DNA of 46,006 nt, taken from Gemmatimonadaceae bacterium (GTDB lineage Bacteria; Gemmatimonadota; Gemmatimonadetes; Gemmatimonadales; Gemmatimonadaceae). The stretch covers positions 1 to 46,006 of the forward strand of contig JALHNZ010000026.1 of assembly GCA_022843265.1 (NCBI GenBank), written 5' to 3'. The translations under genes were made by a program, and so were the position numbers. The notes beneath the pieces were generated by a model. It ran no database searches, was not told where the DNA came from, and saw only the letters and a program-made list of their open reading frames with translations. This document shows, piece by piece, positions 1-46,006 of the stretch. Every line of letters begins with the position of its first letter. The first letter of the stretch is position 1.

Positions 1-93
1 CGGCCCCACGCGCAACTGGTCGCGTCCGACGACGGTGTATTTGAACGACGCTCGATCTCCGACCGCGCTGGTGGTCACCGGATAGAACTTCAT
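1..93 (-). CDS. 5' part of an unidentified gene running off the window
   Basis: An open frame on the minus strand starts at an ATG (93-91) and is still open at base 1, giving 31 residues that begin MKFYPVTTSAVGDRASFKYT. Third codon positions are mostly G or C, as in the neighbouring real genes. No strong Shine-Dalgarno precedes the ATG. It lies 20 bp after the stop of the fragment at 113-262, so both may be pieces of one frameshifted gene. A plus-strand frame over the same bases is also open and GC-biased, so the strand is not certain. No family recognised. Confidence 0.35.
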   Translation of the reverse strand, partial: MKFYPVTTSAVGDRASFKYTVVGRDQLRVGP

Positions 94-112
94 ACGACAA
101 CTATCTTGACAC

Positions 113-262
113 TCACCGCATTCCCTCGGCCGCTACCGTCGTGAGTGTGACCGTCACAGGCGGCGCGCCTGCGACGGTCACGGTTCCCAGGGTGCGAATG
201 TCGTCAGTGAGGGATCGGCGCGCTGCAATAATTCCCTGGCTAACCAGTTTATCCGTAACGAC
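113..262 (-). pseudogene. ORF fragment without a start codon
   Basis: This minus-strand frame ends in TGA (115-113) and is open back to an in-frame TAA (265-263). It encodes about 49 residues, including SLTDDIRTLGTVTVAGAPPV and a Thr/Val-rich tail that resembles the last strands of a secreted beta-sandwich domain. No ATG, GTG or TTG occurs in its first part, so it looks like the 3' remnant of a gene cut by whatever lies at 263-341. The domain resemblance is weak and the call rests on composition and the missing start. Confidence 0.35.
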
Positions 263-272
263 TTACATCGCG

Positions 273-341
273 ACGTCGGTTATGAATCGCTAGAAGCGTC
301 AGTTATGACACCCCAAAAGCGTCAGTTATGACTCGCCGCTA
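273..341. repeat. three tandem 23-bp imperfect repeats
   Basis: The core gcgtcagttatgac occurs at 296 and 319, with a diverged copy (acgtcggttatgaa) at 273, so the period is exactly 23 bp. Each core contains GTCA-N4-TGAC symmetry. The array sits between the nrdJ stop (354) and the start-less ORF fragment at 113-262. Multiple short repeats of this kind are known at the ends of some insertion sequences such as the IS21 family; assigning this array to one is inference. Confidence 0.6.
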
Positions 342-353
342 GGGCTGCTTGAA

Positions 354-2930
354 TCACCCACACTCACTAAACCCACACACATGACACTTCACGCACCCCT
401 CAGCAAACTCCAGCTGCGACCCACAATCCGGACACGTCCCCATGAACGTGTCACCCGCGTTGTAGCTCTCAAACCCCATCGCCTGCGTGCCCGCGTCAAC
501 ACTCGGACGCGGCGTCGGCGCCACCGGCACCGGTGACGGCGGCATCAACGTCACCACAGGCGCAGCAGCGGCGCTGGTCAGCAAATCCTGCTGCACACCC
601 TGCTTCTCGCGGTACCACGTTTCAAGCGCCAAGCCAATCGCGTCAGGCACACTCAGCACCTTGTTCGGCCCAAGTCCAACCGCACGATCGCTCGCAATCC
701 CGCGCAACTGACGGTGAATCTCCATAAGCGGAATGCCCGACCGCAGCGCCAGCGACACCAGGCGCCCAATCGCTTCCGCATCACTCATCGCGGCACCACC
801 AGCCTTGCCGAGATTGATGAACACTTCAAACGGCTGACCCTTTTCGTCTTCCGTGATGTTCACGAACATCGTACCAAGCGGCGTCTCTTTGCGGATCGTC
901 GTTCCACGCAACACATCCGGACGCGAACGCTTCGCCCGACGCGCGGCATTCTCGGCTTCCGCACTATGCAGCAGCTTACGCGAACGATCGAGTTCGTTCT
1001 GCAACTCGGCAATCGTGCCCTGCAGTTCGCCCATTTCCCGCTTGAGCGCCACAAGCTCGCCCTTGTCGGCTTTCCCGTCAGCAGCCTTCGCAGCGTCGGC
1101 AGCAGAGCCAGCCGACTTCACTTCTTCACGCTTGGCCGCCGCGTCTGCCGTGGCACCAGTGCTCAACACCTGACCGTCGCGCGAACCGTCGCGATACACC
1201 GTGACACCCTTGCACTTGAGCTCAAACGCGAGCTCGTAAATGTCACGCACGTTCTCCTGCGTGGCCGTGTACGAGAAGTTCGTGGTCTTCGAAATCGCCG
1301 AGTCGCAGTGCTGCTGGAACGCAGCCTGCATGCGAATGTGGTACTCGGGCGAAATGTTGTTCGCGGTGTTGAAGATGCGCTGCACACTGGCGGGCACTTC
1401 GTCGTGCTTCACGGTGCCAGTCTTGGCAATCTTTTCCATGAGCTCGTCGCTGTACCAGCCGCCGTCCTTGGCAATGCGCACAAAGTCTTCGTTCACATCG
1501 GGCATCATCACGCCGGCCTGATTGCGCATGAACGCCACGGCGAACAACGGCTCGAGACCGCTTGAGCAACCAGCAATGATGGAAATCGTGCCAGTGGGCG
1601 CAACGGTGGTCACGTTGCAATTGCGCAGCAACTGCATGGGACGAATGCGCTGACCGTTTTCATCACGCGCGCACGTTTCGTCGGGACCCCAGATGGAACG
1701 CGCCCACTCGGGGAACGCACCACGCTCCTTGGCCAACCGCTCGCTTTCCTTCTTGCCTTCAACGTCAAGGAACTCCATGACGCGACGGCCCATCTCTACA
1801 CCTTCCACGCTGTCGTACGGAATGCCCATGCGCACGAGCATGTCGGCAAAGCCCATCACGCCCAGACCGATGCGGCGAATGCGCTGCGCGAGCGACGTGA
1901 TTTCGGGAAGCGGATACTTGTTGACGTCGATGATGTTGTCGAGGAAGTGCGTGCTGAGATGAATGTCGCGCTTGAGCGCGTCCCAGTTCATCACGCCGTT
2001 CTCTACATACCAGCCAACATTGATGGAGCCAAGGTTGCACACGTCGTACGGCAGCAACGGCTGCTCACCGCACGGATTGGTGGCTTCGTACGCGCCCAGG
2101 TGCGGCACCGGGTTGTAGCGATTCGCTTCGTCAATGAAAAACACGCCGGGCTCACCAGTGCGCCACGCACCGAGGATCATCTTGTCCCACACTTCGCGAG
2201 CGCGCAGCGTGCCCGTAACCTGGCCGTTGCTCGGATCGATGAGGTTGTACTCACCGTCTACCTTGAGCGCGTCCATGAACGTGTTCGTGATACCAACGGA
2301 AATATTGAAGTTGGTAATCTTGGTTAGATCTTCCTTGCTCGAGATGAACTCGAATACATCAGGATGATCCACGCGAAGAATGCCCATGTTCGCACCACGA
2401 CGCGTGCCGCCCTGCTTTACGGCGTCTGTGCTGGCATCGTACAACTGCATGAACGACACGGGGCCACTCGCAACACCCGTGGTGCTGCGCACCATCGCAC
2501 CACGTGAACGCAAACGCGAGAACGAGAAGCCCGTACCGCCGCCGCTCTGATGAATGAGCGCCATGCTGCGCAGCGTATCATAGATGCCGCTCTCGCCATT
2601 GCTGAGCGCGTCTTCCACGGGCAATACAAAACACGCGGAGAGCTGCCCCAACGGACGTCCAGCATTCATGAGCGTGGGCGAGTTGGGCTCAAACCGACGC
2701 TGCGTCATGAGGAAATAGAATTCCTCGGCCACGGCCTGCACCGCCCCATCGCTCGCACCAAAACGACGATCCGCTTCGGCAACGACGGTGGCAACGCGCC
2801 AGAACATCTGTTCGGGAGTCTCTACCGGTTTACCCGCGGCGTCCTTTACCAGGTAGCGCTTTTCAAGGACCGTGCGTGCGTTGTTGGAGAGCGTCACCGG
2901 ACCGTCCGGGGGCGTTGACGAAAAGGGCAT
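354..2930 (-). CDS. nrdJ: adenosylcobalamin-dependent (class II) ribonucleotide reductase
   Basis: Reduces ribonucleotides to deoxyribonucleotides using a B12-derived radical, independently of oxygen. The 858-aa protein has no N-terminal ATP cone. Its catalytic barrel carries NAGRPLGQLSACF and NPCGEQPLLPYDVCNLGSIN (near residue 285), followed by APTGTISIIAGCSSG. At about 625-668 there is a heptad-rich, charged segment predicted to form a coiled coil; then a TSCPD-type domain (about 675-775); then a C-terminal zinc ribbon with four CxxC-type cysteines ending CGFSECG, the usual site of the redox-active cysteine pair. The start is an ATG preceded by AAGGAG at 8 nt spacing. The gene stands alone with a long upstream region; I saw no clear NrdR box or cobalamin riboswitch there. 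Confidence 0.96.
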   Translation of the reverse strand: MPFSSTPPDGPVTLSNNARTVLEKRYLVKDAAGKPVETPEQMFWRVATVVAEADRRFGASDGAVQAVAEEFYFLMTQRRFEPNSPTLMNAGRPLGQLSACFVLPVEDALSNGESGIYDTLRSMALIHQSGGGTGFSFSRLRSRGAMVRSTTGVASGPVSFMQLYDASTDAVKQGGTRRGANMGILRVDHPDVFEFISSKEDLTKITNFNISVGITNTFMDALKVDGEYNLIDPSNGQVTGTLRAREVWDKMILGAWRTGEPGVFFIDEANRYNPVPHLGAYEATNPCGEQPLLPYDVCNLGSINVGWYVENGVMNWDALKRDIHLSTHFLDNIIDVNKYPLPEITSLAQRIRRIGLGVMGFADMLVRMGIPYDSVEGVEMGRRVMEFLDVEGKKESERLAKERGAFPEWARSIWGPDETCARDENGQRIRPMQLLRNCNVTTVAPTGTISIIAGCSSGLEPLFAVAFMRNQAGVMMPDVNEDFVRIAKDGGWYSDELMEKIAKTGTVKHDEVPASVQRIFNTANNISPEYHIRMQAAFQQHCDSAISKTTNFSYTATQENVRDIYELAFELKCKGVTVYRDGSRDGQVLSTGATADAAAKREEVKSAGSAADAAKAADGKADKGELVALKREMGELQGTIAELQNELDRSRKLLHSAEAENAARRAKRSRPDVLRGTTIRKETPLGTMFVNITEDEKGQPFEVFINLGKAGGAAMSDAEAIGRLVSLALRSGIPLMEIHRQLRGIASDRAVGLGPNKVLSVPDAIGLALETWYREKQGVQQDLLTSAAAAPVVTLMPPSPVPVAPTPRPSVDAGTQAMGFESYNAGDTFMGTCPDCGSQLEFAEGCVKCHVCGFSECG

Positions 2931-3572
2931 GACTCGAACTCCTTTACTGGATATGACGAAGGACTACAAAAAAGGACGACGAAAATGGAGCGTTTTTGAC
3001 GGCGGTAACGGCAGAGCAGCGCAGCTATGAAAGATGGCGCATCGAAGCCGTTCGCGTTATGGCGGGGGTGTGCTGCGGGGGCGTATGGTGCCCCTATTCG
3101 TGAGCCCGCGCAAGTACTTCTGTAACTGCTTGCAATGAAATGCTTTGTGAAAATGACATCACGGTTTTGTGTGAACGGGCAAGTTGTCCACCACGTGCCC
3201 ACATAAAGCCGAGCTCGCCACGCTTTGTGACACAGGGCCGCGAATCCCGTCGGCTACACGGTCCGATCTCAATCTCGGAAACCGTTGGGCACCAATAGCT
3301 TACGCCGCTCGTCCCGCCCGCCGATGCGGAGCGCACACCACACCTGCCGAGTGCACGCCCTAGCGGTGACGCCACAGTGGTGAGGCACCCTGACCACGCG
3401 CTTGCCTCGAAACACGAAGAGCACGTTTTGAGCCAGAAAAGGAGCGAGCGCAATAGATCATTTGCTCGGGATCGCGTGCCCCAACGGCGGATGACGATAA
3501 AATGACGTTCCCGGCCGCTTCTCGACAGAGCGCGATGTACGTTCGCCCGGGAACGTGTCAGCAGCCGAATAC
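2931..3572. other. 640-bp region without a recognisable gene, upstream of nrdJ
   Basis: The region separates the nrdJ start from the end of the carbonic anhydrase gene, both on the minus strand. It holds the nrdJ ribosome binding site (AAGGAG on the minus strand just above 2938) and presumably the nrdJ promoter. Open frames here are short or antisense shadows with no recognisable protein motif. A small GGGGC/GCCCC hairpin lies near 3080-3096 and a stronger one at 3539-3556. No tRNA-like fold or known riboswitch core was recognised by eye. Confidence 0.5.
3539..3556. terminator. possible terminator hairpin after the carbonic anhydrase gene
   Basis: ACGTTC and GAACGT form a perfect 6-bp stem with a 6-base loop, 17 bp beyond the stop codon of the minus-strand gene ending at 3573. 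There is no obvious T-run, so it may be a weak terminator, a processing site or chance. Confidence 0.3.
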
Positions 3573-4088
3573 CTACGTTCGCCGCGGAACAGTGCCATCG
3601 CGATACGCGGCCGCCAGCTTCACATAACGATGCGCGTTTTCGATGATCTCCTGCTGCCGCTCGGCGCTGATCGTGTCCACCACGCGAGCCGGCACACCAA
3701 GGACCAGTGAACCCGCCGGCACCCGCATGCCTCTGGTGACCACCGCGCCGGCGCCAATAATGCAGCCACGCTCCACGTGCACACCGTTCAGCAAAATTGC
3801 GCCCATGCCCACGAGCACACCGTCCTCGAGCGTGGAGCCGTGCACAATCGCCCGGTGTCCGATCACACAATCTTCGCCAATGGTGGTGGGCTCGCCGGCG
3901 TCCGCGTGAATTACCGCGCCGTCCTGCACATTGCTGCGCGCGCCAATGGTAATGCGCGCCACATCGCCGCGAATCACGGCCGTGGGCCACACACTCACCT
4001 CGGCCGCCATCTGCACGTCACCGTGCACCACGGCCGCGCTGTGGATGTACGCGGTGGCATCAATGAACGGCTCGTGATGGGGAGACAT
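3573..4088 (-). CDS. gamma-class carbonic anhydrase / hexapeptide-repeat protein
   Basis: A 171-aa left-handed beta-helix protein built from hexapeptide repeats (for example VIRGDVARITIGARSNVQDG, TTIGEDCVIGHRAIVHGSTL). It matches the gamma-carbonic anhydrase-like family (YrdA/PaaY type), trimeric enzymes that bind metal through histidines between subunits. Candidate ligands are in VIHAD, VIGHRAIVH and the region between. Carbonic anhydrase activity itself cannot be read from sequence, because many members are inactive or act on other substrates. The start chosen is the ATG at 4088, which has GGAG 8 nt upstream. A GTG at 4097 is in frame but overlaps that Shine-Dalgarno. It is last in a three-gene operon, 15 bp after the gene that ends at 4104. 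Confidence 0.85.
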   Translation of the reverse strand: MSPHHEPFIDATAYIHSAAVVHGDVQMAAEVSVWPTAVIRGDVARITIGARSNVQDGAVIHADAGEPTTIGEDCVIGHRAIVHGSTLEDGVLVGMGAILLNGVHVERGCIIGAGAVVTRGMRVPAGSLVLGVPARVVDTISAERQQEIIENAHRYVKLAAAYRDGTVPRRT

Positions 4089-4103
4089 GTCACACACTCC
4101 AGA

Positions 4104-7100
4104 TTAGAACGATGAACCAAGGGTGACGTACACGGTGCCTTTGCCCGACAAACCGAACGGCCGCGCCACCGGCTGCGCCAGCCCCAGTCGCAGTCGATAG
4201 GGCACATCCCACTGCACACCAATATCCATATTCAACTCGGCGCCAACAGAGGCCAACCACCCATCACGCACGCGTGACGGCAAACAGAGCGCTGGCGCCG
4301 AGACAGACGCGCGCACATCACCGCTGCACCATGCGCGACCAGCATCAGTGAAAACGCTGAGCGATGTGCGATCCAGAAAGAGCGGGACCAGCCCAATGCC
4401 GCGCGCAACCAGAGCCAGCGGCGCCCGATACTCCGCGCTCCCGGTGATCGCGCGCGAACCAAACTGCACACCGGGTTCAAAGCCGCGCACGGGAAACTGG
4501 CGCGACGGATCACCAACCAGCACACCAGGAATCAACTCGGCGCTCGCGCCACTTACGCCGCCAATCGAGAGCTCGCTCCACGCGTGCTGATCCACCGCGC
4601 CAGCGCTCACACGCGCGGCCACGGCGTGACGTGAGAATCCGCCAAAGTCAAGCGCCTTGTAGCCACGAAGCGTACTGACCGCGCGCACCGATCGCTGCTC
4701 AAGAATGCCACTCCTCCAGCGGTGCTGCAGCGACGTGCTGAAGTTGAAGCCGTCTTCCAGTGAAATCGCGCGACCGGCGCGCATTGTATTGCCAAAACTG
4801 AACGCGGCAAACACACCGGGCTGCGAACGGCCACGTTCATACACCGGATCCAGTCGCTTCACGAGCGCCGGCGGATCGGTGAGATAATCGCGCGTTTCCA
4901 ATTGTGCACCAACAGTGAGCGAACTGCTGGTGCGAATACGGGGACGTGAGAACGTGACACCCGTGCTGTACGTGCGCGTGACACGTTGCAACTCGCCGAG
5001 CAGAACTCGACCCGTATCGATCACGGGAAATCGATCCCAGTTCTGCACGCCGGAAATATCGAGGAGCGGTTGCCACCCGTACGTGCGCGGTAGTGCGCGA
5101 TAGCGGTACACGGCGCCGCCTTCTATTTCGCGTCGTGCTGGATCGTACGTGCTTTGTGCCGCCCACGCGTGACGCCCGAGAATATCGAGTCCGCTGCTGG
5201 ACAAACCGTACGTAGTGCCGCCCGCACTGCCTTCGCCAATGAGTGGCATCCACCAGCGCGGCAACAGCTGTCTGAAGGCGCGATACGGCGTGCTGGCAAC
5301 TGTTGATGACCCGCTATCCGCGTGCACACGCACAATGCGCATGGTCGAGGCATACGGCGCCACCGATGGCAAACGCGGCACCGCGTTCACGCCGCTCAAC
5401 GGGTACCCACTGTGCATGGGCACAATCACGAGTCGCTGCCCCTGCAACGTGTATTCAATGGCCGCGATGCGTGTGCCGTCTGGGGAGACCGACGGCGAGC
5501 CAATCCCAGTGGTGGAAAGCGTGAGGACGCGCGGTTCGCAGCGAACAGAGCATTCAGCAACGGTTGCCCGCATGAGCTGCTGACTGCCGAGCTGATCACT
5601 CGTCCAGATCACGTGCTGCCCGTCGGGCGTGAAAGTGGGCACGGTGTTGATCGCGCGATCACTGCTCACAACCACCACATCCCGGCCGAGCGTGTCGAGC
5701 ACCACCACTTGCTGCTCAGCGCCGCGAATGAGCCGCACGGCCACAAGGCGCGCGCCATCAGGGCTCCAGCGCGGTTCGGCGTACGCCGTGTCGAGCGAAC
5801 CAAGCGTGAGCGGCCGCACGGCGCCATCACGGGCAACGCGTACCAATGACGTGGTGCCGGGCTCAAGTCGCACGGCGACAATCGCGCCATCTGATGTGCG
5901 CGCGTGCGGCAAGACCACGCGCGACGTGCCGGCAATTTCAGTTTCCCTGCCGCTCTGATCCGTGTGCCACAACCGGCTGCGAATGACAAACGGATCGTCG
6001 TATTCCAGCTGCGCAAACACGTTACTGCCATCACCACGCGGCGAGGTCGCATCCATGGAGTTGCGACGCGATACACGCGTGAGATCAATCGAGGTGGCCG
6101 TGACGTGCGCGCGGTACACACCGCCCACGTCTTCACCGTTGTTCACCGCCAGCAGCACGGTGCTATCACTCTCCCACTGCGGTTGCGCCGCGAACCATGT
6201 CATGCCAAACGCGCTGAGTCTGCGCACGGTATCACGGGCGGCCCATTCACGCGTGCCTGTAGCAACAACACCCAGCGAATCGGAGAACGTAGTGAACGCA
6301 CGGTTGATGCTGGTGCCAAACGCGTCTTTCACCGCGCGATTCACGCGCCACGGAATGGGATGGCCGGCCACCGATTCCACAAACCGGCGCGTGCCACCAG
6401 GCGGGCTGTTCGCAATGAGCTGCTGCATGAGCATGCTGCCGTAGCCATACGCGTGCTGCCCGAGCGGAAAGCGTGACGTGCTCAGACTCCACATGGACGG
6501 CACTGGCACCTTGCCGCTGAGCGCCGCCGCGCGCGCAATCATGGGAAACTCCGTGCTCGCCAAACGCCCACTGCCCGTGAGCTTGGTTTCGTAGTGCACG
6601 GCCAACCCTTCAATCACCCAGCTCGGCAGGTATGCGTTGGGGAGAAAGATCGGATTGCGCCCAAGGATCTTGCGACCAGCCGCCCACCATCCGCGGGCCC
6701 GATCCAGATGAAAGATGTGCACCAGTTCGTGCGTCACGACCAGCTGCAACCAGTCGTCGTAGTGCCGGAGCTCCGGCACCATCACGGGCGGCAGCGCATA
6801 AATCGTAATGCGATTGCTCGGAAACGGTGTGGCGAATCCGTTGGTAATGTCGAGATTGTCCACCACCAGCATCTCAATCGGAACATCTGGCGTAACAAGC
6901 TCTTCAGCCAGCTGATTCCAGGCCGTTTCCGCAAGCGACGCCGCGCGACGAGCGAGCGCTTCGTGCGACTCAGGAAAGTGCACACGAAAGTGTTCCGTGC
7001 GAATGGTGCGGTGCGCGCCGCGCGGATCCACCTGTGCCTGCGCACTGGTTACGGAGAGCACGGTCATCGCGATCACACACACCACCCATCGCACCAGGTT

Positions 7101-7118
7101 GCTCAGCATGCGTGGCAT
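4104..7118 (-). CDS. secreted HExxH metallopeptidase fused to TolB-like propeller and outer-membrane barrel
   Basis: A 1004-aa protein with an N-terminal signal peptide ending SAQAQ. Residues about 30-190 form a gluzincin-like peptidase domain: THELVHIFHL holds the HExxH zinc motif (near 130), and WVIEGLAVHYE about 40 residues later supplies the likely third ligand Glu. Residues about 340-600 contain TolB/WD40-like propeller repeats (EPRWSPDGARLVAV, TFTPDGQHVIWTSD, SVSPDGTRIAAIE). From about 640 to the C-terminal Phe the sequence resembles a bacterial surface antigen (Omp85-like) beta-barrel, including FGSRAITGSAEYRAPL and a final strand ending VTLGSSF. It is therefore probably an outer-membrane protein carrying a periplasmic or surface-exposed peptidase. 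The ATG lies 3 bp after the amidase stop, so the two are co-transcribed. Confidence 0.85.
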   Translation of the reverse strand: MPRMLSNLVRWVVCVIAMTVLSVTSAQAQVDPRGAHRTIRTEHFRVHFPESHEALARRAASLAETAWNQLAEELVTPDVPIEMLVVDNLDITNGFATPFPSNRITIYALPPVMVPELRHYDDWLQLVVTHELVHIFHLDRARGWWAAGRKILGRNPIFLPNAYLPSWVIEGLAVHYETKLTGSGRLASTEFPMIARAAALSGKVPVPSMWSLSTSRFPLGQHAYGYGSMLMQQLIANSPPGGTRRFVESVAGHPIPWRVNRAVKDAFGTSINRAFTTFSDSLGVVATGTREWAARDTVRRLSAFGMTWFAAQPQWESDSTVLLAVNNGEDVGGVYRAHVTATSIDLTRVSRRNSMDATSPRGDGSNVFAQLEYDDPFVIRSRLWHTDQSGRETEIAGTSRVVLPHARTSDGAIVAVRLEPGTTSLVRVARDGAVRPLTLGSLDTAYAEPRWSPDGARLVAVRLIRGAEQQVVVLDTLGRDVVVVSSDRAINTVPTFTPDGQHVIWTSDQLGSQQLMRATVAECSVRCEPRVLTLSTTGIGSPSVSPDGTRIAAIEYTLQGQRLVIVPMHSGYPLSGVNAVPRLPSVAPYASTMRIVRVHADSGSSTVASTPYRAFRQLLPRWWMPLIGEGSAGGTTYGLSSSGLDILGRHAWAAQSTYDPARREIEGGAVYRYRALPRTYGWQPLLDISGVQNWDRFPVIDTGRVLLGELQRVTRTYSTGVTFSRPRIRTSSSLTVGAQLETRDYLTDPPALVKRLDPVYERGRSQPGVFAAFSFGNTMRAGRAISLEDGFNFSTSLQHRWRSGILEQRSVRAVSTLRGYKALDFGGFSRHAVAARVSAGAVDQHAWSELSIGGVSGASAELIPGVLVGDPSRQFPVRGFEPGVQFGSRAITGSAEYRAPLALVARGIGLVPLFLDRTSLSVFTDAGRAWCSGDVRASVSAPALCLPSRVRDGWLASVGAELNMDIGVQWDVPYRLRLGLAQPVARPFGLSGKGTVYVTLGSSF

Positions 7119-7121
7119 ATG

Positions 7122-9125
7122 CTACTGTTGATCCCGATCGCCGTACACACGACGGCCCAGCGCCTCAAAGTACTTCTCGGCACCATCAGCAATCGCACGC
7201 GCATAGCGTTCCTGCCAGTCCTCGCGGCGCATGGCAGATTCCTGATCGGGAAACATCAGAAACAACCCTTCGGCCAGAATCGATGGATACCAGGTGGGGC
7301 GCGCAATCGCGAGGCTCTGATAATGAATGCCGAGATCGCGCTGCCCGATATGCCGCATGAGCTCGGTCTGCACAAAACGCGCGAGAGGCTCTGACGTCTG
7401 ATGAAAGAACAGCGTGCTGGTACCGTGATTGGTAAACGGATTGGTACCGTCACCAAACGCATTGAGATGCACTGACAAAAACGCGTGCGCACCGGCCCGT
7501 CGTGTGATCACCGGACGGTCCGTGAGTGCAACCGTTTCGCGGGTATCGCGCGTCATCACCACGGTTGCTCCGCGCGCTCGCAGCATGGTCGCGAGTTTCT
7601 GCGCCACCGGCAGCACGGCATCGGCCTCGGTCAGACCAGTGGGCCCCGTTGCACCACCCGGCGGATGTCCCGCGTCTACGGCCAACACCAAACCGGCCAG
7701 CGGGCGGGACGCGTTAATCGGCGGCACACGACGCACGCGCAACACGAGTGCACGGCGGTTGTCATCCCACAGCGCAAGCCAGCCAAAGACCGGCTGCGAC
7801 AAACGCACTTCGAGTCGCGTGCGATCGGTGGCCACCGGCTCCCACGCGAGCTGTTGTACGAGGGGATCATTGCCAATCATGGGCGAGATTTCAGGACTCA
7901 GCCGTGTGTCGTACAGCGTGAGTACCAGCTTTTTTTCATCCGGCTCCACAAGAAACGCCGGACGCATGCCCGTGGGAATGATCACGTCTACATAGTCGCG
8001 TGTTGGCAGCACTCGCATACCACCCGCAATGCGTCGTGCACCCGGGGTGCCTTCGGCGAGCGCCACGATGTCATCCGTGGGCACCCACGTTTCCAACTGA
8101 CTGTCAAACCGCACACGCGTTTGTGCACCCTGCACCCCGGTGATTTCGAGCTGCGTTCCGGGCAAGAGCGCCCATTTGGAAAAGCCATCGGGAATCGGTC
8201 GGGCCGACACCACCTGATCGGTATCACTCTGCGCGACCAGTCCAGTCGTACGCGAGCGCAACACGCCGTACACACGCGCTGACGTGGGTAGCTGCACAAC
8301 CGGATTACCAAGCGGAAAGCGCAGCGTATCGGCATCTCGAGCCACCATCAGTCGCGCCGCGCTGGTGAGCTGATCAGCGCGCACTTCGCCCGTGAACAGC
8401 ATGCCGTTATCCGTATTGACCGGCGCCGTGGCACGAGCCGAGGCCGCTTGCGCCGTAGTGAAGTTCACATCGGACGTTCGCACCAGAGGCACGGTACGCG
8501 CGTCTCCGGTGCGCACCCACGCGACGGCATTGGCTGGCGCTCGCACACTCACCCGCATCAGTTCATCGGCGCGCACACGCATCGCACCGCGCGGTTGCAC
8601 ACTCGCACTGTCTACCACAAGCGGTCCGTTGAGAGGCAGCGGTTTCACTACGGAGCGTCGCACCCGAATCACACGCCGAGCCGTATCGGTGATGGCGCCC
8701 GTTGCATCAGTTCGCGACACATCAAGCACCAGAAATGAAATCGAATCAGTCGCTTGCGGCGGTCGTGGTATGGCCACGAAGGCGAGAAACGCGCCATTCT
8801 CGGCCACCGGGATCACGCGGTCACCAATTCGCAGTGTGGCGTCTCCTGTACCCACCGTGCCGAAAATAAATGTCGAGTCGACATTCAGCAGGGCGCCGTT
8901 CGCGGGGTGTTGCACGCGCACCGCGATCGCGCCGCGCACCGCGGGCACGACGGGCATCAGCACGGGTCCGCGTCGCCCGTCAATGTTGCTCACCGCGTCG
9001 GGCGACGCGTTCGACGAGGCGCCGGTCGCGACCCTGCCAGTGGTGCGGCCTGCACCGCACGAAGCGAGCACAAGCAATGCAGCGAGTGAGAACGCGGTCC
9101 GGGCCAACGCATGGAATTGAGGCAT
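7122..9125 (-). CDS. lipoprotein N-acetylmuramoyl-L-alanine amidase (Amidase_3)
   Basis: Cleaves the amide bond between MurNAc and the stem peptide of peptidoglycan. The N-terminus is a lipoprotein signal with lipobox LASC (FSLAALLVLASCGAG). A long middle region of beta-rich, probably Ig/SH3-like sequence precedes the zinc-dependent catalytic domain at about 478-660. There, VLAVDAGHPPGG (His), TEADAV (Glu), FLSVHLNAF (His) and SILAEGLFL (catalytic Glu) match the AmiA/B/C/CwlM-type family. The ATG at 9125 is preferred; a TTG at 9131 is also in frame. The region between 9126 and the PP2C gene must hold its divergent promoter. First gene of an operon with the peptidase/barrel fusion and the carbonic anhydrase homologue. 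Confidence 0.92.
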   Translation of the reverse strand: MPQFHALARTAFSLAALLVLASCGAGRTTGRVATGASSNASPDAVSNIDGRRGPVLMPVVPAVRGAIAVRVQHPANGALLNVDSTFIFGTVGTGDATLRIGDRVIPVAENGAFLAFVAIPRPPQATDSISFLVLDVSRTDATGAITDTARRVIRVRRSVVKPLPLNGPLVVDSASVQPRGAMRVRADELMRVSVRAPANAVAWVRTGDARTVPLVRTSDVNFTTAQAASARATAPVNTDNGMLFTGEVRADQLTSAARLMVARDADTLRFPLGNPVVQLPTSARVYGVLRSRTTGLVAQSDTDQVVSARPIPDGFSKWALLPGTQLEITGVQGAQTRVRFDSQLETWVPTDDIVALAEGTPGARRIAGGMRVLPTRDYVDVIIPTGMRPAFLVEPDEKKLVLTLYDTRLSPEISPMIGNDPLVQQLAWEPVATDRTRLEVRLSQPVFGWLALWDDNRRALVLRVRRVPPINASRPLAGLVLAVDAGHPPGGATGPTGLTEADAVLPVAQKLATMLRARGATVVMTRDTRETVALTDRPVITRRAGAHAFLSVHLNAFGDGTNPFTNHGTSTLFFHQTSEPLARFVQTELMRHIGQRDLGIHYQSLAIARPTWYPSILAEGLFLMFPDQESAMRREDWQERYARAIADGAEKYFEALGRRVYGDRDQQ

Positions 9126-9251
9126 ACACAAAGCTCAACACCGTTGGGCTCTATGTCGAGCGCACCGCCTCAACGGGTCCGTAATTGTGCCTACATTCTG
9201 CCCTGTGACACACCGTTGGTCCCTCAAATGCTCAAGAACGCACCTCATGCG

Positions 9252-9283
9252 TTGACCGCCTCGGTGCTGACGCCCATTATACC
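9252..9283 (+). promoter_or_regulatory. candidate sigma70-type promoter for the PP2C gene
   Basis: TTGACC (9252-9257) is a near-perfect -35 element. AT-rich CATTATACC follows at 9275-9283, giving a -10 hexamer at 17-20 bp spacing depending on register. It is the only such pair in the 200-bp divergent region and points towards the PP2C gene. Confidence 0.4.
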
Positions 9284-9340
9284 CCCTTCGGTTCGGCCGG
9301 ATCGGAACCTGGGGCAGAATTCCGCCGTAGGGAGATTTGC

Positions 9341-9379
9341 ATGCACGTCGCTCTGATCCGGCTATCCCTCCCCATGTGA
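9341..9379 (+). CDS. possible 12-codon leader ORF overlapping the PP2C start
   Basis: An ATG at 9341 has GGGAG 6 nt upstream, the best ribosome binding site in the region. It opens a 12-codon frame (MHVALIRLSLPM) that stops at TGA 9377-9379. That stop overlaps a GTG at 9376 which is in frame with the PP2C protein. The arrangement would allow translational coupling. It could equally mean that the PP2C start is misassigned; the peptide itself has no recognisable feature. Confidence 0.3.
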   Translation: MHVALIRLSLPM

Positions 9380-10554
9380 CCTCCTTCGCCCTGCATCCAA
9401 CTCCTGTACCCCCAGACGCCGATCCGCGCGTCGTTGTTCGCCTCTACGGGGCGACTGACGTGGGGCACACGCGTGAACACAACGAAGACACGTTTCTCGT
9501 TGCCGACATTGAGGCCGAGCATGTGCTGTCATTTGAGCACGGCACGGAGGTCCGGTCACTCGGCACGCACGGTCTGCTCTTTGCCGTGGCGGACGGCATG
9601 GGTGGCGCCGCGGCGGGCGAACTGGCCAGCGCCATGGCCGCTGAGGTTGTCTACGAAGAGCTGGCGCGTGGATGGAGACGTAATACGCAGCCGTCGGCGG
9701 AGATGTTCGCGACCGCGCTGCGAGACGCCGCTGAACTGGCCAACTCGCGCATTCACAGCTTCGCGCGTGAGAACCCGCAGCATCGCGGGATGGGCACTAC
9801 CGCCACAATCGCCGGACTGTTTGGCGACACGGTGTATATCGCGCAGGTTGGTGACAGTCGGGCCTATTTGTTTCGCGATGACAAACTGATTCTGCTCACG
9901 CGCGACCAGTCGCTCATGCAACGACTGGTTGACGCCGGCGAAATCTCCGTGGAACAAGCCGAAGCAAGCGAGCGACGCAATATTATCCTGCAGGCGCTCG
10001 GCCCGGAGCCTACGGTCAAGATTGATCTCACACATCAACAGCTGCGTTTAGGCGACATGTTGATTGTGTGCAGCGATGGACTCTCAGGCGTTGTGCGCGC
10101 CAACGACATTGAAGACGCCGCACGCGAAGAGTCCGACCCGGCGGTGCTCTGTCATCGATTGATTGCGCGTGCCAATGAGCTCGGGGGTCCCGACAACATC
10201 ACGGTGGTCACGGCGTTGTTTGACGGACAGGGACTGCACGAGGCTCGCGAGACCGATGAGGTGGGACATCTGGTCTATCCGCTGCGTGGCACGCTGGGCG
10301 AAGAAGAAGCGCAGCAGGTGAATGGACCACGTCCGTCACCGTACAAAACGGAATCCTCGCAGCCACTGAATGCGATGGTGGCCATGTCCGCGCCGCTGCA
10401 GGGCGCGGGTGGTGGTGGTGGCGGTGGTGGTGCGGGTAGCAGCCGTGATTCCGACGCACGCAAAGCGCGCGCGCGGCCGATCATGATTCTGCTCATTCTA
10501 CTCGGCCTGGCGGCGGCCGCGTGGCTTGTGTGGCAGCTGCTGCGCGGGCGATAG
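9376..10554 (+). CDS. PP2C-family Ser/Thr protein phosphatase, membrane-anchored
   Basis: Metal-dependent phosphatase that removes phosphate from Ser/Thr, usually opposing Hanks-type kinases. Conserved motifs in order: GATDVGHTREHNEDTFLVAD, LLFAVADGMGGAAAGELAS, GMGTTATIA, AQVGDSRAYLF, MLIVCSDGLSG and GGPDNITVVTALF, which supply the metal-binding Asp residues. After the catalytic domain comes a linker with a run of eight glycines, then one membrane helix (IMILLILLGLAAAAWLVWQL) at the C-terminus, so the enzyme probably faces the cytoplasm. The start chosen is the GTG at 9376. A TTG at 9337 is in frame but sits only 2 nt after the Shine-Dalgarno. It runs convergently into nagZ with a 16-bp gap. 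Confidence 0.92.
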   Translation: MTSFALHPTPVPPDADPRVVVRLYGATDVGHTREHNEDTFLVADIEAEHVLSFEHGTEVRSLGTHGLLFAVADGMGGAAAGELASAMAAEVVYEELARGWRRNTQPSAEMFATALRDAAELANSRIHSFARENPQHRGMGTTATIAGLFGDTVYIAQVGDSRAYLFRDDKLILLTRDQSLMQRLVDAGEISVEQAEASERRNIILQALGPEPTVKIDLTHQQLRLGDMLIVCSDGLSGVVRANDIEDAAREESDPAVLCHRLIARANELGGPDNITVVTALFDGQGLHEARETDEVGHLVYPLRGTLGEEEAQQVNGPRPSPYKTESSQPLNAMVAMSAPLQGAGGGGGGGGAGSSRDSDARKARARPIMILLILLGLAAAAWLVWQLLRGR

Positions 10555-10570
10555 ACCGTAGCGCCGCGCG

Positions 10571-12052
10571 CTATTTCTGTTTAGCCATCGCACGCGCCGC
10601 GGCATGCTGCATGACCGTGTCGCCGCTCCACGCGTGAACGGTGGGCACCTCGCAGCCCAGCGCCTGCACCAAGCGCGGATCACCAAGCGCGCAGAGAATC
10701 ACATCACGCTCCGCACCCTGAGCCGCGGCCACCAGCTGCGTGACGCGCGTGGCCGTATCGGCGGACAATCCACTGCGCCCCTTGGACGGCAGACGATCGC
10801 CGAACACGGCGATGACAAACGGTCCGCCACTGATGGCACTTGGTGCATCGGCGCGCCGCGCATCAACACCGGCGGTGCGCAATGCATCCAGCAGCGCGTT
10901 GCGCGACGCGTGCGCGCCCGGCACGTGTACGTCATCGTCAATGATTGCCACTTCGGTGACGGATGCGAGCGCCGGCAGCGGTCCACGCTCAATGCGTACG
11001 CAGCGATCGGCCAGCAACGCGCCCCACGCGGTATCGGCGCCAGACGGGCGGCGCCAGTCATTGGGCGGTGAGGCCCACTGGGCCCACTTGAGCCGGCGGC
11101 GCAGTGCACGGCGCGCCACTTCCGGATCCAGTCGACCCTCGGCGCGTGCGCGCTCGAGTGCGTCGACCACGGCCACAAGATCATCCGGCTGCAACAACAC
11201 ATCACAGCCCGCCTGCACCGCCATGACCGCAGCTTCTGTTTCGTCGCGTCCTTCAAGTACACCGCGCATGATCAACGCGTCAGCGACCACCAGATTGTCG
11301 AACTTGAGTTGCTGACGCAGCAACCACTGCAGGATTTCTCGCGACAGCGTAGCCGGCAGCCCACTCGGATCAAGCGTGGGGTACGCCACATGCGCCGTCA
11401 TGATTGATGCGACACCGGCGGTGATCGCCGCGCGAAACGGCGCCAGGTCCTGCTCTTTTAGTACATCGAGCGGCGCGTCAACGACGGGCAGCGTGAGATG
11501 CGAATCGTCAAGCGTGCGGCCGTGCCCCGGAAAATGTTTGGCACAAGCGAGCACCCCTTCACTCTGACAGGCTTCAATCCAGGCGGCGGCCAGTTTGCCA
11601 ACCCGCATGAAATCCGCACCGAATGAGCGTGTGCCGAGCACCGGATTCTCCGGCTCCCAATCCACATCACACACGGGCGAGAGATTCCAGTTCACTCCCA
11701 TGGTGCGCGCTTCACGCGCCGTTAAACGCGCGGCCCGTTTGAGCGCTTCGATATCGTCGAGTGCGGCAATGGCAGCCAGCGGCGGCAGTCCAGTGGCACC
11801 AACAAACTGCTGGCCGGCGCCGCGTTCGAGATCTGCGGCAATAAGCAACGGGTGTTTGCTTTCACGCTGCAATCGCTTGGCAAGCGCACGCACATTTTCC
11901 TGATCGCCACCGATGAGTAGGAAACCGCCCACTCCCATGGCGAGATATTCGGTGATGCGATCCTTCTCGTGATCGAACCCGCCGGGCGAACGCCACGTGA
12001 GTGCGGGGATCACCAACTGTGCGAGTTCACGCATGGTGCTCACGGTGCTCAC
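10571..12052 (-). CDS. nagZ: beta-N-acetylhexosaminidase, glycoside hydrolase family 3
   Basis: Removes non-reducing GlcNAc from muropeptides or chitobiose-type substrates in the cytoplasm. The GH3 barrel has ADLERGAGQQF, ACAKHFPGHG and DDSHLTLP (the His/Asp acid-base motif typical of NagZ), and VVADALIMRGV with the expected nucleophile Asp. At 493 aa it is about 150 residues longer than E. coli NagZ; the extra C-terminal part looks like the second alpha/beta domain found in many GH3 enzymes. No signal peptide is visible, consistent with a cytoplasmic recycling role. The GTG start overlaps the anmK stop by 4 bp (GTGA); an ATG at 12034 is an alternative. It is third in the murQ-anmK-nagZ operon. 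Confidence 0.92.
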   Translation of the reverse strand: MSTVSTMRELAQLVIPALTWRSPGGFDHEKDRITEYLAMGVGGFLLIGGDQENVRALAKRLQRESKHPLLIAADLERGAGQQFVGATGLPPLAAIAALDDIEALKRAARLTAREARTMGVNWNLSPVCDVDWEPENPVLGTRSFGADFMRVGKLAAAWIEACQSEGVLACAKHFPGHGRTLDDSHLTLPVVDAPLDVLKEQDLAPFRAAITAGVASIMTAHVAYPTLDPSGLPATLSREILQWLLRQQLKFDNLVVADALIMRGVLEGRDETEAAVMAVQAGCDVLLQPDDLVAVVDALERARAEGRLDPEVARRALRRRLKWAQWASPPNDWRRPSGADTAWGALLADRCVRIERGPLPALASVTEVAIIDDDVHVPGAHASRNALLDALRTAGVDARRADAPSAISGGPFVIAVFGDRLPSKGRSGLSADTATRVTQLVAAAQGAERDVILCALGDPRLVQALGCEVPTVHAWSGDTVMQHAAARAMAKQK

Positions 12053-13212
12053 TGCGTGGCGTGGGCCGGCGTGAACGAACCAAGCACGCGTGGTGCAATG
12101 GCACCAGTGGCGCTGGGCACGTTGCCCGCACGCTGTTGCAAATGCAGCCAGCCAATGAGCGCAAACGCGACGGCTTCTTTTGCGTCGCCGCTGAAGAACA
12201 GGTCGCTGAACGTGTGCAGCTGCGGTGCACCGCTGCCAAGTCGGACGGGCAACACATTGGCGAGCGCTTTCATAAGCGACGGATTGTCGGCGCCGCCACC
12301 GGCGACCACGAGCTGAGAGATCGGAACGTTCACGAAGCGTGCGATTTGGTCGGCGATGGACTCAGCCGTGAACAACACGGCGGTGGCAACAATATCTGCC
12401 ACAGACACGGCCGGCGACGCTGCGCGGCACGAATCGATGAACTGTGAAATATAATCGGGTGTGAACAGCTCGCGGCCGGTGGTTTTGGGTGGAGCGGCCT
12501 CGAAGTAGGGATGCGCGAGACACGCACGCACCACTTCCATGAGTGGTTCCCCTTGTGAGGCCAGAATGCCGTCTACGTCATACACGAGCCCGGGCACCAG
12601 CGCGCGGACCACGCCGTCCATGATGACCACACCCGGGCCCGTATCAAAGGCAATCGGGGCGTGCGGCGAGCCGGCTGGCGGCACGAGCGTGAGATTGCCA
12701 ATGCCACCAATGTTCTGCAGCACGCGCCATTCGGTATCGTGCGAAAAGCACATCACGTCAGCGGCACTCACCAGCGGCGCGCCCTGCCCTCCCGCCGCCA
12801 CATCGCGGGCACGCACATCACTGATCACATCCAGTGCGAGACGTTCGGCAATCACGGCCGGCTGTCCCAGCTGCCACGTACTGTGTCCGGGCTCGTGCCA
12901 GAGCGTTTGTCCGTGTGAGACCACAGCGCGCACCCGACTGCGTGGCACCCCACTGGCCGTAATCGCGAGCTCAGCGGCATCGGCCAGCCAGTGCGCGAGG
13001 TCGACAGACAGCATGCAGTAGTCACGCGCCGAGCCACTCTGCATGGCGTTGAGCAATCGCGCGCGTTCTTCGGGCGCAAACGGACGGTGCGCCTGCGCGA
13101 GCAGCGTAGGCTCCACACGAGCACCCACATCACGAAAGGTGGCCGCAGCGGCGGTGATACCGTCGAGTGATGTGCCCGACATCAACCCGATGATGACATC
13201 AGCGTGCCTCAC
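12049..13212 (-). CDS. anmK: anhydro-N-acetylmuramic acid kinase
   Basis: Opens and phosphorylates 1,6-anhydro-MurNAc to MurNAc-6-phosphate with ATP. The 387-aa protein begins with the family signature IIGLMSGTSLDGITAA and contains LVSHGQTLWHEP-type sequence (VVSHGQTLWHEPG), NIGGIGNLT, IAFDTGPGVVIMD and LVVAGGGADNPSLMKAL, the ATP-binding elements of the Hsp70/actin-like fold. It overlaps murQ upstream and nagZ downstream by 4 bp each, so translation is probably coupled. Its product is the substrate of MurQ. Confidence 0.95.
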   Translation of the reverse strand: MRHADVIIGLMSGTSLDGITAAAATFRDVGARVEPTLLAQAHRPFAPEERARLLNAMQSGSARDYCMLSVDLAHWLADAAELAITASGVPRSRVRAVVSHGQTLWHEPGHSTWQLGQPAVIAERLALDVISDVRARDVAAGGQGAPLVSAADVMCFSHDTEWRVLQNIGGIGNLTLVPPAGSPHAPIAFDTGPGVVIMDGVVRALVPGLVYDVDGILASQGEPLMEVVRACLAHPYFEAAPPKTTGRELFTPDYISQFIDSCRAASPAVSVADIVATAVLFTAESIADQIARFVNVPISQLVVAGGGADNPSLMKALANVLPVRLGSGAPQLHTFSDLFFSGDAKEAVAFALIGWLHLQQRAGNVPSATGAIAPRVLGSFTPAHATQ

Positions 13213-14084
13213 TTGAGCACCCGCCGGATTACACCGCCTTCCTGCTCAAGGCGTGCAATCGCTGCGTCACGATCGGTGCCGAGTGCCTGCATCACAATGG
13301 CGTGCTTGACGCGTCCCTCTGCGGCGACGAGCAACGCGCGCGCTTCGTCGCGCGAAACACCGCACACGTCCATGACAATGCGTTCGCTGCGGTCCACAAG
13401 CTTGTTGTTGGTGGCGCGCAAATCCACCATGAGATTGCCGTACGTTTTGCCAATGCGGATGAACGCGCCCGTGGTGATCATGTTGAGGATCAACTTGGTG
13501 GCGGTGCCCGCTTTGAGGCGCGTGGAGCCGGTCACCACCTCGGGGCCAGTCACGGCAATCACTGGTACGTGCACGTAGTCGCGCGATTCGATGGGTGGCT
13601 CAGAGCACGCCACGAGTCCGGTAATCGCGCCAATCGCGTGCGCACGCTGCAACGCGCCGTGCACAAACGGCGTGGTGCCGGATGCGGCGATACCCACCAC
13701 CACATCGTCTTTGGTAACGGTGTGTGCATCAATTGCAGCCGCGCCATCTGGTGCTGAATCTTCGGCGCCCTCCACCGCATTGCGCAGGGCGTGATCACCA
13801 CCGGCAATAATGCCAACCACGCGCTTTGGATCGGCACCAAAGGTGGGCGGACATTCACTCGCGTCGAGCACACCGAGGCGGCCTGACGTGCCGGCGCCTA
13901 CGTAGAGCAATCGTCCGTCGCCACGAAACGCGCGCTCCACATATTCAATGAGCTGCGCAATGGGACGCGCTTGATTTGCTACGACCTCAGCCACCGTGCG
14001 ATCTTCGGCGCTGATGATCTCCACAATCTCTTCGGGCGTTGCGAGATCGATGTTCGTGGACCGCGGATTGCGGCGCTCCGTCAT
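13209..14084 (-). CDS. murQ: N-acetylmuramic acid 6-phosphate etherase
   Basis: Cleaves the lactyl ether of MurNAc-6-phosphate to give GlcNAc-6-phosphate and D-lactate. The SIS-domain protein contains LLYVGAGTSGRLGVLDASEC and PPTFG, VVGIAASGTTPF, and STRLKAGTATKLILNMITT, all characteristic of MurQ. The ATG at 14084 aligns well with the usual N-terminus (MTERRNPRST...); a GTG at 14111 would add nine residues, and neither has a strong ribosome binding site. It is first in the operon, divergent from the secreted protein at 14192, with a promoter region of about 100 bp between them. Confidence 0.95.
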   Translation of the reverse strand: MTERRNPRSTNIDLATPEEIVEIISAEDRTVAEVVANQARPIAQLIEYVERAFRGDGRLLYVGAGTSGRLGVLDASECPPTFGADPKRVVGIIAGGDHALRNAVEGAEDSAPDGAAAIDAHTVTKDDVVVGIAASGTTPFVHGALQRAHAIGAITGLVACSEPPIESRDYVHVPVIAVTGPEVVTGSTRLKAGTATKLILNMITTGAFIRIGKTYGNLMVDLRATNNKLVDRSERIVMDVCGVSRDEARALLVAAEGRVKHAIVMQALGTDRDAAIARLEQEGGVIRRVLK

Positions 14085-14191
14085 TCGTGGGTCGAGCGGT
14101 GCGTGTGTCACAAAAGGGGAGTCACGGGTATCAGAGACGGGTTAGCTTTCCCCCTAGGGTAACCGAACCGCAAGGCACTTCACAACTTGGC

Positions 14192-14926
14192 ATGCGATCA
14201 ACCTCATTTTTTGCACTGCTCGCTGCGCTGACCGTGGCCAGCGCCCCGCTTTCGGCCCAGATCCGCGGTGGGCAGGCCCCGCGTCGCGCGAACAGCGGCA
14301 TGAGCAACTGGTGGTTCAGCGGCGGTGCGGTGGTGGCCGGCCTTGGCGCAGTGAATGACGGCAAGTCGGCGTCCACCTGGGACTTTGGTGGGGACCCGCG
14401 CTGGCAGATGCGCGGTACGCTGGAGAAAGCGATTCAGCCCACCACGACGCTGGGCATCGCGGTGAACTACGGCACGGTGGATTTTCAGTATCGGCCGCTG
14501 GCGGGCGCCGGTCCGGTAACCGACCCGTTCCCATTTCCGATTGAACCAACATCGGCGACCGAGTGCCAACTCGCCGGCTGCACCGGACAGGTTGATCTGA
14601 TGGGCATTCAGGGTGTGCTGCGTGGTGGTAACGCACCCGAAGGCATTTATCAGATTGTGGAAGCCACCGGTGGTGTGATTGGCTTTCGTAATATGCGCGT
14701 GAAATCAGACGGTGTAGCGTTGCCGGTGGAGAACACGTTCGATGTGACCGCCGGTATTGGCTACGGTCTGGGCTTCGCGCTCTCCAGCGATTTTCATCTC
14801 GCGTTTGTGCAGGACTTTGGCATTGCCTGGCACAGCGGTGATCAGTTGCCTGAAAATACCAAACGCACGTACAGCACACGCAATACACGCGTCACGCTTC
14901 GTTATGGACTGGGATCGCGTCGCTGA
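14192..14926 (+). CDS. secreted protein of unknown function, probably a small outer-membrane barrel
   Basis: A 244-aa protein with a clear signal peptide (MRSTSFFALLAALTVASAPL, cleavage near SAQ). The mature part alternates hydrophobic and polar residues (TLGIAVNYGTVDFQYRPL, FDVTAGIGYGLGFALSSDFH, HLAFVQDFGIAWHSG) and ends RVTLRYGLGSRR, as in small beta-barrels. Two cysteines in ATECQLAGCTG could form a loop disulphide. The ATG at 14192 is chosen because it starts the signal peptide, although the frame is open further upstream. The gamma-glutamyltransferase gene follows after 42 bp, so the two may be co-transcribed. No family recognised with confidence. Confidence 0.75.
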   Translation: MRSTSFFALLAALTVASAPLSAQIRGGQAPRRANSGMSNWWFSGGAVVAGLGAVNDGKSASTWDFGGDPRWQMRGTLEKAIQPTTTLGIAVNYGTVDFQYRPLAGAGPVTDPFPFPIEPTSATECQLAGCTGQVDLMGIQGVLRGGNAPEGIYQIVEATGGVIGFRNMRVKSDGVALPVENTFDVTAGIGYGLGFALSSDFHLAFVQDFGIAWHSGDQLPENTKRTYSTRNTRVTLRYGLGSRR

Positions 14927-14968
14927 TCCTGCGTTGTCTCCCACCTTCCTCTCCCGCCTGAGTTTCAC

Positions 14969-16786
14969 ATGAGCCAGTCTGTTCGCCGCGCCTCCGCGGT
15001 GCTCGTGGTGTGTCACGCTGTCGCTTTGTCCGCGTGCTCGTACAGTGCATCGCAATCGAGTACGACCATGGGCACTTCGGTTGGCGCATCGAGTGCGTCG
15101 CGCGCACCGGGTGATCCGCGCATTGCACCGCGTGTGGCGGCACAGTTCCCGTCTACGTGGCGATTGCCCGCCGGTGCCCAAGCTACCTTCGCGCCGAATG
15201 CCATGGCGGTGAGCAACAGCATGCACGCGAGTGACGCCGCCTCGGAGATTCTCAAGCGCGGTGGCAACGCGGTCGACGCCGCGGTGGCACTTGGTTTTGC
15301 GCTCGCGGTCACGTGGCCCGAAGCCGGCAACATTGGTGGCGGTGGTTACATGGTGATCAAACTCGCTGACGGTCGCACCGCAGCAGTGGACTACCGCGAA
15401 ATTGCACCCAAAGCGTCGTCGCGTGACATGTATCTCGACGCCAACGGCAAGCTCACCGACAAGAGCATTGTTGGACATCTGGCCTCGGGTGTGCCGGGCG
15501 CCGTAGCGGGTATGGCACACGCGCTGGAGAAGTACGGCACGATGTCGCTCCGTGAAGTGATTCAGCCGGCCATCAAACTGGCGCGCGACGGATTTGTGGT
15601 GGACTCGGCGCTTGCCAGTTCAATTCGCGGTACCGACCGCGTGCCGCGCTTTGATGGCAAGACACTGTTCTTTCCCAACGGCCAGCCGCTCACGACGGGC
15701 GCACGATTGGTGCAGCCGGAACTCGCCCGCACACTGCAAGCGATCGCGGACAATGGTGTGCAGGGTTTCTATCGCGGTTGGGTAGCCGATTCGCTGGTGG
15801 CCGAAATGTCGCGCGGTGGTGGCATCATGACGCGTGACGATCTCGCCGGATACACACCGCGCGAACGTACACCGATTCGCTCCACGTATCGCGGGTTTAC
15901 GCTGCTGGCCATGCCGCCGTCATCAAGCGGTGGTGTGACGATGACCGAGTCACTCAACATTCTTGAAACGTGGCCACGCACGGCGCCGCATGGCAGCACG
16001 ATGTGGCATCACTCGGTAGCGAGTGCGTATCAGCGCGCGTTTGTTGATCGCAACAGCAAGCTCGGTGATCCGGATTTTATCAGCGTGCCGCTCGAGCAGC
16101 TCATCAGCAAATCCTACGCGCGTCAGCTGCGCAGCACGGTGCGTGATGATCGCGCCACGCCAACGCGCGATGTGGACTCGATGATGAAGGCGCCGCTGCG
16201 TGAGCCGATGAACACCACGCACTACTCGGTGGTGGATCGTGCGGGCAACGCCGTGGCGACCACCACGACACTGAATGGCAGCTGGGGCTCGGGTGTGTGG
16301 GTGCGCGGTGCCGGTTTCTTTTTGAACAACGAAATGGATGACTTTGCCGCGCAGCCGGGCATGCCCAACATGTTTGGACTGGTGCAGGGTGAGCAGAACG
16401 CGATTCAACCCGGCAAGCGCATGCTGAGTGCGATGTCACCCACGATTGTGCTCGATTCAGCGAGCCAGGTATTGCTGGTGGTTGGTGCAGCCGGCGGCCC
16501 CACAATCATCACGGGCACGTCGCAGATCGTGCTGAACGTTCTTGATCATCGCATGAATCTTGCCGATGCCATGCGCGCGCCGCGATTGCATCATCAGGCG
16601 CTCCCTGATTCGCTGCGATACGAAACGGGTGGCATGACCACCGCCGTCGCGGATTCACTGCGCGCCATGGGGTGGGCGCTGCAACCGGTGCGCGCACTCG
16701 TCAATGTGAACGCCATCATGCGCGTAAAGGGCGGTTGGGAAGGCGTCCCAGAACCGCGGCGATCGGGCGGCGCATCGGGGCACTAA
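14969..16786 (+). CDS. ggt: gamma-glutamyltransferase, predicted lipoprotein
   Basis: Transfers or hydrolyses the gamma-glutamyl group of glutathione and related compounds. The 605-aa precursor has the conserved N-terminal part (MAVSNSMHASDAASEILKRG, GNAVDAAVALGFALAVTWPE, GNIGGGGYMVI), and the autoprocessing/catalytic Thr region NTTHYSVVDRAGNAVATTTT followed by LNGSWGSGVWV and GFFLNNEMDDF. Later motifs GKRMLSAMSPTIVL and VGAAGGPTIITGTSQ complete the family. The N-terminus looks like a lipoprotein signal (VLVVCHAVALSAC), so the enzyme may be lipid-anchored rather than freely periplasmic. It ends ahead of the shared terminator at 16897-16937. Confidence 0.93.
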   Translation: MSQSVRRASAVLVVCHAVALSACSYSASQSSTTMGTSVGASSASRAPGDPRIAPRVAAQFPSTWRLPAGAQATFAPNAMAVSNSMHASDAASEILKRGGNAVDAAVALGFALAVTWPEAGNIGGGGYMVIKLADGRTAAVDYREIAPKASSRDMYLDANGKLTDKSIVGHLASGVPGAVAGMAHALEKYGTMSLREVIQPAIKLARDGFVVDSALASSIRGTDRVPRFDGKTLFFPNGQPLTTGARLVQPELARTLQAIADNGVQGFYRGWVADSLVAEMSRGGGIMTRDDLAGYTPRERTPIRSTYRGFTLLAMPPSSSGGVTMTESLNILETWPRTAPHGSTMWHHSVASAYQRAFVDRNSKLGDPDFISVPLEQLISKSYARQLRSTVRDDRATPTRDVDSMMKAPLREPMNTTHYSVVDRAGNAVATTTTLNGSWGSGVWVRGAGFFLNNEMDDFAAQPGMPNMFGLVQGEQNAIQPGKRMLSAMSPTIVLDSASQVLLVVGAAGGPTIITGTSQIVLNVLDHRMNLADAMRAPRLHHQALPDSLRYETGGMTTAVADSLRAMGWALQPVRALVNVNAIMRVKGGWEGVPEPRRSGGASGH

Positions 16787-16824
16787 CGCTAGCTCTCAGC
16801 ACTCTCAAAAAATCTGTTGCTCTT

Positions 16825-16849
16825 CTTCGCGTCCTTCGCGCTCTTCGCG
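16825..16849. repeat. three tandem CTTCGCG units, 9-bp period
   Basis: CTTCGCG occurs at 16825, 16834 and 16843, with pyrimidine-rich spacers, between the ggt stop and the bidirectional terminator. Composition differs sharply from the flanking coding DNA. It resembles short dispersed intergenic repeats seen in other GC-rich genomes; function unknown. Confidence 0.55.
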
Positions 16850-16896
16850 CCTTCCTGTGCCCTCCCGCCTGTCGAAACAGGAACGTCCGCCGAAAG

Positions 16897-16937
16897 AAAA
16901 AGCCCCGACCATCATGAAAGATGGCCGGGGCTTTTTT
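16897..16937. terminator. strong bidirectional rho-independent terminator
   Basis: AAAAAGCCCCG...CCATC pairs with GATGG.CGGGGCTTTTTT around a six-base loop, with one internal mismatch. A-run and T-run flank the stem on opposite sides, so it can stop transcription from ggt (plus) and from the lipoprotein gene ending at 16956 (minus). Confidence 0.9.
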
Positions 16938-16955
16938 ACAAACACCGTAGCGGCT

Positions 16956-17807
16956 TTAGCCGATCTTGACCGTGACCGGCTGGTCAAGCTGCACGGTGAC
17001 CAGTGCGCCCGAGTTCAGACAGGTGTCAAAGTCGGCCGTGCCCATCGCTGCAGCGGTGCCGGCTGCGGCACCAGCCGCTGCACCAACAACCGTGCTCTTG
17101 GTGTCCTTGCCGAGAATCTGTCCGGCGATCGCACCGAGAATGGCGCCGCCGGCGACCTTCTTGGCATCAGTACCCTTGGTTGCACCACGCACGCGCTCCG
17201 TCGCTGCGGTTTCTGTTGTGGCCTGCACCGGGTACACGTTGCCGTCAACAGTCACTGACACGAGACGCACCGTGAGGTACGTGTTGTCATTCTGATTCTG
17301 CGCGCGCTTGGCCGACACCACTTCGAACGTGCCGGTTGAACCCGCGGGCAGCGTGGCGCCATTGGTGCCGGTCACGTCGCCGCTCAAACGCGCTGTGAAC
17401 TTGTCGCCAATGTTCTGCGCGCCTGAACACACTTTGGTGTTCGAGACAAAACGCATCGTCGTGCCACTCGCAATCGCGCCTTCGCGGGCAACCGGCTCAG
17501 CCGCCGGCTTTGGGGCCGGCGTTGTTGCCACTGGCGCCGGACGCGGACGAGCCGGCGCCGGACGCGGCGCGGACGTTCGAGCAGGTGTTGGCGTGACAGG
17601 CGCGACCGCAGGCGGCTCCTGCACCGGCAGGTCCTGCAACTGCGGCTGTACCGAATCCTGCCCCGCGAGCGCGAGATCGCGGCCGAGCGCGTCGTCTGTC
17701 TCAAGGGCGTCATTTTTGTCACCACCGCACGCGGCGGTGGCAAGCACCAGCGTCAGGGCCGCCACGCTCGCCCAGGTACCACGTTTCCCACGGGTATATT
17801 CACGCAT
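16956..17807 (-). CDS. glycine-zipper lipoprotein of unknown function
   Basis: A 283-aa predicted lipoprotein (signal with ALTLVLATAACGG, lipobox TAAC). Residues about 45-100 are a Pro/Ala/Arg-rich linker, typical of a cell-wall-spanning tether. A beta-rich domain follows (GTTMRFVSNTKVCSG, LPAGSTGTFEVVSAKRA). Near the C-terminus is a glycine-zipper segment (VAGGAILGAIAGQILG, VVGAAAGAAAGTAAAMG) that could pack helices in or on a membrane. Cysteines in KVCSG and FDTCLNSG may pair. The ATG at 17807 has GGAG 9 nt upstream; an ATG at 17825 is in frame but overlaps that Shine-Dalgarno. Divergent from the ABC transporter. Confidence 0.8.
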   Translation of the reverse strand: MREYTRGKRGTWASVAALTLVLATAACGGDKNDALETDDALGRDLALAGQDSVQPQLQDLPVQEPPAVAPVTPTPARTSAPRPAPARPRPAPVATTPAPKPAAEPVAREGAIASGTTMRFVSNTKVCSGAQNIGDKFTARLSGDVTGTNGATLPAGSTGTFEVVSAKRAQNQNDNTYLTVRLVSVTVDGNVYPVQATTETAATERVRGATKGTDAKKVAGGAILGAIAGQILGKDTKSTVVGAAAGAAAGTAAAMGTADFDTCLNSGALVTVQLDQPVTVKIG

Positions 17808-17884
17808 GTGCTGATTCTCCTTCATAATGTGAGACAGTCCCTCTGCTCTCGCCGAAAGTCGGCGGGAGAACTCGTCGAACTACC

Positions 17885-17897
17885 CTGTATCATACAG
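17885..17897. promoter_or_regulatory. 13-bp palindrome just upstream of the ABC transporter start
   Basis: CTGTATcATACAG is a perfect 6-1-6 inverted repeat 7 bp before the GTG start at 17905. It includes TATCAT, which could serve as a -10 element. A second hairpin (CTC.CGCCG/CGGCG.GAG) lies at 17846-17868. Regulatory role is inferred only from position and symmetry. Confidence 0.35.
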
Positions 17898-17904
17898 CAG
17901 ACTG

Positions 17905-19767
17905 GTGCAATCTGTGCCCACCCGCGTCGCCCTGCGACGCTTGCTCCCATACTTTCGCCCGTACAAACGGGGTGTCACGCTCGGCCTGGTGTTCGTGGTC
18001 GCAGCGTCGGCCGCGGCAAACTCGATTCCCGCGCTTCTGCGACGGGCAATCGATGCCATGGAGGGCACCCCTCAAGATGGTGACATATGGCCAATCGCCG
18101 CAGTGATGCTGGTCACGGCTTTGATTGCGGGCGCGTTTCGATTTGGTATGCGCGAACTGCTCAACAGCATCAGTCGACGTATTGAAACGGACCTGCGGCG
18201 TGACGTTCTGAGCCGATTACTACTGCTCGACGCGGCATGGTACGGCCGCATGCGCACCGGCGACCTGATGGCGCGACTGACGAATGATGTGCAGGCGGTG
18301 CGCATGGCCACAGGGCCGGCCATCATGTATTTCGTGAACACGATATTCGGTGCGTTGTTTGCACTCATCATGATGGTGCGCATCAGCCCGTCGCTGACAG
18401 GGGCCGCACTGCTACCAATGATTGGCCTGCCGTTCCTGATGATCAAACTTGGACGTGCGGTGCATCAGCGGTTTGAGTCGGTGCAGGAGCAGTTCAGTTC
18501 ACTTTCGGTACGGGCGCAGGAGAACTTGTCAGGCGTGCGCATCGTGCGCGCGTATCAGCAGGAGAACGCCGAGATTGAACGGTTTGCGGCGGCGGGCGAG
18601 GAATACCTGCAACGCAATCTTCGGCTGGCAAAGCTGAATGGTTTGATGAATCCCGGGTTCGCGCTGCTCGCCGGACTGGGCGGCGCCATCACGATCGGTC
18701 TGGGCGGACGTCAGCTCATCGATGGTACGCTCACGATCGGCGGCTTTGTGGCGTTCGGCATCTATCTGGCAATGCTCACCTGGCCACTGATTGCCCTGGG
18801 TTGGACGATCAATCTGTTTCAGCGCGGCGCGGCATCGATGGGGCGCGTGATGGAATTGCTCGACGCACAGCCGTTGCAGGTGCGTGATAATGGGATGGGC
18901 GCCTTGCCTGCGTCCAGCGGCGGACGCACGATCGCGTTTCGCAATGTGTGGTTCGCGTATGAAGAACCGGGTGCGACCGAACCACGCTGGGTGCTGCGCG
19001 ATGTCTCGTTCACGGTGCCCGCCGGACAAACGCTCGCGATTGTTGGTGCAACCGGCAGCGGCAAGAGCGCCCTGCTCGACTTGATTCCCCGTTTGTTTGA
19101 ACCGCAGCGCGGTGAGGTACTGCTCGACAACGTACCAATCCAATCGGTACCGTTGGCGGTCCTGCGCGAACAGATCGGGTACGTGCCGCAGGACACGCTG
19201 CTTTTCTCCGAGACCATTGGCACGAACGTGGCCTACGGTATTGACCAGGCGCGCCGCATGATGCGTGATGGCCCGGTTGATACCGCCGAGCCAATCACGC
19301 ACACCGCCGAGCACGCATTGCCGCGCGGCGATGACGTGATTCCCGAGGTGATTGAAGCCACGCAAATTGCGCAGCTTGCCGATACGGTGTCGGCACTGCC
19401 CGAGGGCTTTGCGACACCGCTTGGTGAACGCGGCATCAATTTGTCGGGCGGACAAAAACAGCGCACGGCGCTGGCGCGTGCGCTGGCCCGGTCACCGCGG
19501 GTGGTTCTACTCGACGATGCCCTCTCCGCCGTGGACACACAGACCGAAGCCGCGATTTTGCGCGGACTGCGCGGCGCACTGTCAGGGCGCACGGCCATTA
19601 TCGCATCGCATCGCGTAAGCGCAGTGCGCGATGCCGACTGGATTCTCGTGCTCGATGACGGCGCGGTGGTAGAACAGGGGAAACACGACGAGCTGATGCA
19701 ACGCGACGGGCGTTATGCGCAGCTGTTGCGCCGTCAGCAGCTGTTGGAGCAGGTCGAGGCCGCGTAG
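17905..19767 (+). CDS. ABC exporter half-transporter (membrane domain fused to ATPase)
   Basis: A 620-aa type IV (MsbA-like) exporter subunit, expected to act as a homodimer in the inner membrane. An N-terminal six-helix domain (about 15-300) is followed by the ATPase with Walker A GATGSGKSALLDL, Q-loop YVPQDTLLFSE, signature LSGGQKQRTALARAL, Walker B RVVLLDDALSAVD and H-loop IIASHRVS. Between the Q-loop and the signature, around IDQARRMMRDGPVDTAEPIT, there is an insertion relative to typical members. The substrate (lipid, drug or peptide) cannot be told from sequence. The GTG at 17905 lacks a strong ribosome binding site; a second GTG nine bases on is possible. Confidence 0.93.
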   Translation: MQSVPTRVALRRLLPYFRPYKRGVTLGLVFVVAASAAANSIPALLRRAIDAMEGTPQDGDIWPIAAVMLVTALIAGAFRFGMRELLNSISRRIETDLRRDVLSRLLLLDAAWYGRMRTGDLMARLTNDVQAVRMATGPAIMYFVNTIFGALFALIMMVRISPSLTGAALLPMIGLPFLMIKLGRAVHQRFESVQEQFSSLSVRAQENLSGVRIVRAYQQENAEIERFAAAGEEYLQRNLRLAKLNGLMNPGFALLAGLGGAITIGLGGRQLIDGTLTIGGFVAFGIYLAMLTWPLIALGWTINLFQRGAASMGRVMELLDAQPLQVRDNGMGALPASSGGRTIAFRNVWFAYEEPGATEPRWVLRDVSFTVPAGQTLAIVGATGSGKSALLDLIPRLFEPQRGEVLLDNVPIQSVPLAVLREQIGYVPQDTLLFSETIGTNVAYGIDQARRMMRDGPVDTAEPITHTAEHALPRGDDVIPEVIEATQIAQLADTVSALPEGFATPLGERGINLSGGQKQRTALARALARSPRVVLLDDALSAVDTQTEAAILRGLRGALSGRTAIIASHRVSAVRDADWILVLDDGAVVEQGKHDELMQRDGRYAQLLRRQQLLEQVEAA

Positions 19768-19928
19768 TTCGATGCATGCCTCAGGCGCGAACGTGCGGTA
19801 TGTCACGTGAATGGCGCGTTTTTTCCGATTCGCCAGCGCGCATGAATCCAGTTTGAATCCGGGCGTCGTACGCAGTCCGTGGCACACGAAAGCGTGTGCA
19901 CGAGACCATTTGCGTCCGGAGGATTTTC

Positions 19929-20672
19929 ATGTCAGAGCGTCAGCCCCTCGTCATTGGCGATGGCGGACTACTTACGTCGCACCGCACGCGACGCGAAATG
20001 TTCAAACTCATGGCCGCAGGCGGCGTGGCGATGCTGCTGCCGTCCATGCTGGCCGGTTGCAGCGACGACAACATGGTGGGGCCGGGTGAGCCCGGCACCG
20101 GTACGCCGCTCACGATTGACTTCGCGCGCGGTGACCTTGCCATTCTGCAGTTCGCGTACGCGCTTGAGCAGCTGGAAGCGGATTTCTACATTCGCGTAGT
20201 GAACGGCCTGAGCAGCTCGGGCCTCAGCATGGCCGAACAGGCCGTGATGGTCGACCTGCGCAATCACGAAGTGCTGCATCGTGAACTGTTCAAGGCGGCA
20301 CTTGGCCCGTCAAATGATTTCACAATCAGCACGGTGTACCCGGGCGTGAACTTCAGCAACCGCCAGTCGATTCTCGAAGCGGCGCGTGGCTTTGAAGACC
20401 TGGGTGTTGCGGCGTACAACGGCGCTGCGCAGTACATCACCGATCCGGGCACGCTCACGCTCGCGGGCAAGATCGTGTCGGTGGAAGCGCGTCACGCCTC
20501 GGCGATTCGCGACCTGTTGCAGCCGAACACCACGGCGTTTGCACCGAATGCATTCGATGATGTGTTCAGCCCGAGCAAGGTAGGTGCCGCGGCGCAGGGT
20601 TTCGTGACGCAGCGGCTGACGCTGGCCAATGCGCCCTCGTCGTTCGTGCAAGGTCCCAATAACAACGGCTGA
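19929..20672 (+). CDS. Tat-exported ferritin-like lipoprotein
   Basis: A 247-aa protein with a twin-arginine-type signal (TRREMFKLMAAGGVAMLLPS) that also carries a lipobox (MLAGC). The mature domain has two ferritin-like helix pairs with Glu and His at expected metal positions: AILQFAYALEQLEADFYIRV, LRNHEVLHRELFKAAL, FEDLGVAAYNGAAQYI and VSVEARHASAIRDLL. This matches the Ferritin_2 domain family, which includes plant desiccation-related proteins. Iron or manganese binding is inferred. The ATG at 19929 follows GGAGGA at 5-6 nt, and the upstream frame is discarded. A hairpin (CACACG/CGTGTG) sits in the 5' leader. The next ferritin-like gene starts 11 bp downstream. Confidence 0.88.
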   Translation: MSERQPLVIGDGGLLTSHRTRREMFKLMAAGGVAMLLPSMLAGCSDDNMVGPGEPGTGTPLTIDFARGDLAILQFAYALEQLEADFYIRVVNGLSSSGLSMAEQAVMVDLRNHEVLHRELFKAALGPSNDFTISTVYPGVNFSNRQSILEAARGFEDLGVAAYNGAAQYITDPGTLTLAGKIVSVEARHASAIRDLLQPNTTAFAPNAFDDVFSPSKVGAAAQGFVTQRLTLANAPSSFVQGPNNNG

Positions 20673-20683
20673 GGAAATCACTT

Positions 20684-21337
20684 ATGCAACAGCAGTCTGT
20701 AACGCTTGAGGTGCTGCAGTTCGCCCTCCTGCTCGAATATCTGGAAGCCGATTTTTATGCGCGTGGCATGGCCGCACCGGGGTTGATCCCAACGGCCGAT
20801 CGTGCAGTGTTCGGTCTGATCGCCGAGCATGAAGCCGTACACGTGAGCACACTGCGCGCGTTGATCACGGCATCAGGCAACACGCCGATCGTGAAGCCGA
20901 CGTTCGATTTCACGGCGCGTGGTGCGCTGGCGGGCTTCAACTTTGGACCTGCGCAGTACGAGACGTTCAAGGCGCTGGCGATGGCGTTTGAGGACACCGG
21001 CGTACGTGCGTACAAAGGTCAGGCGGCGCGTCTGATCCCCGACAAGGCGGCACTCACCGCGGCGCTTTCGATTCACTCCGTGGAAGCGCGGCATGCGGCG
21101 CAGGTTCGCCGGATGCGTGGCAAGAAAGGTTGGGTCGTGGGGAACAGCCGTGAAGATCTGCCGGCGTTTACGCAGGGGATCTATGACGGGGAAGACAATC
21201 TCACGCAGGGCGGGGTGAACATCACCACGCTCCCGATGGCGGCGATGTTCGGTGGATCGGCGGCCGCGACGGAGGCGTTCGATGAGCCGCTCACGTTGCA
21301 GCAGGTCACGGCGATCGTGGGTCCGTTCATCGTCTAA
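20684..21337 (+). CDS. ferritin-like domain protein, cytoplasmic or exported as partner
   Basis: A 217-aa Ferritin_2-type protein with the same plan as its upstream neighbour (LEVLQFALLLEYLEADFYAR, IAEHEAVHVSTLRALI, AFEDTGVRAYKGQAARL, HSVEARHAAQVRRMRGKKGW) but with no signal peptide. The pair probably arose by duplication. Twin-arginine substrates sometimes carry signal-less partners across the membrane, so it could be co-exported as a complex; that is inference. Shine-Dalgarno AGGAAA precedes the ATG. The stop codon lies inside the outer arm of the inverted repeat at 21336. Confidence 0.88.
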   Translation: MQQQSVTLEVLQFALLLEYLEADFYARGMAAPGLIPTADRAVFGLIAEHEAVHVSTLRALITASGNTPIVKPTFDFTARGALAGFNFGPAQYETFKALAMAFEDTGVRAYKGQAARLIPDKAALTAALSIHSVEARHAAQVRRMRGKKGWVVGNSREDLPAFTQGIYDGEDNLTQGGVNITTLPMAAMFGGSAAATEAFDEPLTLQQVTAIVGPFIV

Positions 21338-21417
21338 CTGCAAAAGCGTTTACCACGGAGGCACGGAGGCACGGAGAACAGCATGCTTTTCTCCGTGTCT
21401 CCGTGGTGAATGCAGTT
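21336..21417. repeat. imperfect inverted repeat built from CACGGAGG units
   Basis: AACTGCA (21336-21342) pairs with TGCAGTT (21411-21417). Inside, three CACGGAG units (21352-21377) face two on the opposite strand (21389-21407), giving a long stem with few mismatches. It lies immediately after the ferritin-like gene and may end its transcript, although no T-run follows. Confidence 0.75.
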
Positions 21418-21440
21418 TCGGTGCTCGTTGTAACTGCATG

Positions 21441-21566
21441 AAACGCAGAGACGCAGAGACTGCATGTTGGAGCAAGATTGCGGCTGAAAAATTTTACGAA
21501 TTGAAACAGCTCGGCACCGCAGCGACTTCACGCGTCGCGACATGCAGTCTCCGCGTCTCTGCGTTT
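21441..21566. repeat. 27-bp inverted repeat flanking a 72-bp spacer
   Basis: The arm at 21441-21467 (AAACGCAGAGACGCAGAGAC, then TGCATGT) matches the reverse complement of 21540-21566 at 26 of 27 positions. The spacer is AT-richer than the surroundings and has no ORF. It is the second such element in the gap between two convergent genes. Confidence 0.8.
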
Positions 21567-21612
21567 ACGGCTGTTCCGATCTCCGCCCCAGCACCACCGC
21601 CGCCGACAACGA

Positions 21613-22335
21613 CTACAGCCGATCCCGCAAGAAGTCCGGCGTGAACTGGTCGAGGTACCCAGCCAGCATCGTGAACCAGTTCGTGAGCATCAGCACACCC
21701 ACGATGATCAGCAGCACGCCACTGATCTTGTTCACCAGTCCCATATGTTTGCGAAACTTCTGGAACGCGCCGAGAAACCGCTCCATCAACAGCGCGCTCA
21801 ACAGAAACGGAACAGCCAGGCCGAGCGAGTACGTCGCGAGCAACCCCATGCCGTGCGAGACGTTTCCACTCGTTCCCGCGTACGTGAGAATCGCGCCGAG
21901 GATCGGCCCGATGCAGGGCGTCCACCCTGCCCCGAACGCGATACCGACGATTACCGTGCCGAGGTATCCCACCGGCTTGTCCGAGAGATGAAACCGTGTG
22001 TCCTTGCTCATCATGCCCATGTTGAGCACACCGAGCATGTACAACCCGAAGATGATGACGAGCACTCCACCAATGCGCGTAATCCAATCACGGTAGCCGA
22101 GCAGCAGATTGCCGAGCGCCGTGGCACTGGCACCGAGCGCAATGAAGATGAGCGAGAACCCGAACACGAAGAGCAGCGCGTGCGTGAGCGTGGTGCGCCG
22201 GGAACGCGTGACGTCTTCAAAGCCCATCCCCGTAATGAACGTGATGTAGCTCGGAATGAGCGGCAGCACACACGGTGACAGAAAACTCAGCAAACCCGCG
22301 GTAAACGCGATCGCGAGGCCAAGGGTTGGTTCCAT
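21613..22335 (-). CDS. ccdA: CcdA-type cytochrome c biogenesis / thiol-reductant transporter
   Basis: A 240-aa inner-membrane protein with six hydrophobic segments. It moves reducing equivalents from cytoplasmic thioredoxin to periplasmic thiol proteins, as in cytochrome c maturation. The first conserved Cys is in LSFLSPCVLPLIPSYI and the second in FGAGWTPCIGPILGAIL, the redox pair of the DsbD/CcdA family. The C-terminal helix (VLLIIVGVLMLTNWFTML) is followed by a short tail. It begins 28 bp after the Fur-family gene and is probably co-transcribed with it. Confidence 0.93.
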   Translation of the reverse strand: MEPTLGLAIAFTAGLLSFLSPCVLPLIPSYITFITGMGFEDVTRSRRTTLTHALLFVFGFSLIFIALGASATALGNLLLGYRDWITRIGGVLVIIFGLYMLGVLNMGMMSKDTRFHLSDKPVGYLGTVIVGIAFGAGWTPCIGPILGAILTYAGTSGNVSHGMGLLATYSLGLAVPFLLSALLMERFLGAFQKFRKHMGLVNKISGVLLIIVGVLMLTNWFTMLAGYLDQFTPDFLRDRL

Positions 22336-22363
22336 AATGGCTCTTCAGGTAGGCCGAACGCGA

Positions 22364-22852
22364 TTAGCGCTCAGGCGTGGTGCGCGTGCCTCGGCGACAG
22401 GCCCCGCATACGCCCTGAATGACCAGGCGATGGCGGTGCCGCGCAAAGTCATGCGCTTCGGCAATGATGGTCGTCATGCGTTCCAACCGTTCGTCGCGAA
22501 ACTCTTCAACGGCACCGCACACCGTGCACAACAGGTGTTCATGATGCGGCACATCACGCGCCGCTTCAAACCGTCTGAAGCCTTCCCCAAAATCGCGTTC
22601 GACCACGAGGCCGCTGCGAACCAGTAAATCCAATGTGCGATACACTGTCGCAGTACCCGCTTTGTCGCCGTGCGATGACAAGTGTTGTGCGACTTCTTCA
22701 GCCGAGAGATGCTGTGCCGAACCGATCACCACTTCGGCAATCGCCAGACGTTGCGCCGTGACGGGCAGGTTGTGCTCGCGCAGCCACGAGCGGAATCCTT
22801 CCCGCCCCTGCTGCGCCGTGCGCGACGTGCCCACCATTGGCGCGGAAGTCAT
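22364..22852 (-). CDS. Fur-family transcriptional regulator
   Basis: A 162-aa metal-responsive repressor. The N-terminal winged helix has LREHNLPVTAQRLAIAEVVI, HLSAEEVAQHLSS and GTATVYRTLDLLVRSGLV, the DNA-recognition region. The C-terminal dimer domain has DVPHHEHLLCTVCGAVEEF with metal-binding His/Cys, and a second CxxC in GVCGACRRG that with the first would hold a structural zinc. Whether it senses iron, zinc, manganese or peroxide (Fur, Zur, Mur, PerR) cannot be decided by eye. Its start overlaps the upstream 140-aa gene by 4 bp (ATGA). Confidence 0.92.
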   Translation of the reverse strand: MTSAPMVGTSRTAQQGREGFRSWLREHNLPVTAQRLAIAEVVIGSAQHLSAEEVAQHLSSHGDKAGTATVYRTLDLLVRSGLVVERDFGEGFRRFEAARDVPHHEHLLCTVCGAVEEFRDERLERMTTIIAEAHDFARHRHRLVIQGVCGACRRGTRTTPER

Positions 22853-23271
22853 TCCGTGTCCGTGGCTTCCAGACGCAGTACATGCGTGAGCGCATTCGCG
22901 TCGTAACGCATCGGATCATCCAGATCGCCGCTGCGACGCTGCACGCCACGTACCACTGTTTCCACCGTAATGAGCGGCGCATCGGCCTCGGCCACACATT
23001 CAAACTCCCAGCGGCCACGATCGGGTCCCTTCACCACCAGTCGATAGCGCGCCGTGTACACCGTATGTCGCGTAGCCTCCGTGCGCTCGCCAGCCTCCGG
23101 CCACACCGCGATCACCGCGACGCCGGTTTCGTACACACCCTGTCGAAGCGCGGTGAACAAGTGCAGTTCGGCGATACGCGCCACCGGCACCTCAGCGACA
23201 ACGGCGCGAAGAAAGCGCTCCGCCGTTTCGGTGACGGGACGTCGGTTATCGGCAGACACAGGCGCCGTCAT
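22849..23271 (-). CDS. conserved-looking protein of unknown function
   Basis: A 140-aa cytoplasmic protein without a signal or membrane segment. Its middle alternates beta strands (IAELHLFTALRQGVYETGVA, RHTVYTARYRLVVKGPDRGR, WEFECVAEADAPLITVETVV). No family is recognised. It sits between a 75-aa ORF (6-bp gap) and the Fur-family gene (4-bp overlap), so its product is probably made together with the regulator. Confidence 0.75.
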   Translation of the reverse strand: MTAPVSADNRRPVTETAERFLRAVVAEVPVARIAELHLFTALRQGVYETGVAVIAVWPEAGERTEATRHTVYTARYRLVVKGPDRGRWEFECVAEADAPLITVETVVRGVQRRSGDLDDPMRYDANALTHVLRLEATDTE

Positions 23272-23277
23272 CGGCCA

Positions 23278-23505
23278 TTACTCGCGAAAGCCGCCGTGGG
23301 GCGGCACAGGTGGGTCTGAGAGGTCACGACGGAGTGCAAAGGGTTCGGCGGAGGCGTACGAGAGGGTACCTCGCGCATCGCGTAGGCGTTCTGCTGGTCG
23401 AGTGGAAGATCGCCTGCGCGCACCCGCTGCTACAAGCGTCAGATGCGTGATCCAAGGGCGCCTGCAGTGCCACGGCACCAACACGACAGCACTCGCCAAG
23501 GCCAC
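23278..23505 (-). CDS. small hypothetical protein at the head of the Fur operon
   Basis: A 75-codon frame starting GTG, ending 6 bp before the 140-aa gene. The C-terminal half (LRDARGTLSYASAEPFALRR, DLSDPPVPPHGGFRE) looks like real protein sequence; the N-terminal half is hydrophobic then Arg-rich and less convincing. The GTG lies about 25 bp below the palindrome at 23530, so the transcript would have a very short leader. It could also be the remnant of a longer gene. Confidence 0.45.
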   Translation of the reverse strand: MALASAVVLVPWHCRRPWITHLTLVAAGARRRSSTRPAERLRDARGTLSYASAEPFALRRDLSDPPVPPHGGFRE

Positions 23506-23529
23506 ACGACCCGTTAGACGCCCTTGTGC

Positions 23530-23547
23530 TATCTTAGAACTAAGATA
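23530..23547. promoter_or_regulatory. 18-bp palindromic operator between divergent fur-operon and yceI-like gene
   Basis: TATCTTAGaaCTAAGATA is a perfect 8-2-8 inverted repeat. It lies inside a plus-strand promoter-like pair, TTGTGC (23524-23529) and TATATT (23546-23551), with 16 bp spacing; on the minus strand TAAGAT (with CTTACA upstream) could be the opposing -10. A bound dimer would block both. The shape resembles MarR-family boxes of the TATCTxxA type and is also compatible with a Fur-family site, so the regulator is uncertain. Confidence 0.7.
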
Positions 23548-23625
23548 TATTTCAGTGTAAGACGCGATTCGGCGGGTTTAGCCGCTCTGGATTGCCACAG
23601 CCCTCAGTCTATCGGAGCCCTTCAT

Positions 23626-24210
23626 ATGTCGTTTGCTCGTATCAGCGCGGTGCTCGCGCTCCCGTTCGTGCTCGTCGCCGCGAATCCGTTCTCAGCGGCC
23701 GCCCCTCGCCCGCATACGGTCGATAAAGCCCACAGCCAGATCAACTTCATTGCCGAATCGCGCCTGATTGACGCGCGCGGTCACTTTGAAACGTGGGACG
23801 CCACGATTTCGCTCGATCCGCAGAACATGGCGGCGTCGTCTGTGAGCCTTTCCATCGACGCGGCCAGCATTGATACGCGCGTTGAGCGTCGTGATGGACA
23901 CCTGAAGAGCGCAGACTTTTTTGACGTCGAGAAGTTCCCGAAGATCACGTTCGTCTCAACGGCGGTTCGACCGAAGACGGCGAACACACTCGACATCGAA
24001 GGCAACCTCACCATTCGCGGCACGACCAAGCGCATTGTGATTCCGGCGTCGATGGTGTTTTACGAAGCAGGCACCGGCCGTTTCCGCGGTGAGTTCGTGA
24101 TCAAGCGCAAGGAGTACGGCGTGGCGTACGACTCGAACGTGAATCCAATCAAGGACGACGTGACCGTGCAGTGGGATTTCGCGATCAACGATCCGGCCGC
24201 GAAGAAGTAA
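23626..24210 (+). CDS. YceI-family secreted lipid-binding-type protein
   Basis: A 194-aa periplasmic protein with a signal peptide (MSFARISAVLALPFVLVAAN). The mature part is the YceI lipocalin-like barrel: HTVDKAHSQINFIAESRLID, DGHLKSADFFDVEKFPKITF, GNLTIRGTTKRIVIPASMVF and a C-terminal VQWDFAINDPA. Known members bind isoprenoid lipids such as polyprenols or quinones; the ligand here is unknown. The ATG at 23626 has GGAG about 9 nt upstream, and residues encoded before it are leader. Divergent from the Fur operon across the palindrome at 23530. Confidence 0.92.
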   Translation: MSFARISAVLALPFVLVAANPFSAAAPRPHTVDKAHSQINFIAESRLIDARGHFETWDATISLDPQNMAASSVSLSIDAASIDTRVERRDGHLKSADFFDVEKFPKITFVSTAVRPKTANTLDIEGNLTIRGTTKRIVIPASMVFYEAGTGRFRGEFVIKRKEYGVAYDSNVNPIKDDVTVQWDFAINDPAAKK

Positions 24211-24229
24211 ACGTCAGCTCGCGGCAGAC

Positions 24230-24268
24230 AAGGCCCTCACGCAGCGATCAGCGCTGCGCGAGGGCCTT
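24230..24268. terminator. rho-independent terminator shared with the 3' end of the convergent aminotransferase gene
   Basis: AAGGCCCTC.CGCAGCG pairs with its complement ending GAGGGCCTT around loop ATCA. The loop holds the stop codon of the minus-strand aminotransferase (24250-24248). T residues follow on the plus side, so it mainly serves the YceI-like gene. Confidence 0.8.
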
Positions 24269-25423
24269 TGCCACATTCGCGAGCACCGGCGCCGGCTGCA
24301 CCAGCGAAATACGAAACCGTCCGCGGCCCGCTTCGCCAAAGGCAATGCCAGGCGTGATCACGATATTGTGTGCCTGCAGACAGTGATCCACCCAGCCCCA
24401 GTCGTCGTACCCCTCGGGCACGGTGAGCCACAGGTACATCGTGGCGCGTGGCGACTGCACGGCCCAACCGTTCGCGTGAAACGCGTTCACGAGCGCGTCG
24501 CGCCGCGCTGCATACTCCGCGACAATCGGCTTGACCAACGCACGATAGTTCGTGAAGGCCACAGCGGCGCCAAGCTGCGGCAATGTCGCCGCACCATAGC
24601 CGACATTGCTGCGATACGCGTCAAGCGCATTGATCGCGTCGCGATTACCCACCACGACACCCACACGCGAACCCGCCATGTTGAAGCTCTTGGACGCGGA
24701 GTGCAGCTCAACCGTGCACTCCATCGCGCCTGGCACTTCGAGCGCACTCGGCGGCACAAATCCATCAAACGCCAGCTCCGCGTAGGCCAGATCACTCACG
24801 AGCAGAATGCTGTTGGCTCGCGCAAACTCAACGAGACGCGTCATCGCCGCAAGATCAACAATGGCCGTGGTGGGATTACACGGATAGTTCACAATCAAAA
24901 CGCGCGCGCGTGCGATATGCGCCGGATCAATGGCCTCAAGATCGAGCAAACCATCGGCGGTGAATGGCACCATGACGGCTTCGGCGCTCGCGAGCTGCGT
25001 GGCCCGCACGTACACCGGGTAATAGATCTCGGGCACCAGCACGACATCGCCCGGTTCGCAGATCGACAAAATAATTTCGGCCAGCCCTTCTTTGCTGCCG
25101 GCCACCGCCATGTAGTCGCGTTCGGGCTCGGTGTGTACGCCGAAACGATCGACCATGTAGTCCGCCATGGCACGCAGGAACTCCGGGTGACCGCGAAAGT
25201 GCGGATAGCCGCTCAGTTCAGGACGTGATGCCGCTTCGCGCAGCGCCTCGCGCACCGGCGCTGGTACCGCCTGATCCGGGCTGCCGATGCCAACGTCGAG
25301 CAACGGTCGCCCTGACGCACGATGCGCGCGTTTGCGCTGGTCCAGCTCCCAGAATACGTACTTGGGAATCGAGCGAATGAGCCGCGTGGGCTGAACCATG
25401 TGGGGCGAAGTCGTAAGAGACAT
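24248..25423 (-). CDS. PLP-dependent class I/II aminotransferase (LL-DAP aminotransferase-like)
   Basis: A 391-aa fold-type I aminotransferase. It has LLDVGIGSPDQAVPAPVREA near the N-terminus, AVAGSKEGLAEIILSICEPG (phosphate-binding region), VLIVNYPCNPTTAIVD with the NP(C)NP-type Asn, LLVSDLAYAELAFDG (Asp contacting the pyridine N) and HSASKSFNMAGSRVG with the PLP-binding Lys. It ends with the substrate carboxylate Arg in GRFRISLVQP. Overall it resembles LL-diaminopimelate or alanine-type aminotransferases, but substrate is not certain. It follows priA after 50 bp. An internal ATG at 25399 is an alternative start. Confidence 0.88.
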   Translation of the reverse strand: MSLTTSPHMVQPTRLIRSIPKYVFWELDQRKRAHRASGRPLLDVGIGSPDQAVPAPVREALREAASRPELSGYPHFRGHPEFLRAMADYMVDRFGVHTEPERDYMAVAGSKEGLAEIILSICEPGDVVLVPEIYYPVYVRATQLASAEAVMVPFTADGLLDLEAIDPAHIARARVLIVNYPCNPTTAIVDLAAMTRLVEFARANSILLVSDLAYAELAFDGFVPPSALEVPGAMECTVELHSASKSFNMAGSRVGVVVGNRDAINALDAYRSNVGYGAATLPQLGAAVAFTNYRALVKPIVAEYAARRDALVNAFHANGWAVQSPRATMYLWLTVPEGYDDWGWVDHCLQAHNIVITPGIAFGEAGRGRFRISLVQPAPVLANVAKALAQR

Positions 25424-25473
25424 GCGTGAAAGCTAGCCGGTGCGAGCGCGGCAAACGCGAGGTCCGTGCCCGT

Positions 25474-27783
25474 TCAGAGCAGTGCCACCGGGTCGCGGTC
25501 GACGACCAACCGAACGGTGCCGTCACGGGCGGCCGGTGCACGCTCAGCTACGAATCGGCACAGTCTGGTGAGCAATCCCGACTTTGGCGTGCGCAGGAAA
25601 AAATGCCATCGCCAGCGTTCCTTGATGCGGTGGATGGGACACGGAGCAGGCCCAACCACTTCCACCTCACGAATGCCACGACTGCGAAGCAACGCGCGCG
25701 TCCAATCGGCCGTTTCAATGGCCTTCGCACTGGTACTCGCCTCATCTTCGCCGCTGATCACCACGTTGGCCAGACGCACGAAAGGCGGGTACGCCGGTGC
25801 CCGGCGTTCGGCGAGCTCAGCCTCAATAAACCCGCGCACATCGTGTGTGACGGCGCAGTGCACCGCGTGATGCGTGGGACGCCGTGTCTGGATCAACACC
25901 TCGCCTGGCTTGCTGCTGCGACCGGCCCGACCAGCCACTTGACTCAGCAACTGAAAGGTGCGCTCCGCGGCACGAAAATCCGGCAGACTCAGTCCGGTGT
26001 CCGCGTCAATCACACCGACCAGCGTGACATCAGGGAAGTCGAGCCCCTTGGCGATCATCTGCGTGCCGAGCAAAATGTCGACTTCGCGCCGCGCGACACG
26101 ATCCAGAATATTGCTGTGCGCCCATTTACCGCTGGTGGTGTCAACATCCATGCGTGCGATGCGCGCGGACGGGAATCGCTCGCTTACCACACGTTCGACC
26201 TGTTGCGTACCAAGTCCTTTCCGTGCGAGCGCGAGTCCACCGCAAGCACGACATGTTGTGTGAACCGGCGCCCGGTGCTGACAGTAGTGACACACGAGTG
26301 ATTCCGGCACACGATGATACGTGAGCGCAATGGAGCAGTTCGGACACTGCGTGACATCACCGCAATCACGGCACTCGAGAAACGCGGCGAATCCACGACG
26401 GTTCAGCAGCAGAACCGATTGTTCCTCGCGTGCCAAGCGCGTTTCAATGGCCAGCGCCAACTCGGGCGACAGAATGCCAATCGTTTCGTCAAATGGCGCG
26501 TTGGGCGGGCGATTGGCCAACGCATCGCGAACAACGCCGCGCAGGTCAACGACGCGAACCTGCGGCAATGATGCGCCGGTCGCACGCAATGGCAGCTCCA
26601 GTCGCTGAATGAATCCGGTGTCCGCGCGTTCCCACGTTTCGAGCCCTGGCGTGGCACTGCCAAGCACAACCACCGCGCCCTCGGCCTGCGCGCGTACAAT
26701 GGCCGCCTCGCGTGCATGGTAGCGCGGCGTTTCTGCCTGTTTGTAACTCGCATCGTGCTCTTCGTCCACAATGATCACACCAACATTCGTGAGTGGGGCG
26801 AAGAGTGCGGATCGTGCGCCCACCGCAATGCGACGTGTGCCATCACGCAGCGCACGCCACGCGTCGTAGCGTTCCCCGTCGCTCAGCGCCGAATGCAACA
26901 CGGCGACGTCATCACCAAACGCGCCGCGAAACCGATCAACGGCTTGCGGTGTGAGCGCGATTTCCGGGACGAGTACAATGGCAGAACGCCCCTGCTCCGT
27001 GACCAGCCGGCGCAACACTTCGATATACACGAGAGTCTTGCCGCTACCAGTGATGCCGTGCAGCAGGAGCGTCGCGCCGGGCGCCGCATTCACGATGGCA
27101 TGCACTGCGGCGTGTTGCGCGTCGGTTGGTGTGAGCGGCGGCGCCACGACTGCGCGATCGGCAAACGGATCGCGTTGCACAGCTTCGTGCGAGACTTCCA
27201 CCAACTCCTTTTTGACCAGCGCGTCGAGTACGGCGGGCGTGCATCCTGCCTGCGTGATCAGCGACGTGACCGGCGCGTCACCGCCCCGCGATTCGAGCAG
27301 CTCAAAAAGTGCGCGTTGTTTTGGTGCACGCGCAAACGCGGCTTCTCGTGCGAGCAACGACTCGAGTGGAGCCGTGATACGCACACGCCGCTGCGTACGC
27401 ACTGCTGGCGTGGGGACGGTGCTACTGGTGAGCGCCGTGGGGAGCATGGCGCGCACCGTGAGACCGATCGGTGCCGCGTAATACTCCGCAATCCACTCGG
27501 CGGTGTGCAGCAACGCCGGCGGAAACGCCGGCGCTTCGTTCGGAACGGCAATGACGTGCTTGAGGGTAACACCCTCCGGCGCACTCGCAGGCGCGAGCAC
27601 GATGCCAACGACCTTCTTGTTGCGAAACGGCACCACGACGCGTTGCCCGGCTTCAGGCATCGGCAACGCGTCTGGTACGAGGTACGTGAACGTGCGGAAC
27701 AGCGGTACCGGAAGCGCAACGGAGACGCAGCGTGCGCTCACCGCAGACTCCGTTATGACATTCGTCTTGTCCGCGTTGCTCAC
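25474..27783 (-). CDS. priA: primosomal replication restart helicase
   Basis: PriA reloads the replicative helicase at collapsed forks. The N-terminal 3'-DNA-binding domain (CVSVALPVPLFRTFTYLVPD) precedes the superfamily 2 helicase with Walker A LHGITGSGKTLVYIEV and DEEH box VGVIIVDEEHDASYKQ. The zinc region CRDCGDVTQCPNC ... CHYCQHRAPVHTTCRACGG has eight cysteines. Helicase motifs V and VI (GTQMIAKGLDFPDVTLVGVI, SQVAGRAGRSSKPG) and the C-terminal domain VVGPAPCPIHRIKERWRW complete the family. The GTG at 27783 is chosen (about 769 aa). An ATG at 27831 would overlap the epimerase gene and add SPSEAERSEAV-like low-complexity sequence. Confidence 0.95.
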   Translation of the reverse strand: MSNADKTNVITESAVSARCVSVALPVPLFRTFTYLVPDALPMPEAGQRVVVPFRNKKVVGIVLAPASAPEGVTLKHVIAVPNEAPAFPPALLHTAEWIAEYYAAPIGLTVRAMLPTALTSSTVPTPAVRTQRRVRITAPLESLLAREAAFARAPKQRALFELLESRGGDAPVTSLITQAGCTPAVLDALVKKELVEVSHEAVQRDPFADRAVVAPPLTPTDAQHAAVHAIVNAAPGATLLLHGITGSGKTLVYIEVLRRLVTEQGRSAIVLVPEIALTPQAVDRFRGAFGDDVAVLHSALSDGERYDAWRALRDGTRRIAVGARSALFAPLTNVGVIIVDEEHDASYKQAETPRYHAREAAIVRAQAEGAVVVLGSATPGLETWERADTGFIQRLELPLRATGASLPQVRVVDLRGVVRDALANRPPNAPFDETIGILSPELALAIETRLAREEQSVLLLNRRGFAAFLECRDCGDVTQCPNCSIALTYHRVPESLVCHYCQHRAPVHTTCRACGGLALARKGLGTQQVERVVSERFPSARIARMDVDTTSGKWAHSNILDRVARREVDILLGTQMIAKGLDFPDVTLVGVIDADTGLSLPDFRAAERTFQLLSQVAGRAGRSSKPGEVLIQTRRPTHHAVHCAVTHDVRGFIEAELAERRAPAYPPFVRLANVVISGEDEASTSAKAIETADWTRALLRSRGIREVEVVGPAPCPIHRIKERWRWHFFLRTPKSGLLTRLCRFVAERAPAARDGTVRLVVDRDPVALL

Positions 27784-27787
27784 TGCC

Positions 27788-27820
27788 TCGCTGCGCTCAG
27801 CTTCGCTTGGTGACACCAAG
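27788..27820. repeat. palindromic repeat at the epimerase/priA junction
   Basis: CTTGGTGaCACCAAG (27806-27820) is a perfect 7-1-7 inverted repeat. It adjoins CTCGCTGCGCTCAGCTTCGC, itself made of related GC/CTTCGC units. It encodes the epimerase C-terminus in one frame and would encode a PriA extension in another. This looks like a small inserted repeat, though copies elsewhere could not be examined. Confidence 0.45.
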
Positions 27821-28834
27821 TCCGGGGGCATCGCCGAGCGTGATCGAACCGAGTGCGTTGGGCGCGGTGATGGAGGGGCCATCGAATGGATCGTCGGCGA
27901 GCAACGCCGCGCCGTCGAGATCCACGTAATCGAGCAGCGGTGCAAAATGCGCAGCCGATGCAATGCCCAGTGTGGTTTCAATCATGCAGCCACACATGAC
28001 CTGCAGATTGTGCGCGCGAGCGGTGGCAATCATGCGCAGTGCTTCGCGTAGCGAACCGCACTTCATGAGTTTGAGATTAATGCCGTCCACACATTCCGCG
28101 AGCTTGGGAATGTCTGACGCCACCAGACACGATTCGTCGGCAAAAAGCGGCATGGGGCAGCGTTCGCGAATGAAACGCAGGCCGTCGAGATCGTGCGGCG
28201 GCAGCGGTTGCTCCAGCATTTCCACACCGTACTTCACGAGTGTATCGAGCATTGCCAGCGTGCTCTTGGGTGTCCACGCAGCGTTCGCATCAACACGGAT
28301 CACCGCGTTCGGCGCTTCTTCACGCACGATAGCGAGGATTTCACGATCACGCGGTGATCCGAGCTTGACCTTGAGCACGGGAAACGCGGCGGCTTCGCGT
28401 ACGCGCGCGCGCAGCGTTTCATCATCGGGGGCAATGCCAATGGTGAACGATGACTGCGGTGCGTTGGCGGGAGAGAGCCCCCACAGTTTCCAGAGGGGTA
28501 CGCCGAGCCGTTTGCCAACCAGATCGTGCAGCGCCGCGCTCACCGCAGTTTTGGCGGCAGCGTTCCAGCGAATGGCCAGGCTGAGCTCTTTTTCAATAGC
28601 TTCGAGCGACCAACCGTCCGCCTGCTCAAGCAGCGGTTTGAAGCGCTGCAATGCCGCCACCACCGAGTCGGCGTTTTCACCGTAGAAGCGACTTGGTGCG
28701 GCTTCTCCCCACCCTTCCAGGCCATCGTTGTCCCGCAGCTTCACCCACACGACCGACCATGTTGCCGTACCGCCGCGCGCGATAATGAACGGATGTTTCG
28801 TGTGTACTGACAGGACTTCCCAGGAGAGTTGCAT
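27797..28834 (-). CDS. enolase-superfamily dipeptide epimerase (L-Ala-D/L-Glu type)
   Basis: A 345-aa muconate-lactonizing-subgroup enzyme. FPVLKVKLG carries the KxK motif; VIRVDANAAW, EMLEQPL and LFADESC carry the Asp, Glu and Asp metal ligands; INLKLMKCGSL carries the second catalytic Lys. YVDLDGAALLADDPF near the end supplies the DxD motif that binds the dipeptide amino group in dipeptide epimerases. L-Ala-D-Glu from recycled stem peptides is the likely substrate, which would fit the murQ-anmK-nagZ operon in this window; related enzymes accept other dipeptides. The last residues are encoded in a palindromic stretch at 27806-27820. Confidence 0.88.
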   Translation of the reverse strand: MQLSWEVLSVHTKHPFIIARGGTATWSVVWVKLRDNDGLEGWGEAAPSRFYGENADSVVAALQRFKPLLEQADGWSLEAIEKELSLAIRWNAAAKTAVSAALHDLVGKRLGVPLWKLWGLSPANAPQSSFTIGIAPDDETLRARVREAAAFPVLKVKLGSPRDREILAIVREEAPNAVIRVDANAAWTPKSTLAMLDTLVKYGVEMLEQPLPPHDLDGLRFIRERCPMPLFADESCLVASDIPKLAECVDGINLKLMKCGSLREALRMIATARAHNLQVMCGCMIETTLGIASAAHFAPLLDYVDLDGAALLADDPFDGPSITAPNALGSITLGDAPGLGVTKRS

Positions 28835-28900
28835 GGTCGGCGAGGGGAGTGTTGACGGACCGCGAATATTGTCGTGCGGCCGAAGCCGCCGTACTTGAGT

Positions 28901-29902
28901 CTAAGTGGGCGTCACACCGGTCGCACGGGCGGCGCGGGCAGCGCGCGCCTCGGCAGGGGTACCATGCATGGCGAGGAATCCGAGCAGCGCGTCGGCCAGC
29001 TCGAAGCCACGGTCATAACGCTCCGCGGGCAGTTTGGTGAGACAGCGCATGACAATTGCACTCATGGCCGCCGGGACCTCGGGCTGCGCGATATCTGGCG
29101 CCACCGGCTGCTCGTGCACGTGTTTGTAGCCGACCGCGTAGGAATCCGCGCCATCAAACGGCGGATGGCCCGTGAGCATCTCATACAACAGCAAACCAAC
29201 GGCGTACAGATCGCTGCGACCATCGACAAGTCGCCCCATGGCCTGCTCCGGCGACATGTAGTGCGGCGTGCCCATGGCGCGGCCGGTGGCTGTGAGGCGA
29301 CCGTGAAAACGGGCGGTTGCAATACCAAAGTCGGTGAGCACCGCATTCGTGTCTTCATCGAACAACACATTGTCGGGTTTCACATCGCGGTGCACCACGC
29401 CGCGGCGATGCGCGTAGTCGAGCGCGCACGCGACCTGCGCGCCGATGCCTGCCGCCACCTTGGCGGGCAGGCGACGCGAGCGCGACAGCATATCGGCGAG
29501 CGACCCGCCGGCGTAATACGGCATGACCAGATAGACGATGTCGCCCGCGGCGCCTTGATCAAGAATCGCGCATACGTAGGGATGCACCAGCCGTGCGGCC
29601 GCCTCAGCTTCGCGCCGAAATCGCTCTCGCATTTCAGATTCACGCGCCAGTGTGCGATGCAACACCTTGATCACAACCGGTCGCGCGAGAGCAACGTGAC
29701 GCGCGAGATACACATGCGCCATGCCACCACTGCCCAACCGCTTGATCACGGTGTAGCGATTGCCTGTGACCCGTCGCAGGTCAGACAGCTCTTCATCCGG
29801 TGCTTCCAGCGGCGGCGCACTGACATCTGGGAGTGGCACACCGCAGCGTGTACAGCGGGCGGCCGCGGCGCGATTCCAGGTGCCACACTCGGGACAGAAC
29901 AT
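28901..29902 (-). CDS. Hanks-type Ser/Thr protein kinase with N-terminal zinc ribbon
   Basis: A 333-aa kinase. The N-terminus MFCPECGTWNRAAAARCTRC has two CxxC pairs forming a zinc ribbon, followed by a short acidic linker. The kinase domain shows GSGGMAHVYLARH (P-loop), PVVIKVL (Lys), RGVVHRDVKPDNVLF (catalytic loop), LTDFGIATARF (DFG), MGTPHYMSPEQAMG (APE equivalent) and GRSDLYAVGLLLYEMLTGHP. No transmembrane helix or PASTA repeats are present, so it is probably soluble and takes its signal through the ribbon or a partner. The ATG at 29902 is chosen because it opens the zinc ribbon; upstream sequence lies in corA. It follows corA by 47 bp. Confidence 0.93.
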   Translation of the reverse strand: MFCPECGTWNRAAAARCTRCGVPLPDVSAPPLEAPDEELSDLRRVTGNRYTVIKRLGSGGMAHVYLARHVALARPVVIKVLHRTLARESEMRERFRREAEAAARLVHPYVCAILDQGAAGDIVYLVMPYYAGGSLADMLSRSRRLPAKVAAGIGAQVACALDYAHRRGVVHRDVKPDNVLFDEDTNAVLTDFGIATARFHGRLTATGRAMGTPHYMSPEQAMGRLVDGRSDLYAVGLLLYEMLTGHPPFDGADSYAVGYKHVHEQPVAPDIAQPEVPAAMSAIVMRCLTKLPAERYDRGFELADALLGFLAMHGTPAEARAARAARATGVTPT

Positions 29903-29949
29903 GGGCGACGAGACGAGGGAGAGGTGAAAGCGGCAGGACGAAGGTCGCG

Positions 29950-30990
29950 CTACAGAATGCGACGACGACGCAGAAAGAGAAGCAACGCACCACCGATCGC
30001 CAGCTGCAGCACAAGCATAATCCAGAACCCGGACGGCGAGTCCGAGAGGGGAATCTTGTTGAAGTTCATGCCCCACATGCCGCTCACTACGACAAACGGC
30101 AAACTCATGGTGGCCAGCACCGACAAGGCTTTGGTGGTCGCGCCGAGCCGGTTCGATACCTGCGTGAGATAGCTGTCCATCGTGCTGCCCAGAAGATCCC
30201 GATATGTTTCCAGCGAATCGTGGATGCGCAGAATGTGATCGTAAATGTCCCGGAAATACAGCTGCGTGCCAGGCGTGAGGAGCGGGGTCGGACGATTGGC
30301 CAACGTGGCGAGCACCTCACGCTGCGGTGACAGATGCCTGCGTAACGACAGCACCAAACGTTTGACCTGAAAAATGTCCCGCAGCGCGCTTTCGTCAAAA
30401 TCGACAAACACGCGTTCCTCAAGGCCGTCGACAAACTCGTCAATGCGCTCGAGGACGGGGAAGAAGCCATCAATCGTTTCGTCGAGCAGGGCGTGCAGCA
30501 GGCGGTCGAGGCCGTGCGCCATCATATCCGGATTCCGCTCGAGTCGGCCGGCGACCGCCGCGACAGACGGAATGGAGCCGGAAGAAACGGTTACCAAGGC
30601 GTTGTGACTCAGGAACGCATACAGGTCCTGCGTTTCAAGATCGTACGGGTCGTCCGTGGAGTCGCAGAAGGTGACTGCACGCACCACCACAAACAGATAG
30701 CCGTCGTATTCTTCAATCTTGACGCGGGTTGACGGATTGAGCGTGTCTTCGATGGCCAGGGGATGGAAATGAAACACGTGCTCGAGCAGTGCGTGTTGCG
30801 CCGGGCTCTGCGCATCAAGATGCACCCATAGAGCGCCCTCCCGTCGCTCCAACAATCCGACGAGGTCGCGTGGATGGCATGCAACGGCACGCTCATCGCC
30901 GGATCCGTGCCACAGACTGATCACGGGCGTGGCACTATGGCTGTTGCTCTGAACCAGTGATTCCGTCACGGCGTTCTCGGATGCGGCCAT
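29950..30990 (-). CDS. corA: CorA-family divalent cation transporter
   Basis: A 346-aa transporter of Mg2+ (or Co2+/Ni2+), expected as a pentamer. A large cytoplasmic N-terminal domain (LWVHLDAQSPAQHALLEHVF, HPLAIEDTLNPSTRVKIEEY) and a long stalk helix lead to two C-terminal helices. The first is followed by the pore motif GMN within SGMWGMNFNKIPLS, and the second is GFWIMLVLQLAIGGALLLFL, ending in basic residues. The start overlaps the end of the methyltransferase gene by 25 bp, so the two are co-transcribed. Confidence 0.95.
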   Translation of the reverse strand: MAASENAVTESLVQSNSHSATPVISLWHGSGDERAVACHPRDLVGLLERREGALWVHLDAQSPAQHALLEHVFHFHPLAIEDTLNPSTRVKIEEYDGYLFVVVRAVTFCDSTDDPYDLETQDLYAFLSHNALVTVSSGSIPSVAAVAGRLERNPDMMAHGLDRLLHALLDETIDGFFPVLERIDEFVDGLEERVFVDFDESALRDIFQVKRLVLSLRRHLSPQREVLATLANRPTPLLTPGTQLYFRDIYDHILRIHDSLETYRDLLGSTMDSYLTQVSNRLGATTKALSVLATMSLPFVVVSGMWGMNFNKIPLSDSPSGFWIMLVLQLAIGGALLLFLRRRRIL

Positions 30991-31766
30991 TTCACGCCGC
31001 GAATCAGGTGAAATCCAACCGCACGTTCCTGCGATAAATCATGCAGCAGTTGTGTTTCACGATCAACCGCATCGCGTGCCGCACGCCAGCCGAATCGACG
31101 CCAAGCCCGACTCGCGATCTGCAGTTTCTCACGAAGCGTGAATCGCGGCGCGCTGTCTACACGGCCGCGCATGCCACGGTCCGTCCAATCGTCCACTTCA
31201 ATATCAACAAGGCCGGCCTCGCGCATCATCTGCTTCCACTCCACCACGTGGCGCAGCCCGAGCCCCAATCGTTCCACGACCGCCTCACGCTCATCCGCAT
31301 CAAAATCGGCGTTCCACGTGAGCTGACACAACACGACTGGTGCGTACGGTTTTACAACGCGTGCCAACTCGGCGACCGCACGCGCCGGATTGCTTGCCGC
31401 GGCGAGTACCGGTTCTCCAATCGCCCCGTCAAACACCGCGTCGTCAAAGGGCAAGTCGTCGAGCGGTGCACTCTGAAAACTCACCGTGGTTGCGTTGCGT
31501 TCTTTCGCCACACGCACCGCGGCAGCGTTCATGCGTGCACTGTCCGGGTCCACCCCAATCACCGACGCGTGCGTGCGAAGCGCCAACCACTCCGCGTTGC
31601 GTCCATCACCGCAGCCGCTGACGAGCACATCTTTCCCCGCCTCAGCCTCAAGCAAATCCGCGAGCTCGCGATACAACGTTTCCACTGAGCCGCGCCAGCG
31701 ACCGAGCACCACCGACTGCACAAGTCGCAGTACGACGGGAACGGGTGGAACGCGAGAGGCGGGCAT
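30966..31766 (-). CDS. SAM-dependent class I methyltransferase
   Basis: A 266-aa methyltransferase. The SAM-binding motif I is LVSGCGDGRNAEWLALR, followed by VIGVDPDSARMNAAAVRVA (motif II acidic residue), FQSAPLDDLPFDDAVFDGAI and PVVLCQLTWN. The C-terminal part (WKQMMREAGLVDIEVDDWTD) resembles UbiE/methyltransferase-11-type enzymes acting on small molecules or lipids. The substrate is unknown. It lies 12 bp after the propeller lipoprotein gene and overlaps corA. Confidence 0.85.
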   Translation of the reverse strand: MPASRVPPVPVVLRLVQSVVLGRWRGSVETLYRELADLLEAEAGKDVLVSGCGDGRNAEWLALRTHASVIGVDPDSARMNAAAVRVAKERNATTVSFQSAPLDDLPFDDAVFDGAIGEPVLAAASNPARAVAELARVVKPYAPVVLCQLTWNADFDADEREAVVERLGLGLRHVVEWKQMMREAGLVDIEVDDWTDRGMRGRVDSAPRFTLREKLQIASRAWRRFGWRAARDAVDRETQLLHDLSQERAVGFHLIRGVKWPHPRTP

Positions 31767-31778
31767 TGAGCGCGTGCG

Positions 31779-33068
31779 TTACGGCGTGTGGTGCAACGCG
31801 TCGGGTAGCGCCATGCGCACCACAACGGGTGGTGCGTCGTCGCGATCCGTTTGCACGGCAATCAGATCACGTTCACGCACCGCCGCAATCCGCCATTGTC
31901 GACCGAGTGAAAGGCGCGTGATCGGGATCCCCTCCGCGTCGAACACCCACCACACCCAATCGTCGGACGGGTTGCCAACGGGCAGTCGAAGCCAGATCCG
32001 ATCCCAGGGATCGGTGAGCAATCCACTGGCCGTTGCTTTCGTTGGCGGGAACGATGCCTCATCGACAAAACGACGACGTACAGCGGAATCCGAACGCGAG
32101 CGCGCCGTCGACAATACTTCCGACAGAAAGCGTTCACGGTCTTCAGGCGTGACGGCTTCGATGGCGCAATCGAAATCGAGTCGCATGCGCAGCGCACCCG
32201 TTGAATCATGCCGCGCGATTTCGCAGCCCTCGGTATCGGCGACCAGCACACTGTGGGCGCCGAGTGTCCAGAGGGTGGTGCGGCCGTAGGGAATGCTGCC
32301 TGAGCGAATGGGGATATTGTCGCCGCGGGCGCCGGGTCGACCAAGCTGCACCGTGCGTTCCGGGCCACGGAGCTGCAGCAGTGTGTCACGAAACGCACCG
32401 TCAGTGCCGAACCGCAGCAGCGCCATCGCAGCACGCGACACACCAGCACCCTGCTCTTGCGGAAACGCGATGGTGACGGCGATGGGTACGCCACTGTGAA
32501 ACGCGCCGGACACGGTGGCAACGCGCGGCAGCGGGTACGCAATACTGATCGCGTCCCCCAACCCTGATGACGTCACGCGTGTGAGGCGACCAACTTCCCA
32601 GTCCCACAACAGCAGCGTATCCGCGCGATACGGCATGATCGTGGTGCGCGCACTGAACTCGCCTGGCGCGGTGCCGACTTTCCCGATCGGTTCGCCGCGC
32701 CCGCGTCCTGAATTGGGGAAGCGGATCAGCGCGGGTCCACTCTGGCTGTATATCACGATGGACGAATCCGCGAGTGGCTGCAACGCCACCAATCCCACAA
32801 CGCCTTCTGCCTCGGCATTCGCGCCGTTGAGCAACGTATCCAATACACGGAGTGCTTCGTTCGCACGAAGCGAGTCACGCGAAAATCCCGCTGACACAAT
32901 GCGTACGCCCGCACTGTCACGCACCGATGTTCGCGGCGTGTTGTCGGCATCGTTCGACGCCGCGCGCTCGCACGACGCCAGCAGCGATATCGCCATCAGC
33001 AACGCGCACAGCCGACCATACTGTTGACCGCAACGATGGAGATGCCGCCGCACACGCGTGTTCCTCAT
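31779..33068 (-). CDS. beta-propeller lipoprotein of unknown function
   Basis: A 429-aa predicted lipoprotein (LCALLMAISLLASCERA, lipobox LASC). The mature protein resembles six-bladed propellers: RDSAGVRIVSAGFSRDS, ADSSIVIYSQSGPALIRFPN, GRGRGEPIGKVGTAPGEFSA, DTLLLWDWEVGRLTRVTSSG and DPWDRIWLRLPVGN, with the recurring pattern of NHL-type blades. Such proteins are abundant in Gemmatimonadota-like genomes; ligands are unknown. The ATG overlaps the stop of the deacetylase-family gene (ATGA), so its translation is coupled to that gene. Confidence 0.75.
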   Translation of the reverse strand: MRNTRVRRHLHRCGQQYGRLCALLMAISLLASCERAASNDADNTPRTSVRDSAGVRIVSAGFSRDSLRANEALRVLDTLLNGANAEAEGVVGLVALQPLADSSIVIYSQSGPALIRFPNSGRGRGEPIGKVGTAPGEFSARTTIMPYRADTLLLWDWEVGRLTRVTSSGLGDAISIAYPLPRVATVSGAFHSGVPIAVTIAFPQEQGAGVSRAAMALLRFGTDGAFRDTLLQLRGPERTVQLGRPGARGDNIPIRSGSIPYGRTTLWTLGAHSVLVADTEGCEIARHDSTGALRMRLDFDCAIEAVTPEDRERFLSEVLSTARSRSDSAVRRRFVDEASFPPTKATASGLLTDPWDRIWLRLPVGNPSDDWVWWVFDAEGIPITRLSLGRQWRIAAVRERDLIAVQTDRDDAPPVVVRMALPDALHHTP

Positions 33069-34069
33069 GCGTGCACCAGCGCATTGAGATGCGCCATGAC
33101 GGCCTCGGCCGTTTGCACGGGTTCGTATCCACCCTCAAGCGCGCTCACGATACGACCGCCGCACCAGCGATCAGCGCGCCGAGCGAGTTCGCGCGTCATC
33201 TCGGCCATGTGCTCGCTCGTCCACGTGAAGCCGCCAAGCGGATCGCCCGCGAGACTGTCAAATCCGGCACTGAGCAGTACCAGATCGGGCGTCCAGTCGC
33301 GTGTTGCGCTATCCACCGCGTCCCAGAGCGCTTGCGTGTACGCTTCCGGAGCGAGCGCCTCGGACATTGGCACATTCCAGATGGTGTTGAGTGGACCGCG
33401 ATCGGTGTGCGCGCCCGTTCCTGGATACCACGGCCATTGATGCACCGACACAAAATGAATCGCTGCGTTGGACTCGACCAGCGCCTGGGTGCCGTTGCCG
33501 TGGTGCACGTCCCAATCAATAATGAGGACGCGTTCGGCATACTGCTTGTGCAGCGCGTACAAGGCGCCCAGCGCCACGTTGCCAAAGAGACAAAAACCCA
33601 TGGCGCGATCACGCACCGCATGATGGCCCGGTGGACGAACGGCACAGAACGCACGCGTGGCGCGGCCGTCGAAGAGCATATCAACGGCGTCGAGCACACA
33701 ACCCGCGGCTGCCGTTGCGGCGAGATACGAGCCGCTGCTTACCACCGTGTCGGGATCAAGGTGACCACCACCGGACGCGGCGAAATCTTCAATGCGCCGG
33801 ATGTACGCGGCGTCGTGCGCCAGTTCAAGTTCGGCGGGCGTCGCGTGCCGTCCCTCGTGGTGTACCAGCGCGTGAAACAGCTCGGGGTGATACTTGAGCG
33901 CGCTGGGAATGGCCCGGAGCCGACCGACATGCTCCACGTGTTTCCAACCGGTGTCGTGCAGGCCACAATCGGAGTGCGAAATGAAGGCAACGGACATGCT
34001 TGATGTTACGTCACGCGGCGGTGCTGCCGCTACCGGTGCGGCGCGTGTGTTTCCGTTGGCTACGTTCAT
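33065..34069 (-). CDS. histone deacetylase-superfamily hydrolase
   Basis: A 334-aa zinc-dependent deacetylase/amidohydrolase. It contains CAVRPPGHHAVRDRAMGFCL (catalytic His pair), VLIIDWDVHHGNGTQAL (zinc Asp/His), HFVSVHQWPWYPGTG, LSAGFDSLAGDPLGG (second zinc Asp) and SALEGGYEP with the Gly-Gly-Tyr. Bacterial members deacetylate polyamines, acetyl-lysine or small molecules; the substrate here cannot be told. The ATG at 34069 overlaps the upstream stop (ATGA) and is chosen for that coupling. A later ATG at 33997 (MSVAFISHSD) begins the conserved domain and is possible. Confidence 0.92.
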   Translation of the reverse strand: MNVANGNTRAAPVAAAPPRDVTSSMSVAFISHSDCGLHDTGWKHVEHVGRLRAIPSALKYHPELFHALVHHEGRHATPAELELAHDAAYIRRIEDFAASGGGHLDPDTVVSSGSYLAATAAAGCVLDAVDMLFDGRATRAFCAVRPPGHHAVRDRAMGFCLFGNVALGALYALHKQYAERVLIIDWDVHHGNGTQALVESNAAIHFVSVHQWPWYPGTGAHTDRGPLNTIWNVPMSEALAPEAYTQALWDAVDSATRDWTPDLVLLSAGFDSLAGDPLGGFTWTSEHMAEMTRELARRADRWCGGRIVSALEGGYEPVQTAEAVMAHLNALVHA

Positions 34070-35385
34070 CGTGCGTCTCTGAGGCGGCGCGACCACCACG
34101 CCGCGAGCAACGCGGTACCGGCCAGCGCGAATAACCACACAGGCGGCGCCACCGGAGCGAGGTTCTCTGTGACGGTTGACGCATTCTGAAGGCCCGGCGG
34201 TCCAACGCGTGCCACAAGATCAGCCAACGGTGCGGCCTCCCCCGGGAAAGTGGACCATTGATCCGTGCCCCTGTGGGAAACGAAGGCCGTTCGATGCACC
34301 AACGATTGCCACCAGGCGCGGTGATCCGTTGGCGCGCTCTCATTTCCAAGCATGCGCCATTCCCACGTGTCGCGGTATCCCACGTGCAGTACGCGGCCAA
34401 CGCCCACGGTGCGCGCGGCGATGGCGAGTGGAGCACCCGCGCGTGCGCTGCGCTCAATCGGGACAGCGCCAGCGGCAAGTGAAATGATTGGTACGAGGGG
34501 AAGGCCTTCTCTCGGCGCCGTGGTTTGCAGCGCACCGGGCACACCTGACACCGTGGTTGCTGACTCGCCCGCGCGCAGCGCACGCATGGCACTGCCCCGT
34601 GCCGCGTCGGCGAAGAGCACCAGCCCCCCACCACTTCTCACAAACCGCTCAATCGCCGACGCCTGAAGCCACGCCGTGCTGTCGAGCGCAATAACGGCCG
34701 CGTAACGAGCGGTATCGAGTGGTGCGAGCAGACCCGCCGTGACAGTCGCGCGCGGAGCCACCGCAAACGCTGCATCAACATTCCAGCCAGATTCTTCGAG
34801 CGCGCGCATGACGAATCGCGCTTCCCATCCGGGCGCGGCGAAGAGTCGAAGGCGACCGATTGCCGCAGAATCCGCCGAGTTCACCCGCGCAATGGTGCCC
34901 TGATGCGAAACGGAGTATTGCCGTCGTGTACTGGGCAGTGTCCACGAAACTCCACCACTTTCAGTTTGTGCGCTGTCGATCCAACCAACGGAATCGGCGA
35001 GCGCGATCATCGCCGAGTCCCGAACGGCTACGCGGAGCACGGTGCCTCCGGCTGGATCGGCAAGCGGCAATGCGGACAACGCAATCGAAGTGAGTTGGGC
35101 GGCCGAGTCGCGAGACTGCCATGACACATCGACGCCGGCGTGGTCGGCAGCGTGCAGGACCGCGCGCGACGCGGCGTCGGGCACGGCGGTGAGCGAGAGA
35201 TGCAGTTGCTGCCGCATCGGATCAGCGAGTCGCTGCGCGAGCTGCGGTGCGGTGAGCGCGCTGTCGGCATCTGCCACAAGCGGCGCTTCCGAACCAGATG
35301 CTGGTGTACGGCCCGTGAGCCACCACGCATACAGCAGCGCGGCCACCGCCGAGGTTCGCAGCGTACGCTCCAGAATCACACGCAT
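34066..35385 (-). CDS. membrane protein of the MoxR operon, function unknown
   Basis: A 439-aa protein with one N-terminal hydrophobic segment (TSAVAALLYAWWLTG) and one C-terminal helix (VWLFALAGTALLAAWW) followed by basic residues, so the bulk is periplasmic. The central domain ADTAR..VIALDSTAW, FVRSGGGLVLFADAARGSAM and VGVGRVLHVGYRDTWEWRML resembles the class I glutamine-amidotransferase-like/ThuA-like fold seen in BatA-associated proteins, without an obvious catalytic Cys. The ATG at 35385 is 7 bp after the DUF4159 stop; an upstream in-frame start at 35418 would overlap that gene. Confidence 0.7.
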   Translation of the reverse strand: MRVILERTLRTSAVAALLYAWWLTGRTPASGSEAPLVADADSALTAPQLAQRLADPMRQQLHLSLTAVPDAASRAVLHAADHAGVDVSWQSRDSAAQLTSIALSALPLADPAGGTVLRVAVRDSAMIALADSVGWIDSAQTESGGVSWTLPSTRRQYSVSHQGTIARVNSADSAAIGRLRLFAAPGWEARFVMRALEESGWNVDAAFAVAPRATVTAGLLAPLDTARYAAVIALDSTAWLQASAIERFVRSGGGLVLFADAARGSAMRALRAGESATTVSGVPGALQTTAPREGLPLVPIISLAAGAVPIERSARAGAPLAIAARTVGVGRVLHVGYRDTWEWRMLGNESAPTDHRAWWQSLVHRTAFVSHRGTDQWSTFPGEAAPLADLVARVGPPGLQNASTVTENLAPVAPPVWLFALAGTALLAAWWSRRLRDAR

Positions 35386-35392
35386 CAGACGC

Positions 35393-36022
35393 TCAATGGG
35401 TGAGCGCGTAGACCACAAGATTCACACCGAATCGTGTGGGATCAACGCCCATGAAACGTTTGTTGTCCGGATGAAAATTCCATTCCGAACTGTAGTCCTT
35501 GTTGCTGTACAGCACGCTGATGCGATCGTTGCGCAACACGGCCAGCAGGTGTTCGTGCACCAGATTGTCGCCCCATCCATTCAGCTCGTGACTGGTGGTT
35601 GGCGGGCCGTCTTCAAAGCGAAAGAACGACGTGTACAGCGGATGATTGTTGCGCAGTGGCGTGAGCGGTGCCACCAGACGTCTGATCTCTTCGAGCGCCG
35701 TTTTGTGAAACGCGCCATCGATATCGTGGTTGTGATCATCAATGAACAGAAGACCACCGCGCTCCACGTAGCGTTGCAGCACCCGTCCTTCCTGTGGCGT
35801 GAAGCGCACCGGCAGGTGCCCGGTGAGAAAGAGCAGCGGATAGCGCAACGCGTCTTCAGAGGCGAGCGCCACCGAAACACCTTGCGGGGCCACGGGCAGC
35901 GAGGTGTATCGCGCCACGGAATCAATGAGGTTTCCCGGCAGCGACGGAGCACTATCCCAGTCGCCGGATTCATACTGCGCCGTGGCGAACACAAACGGTG
36001 AAACATTGGGGAGAACGGTCAC
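35393..36022 (-). CDS. DUF4159-domain protein
   Basis: A 209-aa protein with the DUF4159 pattern: FVFATAQYESGDWDSAPSLP, YPLLFLTGHLPVRFTPQEGR, YVERGGLLFIDDHNHDIDGA and FGVNLVVYALTH at the end. The domain has a glutamine-amidotransferase-like fold and usually occurs in MoxR/DUF58/BatA operons. No signal peptide is visible in this start. It overlaps the DUF4175-like gene by 4 bp (ATGA). Confidence 0.85.
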   Translation of the reverse strand: MTVLPNVSPFVFATAQYESGDWDSAPSLPGNLIDSVARYTSLPVAPQGVSVALASEDALRYPLLFLTGHLPVRFTPQEGRVLQRYVERGGLLFIDDHNHDIDGAFHKTALEEIRRLVAPLTPLRNNHPLYTSFFRFEDGPPTTSHELNGWGDNLVHEHLLAVLRNDRISVLYSNKDYSSEWNFHPDNKRFMGVDPTRFGVNLVVYALTH

Positions 36023-38217
36023 GGCACACTCCAGCTGGAGGCGCCGCGCGTGACGGCAGGCCTGGAGAGTGTGCGTCGGGCAAACACGAGCGCGTCGGTG
36101 GCATCACGACCATCGCGCAACGCATTCAGCACACCATCCAGCGCCTGCGAAAACGCCGGCGCATCGACAAGTGCATCTAGGCGAAGTACCGCGAGCGAAT
36201 CGCGCGCCGACGTGGCATTGGCAGTGAGTTGGTCTGCGGCACGCGCGAAACGCCTATCGAGCTGCCGTACACGATCCGGTTCCGCGACACCGGGAAGTCT
36301 TCGTGCATTCTGTCCCGTGTCTTTGCCCGCCAGGCGCACGCGCGCGAGATCCACCACGATGGGACGCACGCGACCACGCAAGTAGACACGTTCTGCTGCT
36401 CGCGCTCGTTGAATGGCGGCCAGCGCGAGTCGCATGGGCGGAATCGCAGCGCGTGGGTCGGCCTGTTCAAGCGCGCGTCCGGCGTCCCACATGGCATTGT
36501 AGGCTTCGAGCAACGGCAGATTTACCGCAATGATTGGCGATTCTTCCGACACATTGTTGTTCACGCGCGTCGGTGTACCACTGGCCGCACTCGCCGCACC
36601 ACCAAATGACGGGACAAGCTTTCCCTCTTGCACGGTGAGCCCATGATCGTGCCCGTCACCTTCATAGTGCACGTGCTCCGACTCGCCCTCACCAGACAAC
36701 CGCGCGTACACGATGGCGCTGACGGCGCGGCGAATACGCGCCTGTTCCGTGGCCAGCTGGCGAGACTCGGCCACCAGCACGTCGCGAGCGATTGTGGTAC
36801 GACGTGCTTCGAGCTTGATCGTGAGCTCCAGCAACATGCGCTGCGACAGGAGCGACGAGTCTACCGCTGGTGGCGGCGCCGCTTCGACGGCGACGGAATC
36901 GTATTCCTCCGCCCGTGCAAAACGCAGTGAGCGCGTTTCGCTCACGCCGAACTCGCGTGATGCAGCCGGATGCTGATCGCGGGCCACGGCCCGCACATGC
37001 AACACGTCGCCGGATTTCACGCCGAGTTGCGCAAATGACAGTTCGTGCACAATGCGCCCCGTGCGCGCCCCAGCGAACGAGCGTTCGGCAAGCCGCAACG
37101 TGCGGGCCGTGAACTGTTCGCCGGCTCCGCTGGTCAGAATCACTTCGAACGCCGCCGAAGCGAGGCCGTAGTCATCGCTGACCTCAGCGGAGAGGCTGAG
37201 CACACCCGTGCTATCGCGATACACGGAGTCGCGCAGCGGTGCGGCTAAGCGTACGCGCGGCAGCGAATCCGCTTTCGGGATAATCACGAGCAGGCGCGAA
37301 TCGTTGCCATCGCGCACCTTGATCACGCCAGGCTCTGGGGTCACAACCGTTGTGGTCGACCAGCCGGGCGACGCCTCGCTTGATGAGCTGACCGGCAACG
37401 AGGTCTCGCGACCCGCGCGTGGTGACACGCTGGCGAGCAGACCGCTCGTATCACCGAGACCAATGAGTTGGACGCGGCTACCAACCAGCGCTTCGACCGT
37501 GCCGGAGTCGGTGAGCGTACGCGTTGGCAGCCGGCTGTACGCAGGCGGCGTGACCTCAATGCGCCAAGGCGCGAGGCGCGAAGCGCGGGGATTCACCGCA
37601 TTCACGTCCGCAGCAAATGAAATACCGCGTGCTGACGTGATTGACGCAGGGGTGGTCGCGGCAAGTGACACGATCACGAGCAGCGCAATCGCCGTGATGC
37701 TCAGTCCCAGTGGAGTTTTCAGCGCCCGCCAACGCGCGCTGCGAACCGCCGCGTTGGCGGGCACGGTTTCCTGCACCACCATTCTCGATTGCGAAGCCAG
37801 ACGTTCAGCCACGCGGCCCGAGAGCTGCGTGTCCTCTACCAGCGTCACGACTGCGTGAGAGGCCGGATGATGTTCCTCATACCAAAGCGCCGCGCGAACC
37901 GGCGTGATGGGTTGCCACCGCATCATCTGACGCAGCATTACGAGCAGGTACACCACGAACGCCAAGGCAAATCGTGCGGCTGGCTCGTTCAGGAGTTGCC
38001 ACACAGACGACAATACGGCCGCCGGTGAGATCCATGCCACAAGCAACAGCAACGCGCGCATCGCGAGCAACACCAGCAGCGCTGCCGCGGCGCCCGTCAC
38101 GATGATGCGCAGCATACGTGTGCGCTCAAGCGCCTTGGCCAACGCCGCCACACGATGGCGCACGTCGTTCGCGGTAAGCGGGAGCGGACGCGCCGCATCG
38201 ATCTGTGCCTGATTCAT
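36019..38217 (-). CDS. DUF4175-like large membrane protein
   Basis: A 732-aa protein. Two hydrophobic segments near residues 35-110 (LRIIVTGAAAALLVLLAMRA, FALAFVVYLLVMLRQMM) and a third near 170 (LGLSITAIALLVIVSLAA) anchor it. A large periplasmic part follows with Ig-like regions (WRIEVTPPAYSRLPTRTLTD, LSLSAEVSDDYGLASAAFEV), then an alpha-helical C-terminal half. This plan matches DUF4175-type proteins found beside MoxR/BatA genes. Function is not established. Overlaps of 4 bp with both neighbours. Confidence 0.75.
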   Translation of the reverse strand: MNQAQIDAARPLPLTANDVRHRVAALAKALERTRMLRIIVTGAAAALLVLLAMRALLLLVAWISPAAVLSSVWQLLNEPAARFALAFVVYLLVMLRQMMRWQPITPVRAALWYEEHHPASHAVVTLVEDTQLSGRVAERLASQSRMVVQETVPANAAVRSARWRALKTPLGLSITAIALLVIVSLAATTPASITSARGISFAADVNAVNPRASRLAPWRIEVTPPAYSRLPTRTLTDSGTVEALVGSRVQLIGLGDTSGLLASVSPRAGRETSLPVSSSSEASPGWSTTTVVTPEPGVIKVRDGNDSRLLVIIPKADSLPRVRLAAPLRDSVYRDSTGVLSLSAEVSDDYGLASAAFEVILTSGAGEQFTARTLRLAERSFAGARTGRIVHELSFAQLGVKSGDVLHVRAVARDQHPAASREFGVSETRSLRFARAEEYDSVAVEAAPPPAVDSSLLSQRMLLELTIKLEARRTTIARDVLVAESRQLATEQARIRRAVSAIVYARLSGEGESEHVHYEGDGHDHGLTVQEGKLVPSFGGAASAASGTPTRVNNNVSEESPIIAVNLPLLEAYNAMWDAGRALEQADPRAAIPPMRLALAAIQRARAAERVYLRGRVRPIVVDLARVRLAGKDTGQNARRLPGVAEPDRVRQLDRRFARAADQLTANATSARDSLAVLRLDALVDAPAFSQALDGVLNALRDGRDATDALVFARRTLSRPAVTRGASSWSVP

Positions 38218-39626
38218 GACGGAGATCCACCACGCGTGCGTGACAGCGCCGTCTCAATCCCGATGAGCGCAACGGCTGCCACCAGTAACCAGCGCGTGAG
38301 CGGTGACAACACTCCGGGAAGTGATGCGCGCAGCTCACGTGATGCAGCCAATCCACCGTTGCCAGTCAGTATCGAATCCTGTTGGCTTCGCGCCAGTGAA
38401 TCTTGCAATGTGAGGGCGCCCGTTGCGAACGATGATGCTACGCCCGCGCCGCATTTGGCGACCAGCGCCGCGAGCGCCCCCCGCGCTGATACACTGAGCA
38501 GCGCGTCGCCCGCCGGCGGCGCGAATCCCACCACGCGAATGCAGCCTGCACCAACATGCCGCTCCACCGCTGCGGGCGCGCCGTCAATCCACCACACGAT
38601 TGCGTGGTGCGCACTGTCTACCAACAGCGGCTTTTCGCGCCGTAGTGGTGCCACGAGCGCGACGCCGTTCGCAACAACCGCAGTCACTGCGCGTGTCGGC
38701 GTCTTTGAAATCGGCGCAGCAGCATTGGACGCGCCGCGAGCAACCCAGTCCACCACGGCCTCACCATTTACCGCTGCCAGTGAATCAGCCGCACCGAGCG
38801 AATCGCGCACGACTCGTGTTCGCACCGCGGGCAGGTCGCCCCATCGCGCGTACGCGGCGCGCACGATATCATCGTTTGCGCCGCGCACATTCACCACGTC
38901 TCGCGCACGATTCACGTATGCAGATGGAGAGGCCAGCGCGACGTCGCGCCGCGTGATTCGTCCGGGCCAGACCTGGCGCACCGCGCGCAACGCCTCGTCA
39001 GACACCTCTCGCAGCGCACCGCGGGCGGGCGTGAGCACGACCAGACGCACCGAATCGGCGCGGCTCGCGAACTGCGGGGCAGCCCGACGTGCACGCAACA
39101 ACAGGGCGCTCAGTGCAACCGGGTCGCGTGTGTTCACCCGCTGCGGATTGTTGTCTGTCAGCGCACTTCCCGTGATCGCGTTGATTGGTGCGGTGGCAAT
39201 TGTTTCGGCATCCCACAAGCCATCCATCGGCGTTGCGCCGGAGGTCGATACGATGCCAACCACAGGCGTGTTGTCGCGCTGCGCGTCACGCACAACCTCA
39301 CCGATGCTACGCCGCAGCACGGCGGTGTCGGCGGCGACCATATCGTCAACGGCAATCAGCGTCACCACCGACTCTCGCGACTGGTCGAATGTTACGCCCG
39401 CAAAGGCTACACCGGCGCAGATCACTGCGAACATGCGCAACACCATGAGCAGCACATCGGTGGGTCTGCTGGCACGCGACACGGACGGCACCGTGCGCTC
39501 GGGCGCAAAGCGAGCCGTGGGAAACGAAAGCACTGGCGGTCGTGAAATAGAAAGCAGGTGTGCGGCGACCACCGCGAGCGCAGCGAACAGTGTGCCCCAC
39601 AGCACCCATGGATACGCGGCAGTCAT
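38214..39626 (-). CDS. BatA-domain membrane protein with degenerate VWA motif
   Basis: A 470-aa protein beginning with the BatA two-helix region (YPWVLWGTLFAALAVVAAHL, LSFPTARFAPERTV, DVLLMVLRMFAVICAGVAFA). A von Willebrand A-like domain follows, but where the MIDAS Asp-x-Ser-x-Ser is expected it reads VVTLIAVDDMVAADTAVL, so metal binding is probably lost. A C-terminal helix (WLLVAAVALIGIETAL) precedes basic residues, as in BatA/BatB. Overlaps both neighbours by 4 bp. Confidence 0.82.
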   Translation of the reverse strand: MTAAYPWVLWGTLFAALAVVAAHLLSISRPPVLSFPTARFAPERTVPSVSRASRPTDVLLMVLRMFAVICAGVAFAGVTFDQSRESVVTLIAVDDMVAADTAVLRRSIGEVVRDAQRDNTPVVGIVSTSGATPMDGLWDAETIATAPINAITGSALTDNNPQRVNTRDPVALSALLLRARRAAPQFASRADSVRLVVLTPARGALREVSDEALRAVRQVWPGRITRRDVALASPSAYVNRARDVVNVRGANDDIVRAAYARWGDLPAVRTRVVRDSLGAADSLAAVNGEAVVDWVARGASNAAAPISKTPTRAVTAVVANGVALVAPLRREKPLLVDSAHHAIVWWIDGAPAAVERHVGAGCIRVVGFAPPAGDALLSVSARGALAALVAKCGAGVASSFATGALTLQDSLARSQQDSILTGNGGLAASRELRASLPGVLSPLTRWLLVAAVALIGIETALSRTRGGSPS

Positions 39627-40540
39627 GCGCTGCTCCGTACCGCGCTGCTCGCAATGCGGCGAACCGCTCGTGCCGGCTCTTCAGTGCACACTACCTCAAG
39701 GTGTCGTGCACCTGCGGCAAGGCAGCGCCTCGCGAACTCGGCGCGCCACGCACCAAATGTGGCCGTGTACTCCGCGCGCGATGTCGTACCAAACGCGCGT
39801 TGTACCTGTGAGAGCTCTGGATCGACCATGCGCCACACACCGGCCGGCGGCTCGATCTCGAACGGATGCACCACGTGCACAAGCGTGACGTCACTGCCCG
39901 CCGCTCCTGCACGAGCCACGGCTGAGAGCGTTGCGTCGTCGTCACCCAAGCCATCGGTAATCAGCACAACGCGCACGCCAACTGGTACACGCGACAACAG
40001 TGGTGCGAGCGGTGCATCGTGTGACGGCGTCACGGCATTCAGTGCGCTGGCAATGGCGTGCACCGTACCGCGACGCGTTCTGGGGGGCAGTCGTCTTCCA
40101 TCAGGGCGGGAGGCAACCCACAGGCCCACCGGATCGCCGGTTGCGTGCGCCACGGCGGCCAACCCGGTCGCCACGGCTCGCGTCATCTCCCACTTGTCGC
40201 GCGCGTCTGCAACGCCCGACCCGCGACGCGTCACGCTCTCTGCGGGAAACGCCATGGATGCCGAGGCGTCGACCAGAATCCACGTGGGCCACCACGCGCG
40301 CTCATCGGTGATGCGCACGTAGGCACGATCACTGCGCGCCAGCAGTCGCCAGTCAATTCGACGTGGGTCGTCGCCTTGTCGATAGGCGCGAAACTCGGTG
40401 AACTCACCGGTCGTGCCACGTTGTGCGGCGCGATGTGTGCCGGGCAGGCCTGCACGCACCCGTTCGCGAGCGGGCCACTTTACGCCGCGCAGTGCGTCGA
40501 GCAGCGGGCCCAGGTCGAGTGGCTCAGCCAGCGCGGACAT
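39623..40540 (-). CDS. DUF58-domain protein with VWA-like fold
   Basis: A 305-aa cytoplasmic protein with the DUF58 signature GEFTEFRAYRQGDDPRRIDW, YVRITDERAWWPTWILVDAS and DASASMAF, the last being an intact DxSxS MIDAS-like motif. Such proteins are the standard partners of MoxR ATPases. The ATG at 40540 is used; a GTG one codon earlier is also in frame. It begins 15 bp after the MoxR stop and overlaps the BatA-domain gene by 4 bp. Confidence 0.9.
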   Translation of the reverse strand: MSALAEPLDLGPLLDALRGVKWPARERVRAGLPGTHRAAQRGTTGEFTEFRAYRQGDDPRRIDWRLLARSDRAYVRITDERAWWPTWILVDASASMAFPAESVTRRGSGVADARDKWEMTRAVATGLAAVAHATGDPVGLWVASRPDGRRLPPRTRRGTVHAIASALNAVTPSHDAPLAPLLSRVPVGVRVVLITDGLGDDDATLSAVARAGAAGSDVTLVHVVHPFEIEPPAGVWRMVDPELSQVQRAFGTTSRAEYTATFGAWRAEFARRCLAAGARHLEVVCTEEPARAVRRIASSAVRSSA

Positions 40541-40555
40541 CACGCGCGACGCGAG

Positions 40556-41563
40556 TCAGCCCGGCAGTTTGCTCGACGGCGGCGATACATGTTTGAGCAA
40601 CGCGTCGACCACTGGTTCAGACGTCATGCCATCAGCCTCCGCCGCAAAGTTTGGTAGTACGCGATGCCGCAGCACAGGATGCGCCACGCGTTGCACATCA
40701 CTCGGCGCAACGGCCACGCGTCCATCGAGATACGCGGCCGCCTTTGCGCCCAGAATGAGTGCTTGTCCAGCGCGCGGGCCGGCGCCCCATCGCACATACT
40801 GTTTAACGAGCGACGGTGCCTCAGCGCTGTCAGGGCGCGTGGCGCGCACGAGCGAGGCTGCGTAGTGCAGCACCGTATCGGCCACGACCACATCACGCAC
40901 GCCGCGCTGCAGCGCGATCACTGCCTGCGCATCCATCACGGGCTCGGGTGGCGCAGACGCACGCCCCGTTGTGGCGCGAAGAATCTCTACTTCTTCAGCG
41001 GCCGACGGGTAACCAACCCGAATGTCAAACAAGAACCGGTCGAGCTGCGCTTCCGGTAGCGGGTACGTGCCTTCCTGCTCAATCGGATTTTGCGTGGCCA
41101 GCACAAAAAACGGCTCAGGGAGACGCATCGTATCACCCGCCGCGGTCACACTGTGCTCCTGCATGGCTTCGAGCAATGCCGCCTGCGTGCGCGGTGGCGC
41201 GCGATTGATTTCGTCGGCGAGCACGATGTTCGCAAAGATCGGCCCCTGCACAAAACGGAATGCACGATGTCCGTGCGCGTCTTCTTCGAGCAGTTCCGTG
41301 CCTGTGATGTCACTGGGCACCAGATCGGGCGTGAACTGAATGCGCCGAAACGCCAGATGCATGGACTCAGACAGGGTGCGGATCATGAGCGTTTTCGCGA
41401 GCCCCGGCACACCAACGAGCAGCGCGTGTCCACCCGCCGCGATCGCCATCAGGATCTGATCCACCACGACCGACTGCCCGACCACGCGTCTGGCGATCTC
41501 ACGTCGCACCGCATCAACCACCGCTACGAGTTCCTGCTGATCCTTCTCGCCTGAGTTGGACAT
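40556..41563 (-). CDS. MoxR-family AAA+ ATPase
   Basis: A 335-aa AAA+ chaperone-like ATPase. Walker A is HALLVGVPGLAKTLMIRTLS, Walker B NIVLADEINRAPPRTQAALL, sensor 1 FFVLATQNPIEQEGTYPLPE, followed by AQLDRFLFDIRVGYPSAAEE and the C-terminal lid domain. MoxR proteins work with VWA-domain partners to mature or remodel proteins and complexes, here presumably the DUF58 and BatA-domain products. It sits 16 bp after the ubiquitin-like gene. Confidence 0.95.
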   Translation of the reverse strand: MSNSGEKDQQELVAVVDAVRREIARRVVGQSVVVDQILMAIAAGGHALLVGVPGLAKTLMIRTLSESMHLAFRRIQFTPDLVPSDITGTELLEEDAHGHRAFRFVQGPIFANIVLADEINRAPPRTQAALLEAMQEHSVTAAGDTMRLPEPFFVLATQNPIEQEGTYPLPEAQLDRFLFDIRVGYPSAAEEVEILRATTGRASAPPEPVMDAQAVIALQRGVRDVVVADTVLHYAASLVRATRPDSAEAPSLVKQYVRWGAGPRAGQALILGAKAAAYLDGRVAVAPSDVQRVAHPVLRHRVLPNFAAEADGMTSEPVVDALLKHVSPPSSKLPG

Positions 41564-41579
41564 TCAGGTGGGCGGTCGC

Positions 41580-41906
41580 TTAGCGAATCACGCGACGACG
41601 ACGCGCGTGCACAAAAACCGTTGTGCCTGCACGAATCGTGGCGGCCGCCAACGACTGTGATTCGTCATGCACTTCGGAGCCGCGCACCTTCACGACATAC
41701 GCCTCGGAGTTGTCGCCGTCCTTGATCAGCGATTCGAGTGCAGCGCGCTTCACGGCGAGCACCGTCGTGTCGGCGGACACGAGCACGCGCACTGCGTCCC
41801 ACGCCTCATGTACCTGCGCCCGGATAAGGAACGTATCGGGCGCGCCTGCGCTCAGATCGATTGCGTCGCCCCGCGTGCGCAACTGCGTGACAAATGGTGC
41901 ACTCAT
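41580..41906 (-). CDS. small ubiquitin-like (beta-grasp) protein
   Basis: A 108-aa protein. After a polar N-terminus, AVRVLVSADTTVLAVKRAAL looks like beta1-beta2-alpha1 of a ubiquitin fold. YVVKVRGSEVHDESQSLAAA then TIRAGTTVFVHARRRRVIR matches the end of ubiquitin in pattern (strand, G-x-x-L/V, D-x-x-S-L, I-x-x-G/S-T, strand, RRR). There is no C-terminal Gly-Gly, so conjugation is unlikely. It is more like the YukD/EsaB-type ubiquitin-like accessory proteins. The fold call is from pattern reading only. The ATG at 41906 overlaps the upstream stop (ATGA); MoxR follows 16 bp later. Confidence 0.7.
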   Translation of the reverse strand: MSAPFVTQLRTRGDAIDLSAGAPDTFLIRAQVHEAWDAVRVLVSADTTVLAVKRAALESLIKDGDNSEAYVVKVRGSEVHDESQSLAAATIRAGTTVFVHARRRRVIR

Positions 41907-42241
41907 GCGGGGACCTCGCTGCCGTCGCCGGCGGGAAGCGCTTGCAACACGGGCAGCGGCGGTGCGGGCGGCAAAGTTGACAAGAACCGCGCCACCTGCT
42001 GATCGAACATGTAGCTGGATCCAGTCACGCGCGTATGCCCGTCGACCGCCACCTGCGCGCCGATGGCGATTTCTTCCCCGCCCTGACCACGATAGGTAGC
42101 CCAACCGGGTCCTTCCTTCTCAAGGAACGCCGTATAAATAGCGTTCCGGCGCGAAAAGAAGTCGGTGGCAGCCGCAATGACCGCCTCAGGCGCGATTGTG
42201 GTGCGAACGTCCTGCAGGGTGCGAGCGCTTTGCTGGTGCAT
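41903..42241 (-). CDS. small protein of unknown function upstream of the ubiquitin-like gene
   Basis: A 112-aa protein with a helix-rich N-terminus (TIAPEAVIAAATDFFSRRNA), then a strand-rich part (WATYRGQGGEEIAIGAQVAV, GHTRVTGSSYMFDQQVARFL) and a proline-rich tail (STLPPAPPLPVLQALPAG). No signal or membrane segment. No family recognised. Translation is coupled to the ubiquitin-like gene by a 4-bp overlap, so the two products may act together. It begins 9 bp after the SDR gene. Confidence 0.75.
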   Translation of the reverse strand: MHQQSARTLQDVRTTIAPEAVIAAATDFFSRRNAIYTAFLEKEGPGWATYRGQGGEEIAIGAQVAVDGHTRVTGSSYMFDQQVARFLSTLPPAPPLPVLQALPAGDGSEVPA

Positions 42242-42250
42242 CCCTGCAAT

Positions 42251-42943
42251 TTACCGGCGTGGCCGTTTGGGTGACAGGGGACGCACCTCAACTCGGGCCT
42301 GCAGGGCGTGCGGCGGCGTGGCGACCATGTGCGCGACCACTTCCGCGACATCTGACGGCTCGAGCATCCATGAACGATCGGTGCCCTCAGGGAAGAGTTC
42401 CGTGTCAACGGAGCCCGGCATCACCACCGAGACTTTCACGCCCGCGTCGCGCACTTCGAGCATGAGCGAATCGGTGAAGCCCATCACGAAGTGTTTGGTG
42501 CCGCTGTAGCAGCTACCACCTACGAACGTGTTGCGGCCGGCCAGCGATCCGATGGTGATCACATGACCGCTGCCACGCGCAACCATTGCGGGCAGGACTG
42601 CGCGCGTGACGTGATAGAGCGCGTTGATGTTCACGTCGACCTGTGACTGCCATTCATCGGGCGTGAGCTCAAGAAACGGCTTCATCACGGCGAGCCCCGC
42701 GTTGTTGATCAGCACATCGGGCGCGTGGCCCTCGAGCGCGCTTGCAATAGCGGATGCGTCGCGCAGGTCGAGGGGCACGGTGGTGCACGTGGCGTTGAGT
42801 GCCGTGCAGGCTACTGCGACGTCGTTCAGCGAGTTGACGTCGCGTGCCGTGAGGGTGAGGTCATGCGTAGGCGCGAGCGCGAGGGCGATGGCGCGGCCAA
42901 TGCCGCGTGAGGCGCCGGTAATGAGTGCAGTAGGACGGGACAT
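42251..42943 (-). CDS. short-chain dehydrogenase/reductase
   Basis: A 230-aa NAD(P)-dependent Rossmann-fold oxidoreductase. It has TALITGASRGIGRAIALALA (TGxxxGxG cofactor motif), VLINNAGLAVMKPF (NNAG), VITIGSLAGR (catalytic Ser) and SCYSGTKHFVMGF (YxxxK). The substrate is unknown. The ATG at 42943 has GGAAAGAG just upstream. It is first in the long minus-strand gene run, divergent from the TonB receptor across about 170 bp. Confidence 0.93.
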   Translation of the reverse strand: MSRPTALITGASRGIGRAIALALAPTHDLTLTARDVNSLNDVAVACTALNATCTTVPLDLRDASAIASALEGHAPDVLINNAGLAVMKPFLELTPDEWQSQVDVNINALYHVTRAVLPAMVARGSGHVITIGSLAGRNTFVGGSCYSGTKHFVMGFTDSLMLEVRDAGVKVSVVMPGSVDTELFPEGTDRSWMLEPSDVAEVVAHMVATPPHALQARVEVRPLSPKRPRR

Positions 42944-43115
42944 GGCTCTTTCCGAAATAAGGGAAACCGCAGCGAGGCGGAACAACGCGTGTGCTCAAAG
43001 TCACCGATACAGAGCCGTGACACGGCAAAGACGAGTCAGTGACGTAGTAACGGCACCTTTTGCGCTTCAGGTTCCGCACGCAGTCCGAAGTACCCCAACT
43101 CACCCCGTGCTTTCC

Positions 43116-45905
43116 ATGCCACGACTCAAACTACTCCACAAGTTGTCAGCGATCGTTGCGACGCTGCTGCTTGCCTTCGCCACTCCTGCCGCGGCGCAGG
43201 GTGTCATCACTGGCCTGGTTGTTGATGATGGCAACGGTCTGGCCGTCACCGGCGCTTCAGTGCGCATTGCCTCGCTGAACCGCGAAGTGTTCAGTGATCG
43301 CACGGGGCGTTTTGTGATTACGGGCGTGCCGGCGGGTGCACATGACGTTACCACCCGTTACATCGGCTATGCACCGCTCACCAATCGCGTTACCGTGACC
43401 GATCGCGGCACATTCACGATCACGTTCCGCATCAAGACGCAGGAAAACGTGCTGGGCAGCGTATCCGTTGTGGCCACGCGAACGGGTCAGGCTGCAGCGC
43501 TCAACCAGCAGAAGAACTCGGCCAACGTGACGAACGTGGTGGCGGCCGATCAGATCGGGCGCTTCCCCGACGCCAACCTGGGTGACGCACTCAAGCGCGT
43601 TCCGGGTGTGACGGTGGCGATCGACCAGGGCGAAGCTCGCTTCGGTTCAATCCGCGGCACGGAACCCCGCTTTAACTCGGTAATGGTGAACGGCGAGCGC
43701 GTTCCGTCGGCCGAAGCCGAAGTGCGCGAAGTGCAGCTCGACCTCATTCCGGCCGACATGGTGCAGGCCATCGAAGTAAACAAGACGCTCACGCCGGACA
43801 TGGACGCCGACGCGATTGGCGGCTCGGTGAACGTGGTCACGCGCGCCGCACCGGCTGGTTTCCGCATGTCGGCCACCGCGGGCAGCGGGTACAACTTTAT
43901 TCGCGAGAAGCCGGTGGCGATTGGCGGCCTGGTGATTGGTAACCGCTTCCTTGGTAACAAGCTTGGCGTGATTGCAAGTGCGTCGTACTACGACCAGCAG
44001 TTCGGATCCGACAACAAAGAAGGCACGTGGGATCGGACCAGCTCGGGCGTGGCCTTTATGAACGAGTTCGACCTTCGGCGCTACGATGTCCAGCGCACCC
44101 GTCGTTCTGCGTCGGCCGGTATCGACTACCGTTTTGACGAAAACAACGCGATCACGCTGCGCTCGTTGTATAACCACCGTGACGACTGGGAGAATCGCTT
44201 TCGGGCTCGGTATGTGCTGGGCGCTCCGAATGCGCAGGGTGTGCAGACCACGGAAATTCGTCGGCAGACCAAGGGCGGCGGTCCCGAGGACCGAATCAAG
44301 AACGCACGCCTCGAAGACCAGCGTACCCAGAGCCACATGCTCAGTGGTGAGCACCTTCTCGCAGGCCGCGCAACGCTCACGTGGCAGGGCAGCGTTGCTC
44401 GTGCCTCGGAGACACGCCCTGACGAACGCTATATCGAATGGCGTGCCCGAAACGTTGCCATTCAGCCAAATTACACGGATGAGCAGAATCCCCAGTTCAA
44501 CGCGGTGAATGCGGCGGCCATCGCGCCGAGTGCGTTCACGTTCCGCCGCATTGAACAGCAGACCAGCTTTACCAAGGACGCCGATCAAAACGCGCGTATC
44601 GATCTGTTGCTCCCGCTCACAGAAGGCGAAAACGCAACGCGGTTGAAAGTAGGTGGCCGATATCGCGGCAAGGAAAAGCTCCGCGACAACAGCTTCAACC
44701 GCGCAACGCCACGTACTGCGCTGGCGAATCTTGCGGCAAACGGTGCATCGGACTTCACGACCGATCGCAATCTTGCGGGCAACTATCAGTACGGCACGTT
44801 CTCAACGCCCGAGTTCCTGTCTGGCCTGAATCTGTTCAACTCGTCGCAGTTCACGCTTGAGGATCAGCCCTCGGAGTACGCCGCGGGTAACTTTGACGCC
44901 GAAGAACGCATCACGGCTGGCTACGGCATGATTGAACAGCGCTTTGGCCCGCGCCTTAGCCTGATTGCCGGCGTTCGAGTTGAAAATACGAACGTCGATT
45001 ACAACGGCTTTGAGTACAACGTAGACAACGACAACGTGCGCCCGACCACGGGGTCGCAAAGCTACACCGACGTGCTGCCGAGCATCAACGCGCGGTGGGA
45101 TGTACGTCCAAACACCGTGCTCCGTGCGGCCTGGACCAACACACTTGCACGTCCGAACTACTTCGATCTGGTGCCGTATCGCGAAGTCAGCATCGACGAT
45201 AACGAGCTCGCCACCGGTAACCCGACGCTCGACCCGACGCGCGCGATGAACTTTGACCTGATGGGTGAGCACTTCTTCGAGAACGTCGGTCTCGTCTCTG
45301 TTGGCGTGTACCACAAGCGCATCACGGATTTCATCTTCAACTTCACGCAGTTCCAGGCGACCGATCCGGTGACGGGCAATCTGTTCTCACGGATCAGCCA
45401 GCCGCGCAACGGCGCCGAAGCGCAGATCACCGGCTTTGAGACCGCATTTCAGCGCCAGCTTGATTTCCTCCCGGGGCTGATGCGCTTCATCGGTGTGTAC
45501 GTGAACTACAACTACAATGATTCCAACGCCGAAGGCCTGGACATTGAAGGCCGCGACGTGGAGTCGCTGCCGTTGCTCGGCACGGCCAAGCACAGCGGTA
45601 ACCTCTCGCTCTCGTTCGATTCCCCGCGTGTTGCGATGCGCGTGGCGTTCAACTACCAGAGCGAGTCGCTCGACGCCGGTGAAGGTGGGTACAACGAAGA
45701 CGCATTCTTCGATCGCTGGGCGGATCGCCGCACCGACATCGACGCGAACGCGAGCGTACAGATCACGCCGGTTGCTCGCTTCTTCATCGAAGCCAACAAC
45801 CTGAACAACCGTCCGCTGCGTTTCTACCAGGGCAACCGTGGCCGTCTGATGCAGGACGAGTTCTACGGACGTCGCATCCAGTCGGGCTTCAAGTTCGATT
45901 TCTAA
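43116..45905 (+). CDS. TonB-dependent outer-membrane receptor
   Basis: A 929-aa precursor with signal peptide LHKLSAIVATLLLAFATPAA (cleavage near AAAQ). It starts with a carboxypeptidase-regulatory-like beta domain (GVITGLVVDDGNGLAVTGAS, residues about 28-105), then the plug (DQIGRFPDANLGDALKRVPG, RFNSVMVNGERVPS, IEVNKTLTPDMDADAIGGSV) and a 22-strand barrel ending FYGRRIQSGFKFDF with terminal Phe. It takes up an unidentified ligand (carbohydrate, peptide or metal chelate) with energy from TonB. The plug sequence resembles the Caulobacter-type TonB-dependent receptor subfamily. The ATG at 43116 opens the signal peptide; the frame continues upstream antisense to the SDR gene but is not coding there. 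Confidence 0.95.
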   Translation: MPRLKLLHKLSAIVATLLLAFATPAAAQGVITGLVVDDGNGLAVTGASVRIASLNREVFSDRTGRFVITGVPAGAHDVTTRYIGYAPLTNRVTVTDRGTFTITFRIKTQENVLGSVSVVATRTGQAAALNQQKNSANVTNVVAADQIGRFPDANLGDALKRVPGVTVAIDQGEARFGSIRGTEPRFNSVMVNGERVPSAEAEVREVQLDLIPADMVQAIEVNKTLTPDMDADAIGGSVNVVTRAAPAGFRMSATAGSGYNFIREKPVAIGGLVIGNRFLGNKLGVIASASYYDQQFGSDNKEGTWDRTSSGVAFMNEFDLRRYDVQRTRRSASAGIDYRFDENNAITLRSLYNHRDDWENRFRARYVLGAPNAQGVQTTEIRRQTKGGGPEDRIKNARLEDQRTQSHMLSGEHLLAGRATLTWQGSVARASETRPDERYIEWRARNVAIQPNYTDEQNPQFNAVNAAAIAPSAFTFRRIEQQTSFTKDADQNARIDLLLPLTEGENATRLKVGGRYRGKEKLRDNSFNRATPRTALANLAANGASDFTTDRNLAGNYQYGTFSTPEFLSGLNLFNSSQFTLEDQPSEYAAGNFDAEERITAGYGMIEQRFGPRLSLIAGVRVENTNVDYNGFEYNVDNDNVRPTTGSQSYTDVLPSINARWDVRPNTVLRAAWTNTLARPNYFDLVPYREVSIDDNELATGNPTLDPTRAMNFDLMGEHFFENVGLVSVGVYHKRITDFIFNFTQFQATDPVTGNLFSRISQPRNGAEAQITGFETAFQRQLDFLPGLMRFIGVYVNYNYNDSNAEGLDIEGRDVESLPLLGTAKHSGNLSLSFDSPRVAMRVAFNYQSESLDAGEGGYNEDAFFDRWADRRTDIDANASVQITPVARFFIEANNLNNRPLRFYQGNRGRLMQDEFYGRRIQSGFKFDF

Positions 45906-45923
45906 GCCCGAAGCGTTGTCACG

Positions 45924-45947
45924 TGCGGGGGATTCTATTCCCCCGCA
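45924..45947 (+). terminator. terminator-like hairpin after the TonB receptor
   Basis: TGCGGGGGA pairs with TCCCCCGCA through a 9-bp GC-rich stem with a 6-base loop, 18 bp after the stop. No long T-run follows, so termination efficiency is uncertain. Confidence 0.6.
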
Positions 45948-46006
45948 GGGTTGTCTCGTGTTTGAGTGAAGGGCACGGGAAAGCGCGAAAAAAGCAAAAG
46001 ACGCGA

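Follow-up and report, generated by a model that had tools for sequence, protein, structure and literature searches.

The window analysed here, a 46,006-nucleotide stretch of contig from a member of the Gemmatimonadaceae, carries a run of minus-strand genes built around two small open reading frames (Table 1). Transcription proceeds from a short-chain dehydrogenase through a 112-amino-acid protein (hereafter the partner), a putative ubiquitin-like protein of 108 amino acids (Ubl), MoxR, DUF58, a BatA-type protein and proteins of 732, 209 and 450 amino acids (the cassette that begins with MoxR) to a histone-deacetylase-family enzyme. An earlier note, made from these letters alone, had given the positions of the small genes, their 4-bp overlap and a gap of 16 bp between Ubl and moxR; all of these were correct, and a check of the sequence added the strand and recovered the quoted ubiquitin-type motifs in the 108-aa protein. 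Its MoxR and DUF58 assignments were borne out by Pfam, which also recognised the BatA domain, and its view of the 112-aa protein as belonging to no known family agrees with the lack of any Pfam or NCBIfam match. The closest MoxR loci are those of Gemmatimonas sp. (86-87% identical). The short-chain dehydrogenase, directly upstream of the partner in the window's genus, is more distant or missing in other genera, and is not part of the core.

Table 1. Features of the locus, in order of transcription, with the basis of each assignment.
Feature	Coordinates	Strand	Basis and remarks
Short-chain dehydrogenase	42251..42985	-	PF00106, 1.3e-45
Partner, 112 aa, ATG start	41903..42241	-	ORF call; 42241->41903
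Partner stop overlapping the Ubl start, 4 bp	41903..41906	-	Sequence
Ubl, 108 aa, ATG start	41580..41906	-	ORF call; 41906->41580
MoxR AAA+ ATPase, first gene of the cassette, between Ubl and deacetylase	40556..41563	-	PF07726, 1.7e-62
DUF58 (vWA-like), cassette	39623..40543	-	PF01882, 8.5e-28; D-A-S-A-S MIDAS-type motif from sequence
BatA-type membrane protein, cassette	38214..39626	-	PF07584, 8.2e-7
732-aa membrane protein, cassette	36019..38217	-	ORF; order kept in relatives
209-aa protein, cassette; marker for cassette orthologs	35393..36022	-	
450-aa protein, final gene of the cassette	34066..35418	-	Order kept in relatives
Histone-deacetylase-family enzyme	33065..34138	-	PF00850, 5.2e-82; adjoins the pair downstream wherever the cassette does not intervene

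The structures of the two small proteins were predicted singly, and the 108-aa protein is predicted to be a ubiquitin-like beta-grasp, a reading already offered in the earlier note and now upheld by AlphaFold2, Foldseek and VIA. Its AlphaFold2 model (18 sequences; pLDDT 83.2) has strands and helix in the ubiquitin order. At E <= 0.001 Foldseek matched this model to 403 PDB chains, the 50 best of which are ubiquitin, SUMO, NEDD8, ISG15, other ubiquitin-like proteins or their complexes; ubiquitin variants were matched at E 4.9e-6 with a target TM of about 0.8, and in VIA the best PDB match was ISG15 (6xa9_B), aligned over 79 residues with Z 11.5 and an rmsd of 2.0. In a profile search of the PDB with the Ubl family, the ubiquitin-like protein 5zmb came first (9.8e-6) and ubiquitins followed, BilA standing near 0.06; the BilA structure 8tyx is among both the structure and the profile matches.

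Ubiquitin is conjugated through a tail that reads LRLRGG. At this place the Ubl carries a conserved basic tail, ending in ...ARRRRVIR in the window and mostly in RRRRPVR in other Gemmatimonadales, and a Gly-Gly end occurs in none of the 102 Gemmatimonadales tails inspected, which favours a non-covalent role over conjugation, as the earlier note had supposed. Such a tail would more likely serve in binding than in conjugation. The genes that were recognised in the operon and at related loci of 8-19 kb include no E1, E2 or DUB gene.

The partner has no Pfam match in any of 18 family members, the RatA family Polyketide_cyc (SRPBCC-START) included, and a PDB sequence search with its profile found nothing. 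Conserved R-G-x-G-x-E-E and F-D-x-Q positions run through these 18 sequences, and the AlphaFold2 model (pLDDT 83.9) has the order b-a-b-b-b-b-a. Structure comparison gave weak matches of two kinds, KA1 domains (VIA Z up to 9.8, the best being KA1-type 2zfd_B) and SRPBCC/START/PR-10 structures (Z about 7-9; 1vjh_A at Z 8.2, rmsd 2.8), the latter also numerous in Foldseek at E 0.003-0.05 and a TM mostly of 0.35-0.5; the fold matches include CoxG (2ns9), a helix-grip protein. The predicted fold is thus small and either helix-grip/START-like or KA1-like, and we call it helix-grip-like as a description of shape, not of membership. The N-terminal domain of spermine synthase is also among the fold matches, and we took this for a weak coincidence of fold. 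A phage or defence origin was rejected: PADLOC had no match for the pair, MoxR, DUF58 or the deacetylase, PHROG gave weak matches alone, in 2 of 49 partners, and the partner had no match on plasmids.

Both genes are widespread in the group. Of 60 related genomes, 55 have the Ubl and 56 the partner, in single copy save for one weak extra partner match, so the pair consists of real genes and not of chance reading frames; across 298 genomes of the phylum the figures are 166 and 200. All 111 genomes carrying both have them on the same strand, and 86 of the 111 (with a start codon assignable in 102) share the exact 4-bp overlap, which suggests translational coupling. The pairing is kept in three families of one order and recurs in two families outside it (f7 and f9), where ten Ubl homologs were found, each with a partner-like gene directly upstream, these partners being weak single-sequence matches (E between 8e-8 and 4e-3). 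Neither deacetylase nor moxR was found at the two f7/f9 pair loci read. The f7/f9 Ubl homologs (L227:9545-9865, L237-L246) all end in a single C-terminal Gly, instead of the RRRRPVR of Gemmatimonadales. In genus g13 the Ubl was undetectable in all eight genomes searched while the partner was retained (L166, L201), and at L166 the partner and deacetylase matches abut, with no space for a Ubl; the partner can therefore persist without it. Outside the phylum, a search of 31 genomes reached through the MoxR loci of other phyla, run without a positive control, gave no Ubl match. The durable unit at this locus is the partner-Ubl pair and not its link to MoxR.

Gene order was compared in 115 Gemmatimonadales genomes, 112 of which could be scored and 3 of which could not. 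The earlier note had asked whether the pair recurs next to moxR in relatives, and it does: partner, Ubl and moxR follow one another in 50 of the 112 genomes (arrangement A). Neither of the two outcomes that the note named as refuting it, a confident fold other than beta-grasp or absence of the pair beside moxR in all relatives, was thus observed. In 58, one of which (G016) has no Ubl, the partner and Ubl lead directly into the deacetylase gene (arrangement C), and in four, all of one genus, the order is moxR...p450-partner-Ubl-deacetylase (arrangement B). At L337 and in genus g7 the MoxR cassette lies upstream of the pair and not between Ubl and deacetylase. The 22 genomes scored from sister families f2 and f3 all show arrangement C and have no moxR there. 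A tree of partner and Ubl needs 13 changes of arrangement, at least 6 of them forced by well-supported branches, counts that are blind to gain versus loss and do not give the ancestral state within the family. Because every f2 and f3 genome is in state C, the simpler, though unproven, view is that the cassette arrived later. The 209-aa marker of the cassette sits elsewhere in some genomes of arrangement C, 2.7 Mb away in G020 for example, and at our threshold for orthology (E < 1e-50) it has no ortholog in the complete genomes G005, G008, G013, G021, G022, G024 and G025, although these have kept the pair. The picture of a Ubl-MoxR system drawn in the earlier note is not supported by this survey, given 58 of 112 genomes without adjacent moxR, at least 6 changes of position and several complete genomes lacking the marker ortholog. 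The MoxR-DUF58-BatA cassette, beside the pair in some genomes and not in others, is an optional neighbour that the pair can do without. Where the cassette does follow the Ubl, the gap to moxR has a median of 5 bp, with many 4-bp overlaps, and co-expression is therefore likely there; a cassette inserted at such tight spacing could make use of the pair.

The other recurrent neighbour is the deacetylase; by sequence, the solved structures closest to it are those of HDAC6 (2.9e-80 for the two-domain chain). The genes form a block in the sister families, with the order GlyRS - (peptidase) - partner - Ubl - deacetylase - PriA and more genes beyond, in which gene names other than those confirmed by Pfam are our reading of the sequences. 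Since this block from GlyRS to PriA is conserved across the taxonomic order, long-range synteny alone proves little, and the adjacency of the deacetylase may reflect inherited position and not function. Arginine-decarboxylase-like and LOR/SDH-like genes follow PriA, near the deacetylase, in these families (L141-L162), the former perhaps hinting at a connection with polyamines.

A further setting for the partner was found in families f6, f7 and f9 (L207-L224), where moaD-moaE, usually with moaA next, is immediately preceded by another partner homolog at 17 of 18 loci; MoaD (PF02597) and MoaE (PF02391) are Pfam-confirmed at L230. In some of these loci partner and moaD do not overlap and lie up to about 120 bp apart. 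HHalign values among the three partner groups (P1-P3 99.6%, P1-P2 97.2%, the higher one being that for the moaD-linked partners) indicate that the groups are homologous, and the window-type Ubl is weakly similar to the MoaD profile (HHalign 30%); one family of small proteins therefore precedes two kinds of beta-grasp protein. We know of no description of such a family, and a search of the open-access literature found no paper on the pair.

Among known systems, the closest in layout is RatA-RnfH (RatB) of proteobacteria, where a beta-grasp gene likewise follows straight after a START/helix-grip gene of the same strand. Conjugation enzymes are lacking there, as none was recognised among the genes identified here, and the pairing of the genes was pointed out by Iyer et al. 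2006 (PMC1779556). RatA precedes RnfH in 20 of 20 fetched loci, and the two E. coli reading frames overlap by 11 bp. Profile comparison with 21 RnfH and 21 RatA sequences, however, gave no detectable similarity between partner and RatA (HHalign 0.1-0.2%) and a weak one between Ubl and RnfH (5-19%); PF03658 (RnfH) had no match in 61 Gemmatimonadota genomes, the window's included, comparison with the single E. coli sequences found nothing, and no SmpB neighbour was seen. Membership of the RnfH/RatA families was rejected on the PF03658 search and the profiles, and the resemblance is one of arrangement only.

YukD/EsaB is comparable as a stand-alone, non-conjugated ubiquitin-like protein without Gly-Gly, and PF08817 (YukD) matches 6 of 18 Ubl family members (best E 3.7e-6), with the window Ubl below the cut-off (14.4 bits against 27, E 0.065). 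Its gene partners differ from those of the window Ubl, and a link to type VII secretion was rejected, since WXG100 genes (PF06013) were found in none of 21 genomes, the window's included, while the Bacillus subtilis control was positive. Bil/Bub systems share the ubiquitin-like fold, and BilA is among the structure matches, but the Ubl has no Gly-Gly, PADLOC had no match, and no E1, E2 or deubiquitinase gene was recognised among the genes identified. MoaD, too, has the beta-grasp fold, and in f6, f7 and f9 its gene comes after a homologous partner gene; unlike the window Ubl, it ends in Gly-Gly and matches ThiS (PF02597). E1, E2, E3 and JAB genes accompany the Ubl in the FtsH ternary MoxR-vWA systems reported by Kaur et al. 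2020 (PMC7159879), a complete conjugation set that was not recognised at this locus.

The reading that we prefer, at a probability of roughly 0.58, is that the pair forms a non-covalent two-protein module. The two proteins would be made together by co-translation, and the upstream product, a small helix-grip-like domain, would bind the downstream beta-grasp protein as its dedicated partner, presumably in a one-to-one complex that may work as an adaptor or regulator and not as a conjugated tag. The partner is probably a dedicated companion of beta-grasp proteins, in the style of RatA with RnfH, because it is a near-constant associate of the Ubl and has relatives beside MoaD; adjacency of this kind can also reflect shared expression alone.

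Other readings place the pair in the service of a neighbour. One is a midasin-style arrangement in which Ubl and partner form a substrate adaptor that marks or presents a substrate complex, the Ubl is held by the MIDAS of DUF58 and MoxR does the pulling. Mdn1 (AAA and MIDAS), whose MIDAS domain takes hold of a Ubl, is the precedent and extracts the UBL proteins Rsa4 and Ytm1 (PMC8837202). The likeness is that of an AAA and a MIDAS protein standing beside a Ubl, as roughly half the genomes show, and the D-A-S-A-S motif, the short Ubl-moxR gap, the contact of cassette and pair in two different positions (arrangements A and B) and a nearly invariant acidic residue of the Ubl, E82, are all in its favour. 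We nonetheless hold it unlikely, as the MoxR-Ubl association is lineage-specific and repeatedly changing, E82 is just as conserved where MoxR is not adjacent, more than half of the scored genomes, with every one of the sister families, have no cassette beside the pair, and the seven complete genomes listed above lack the marker ortholog. That the pair binds or targets the deacetylase or its acetylated substrate draws on the 58 genomes in which this gene is next downstream, on a spacing of <= 30 bp in 27 of 42 C-type genomes and on its presence in the same gene run even with the cassette between; yet the f7/f9 pair stands without it, genus g13 has partner and deacetylase without Ubl, and the adjacency may be a legacy of the syntenic GlyRS-to-PriA block, so that this role seems decidedly unlikely.

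The partner homologs before moaD-moaE invite a different view, namely a module for sulfur transfer or related to the molybdenum cofactor, with the partner as a helper of MoaD-type carriers and the Ubl as a carrier derived from them. The CoxG fold match would fit, as CoxG is counted, like coxD and coxE, among the genes for cox maturation, and Kaur et al. derive MoxR-vWA pairs from CoxD-CoxE (PMC7159879). With a window Ubl that has neither Gly-Gly nor a ThiS/MoaD Pfam match, so weak a similarity between the Ubl and MoaD profiles, and molybdenum-cofactor genes not seen at the Gemmatimonadales locus, we regard it as improbable. Covalent protein modification by enzymes encoded elsewhere in the genome would suit the clear ubiquitin-like fold and the single terminal Gly of all f7/f9 homologs, but the Gemmatimonadales tails, mainly ...PVR and never Gly-Gly, and neighbourhoods in which no conjugation genes were recognised make it highly improbable.

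Beyond the non-covalent module itself, we would suggest, as a doubtful extension, that the 112-aa family is an undescribed class of beta-grasp-binding proteins controlling Ubl and MoaD non-covalently, and that the pair is coupled to MoxR-vWA, in the manner of midasin and its Ubl substrates, in some Gemmatimonadaceae.

Bacterial ubiquitin-like proteins that lack conjugation enzymes, such as RnfH and YukD, have gene partners, and their roles are poorly understood. MoxR, the obvious neighbour at this locus, was misleading, being an optional cassette in this lineage, and the earlier picture is corrected in this respect. A small partner family that stands beside two different beta-grasp proteins offers a direct handle on whether the partner binds that fold.
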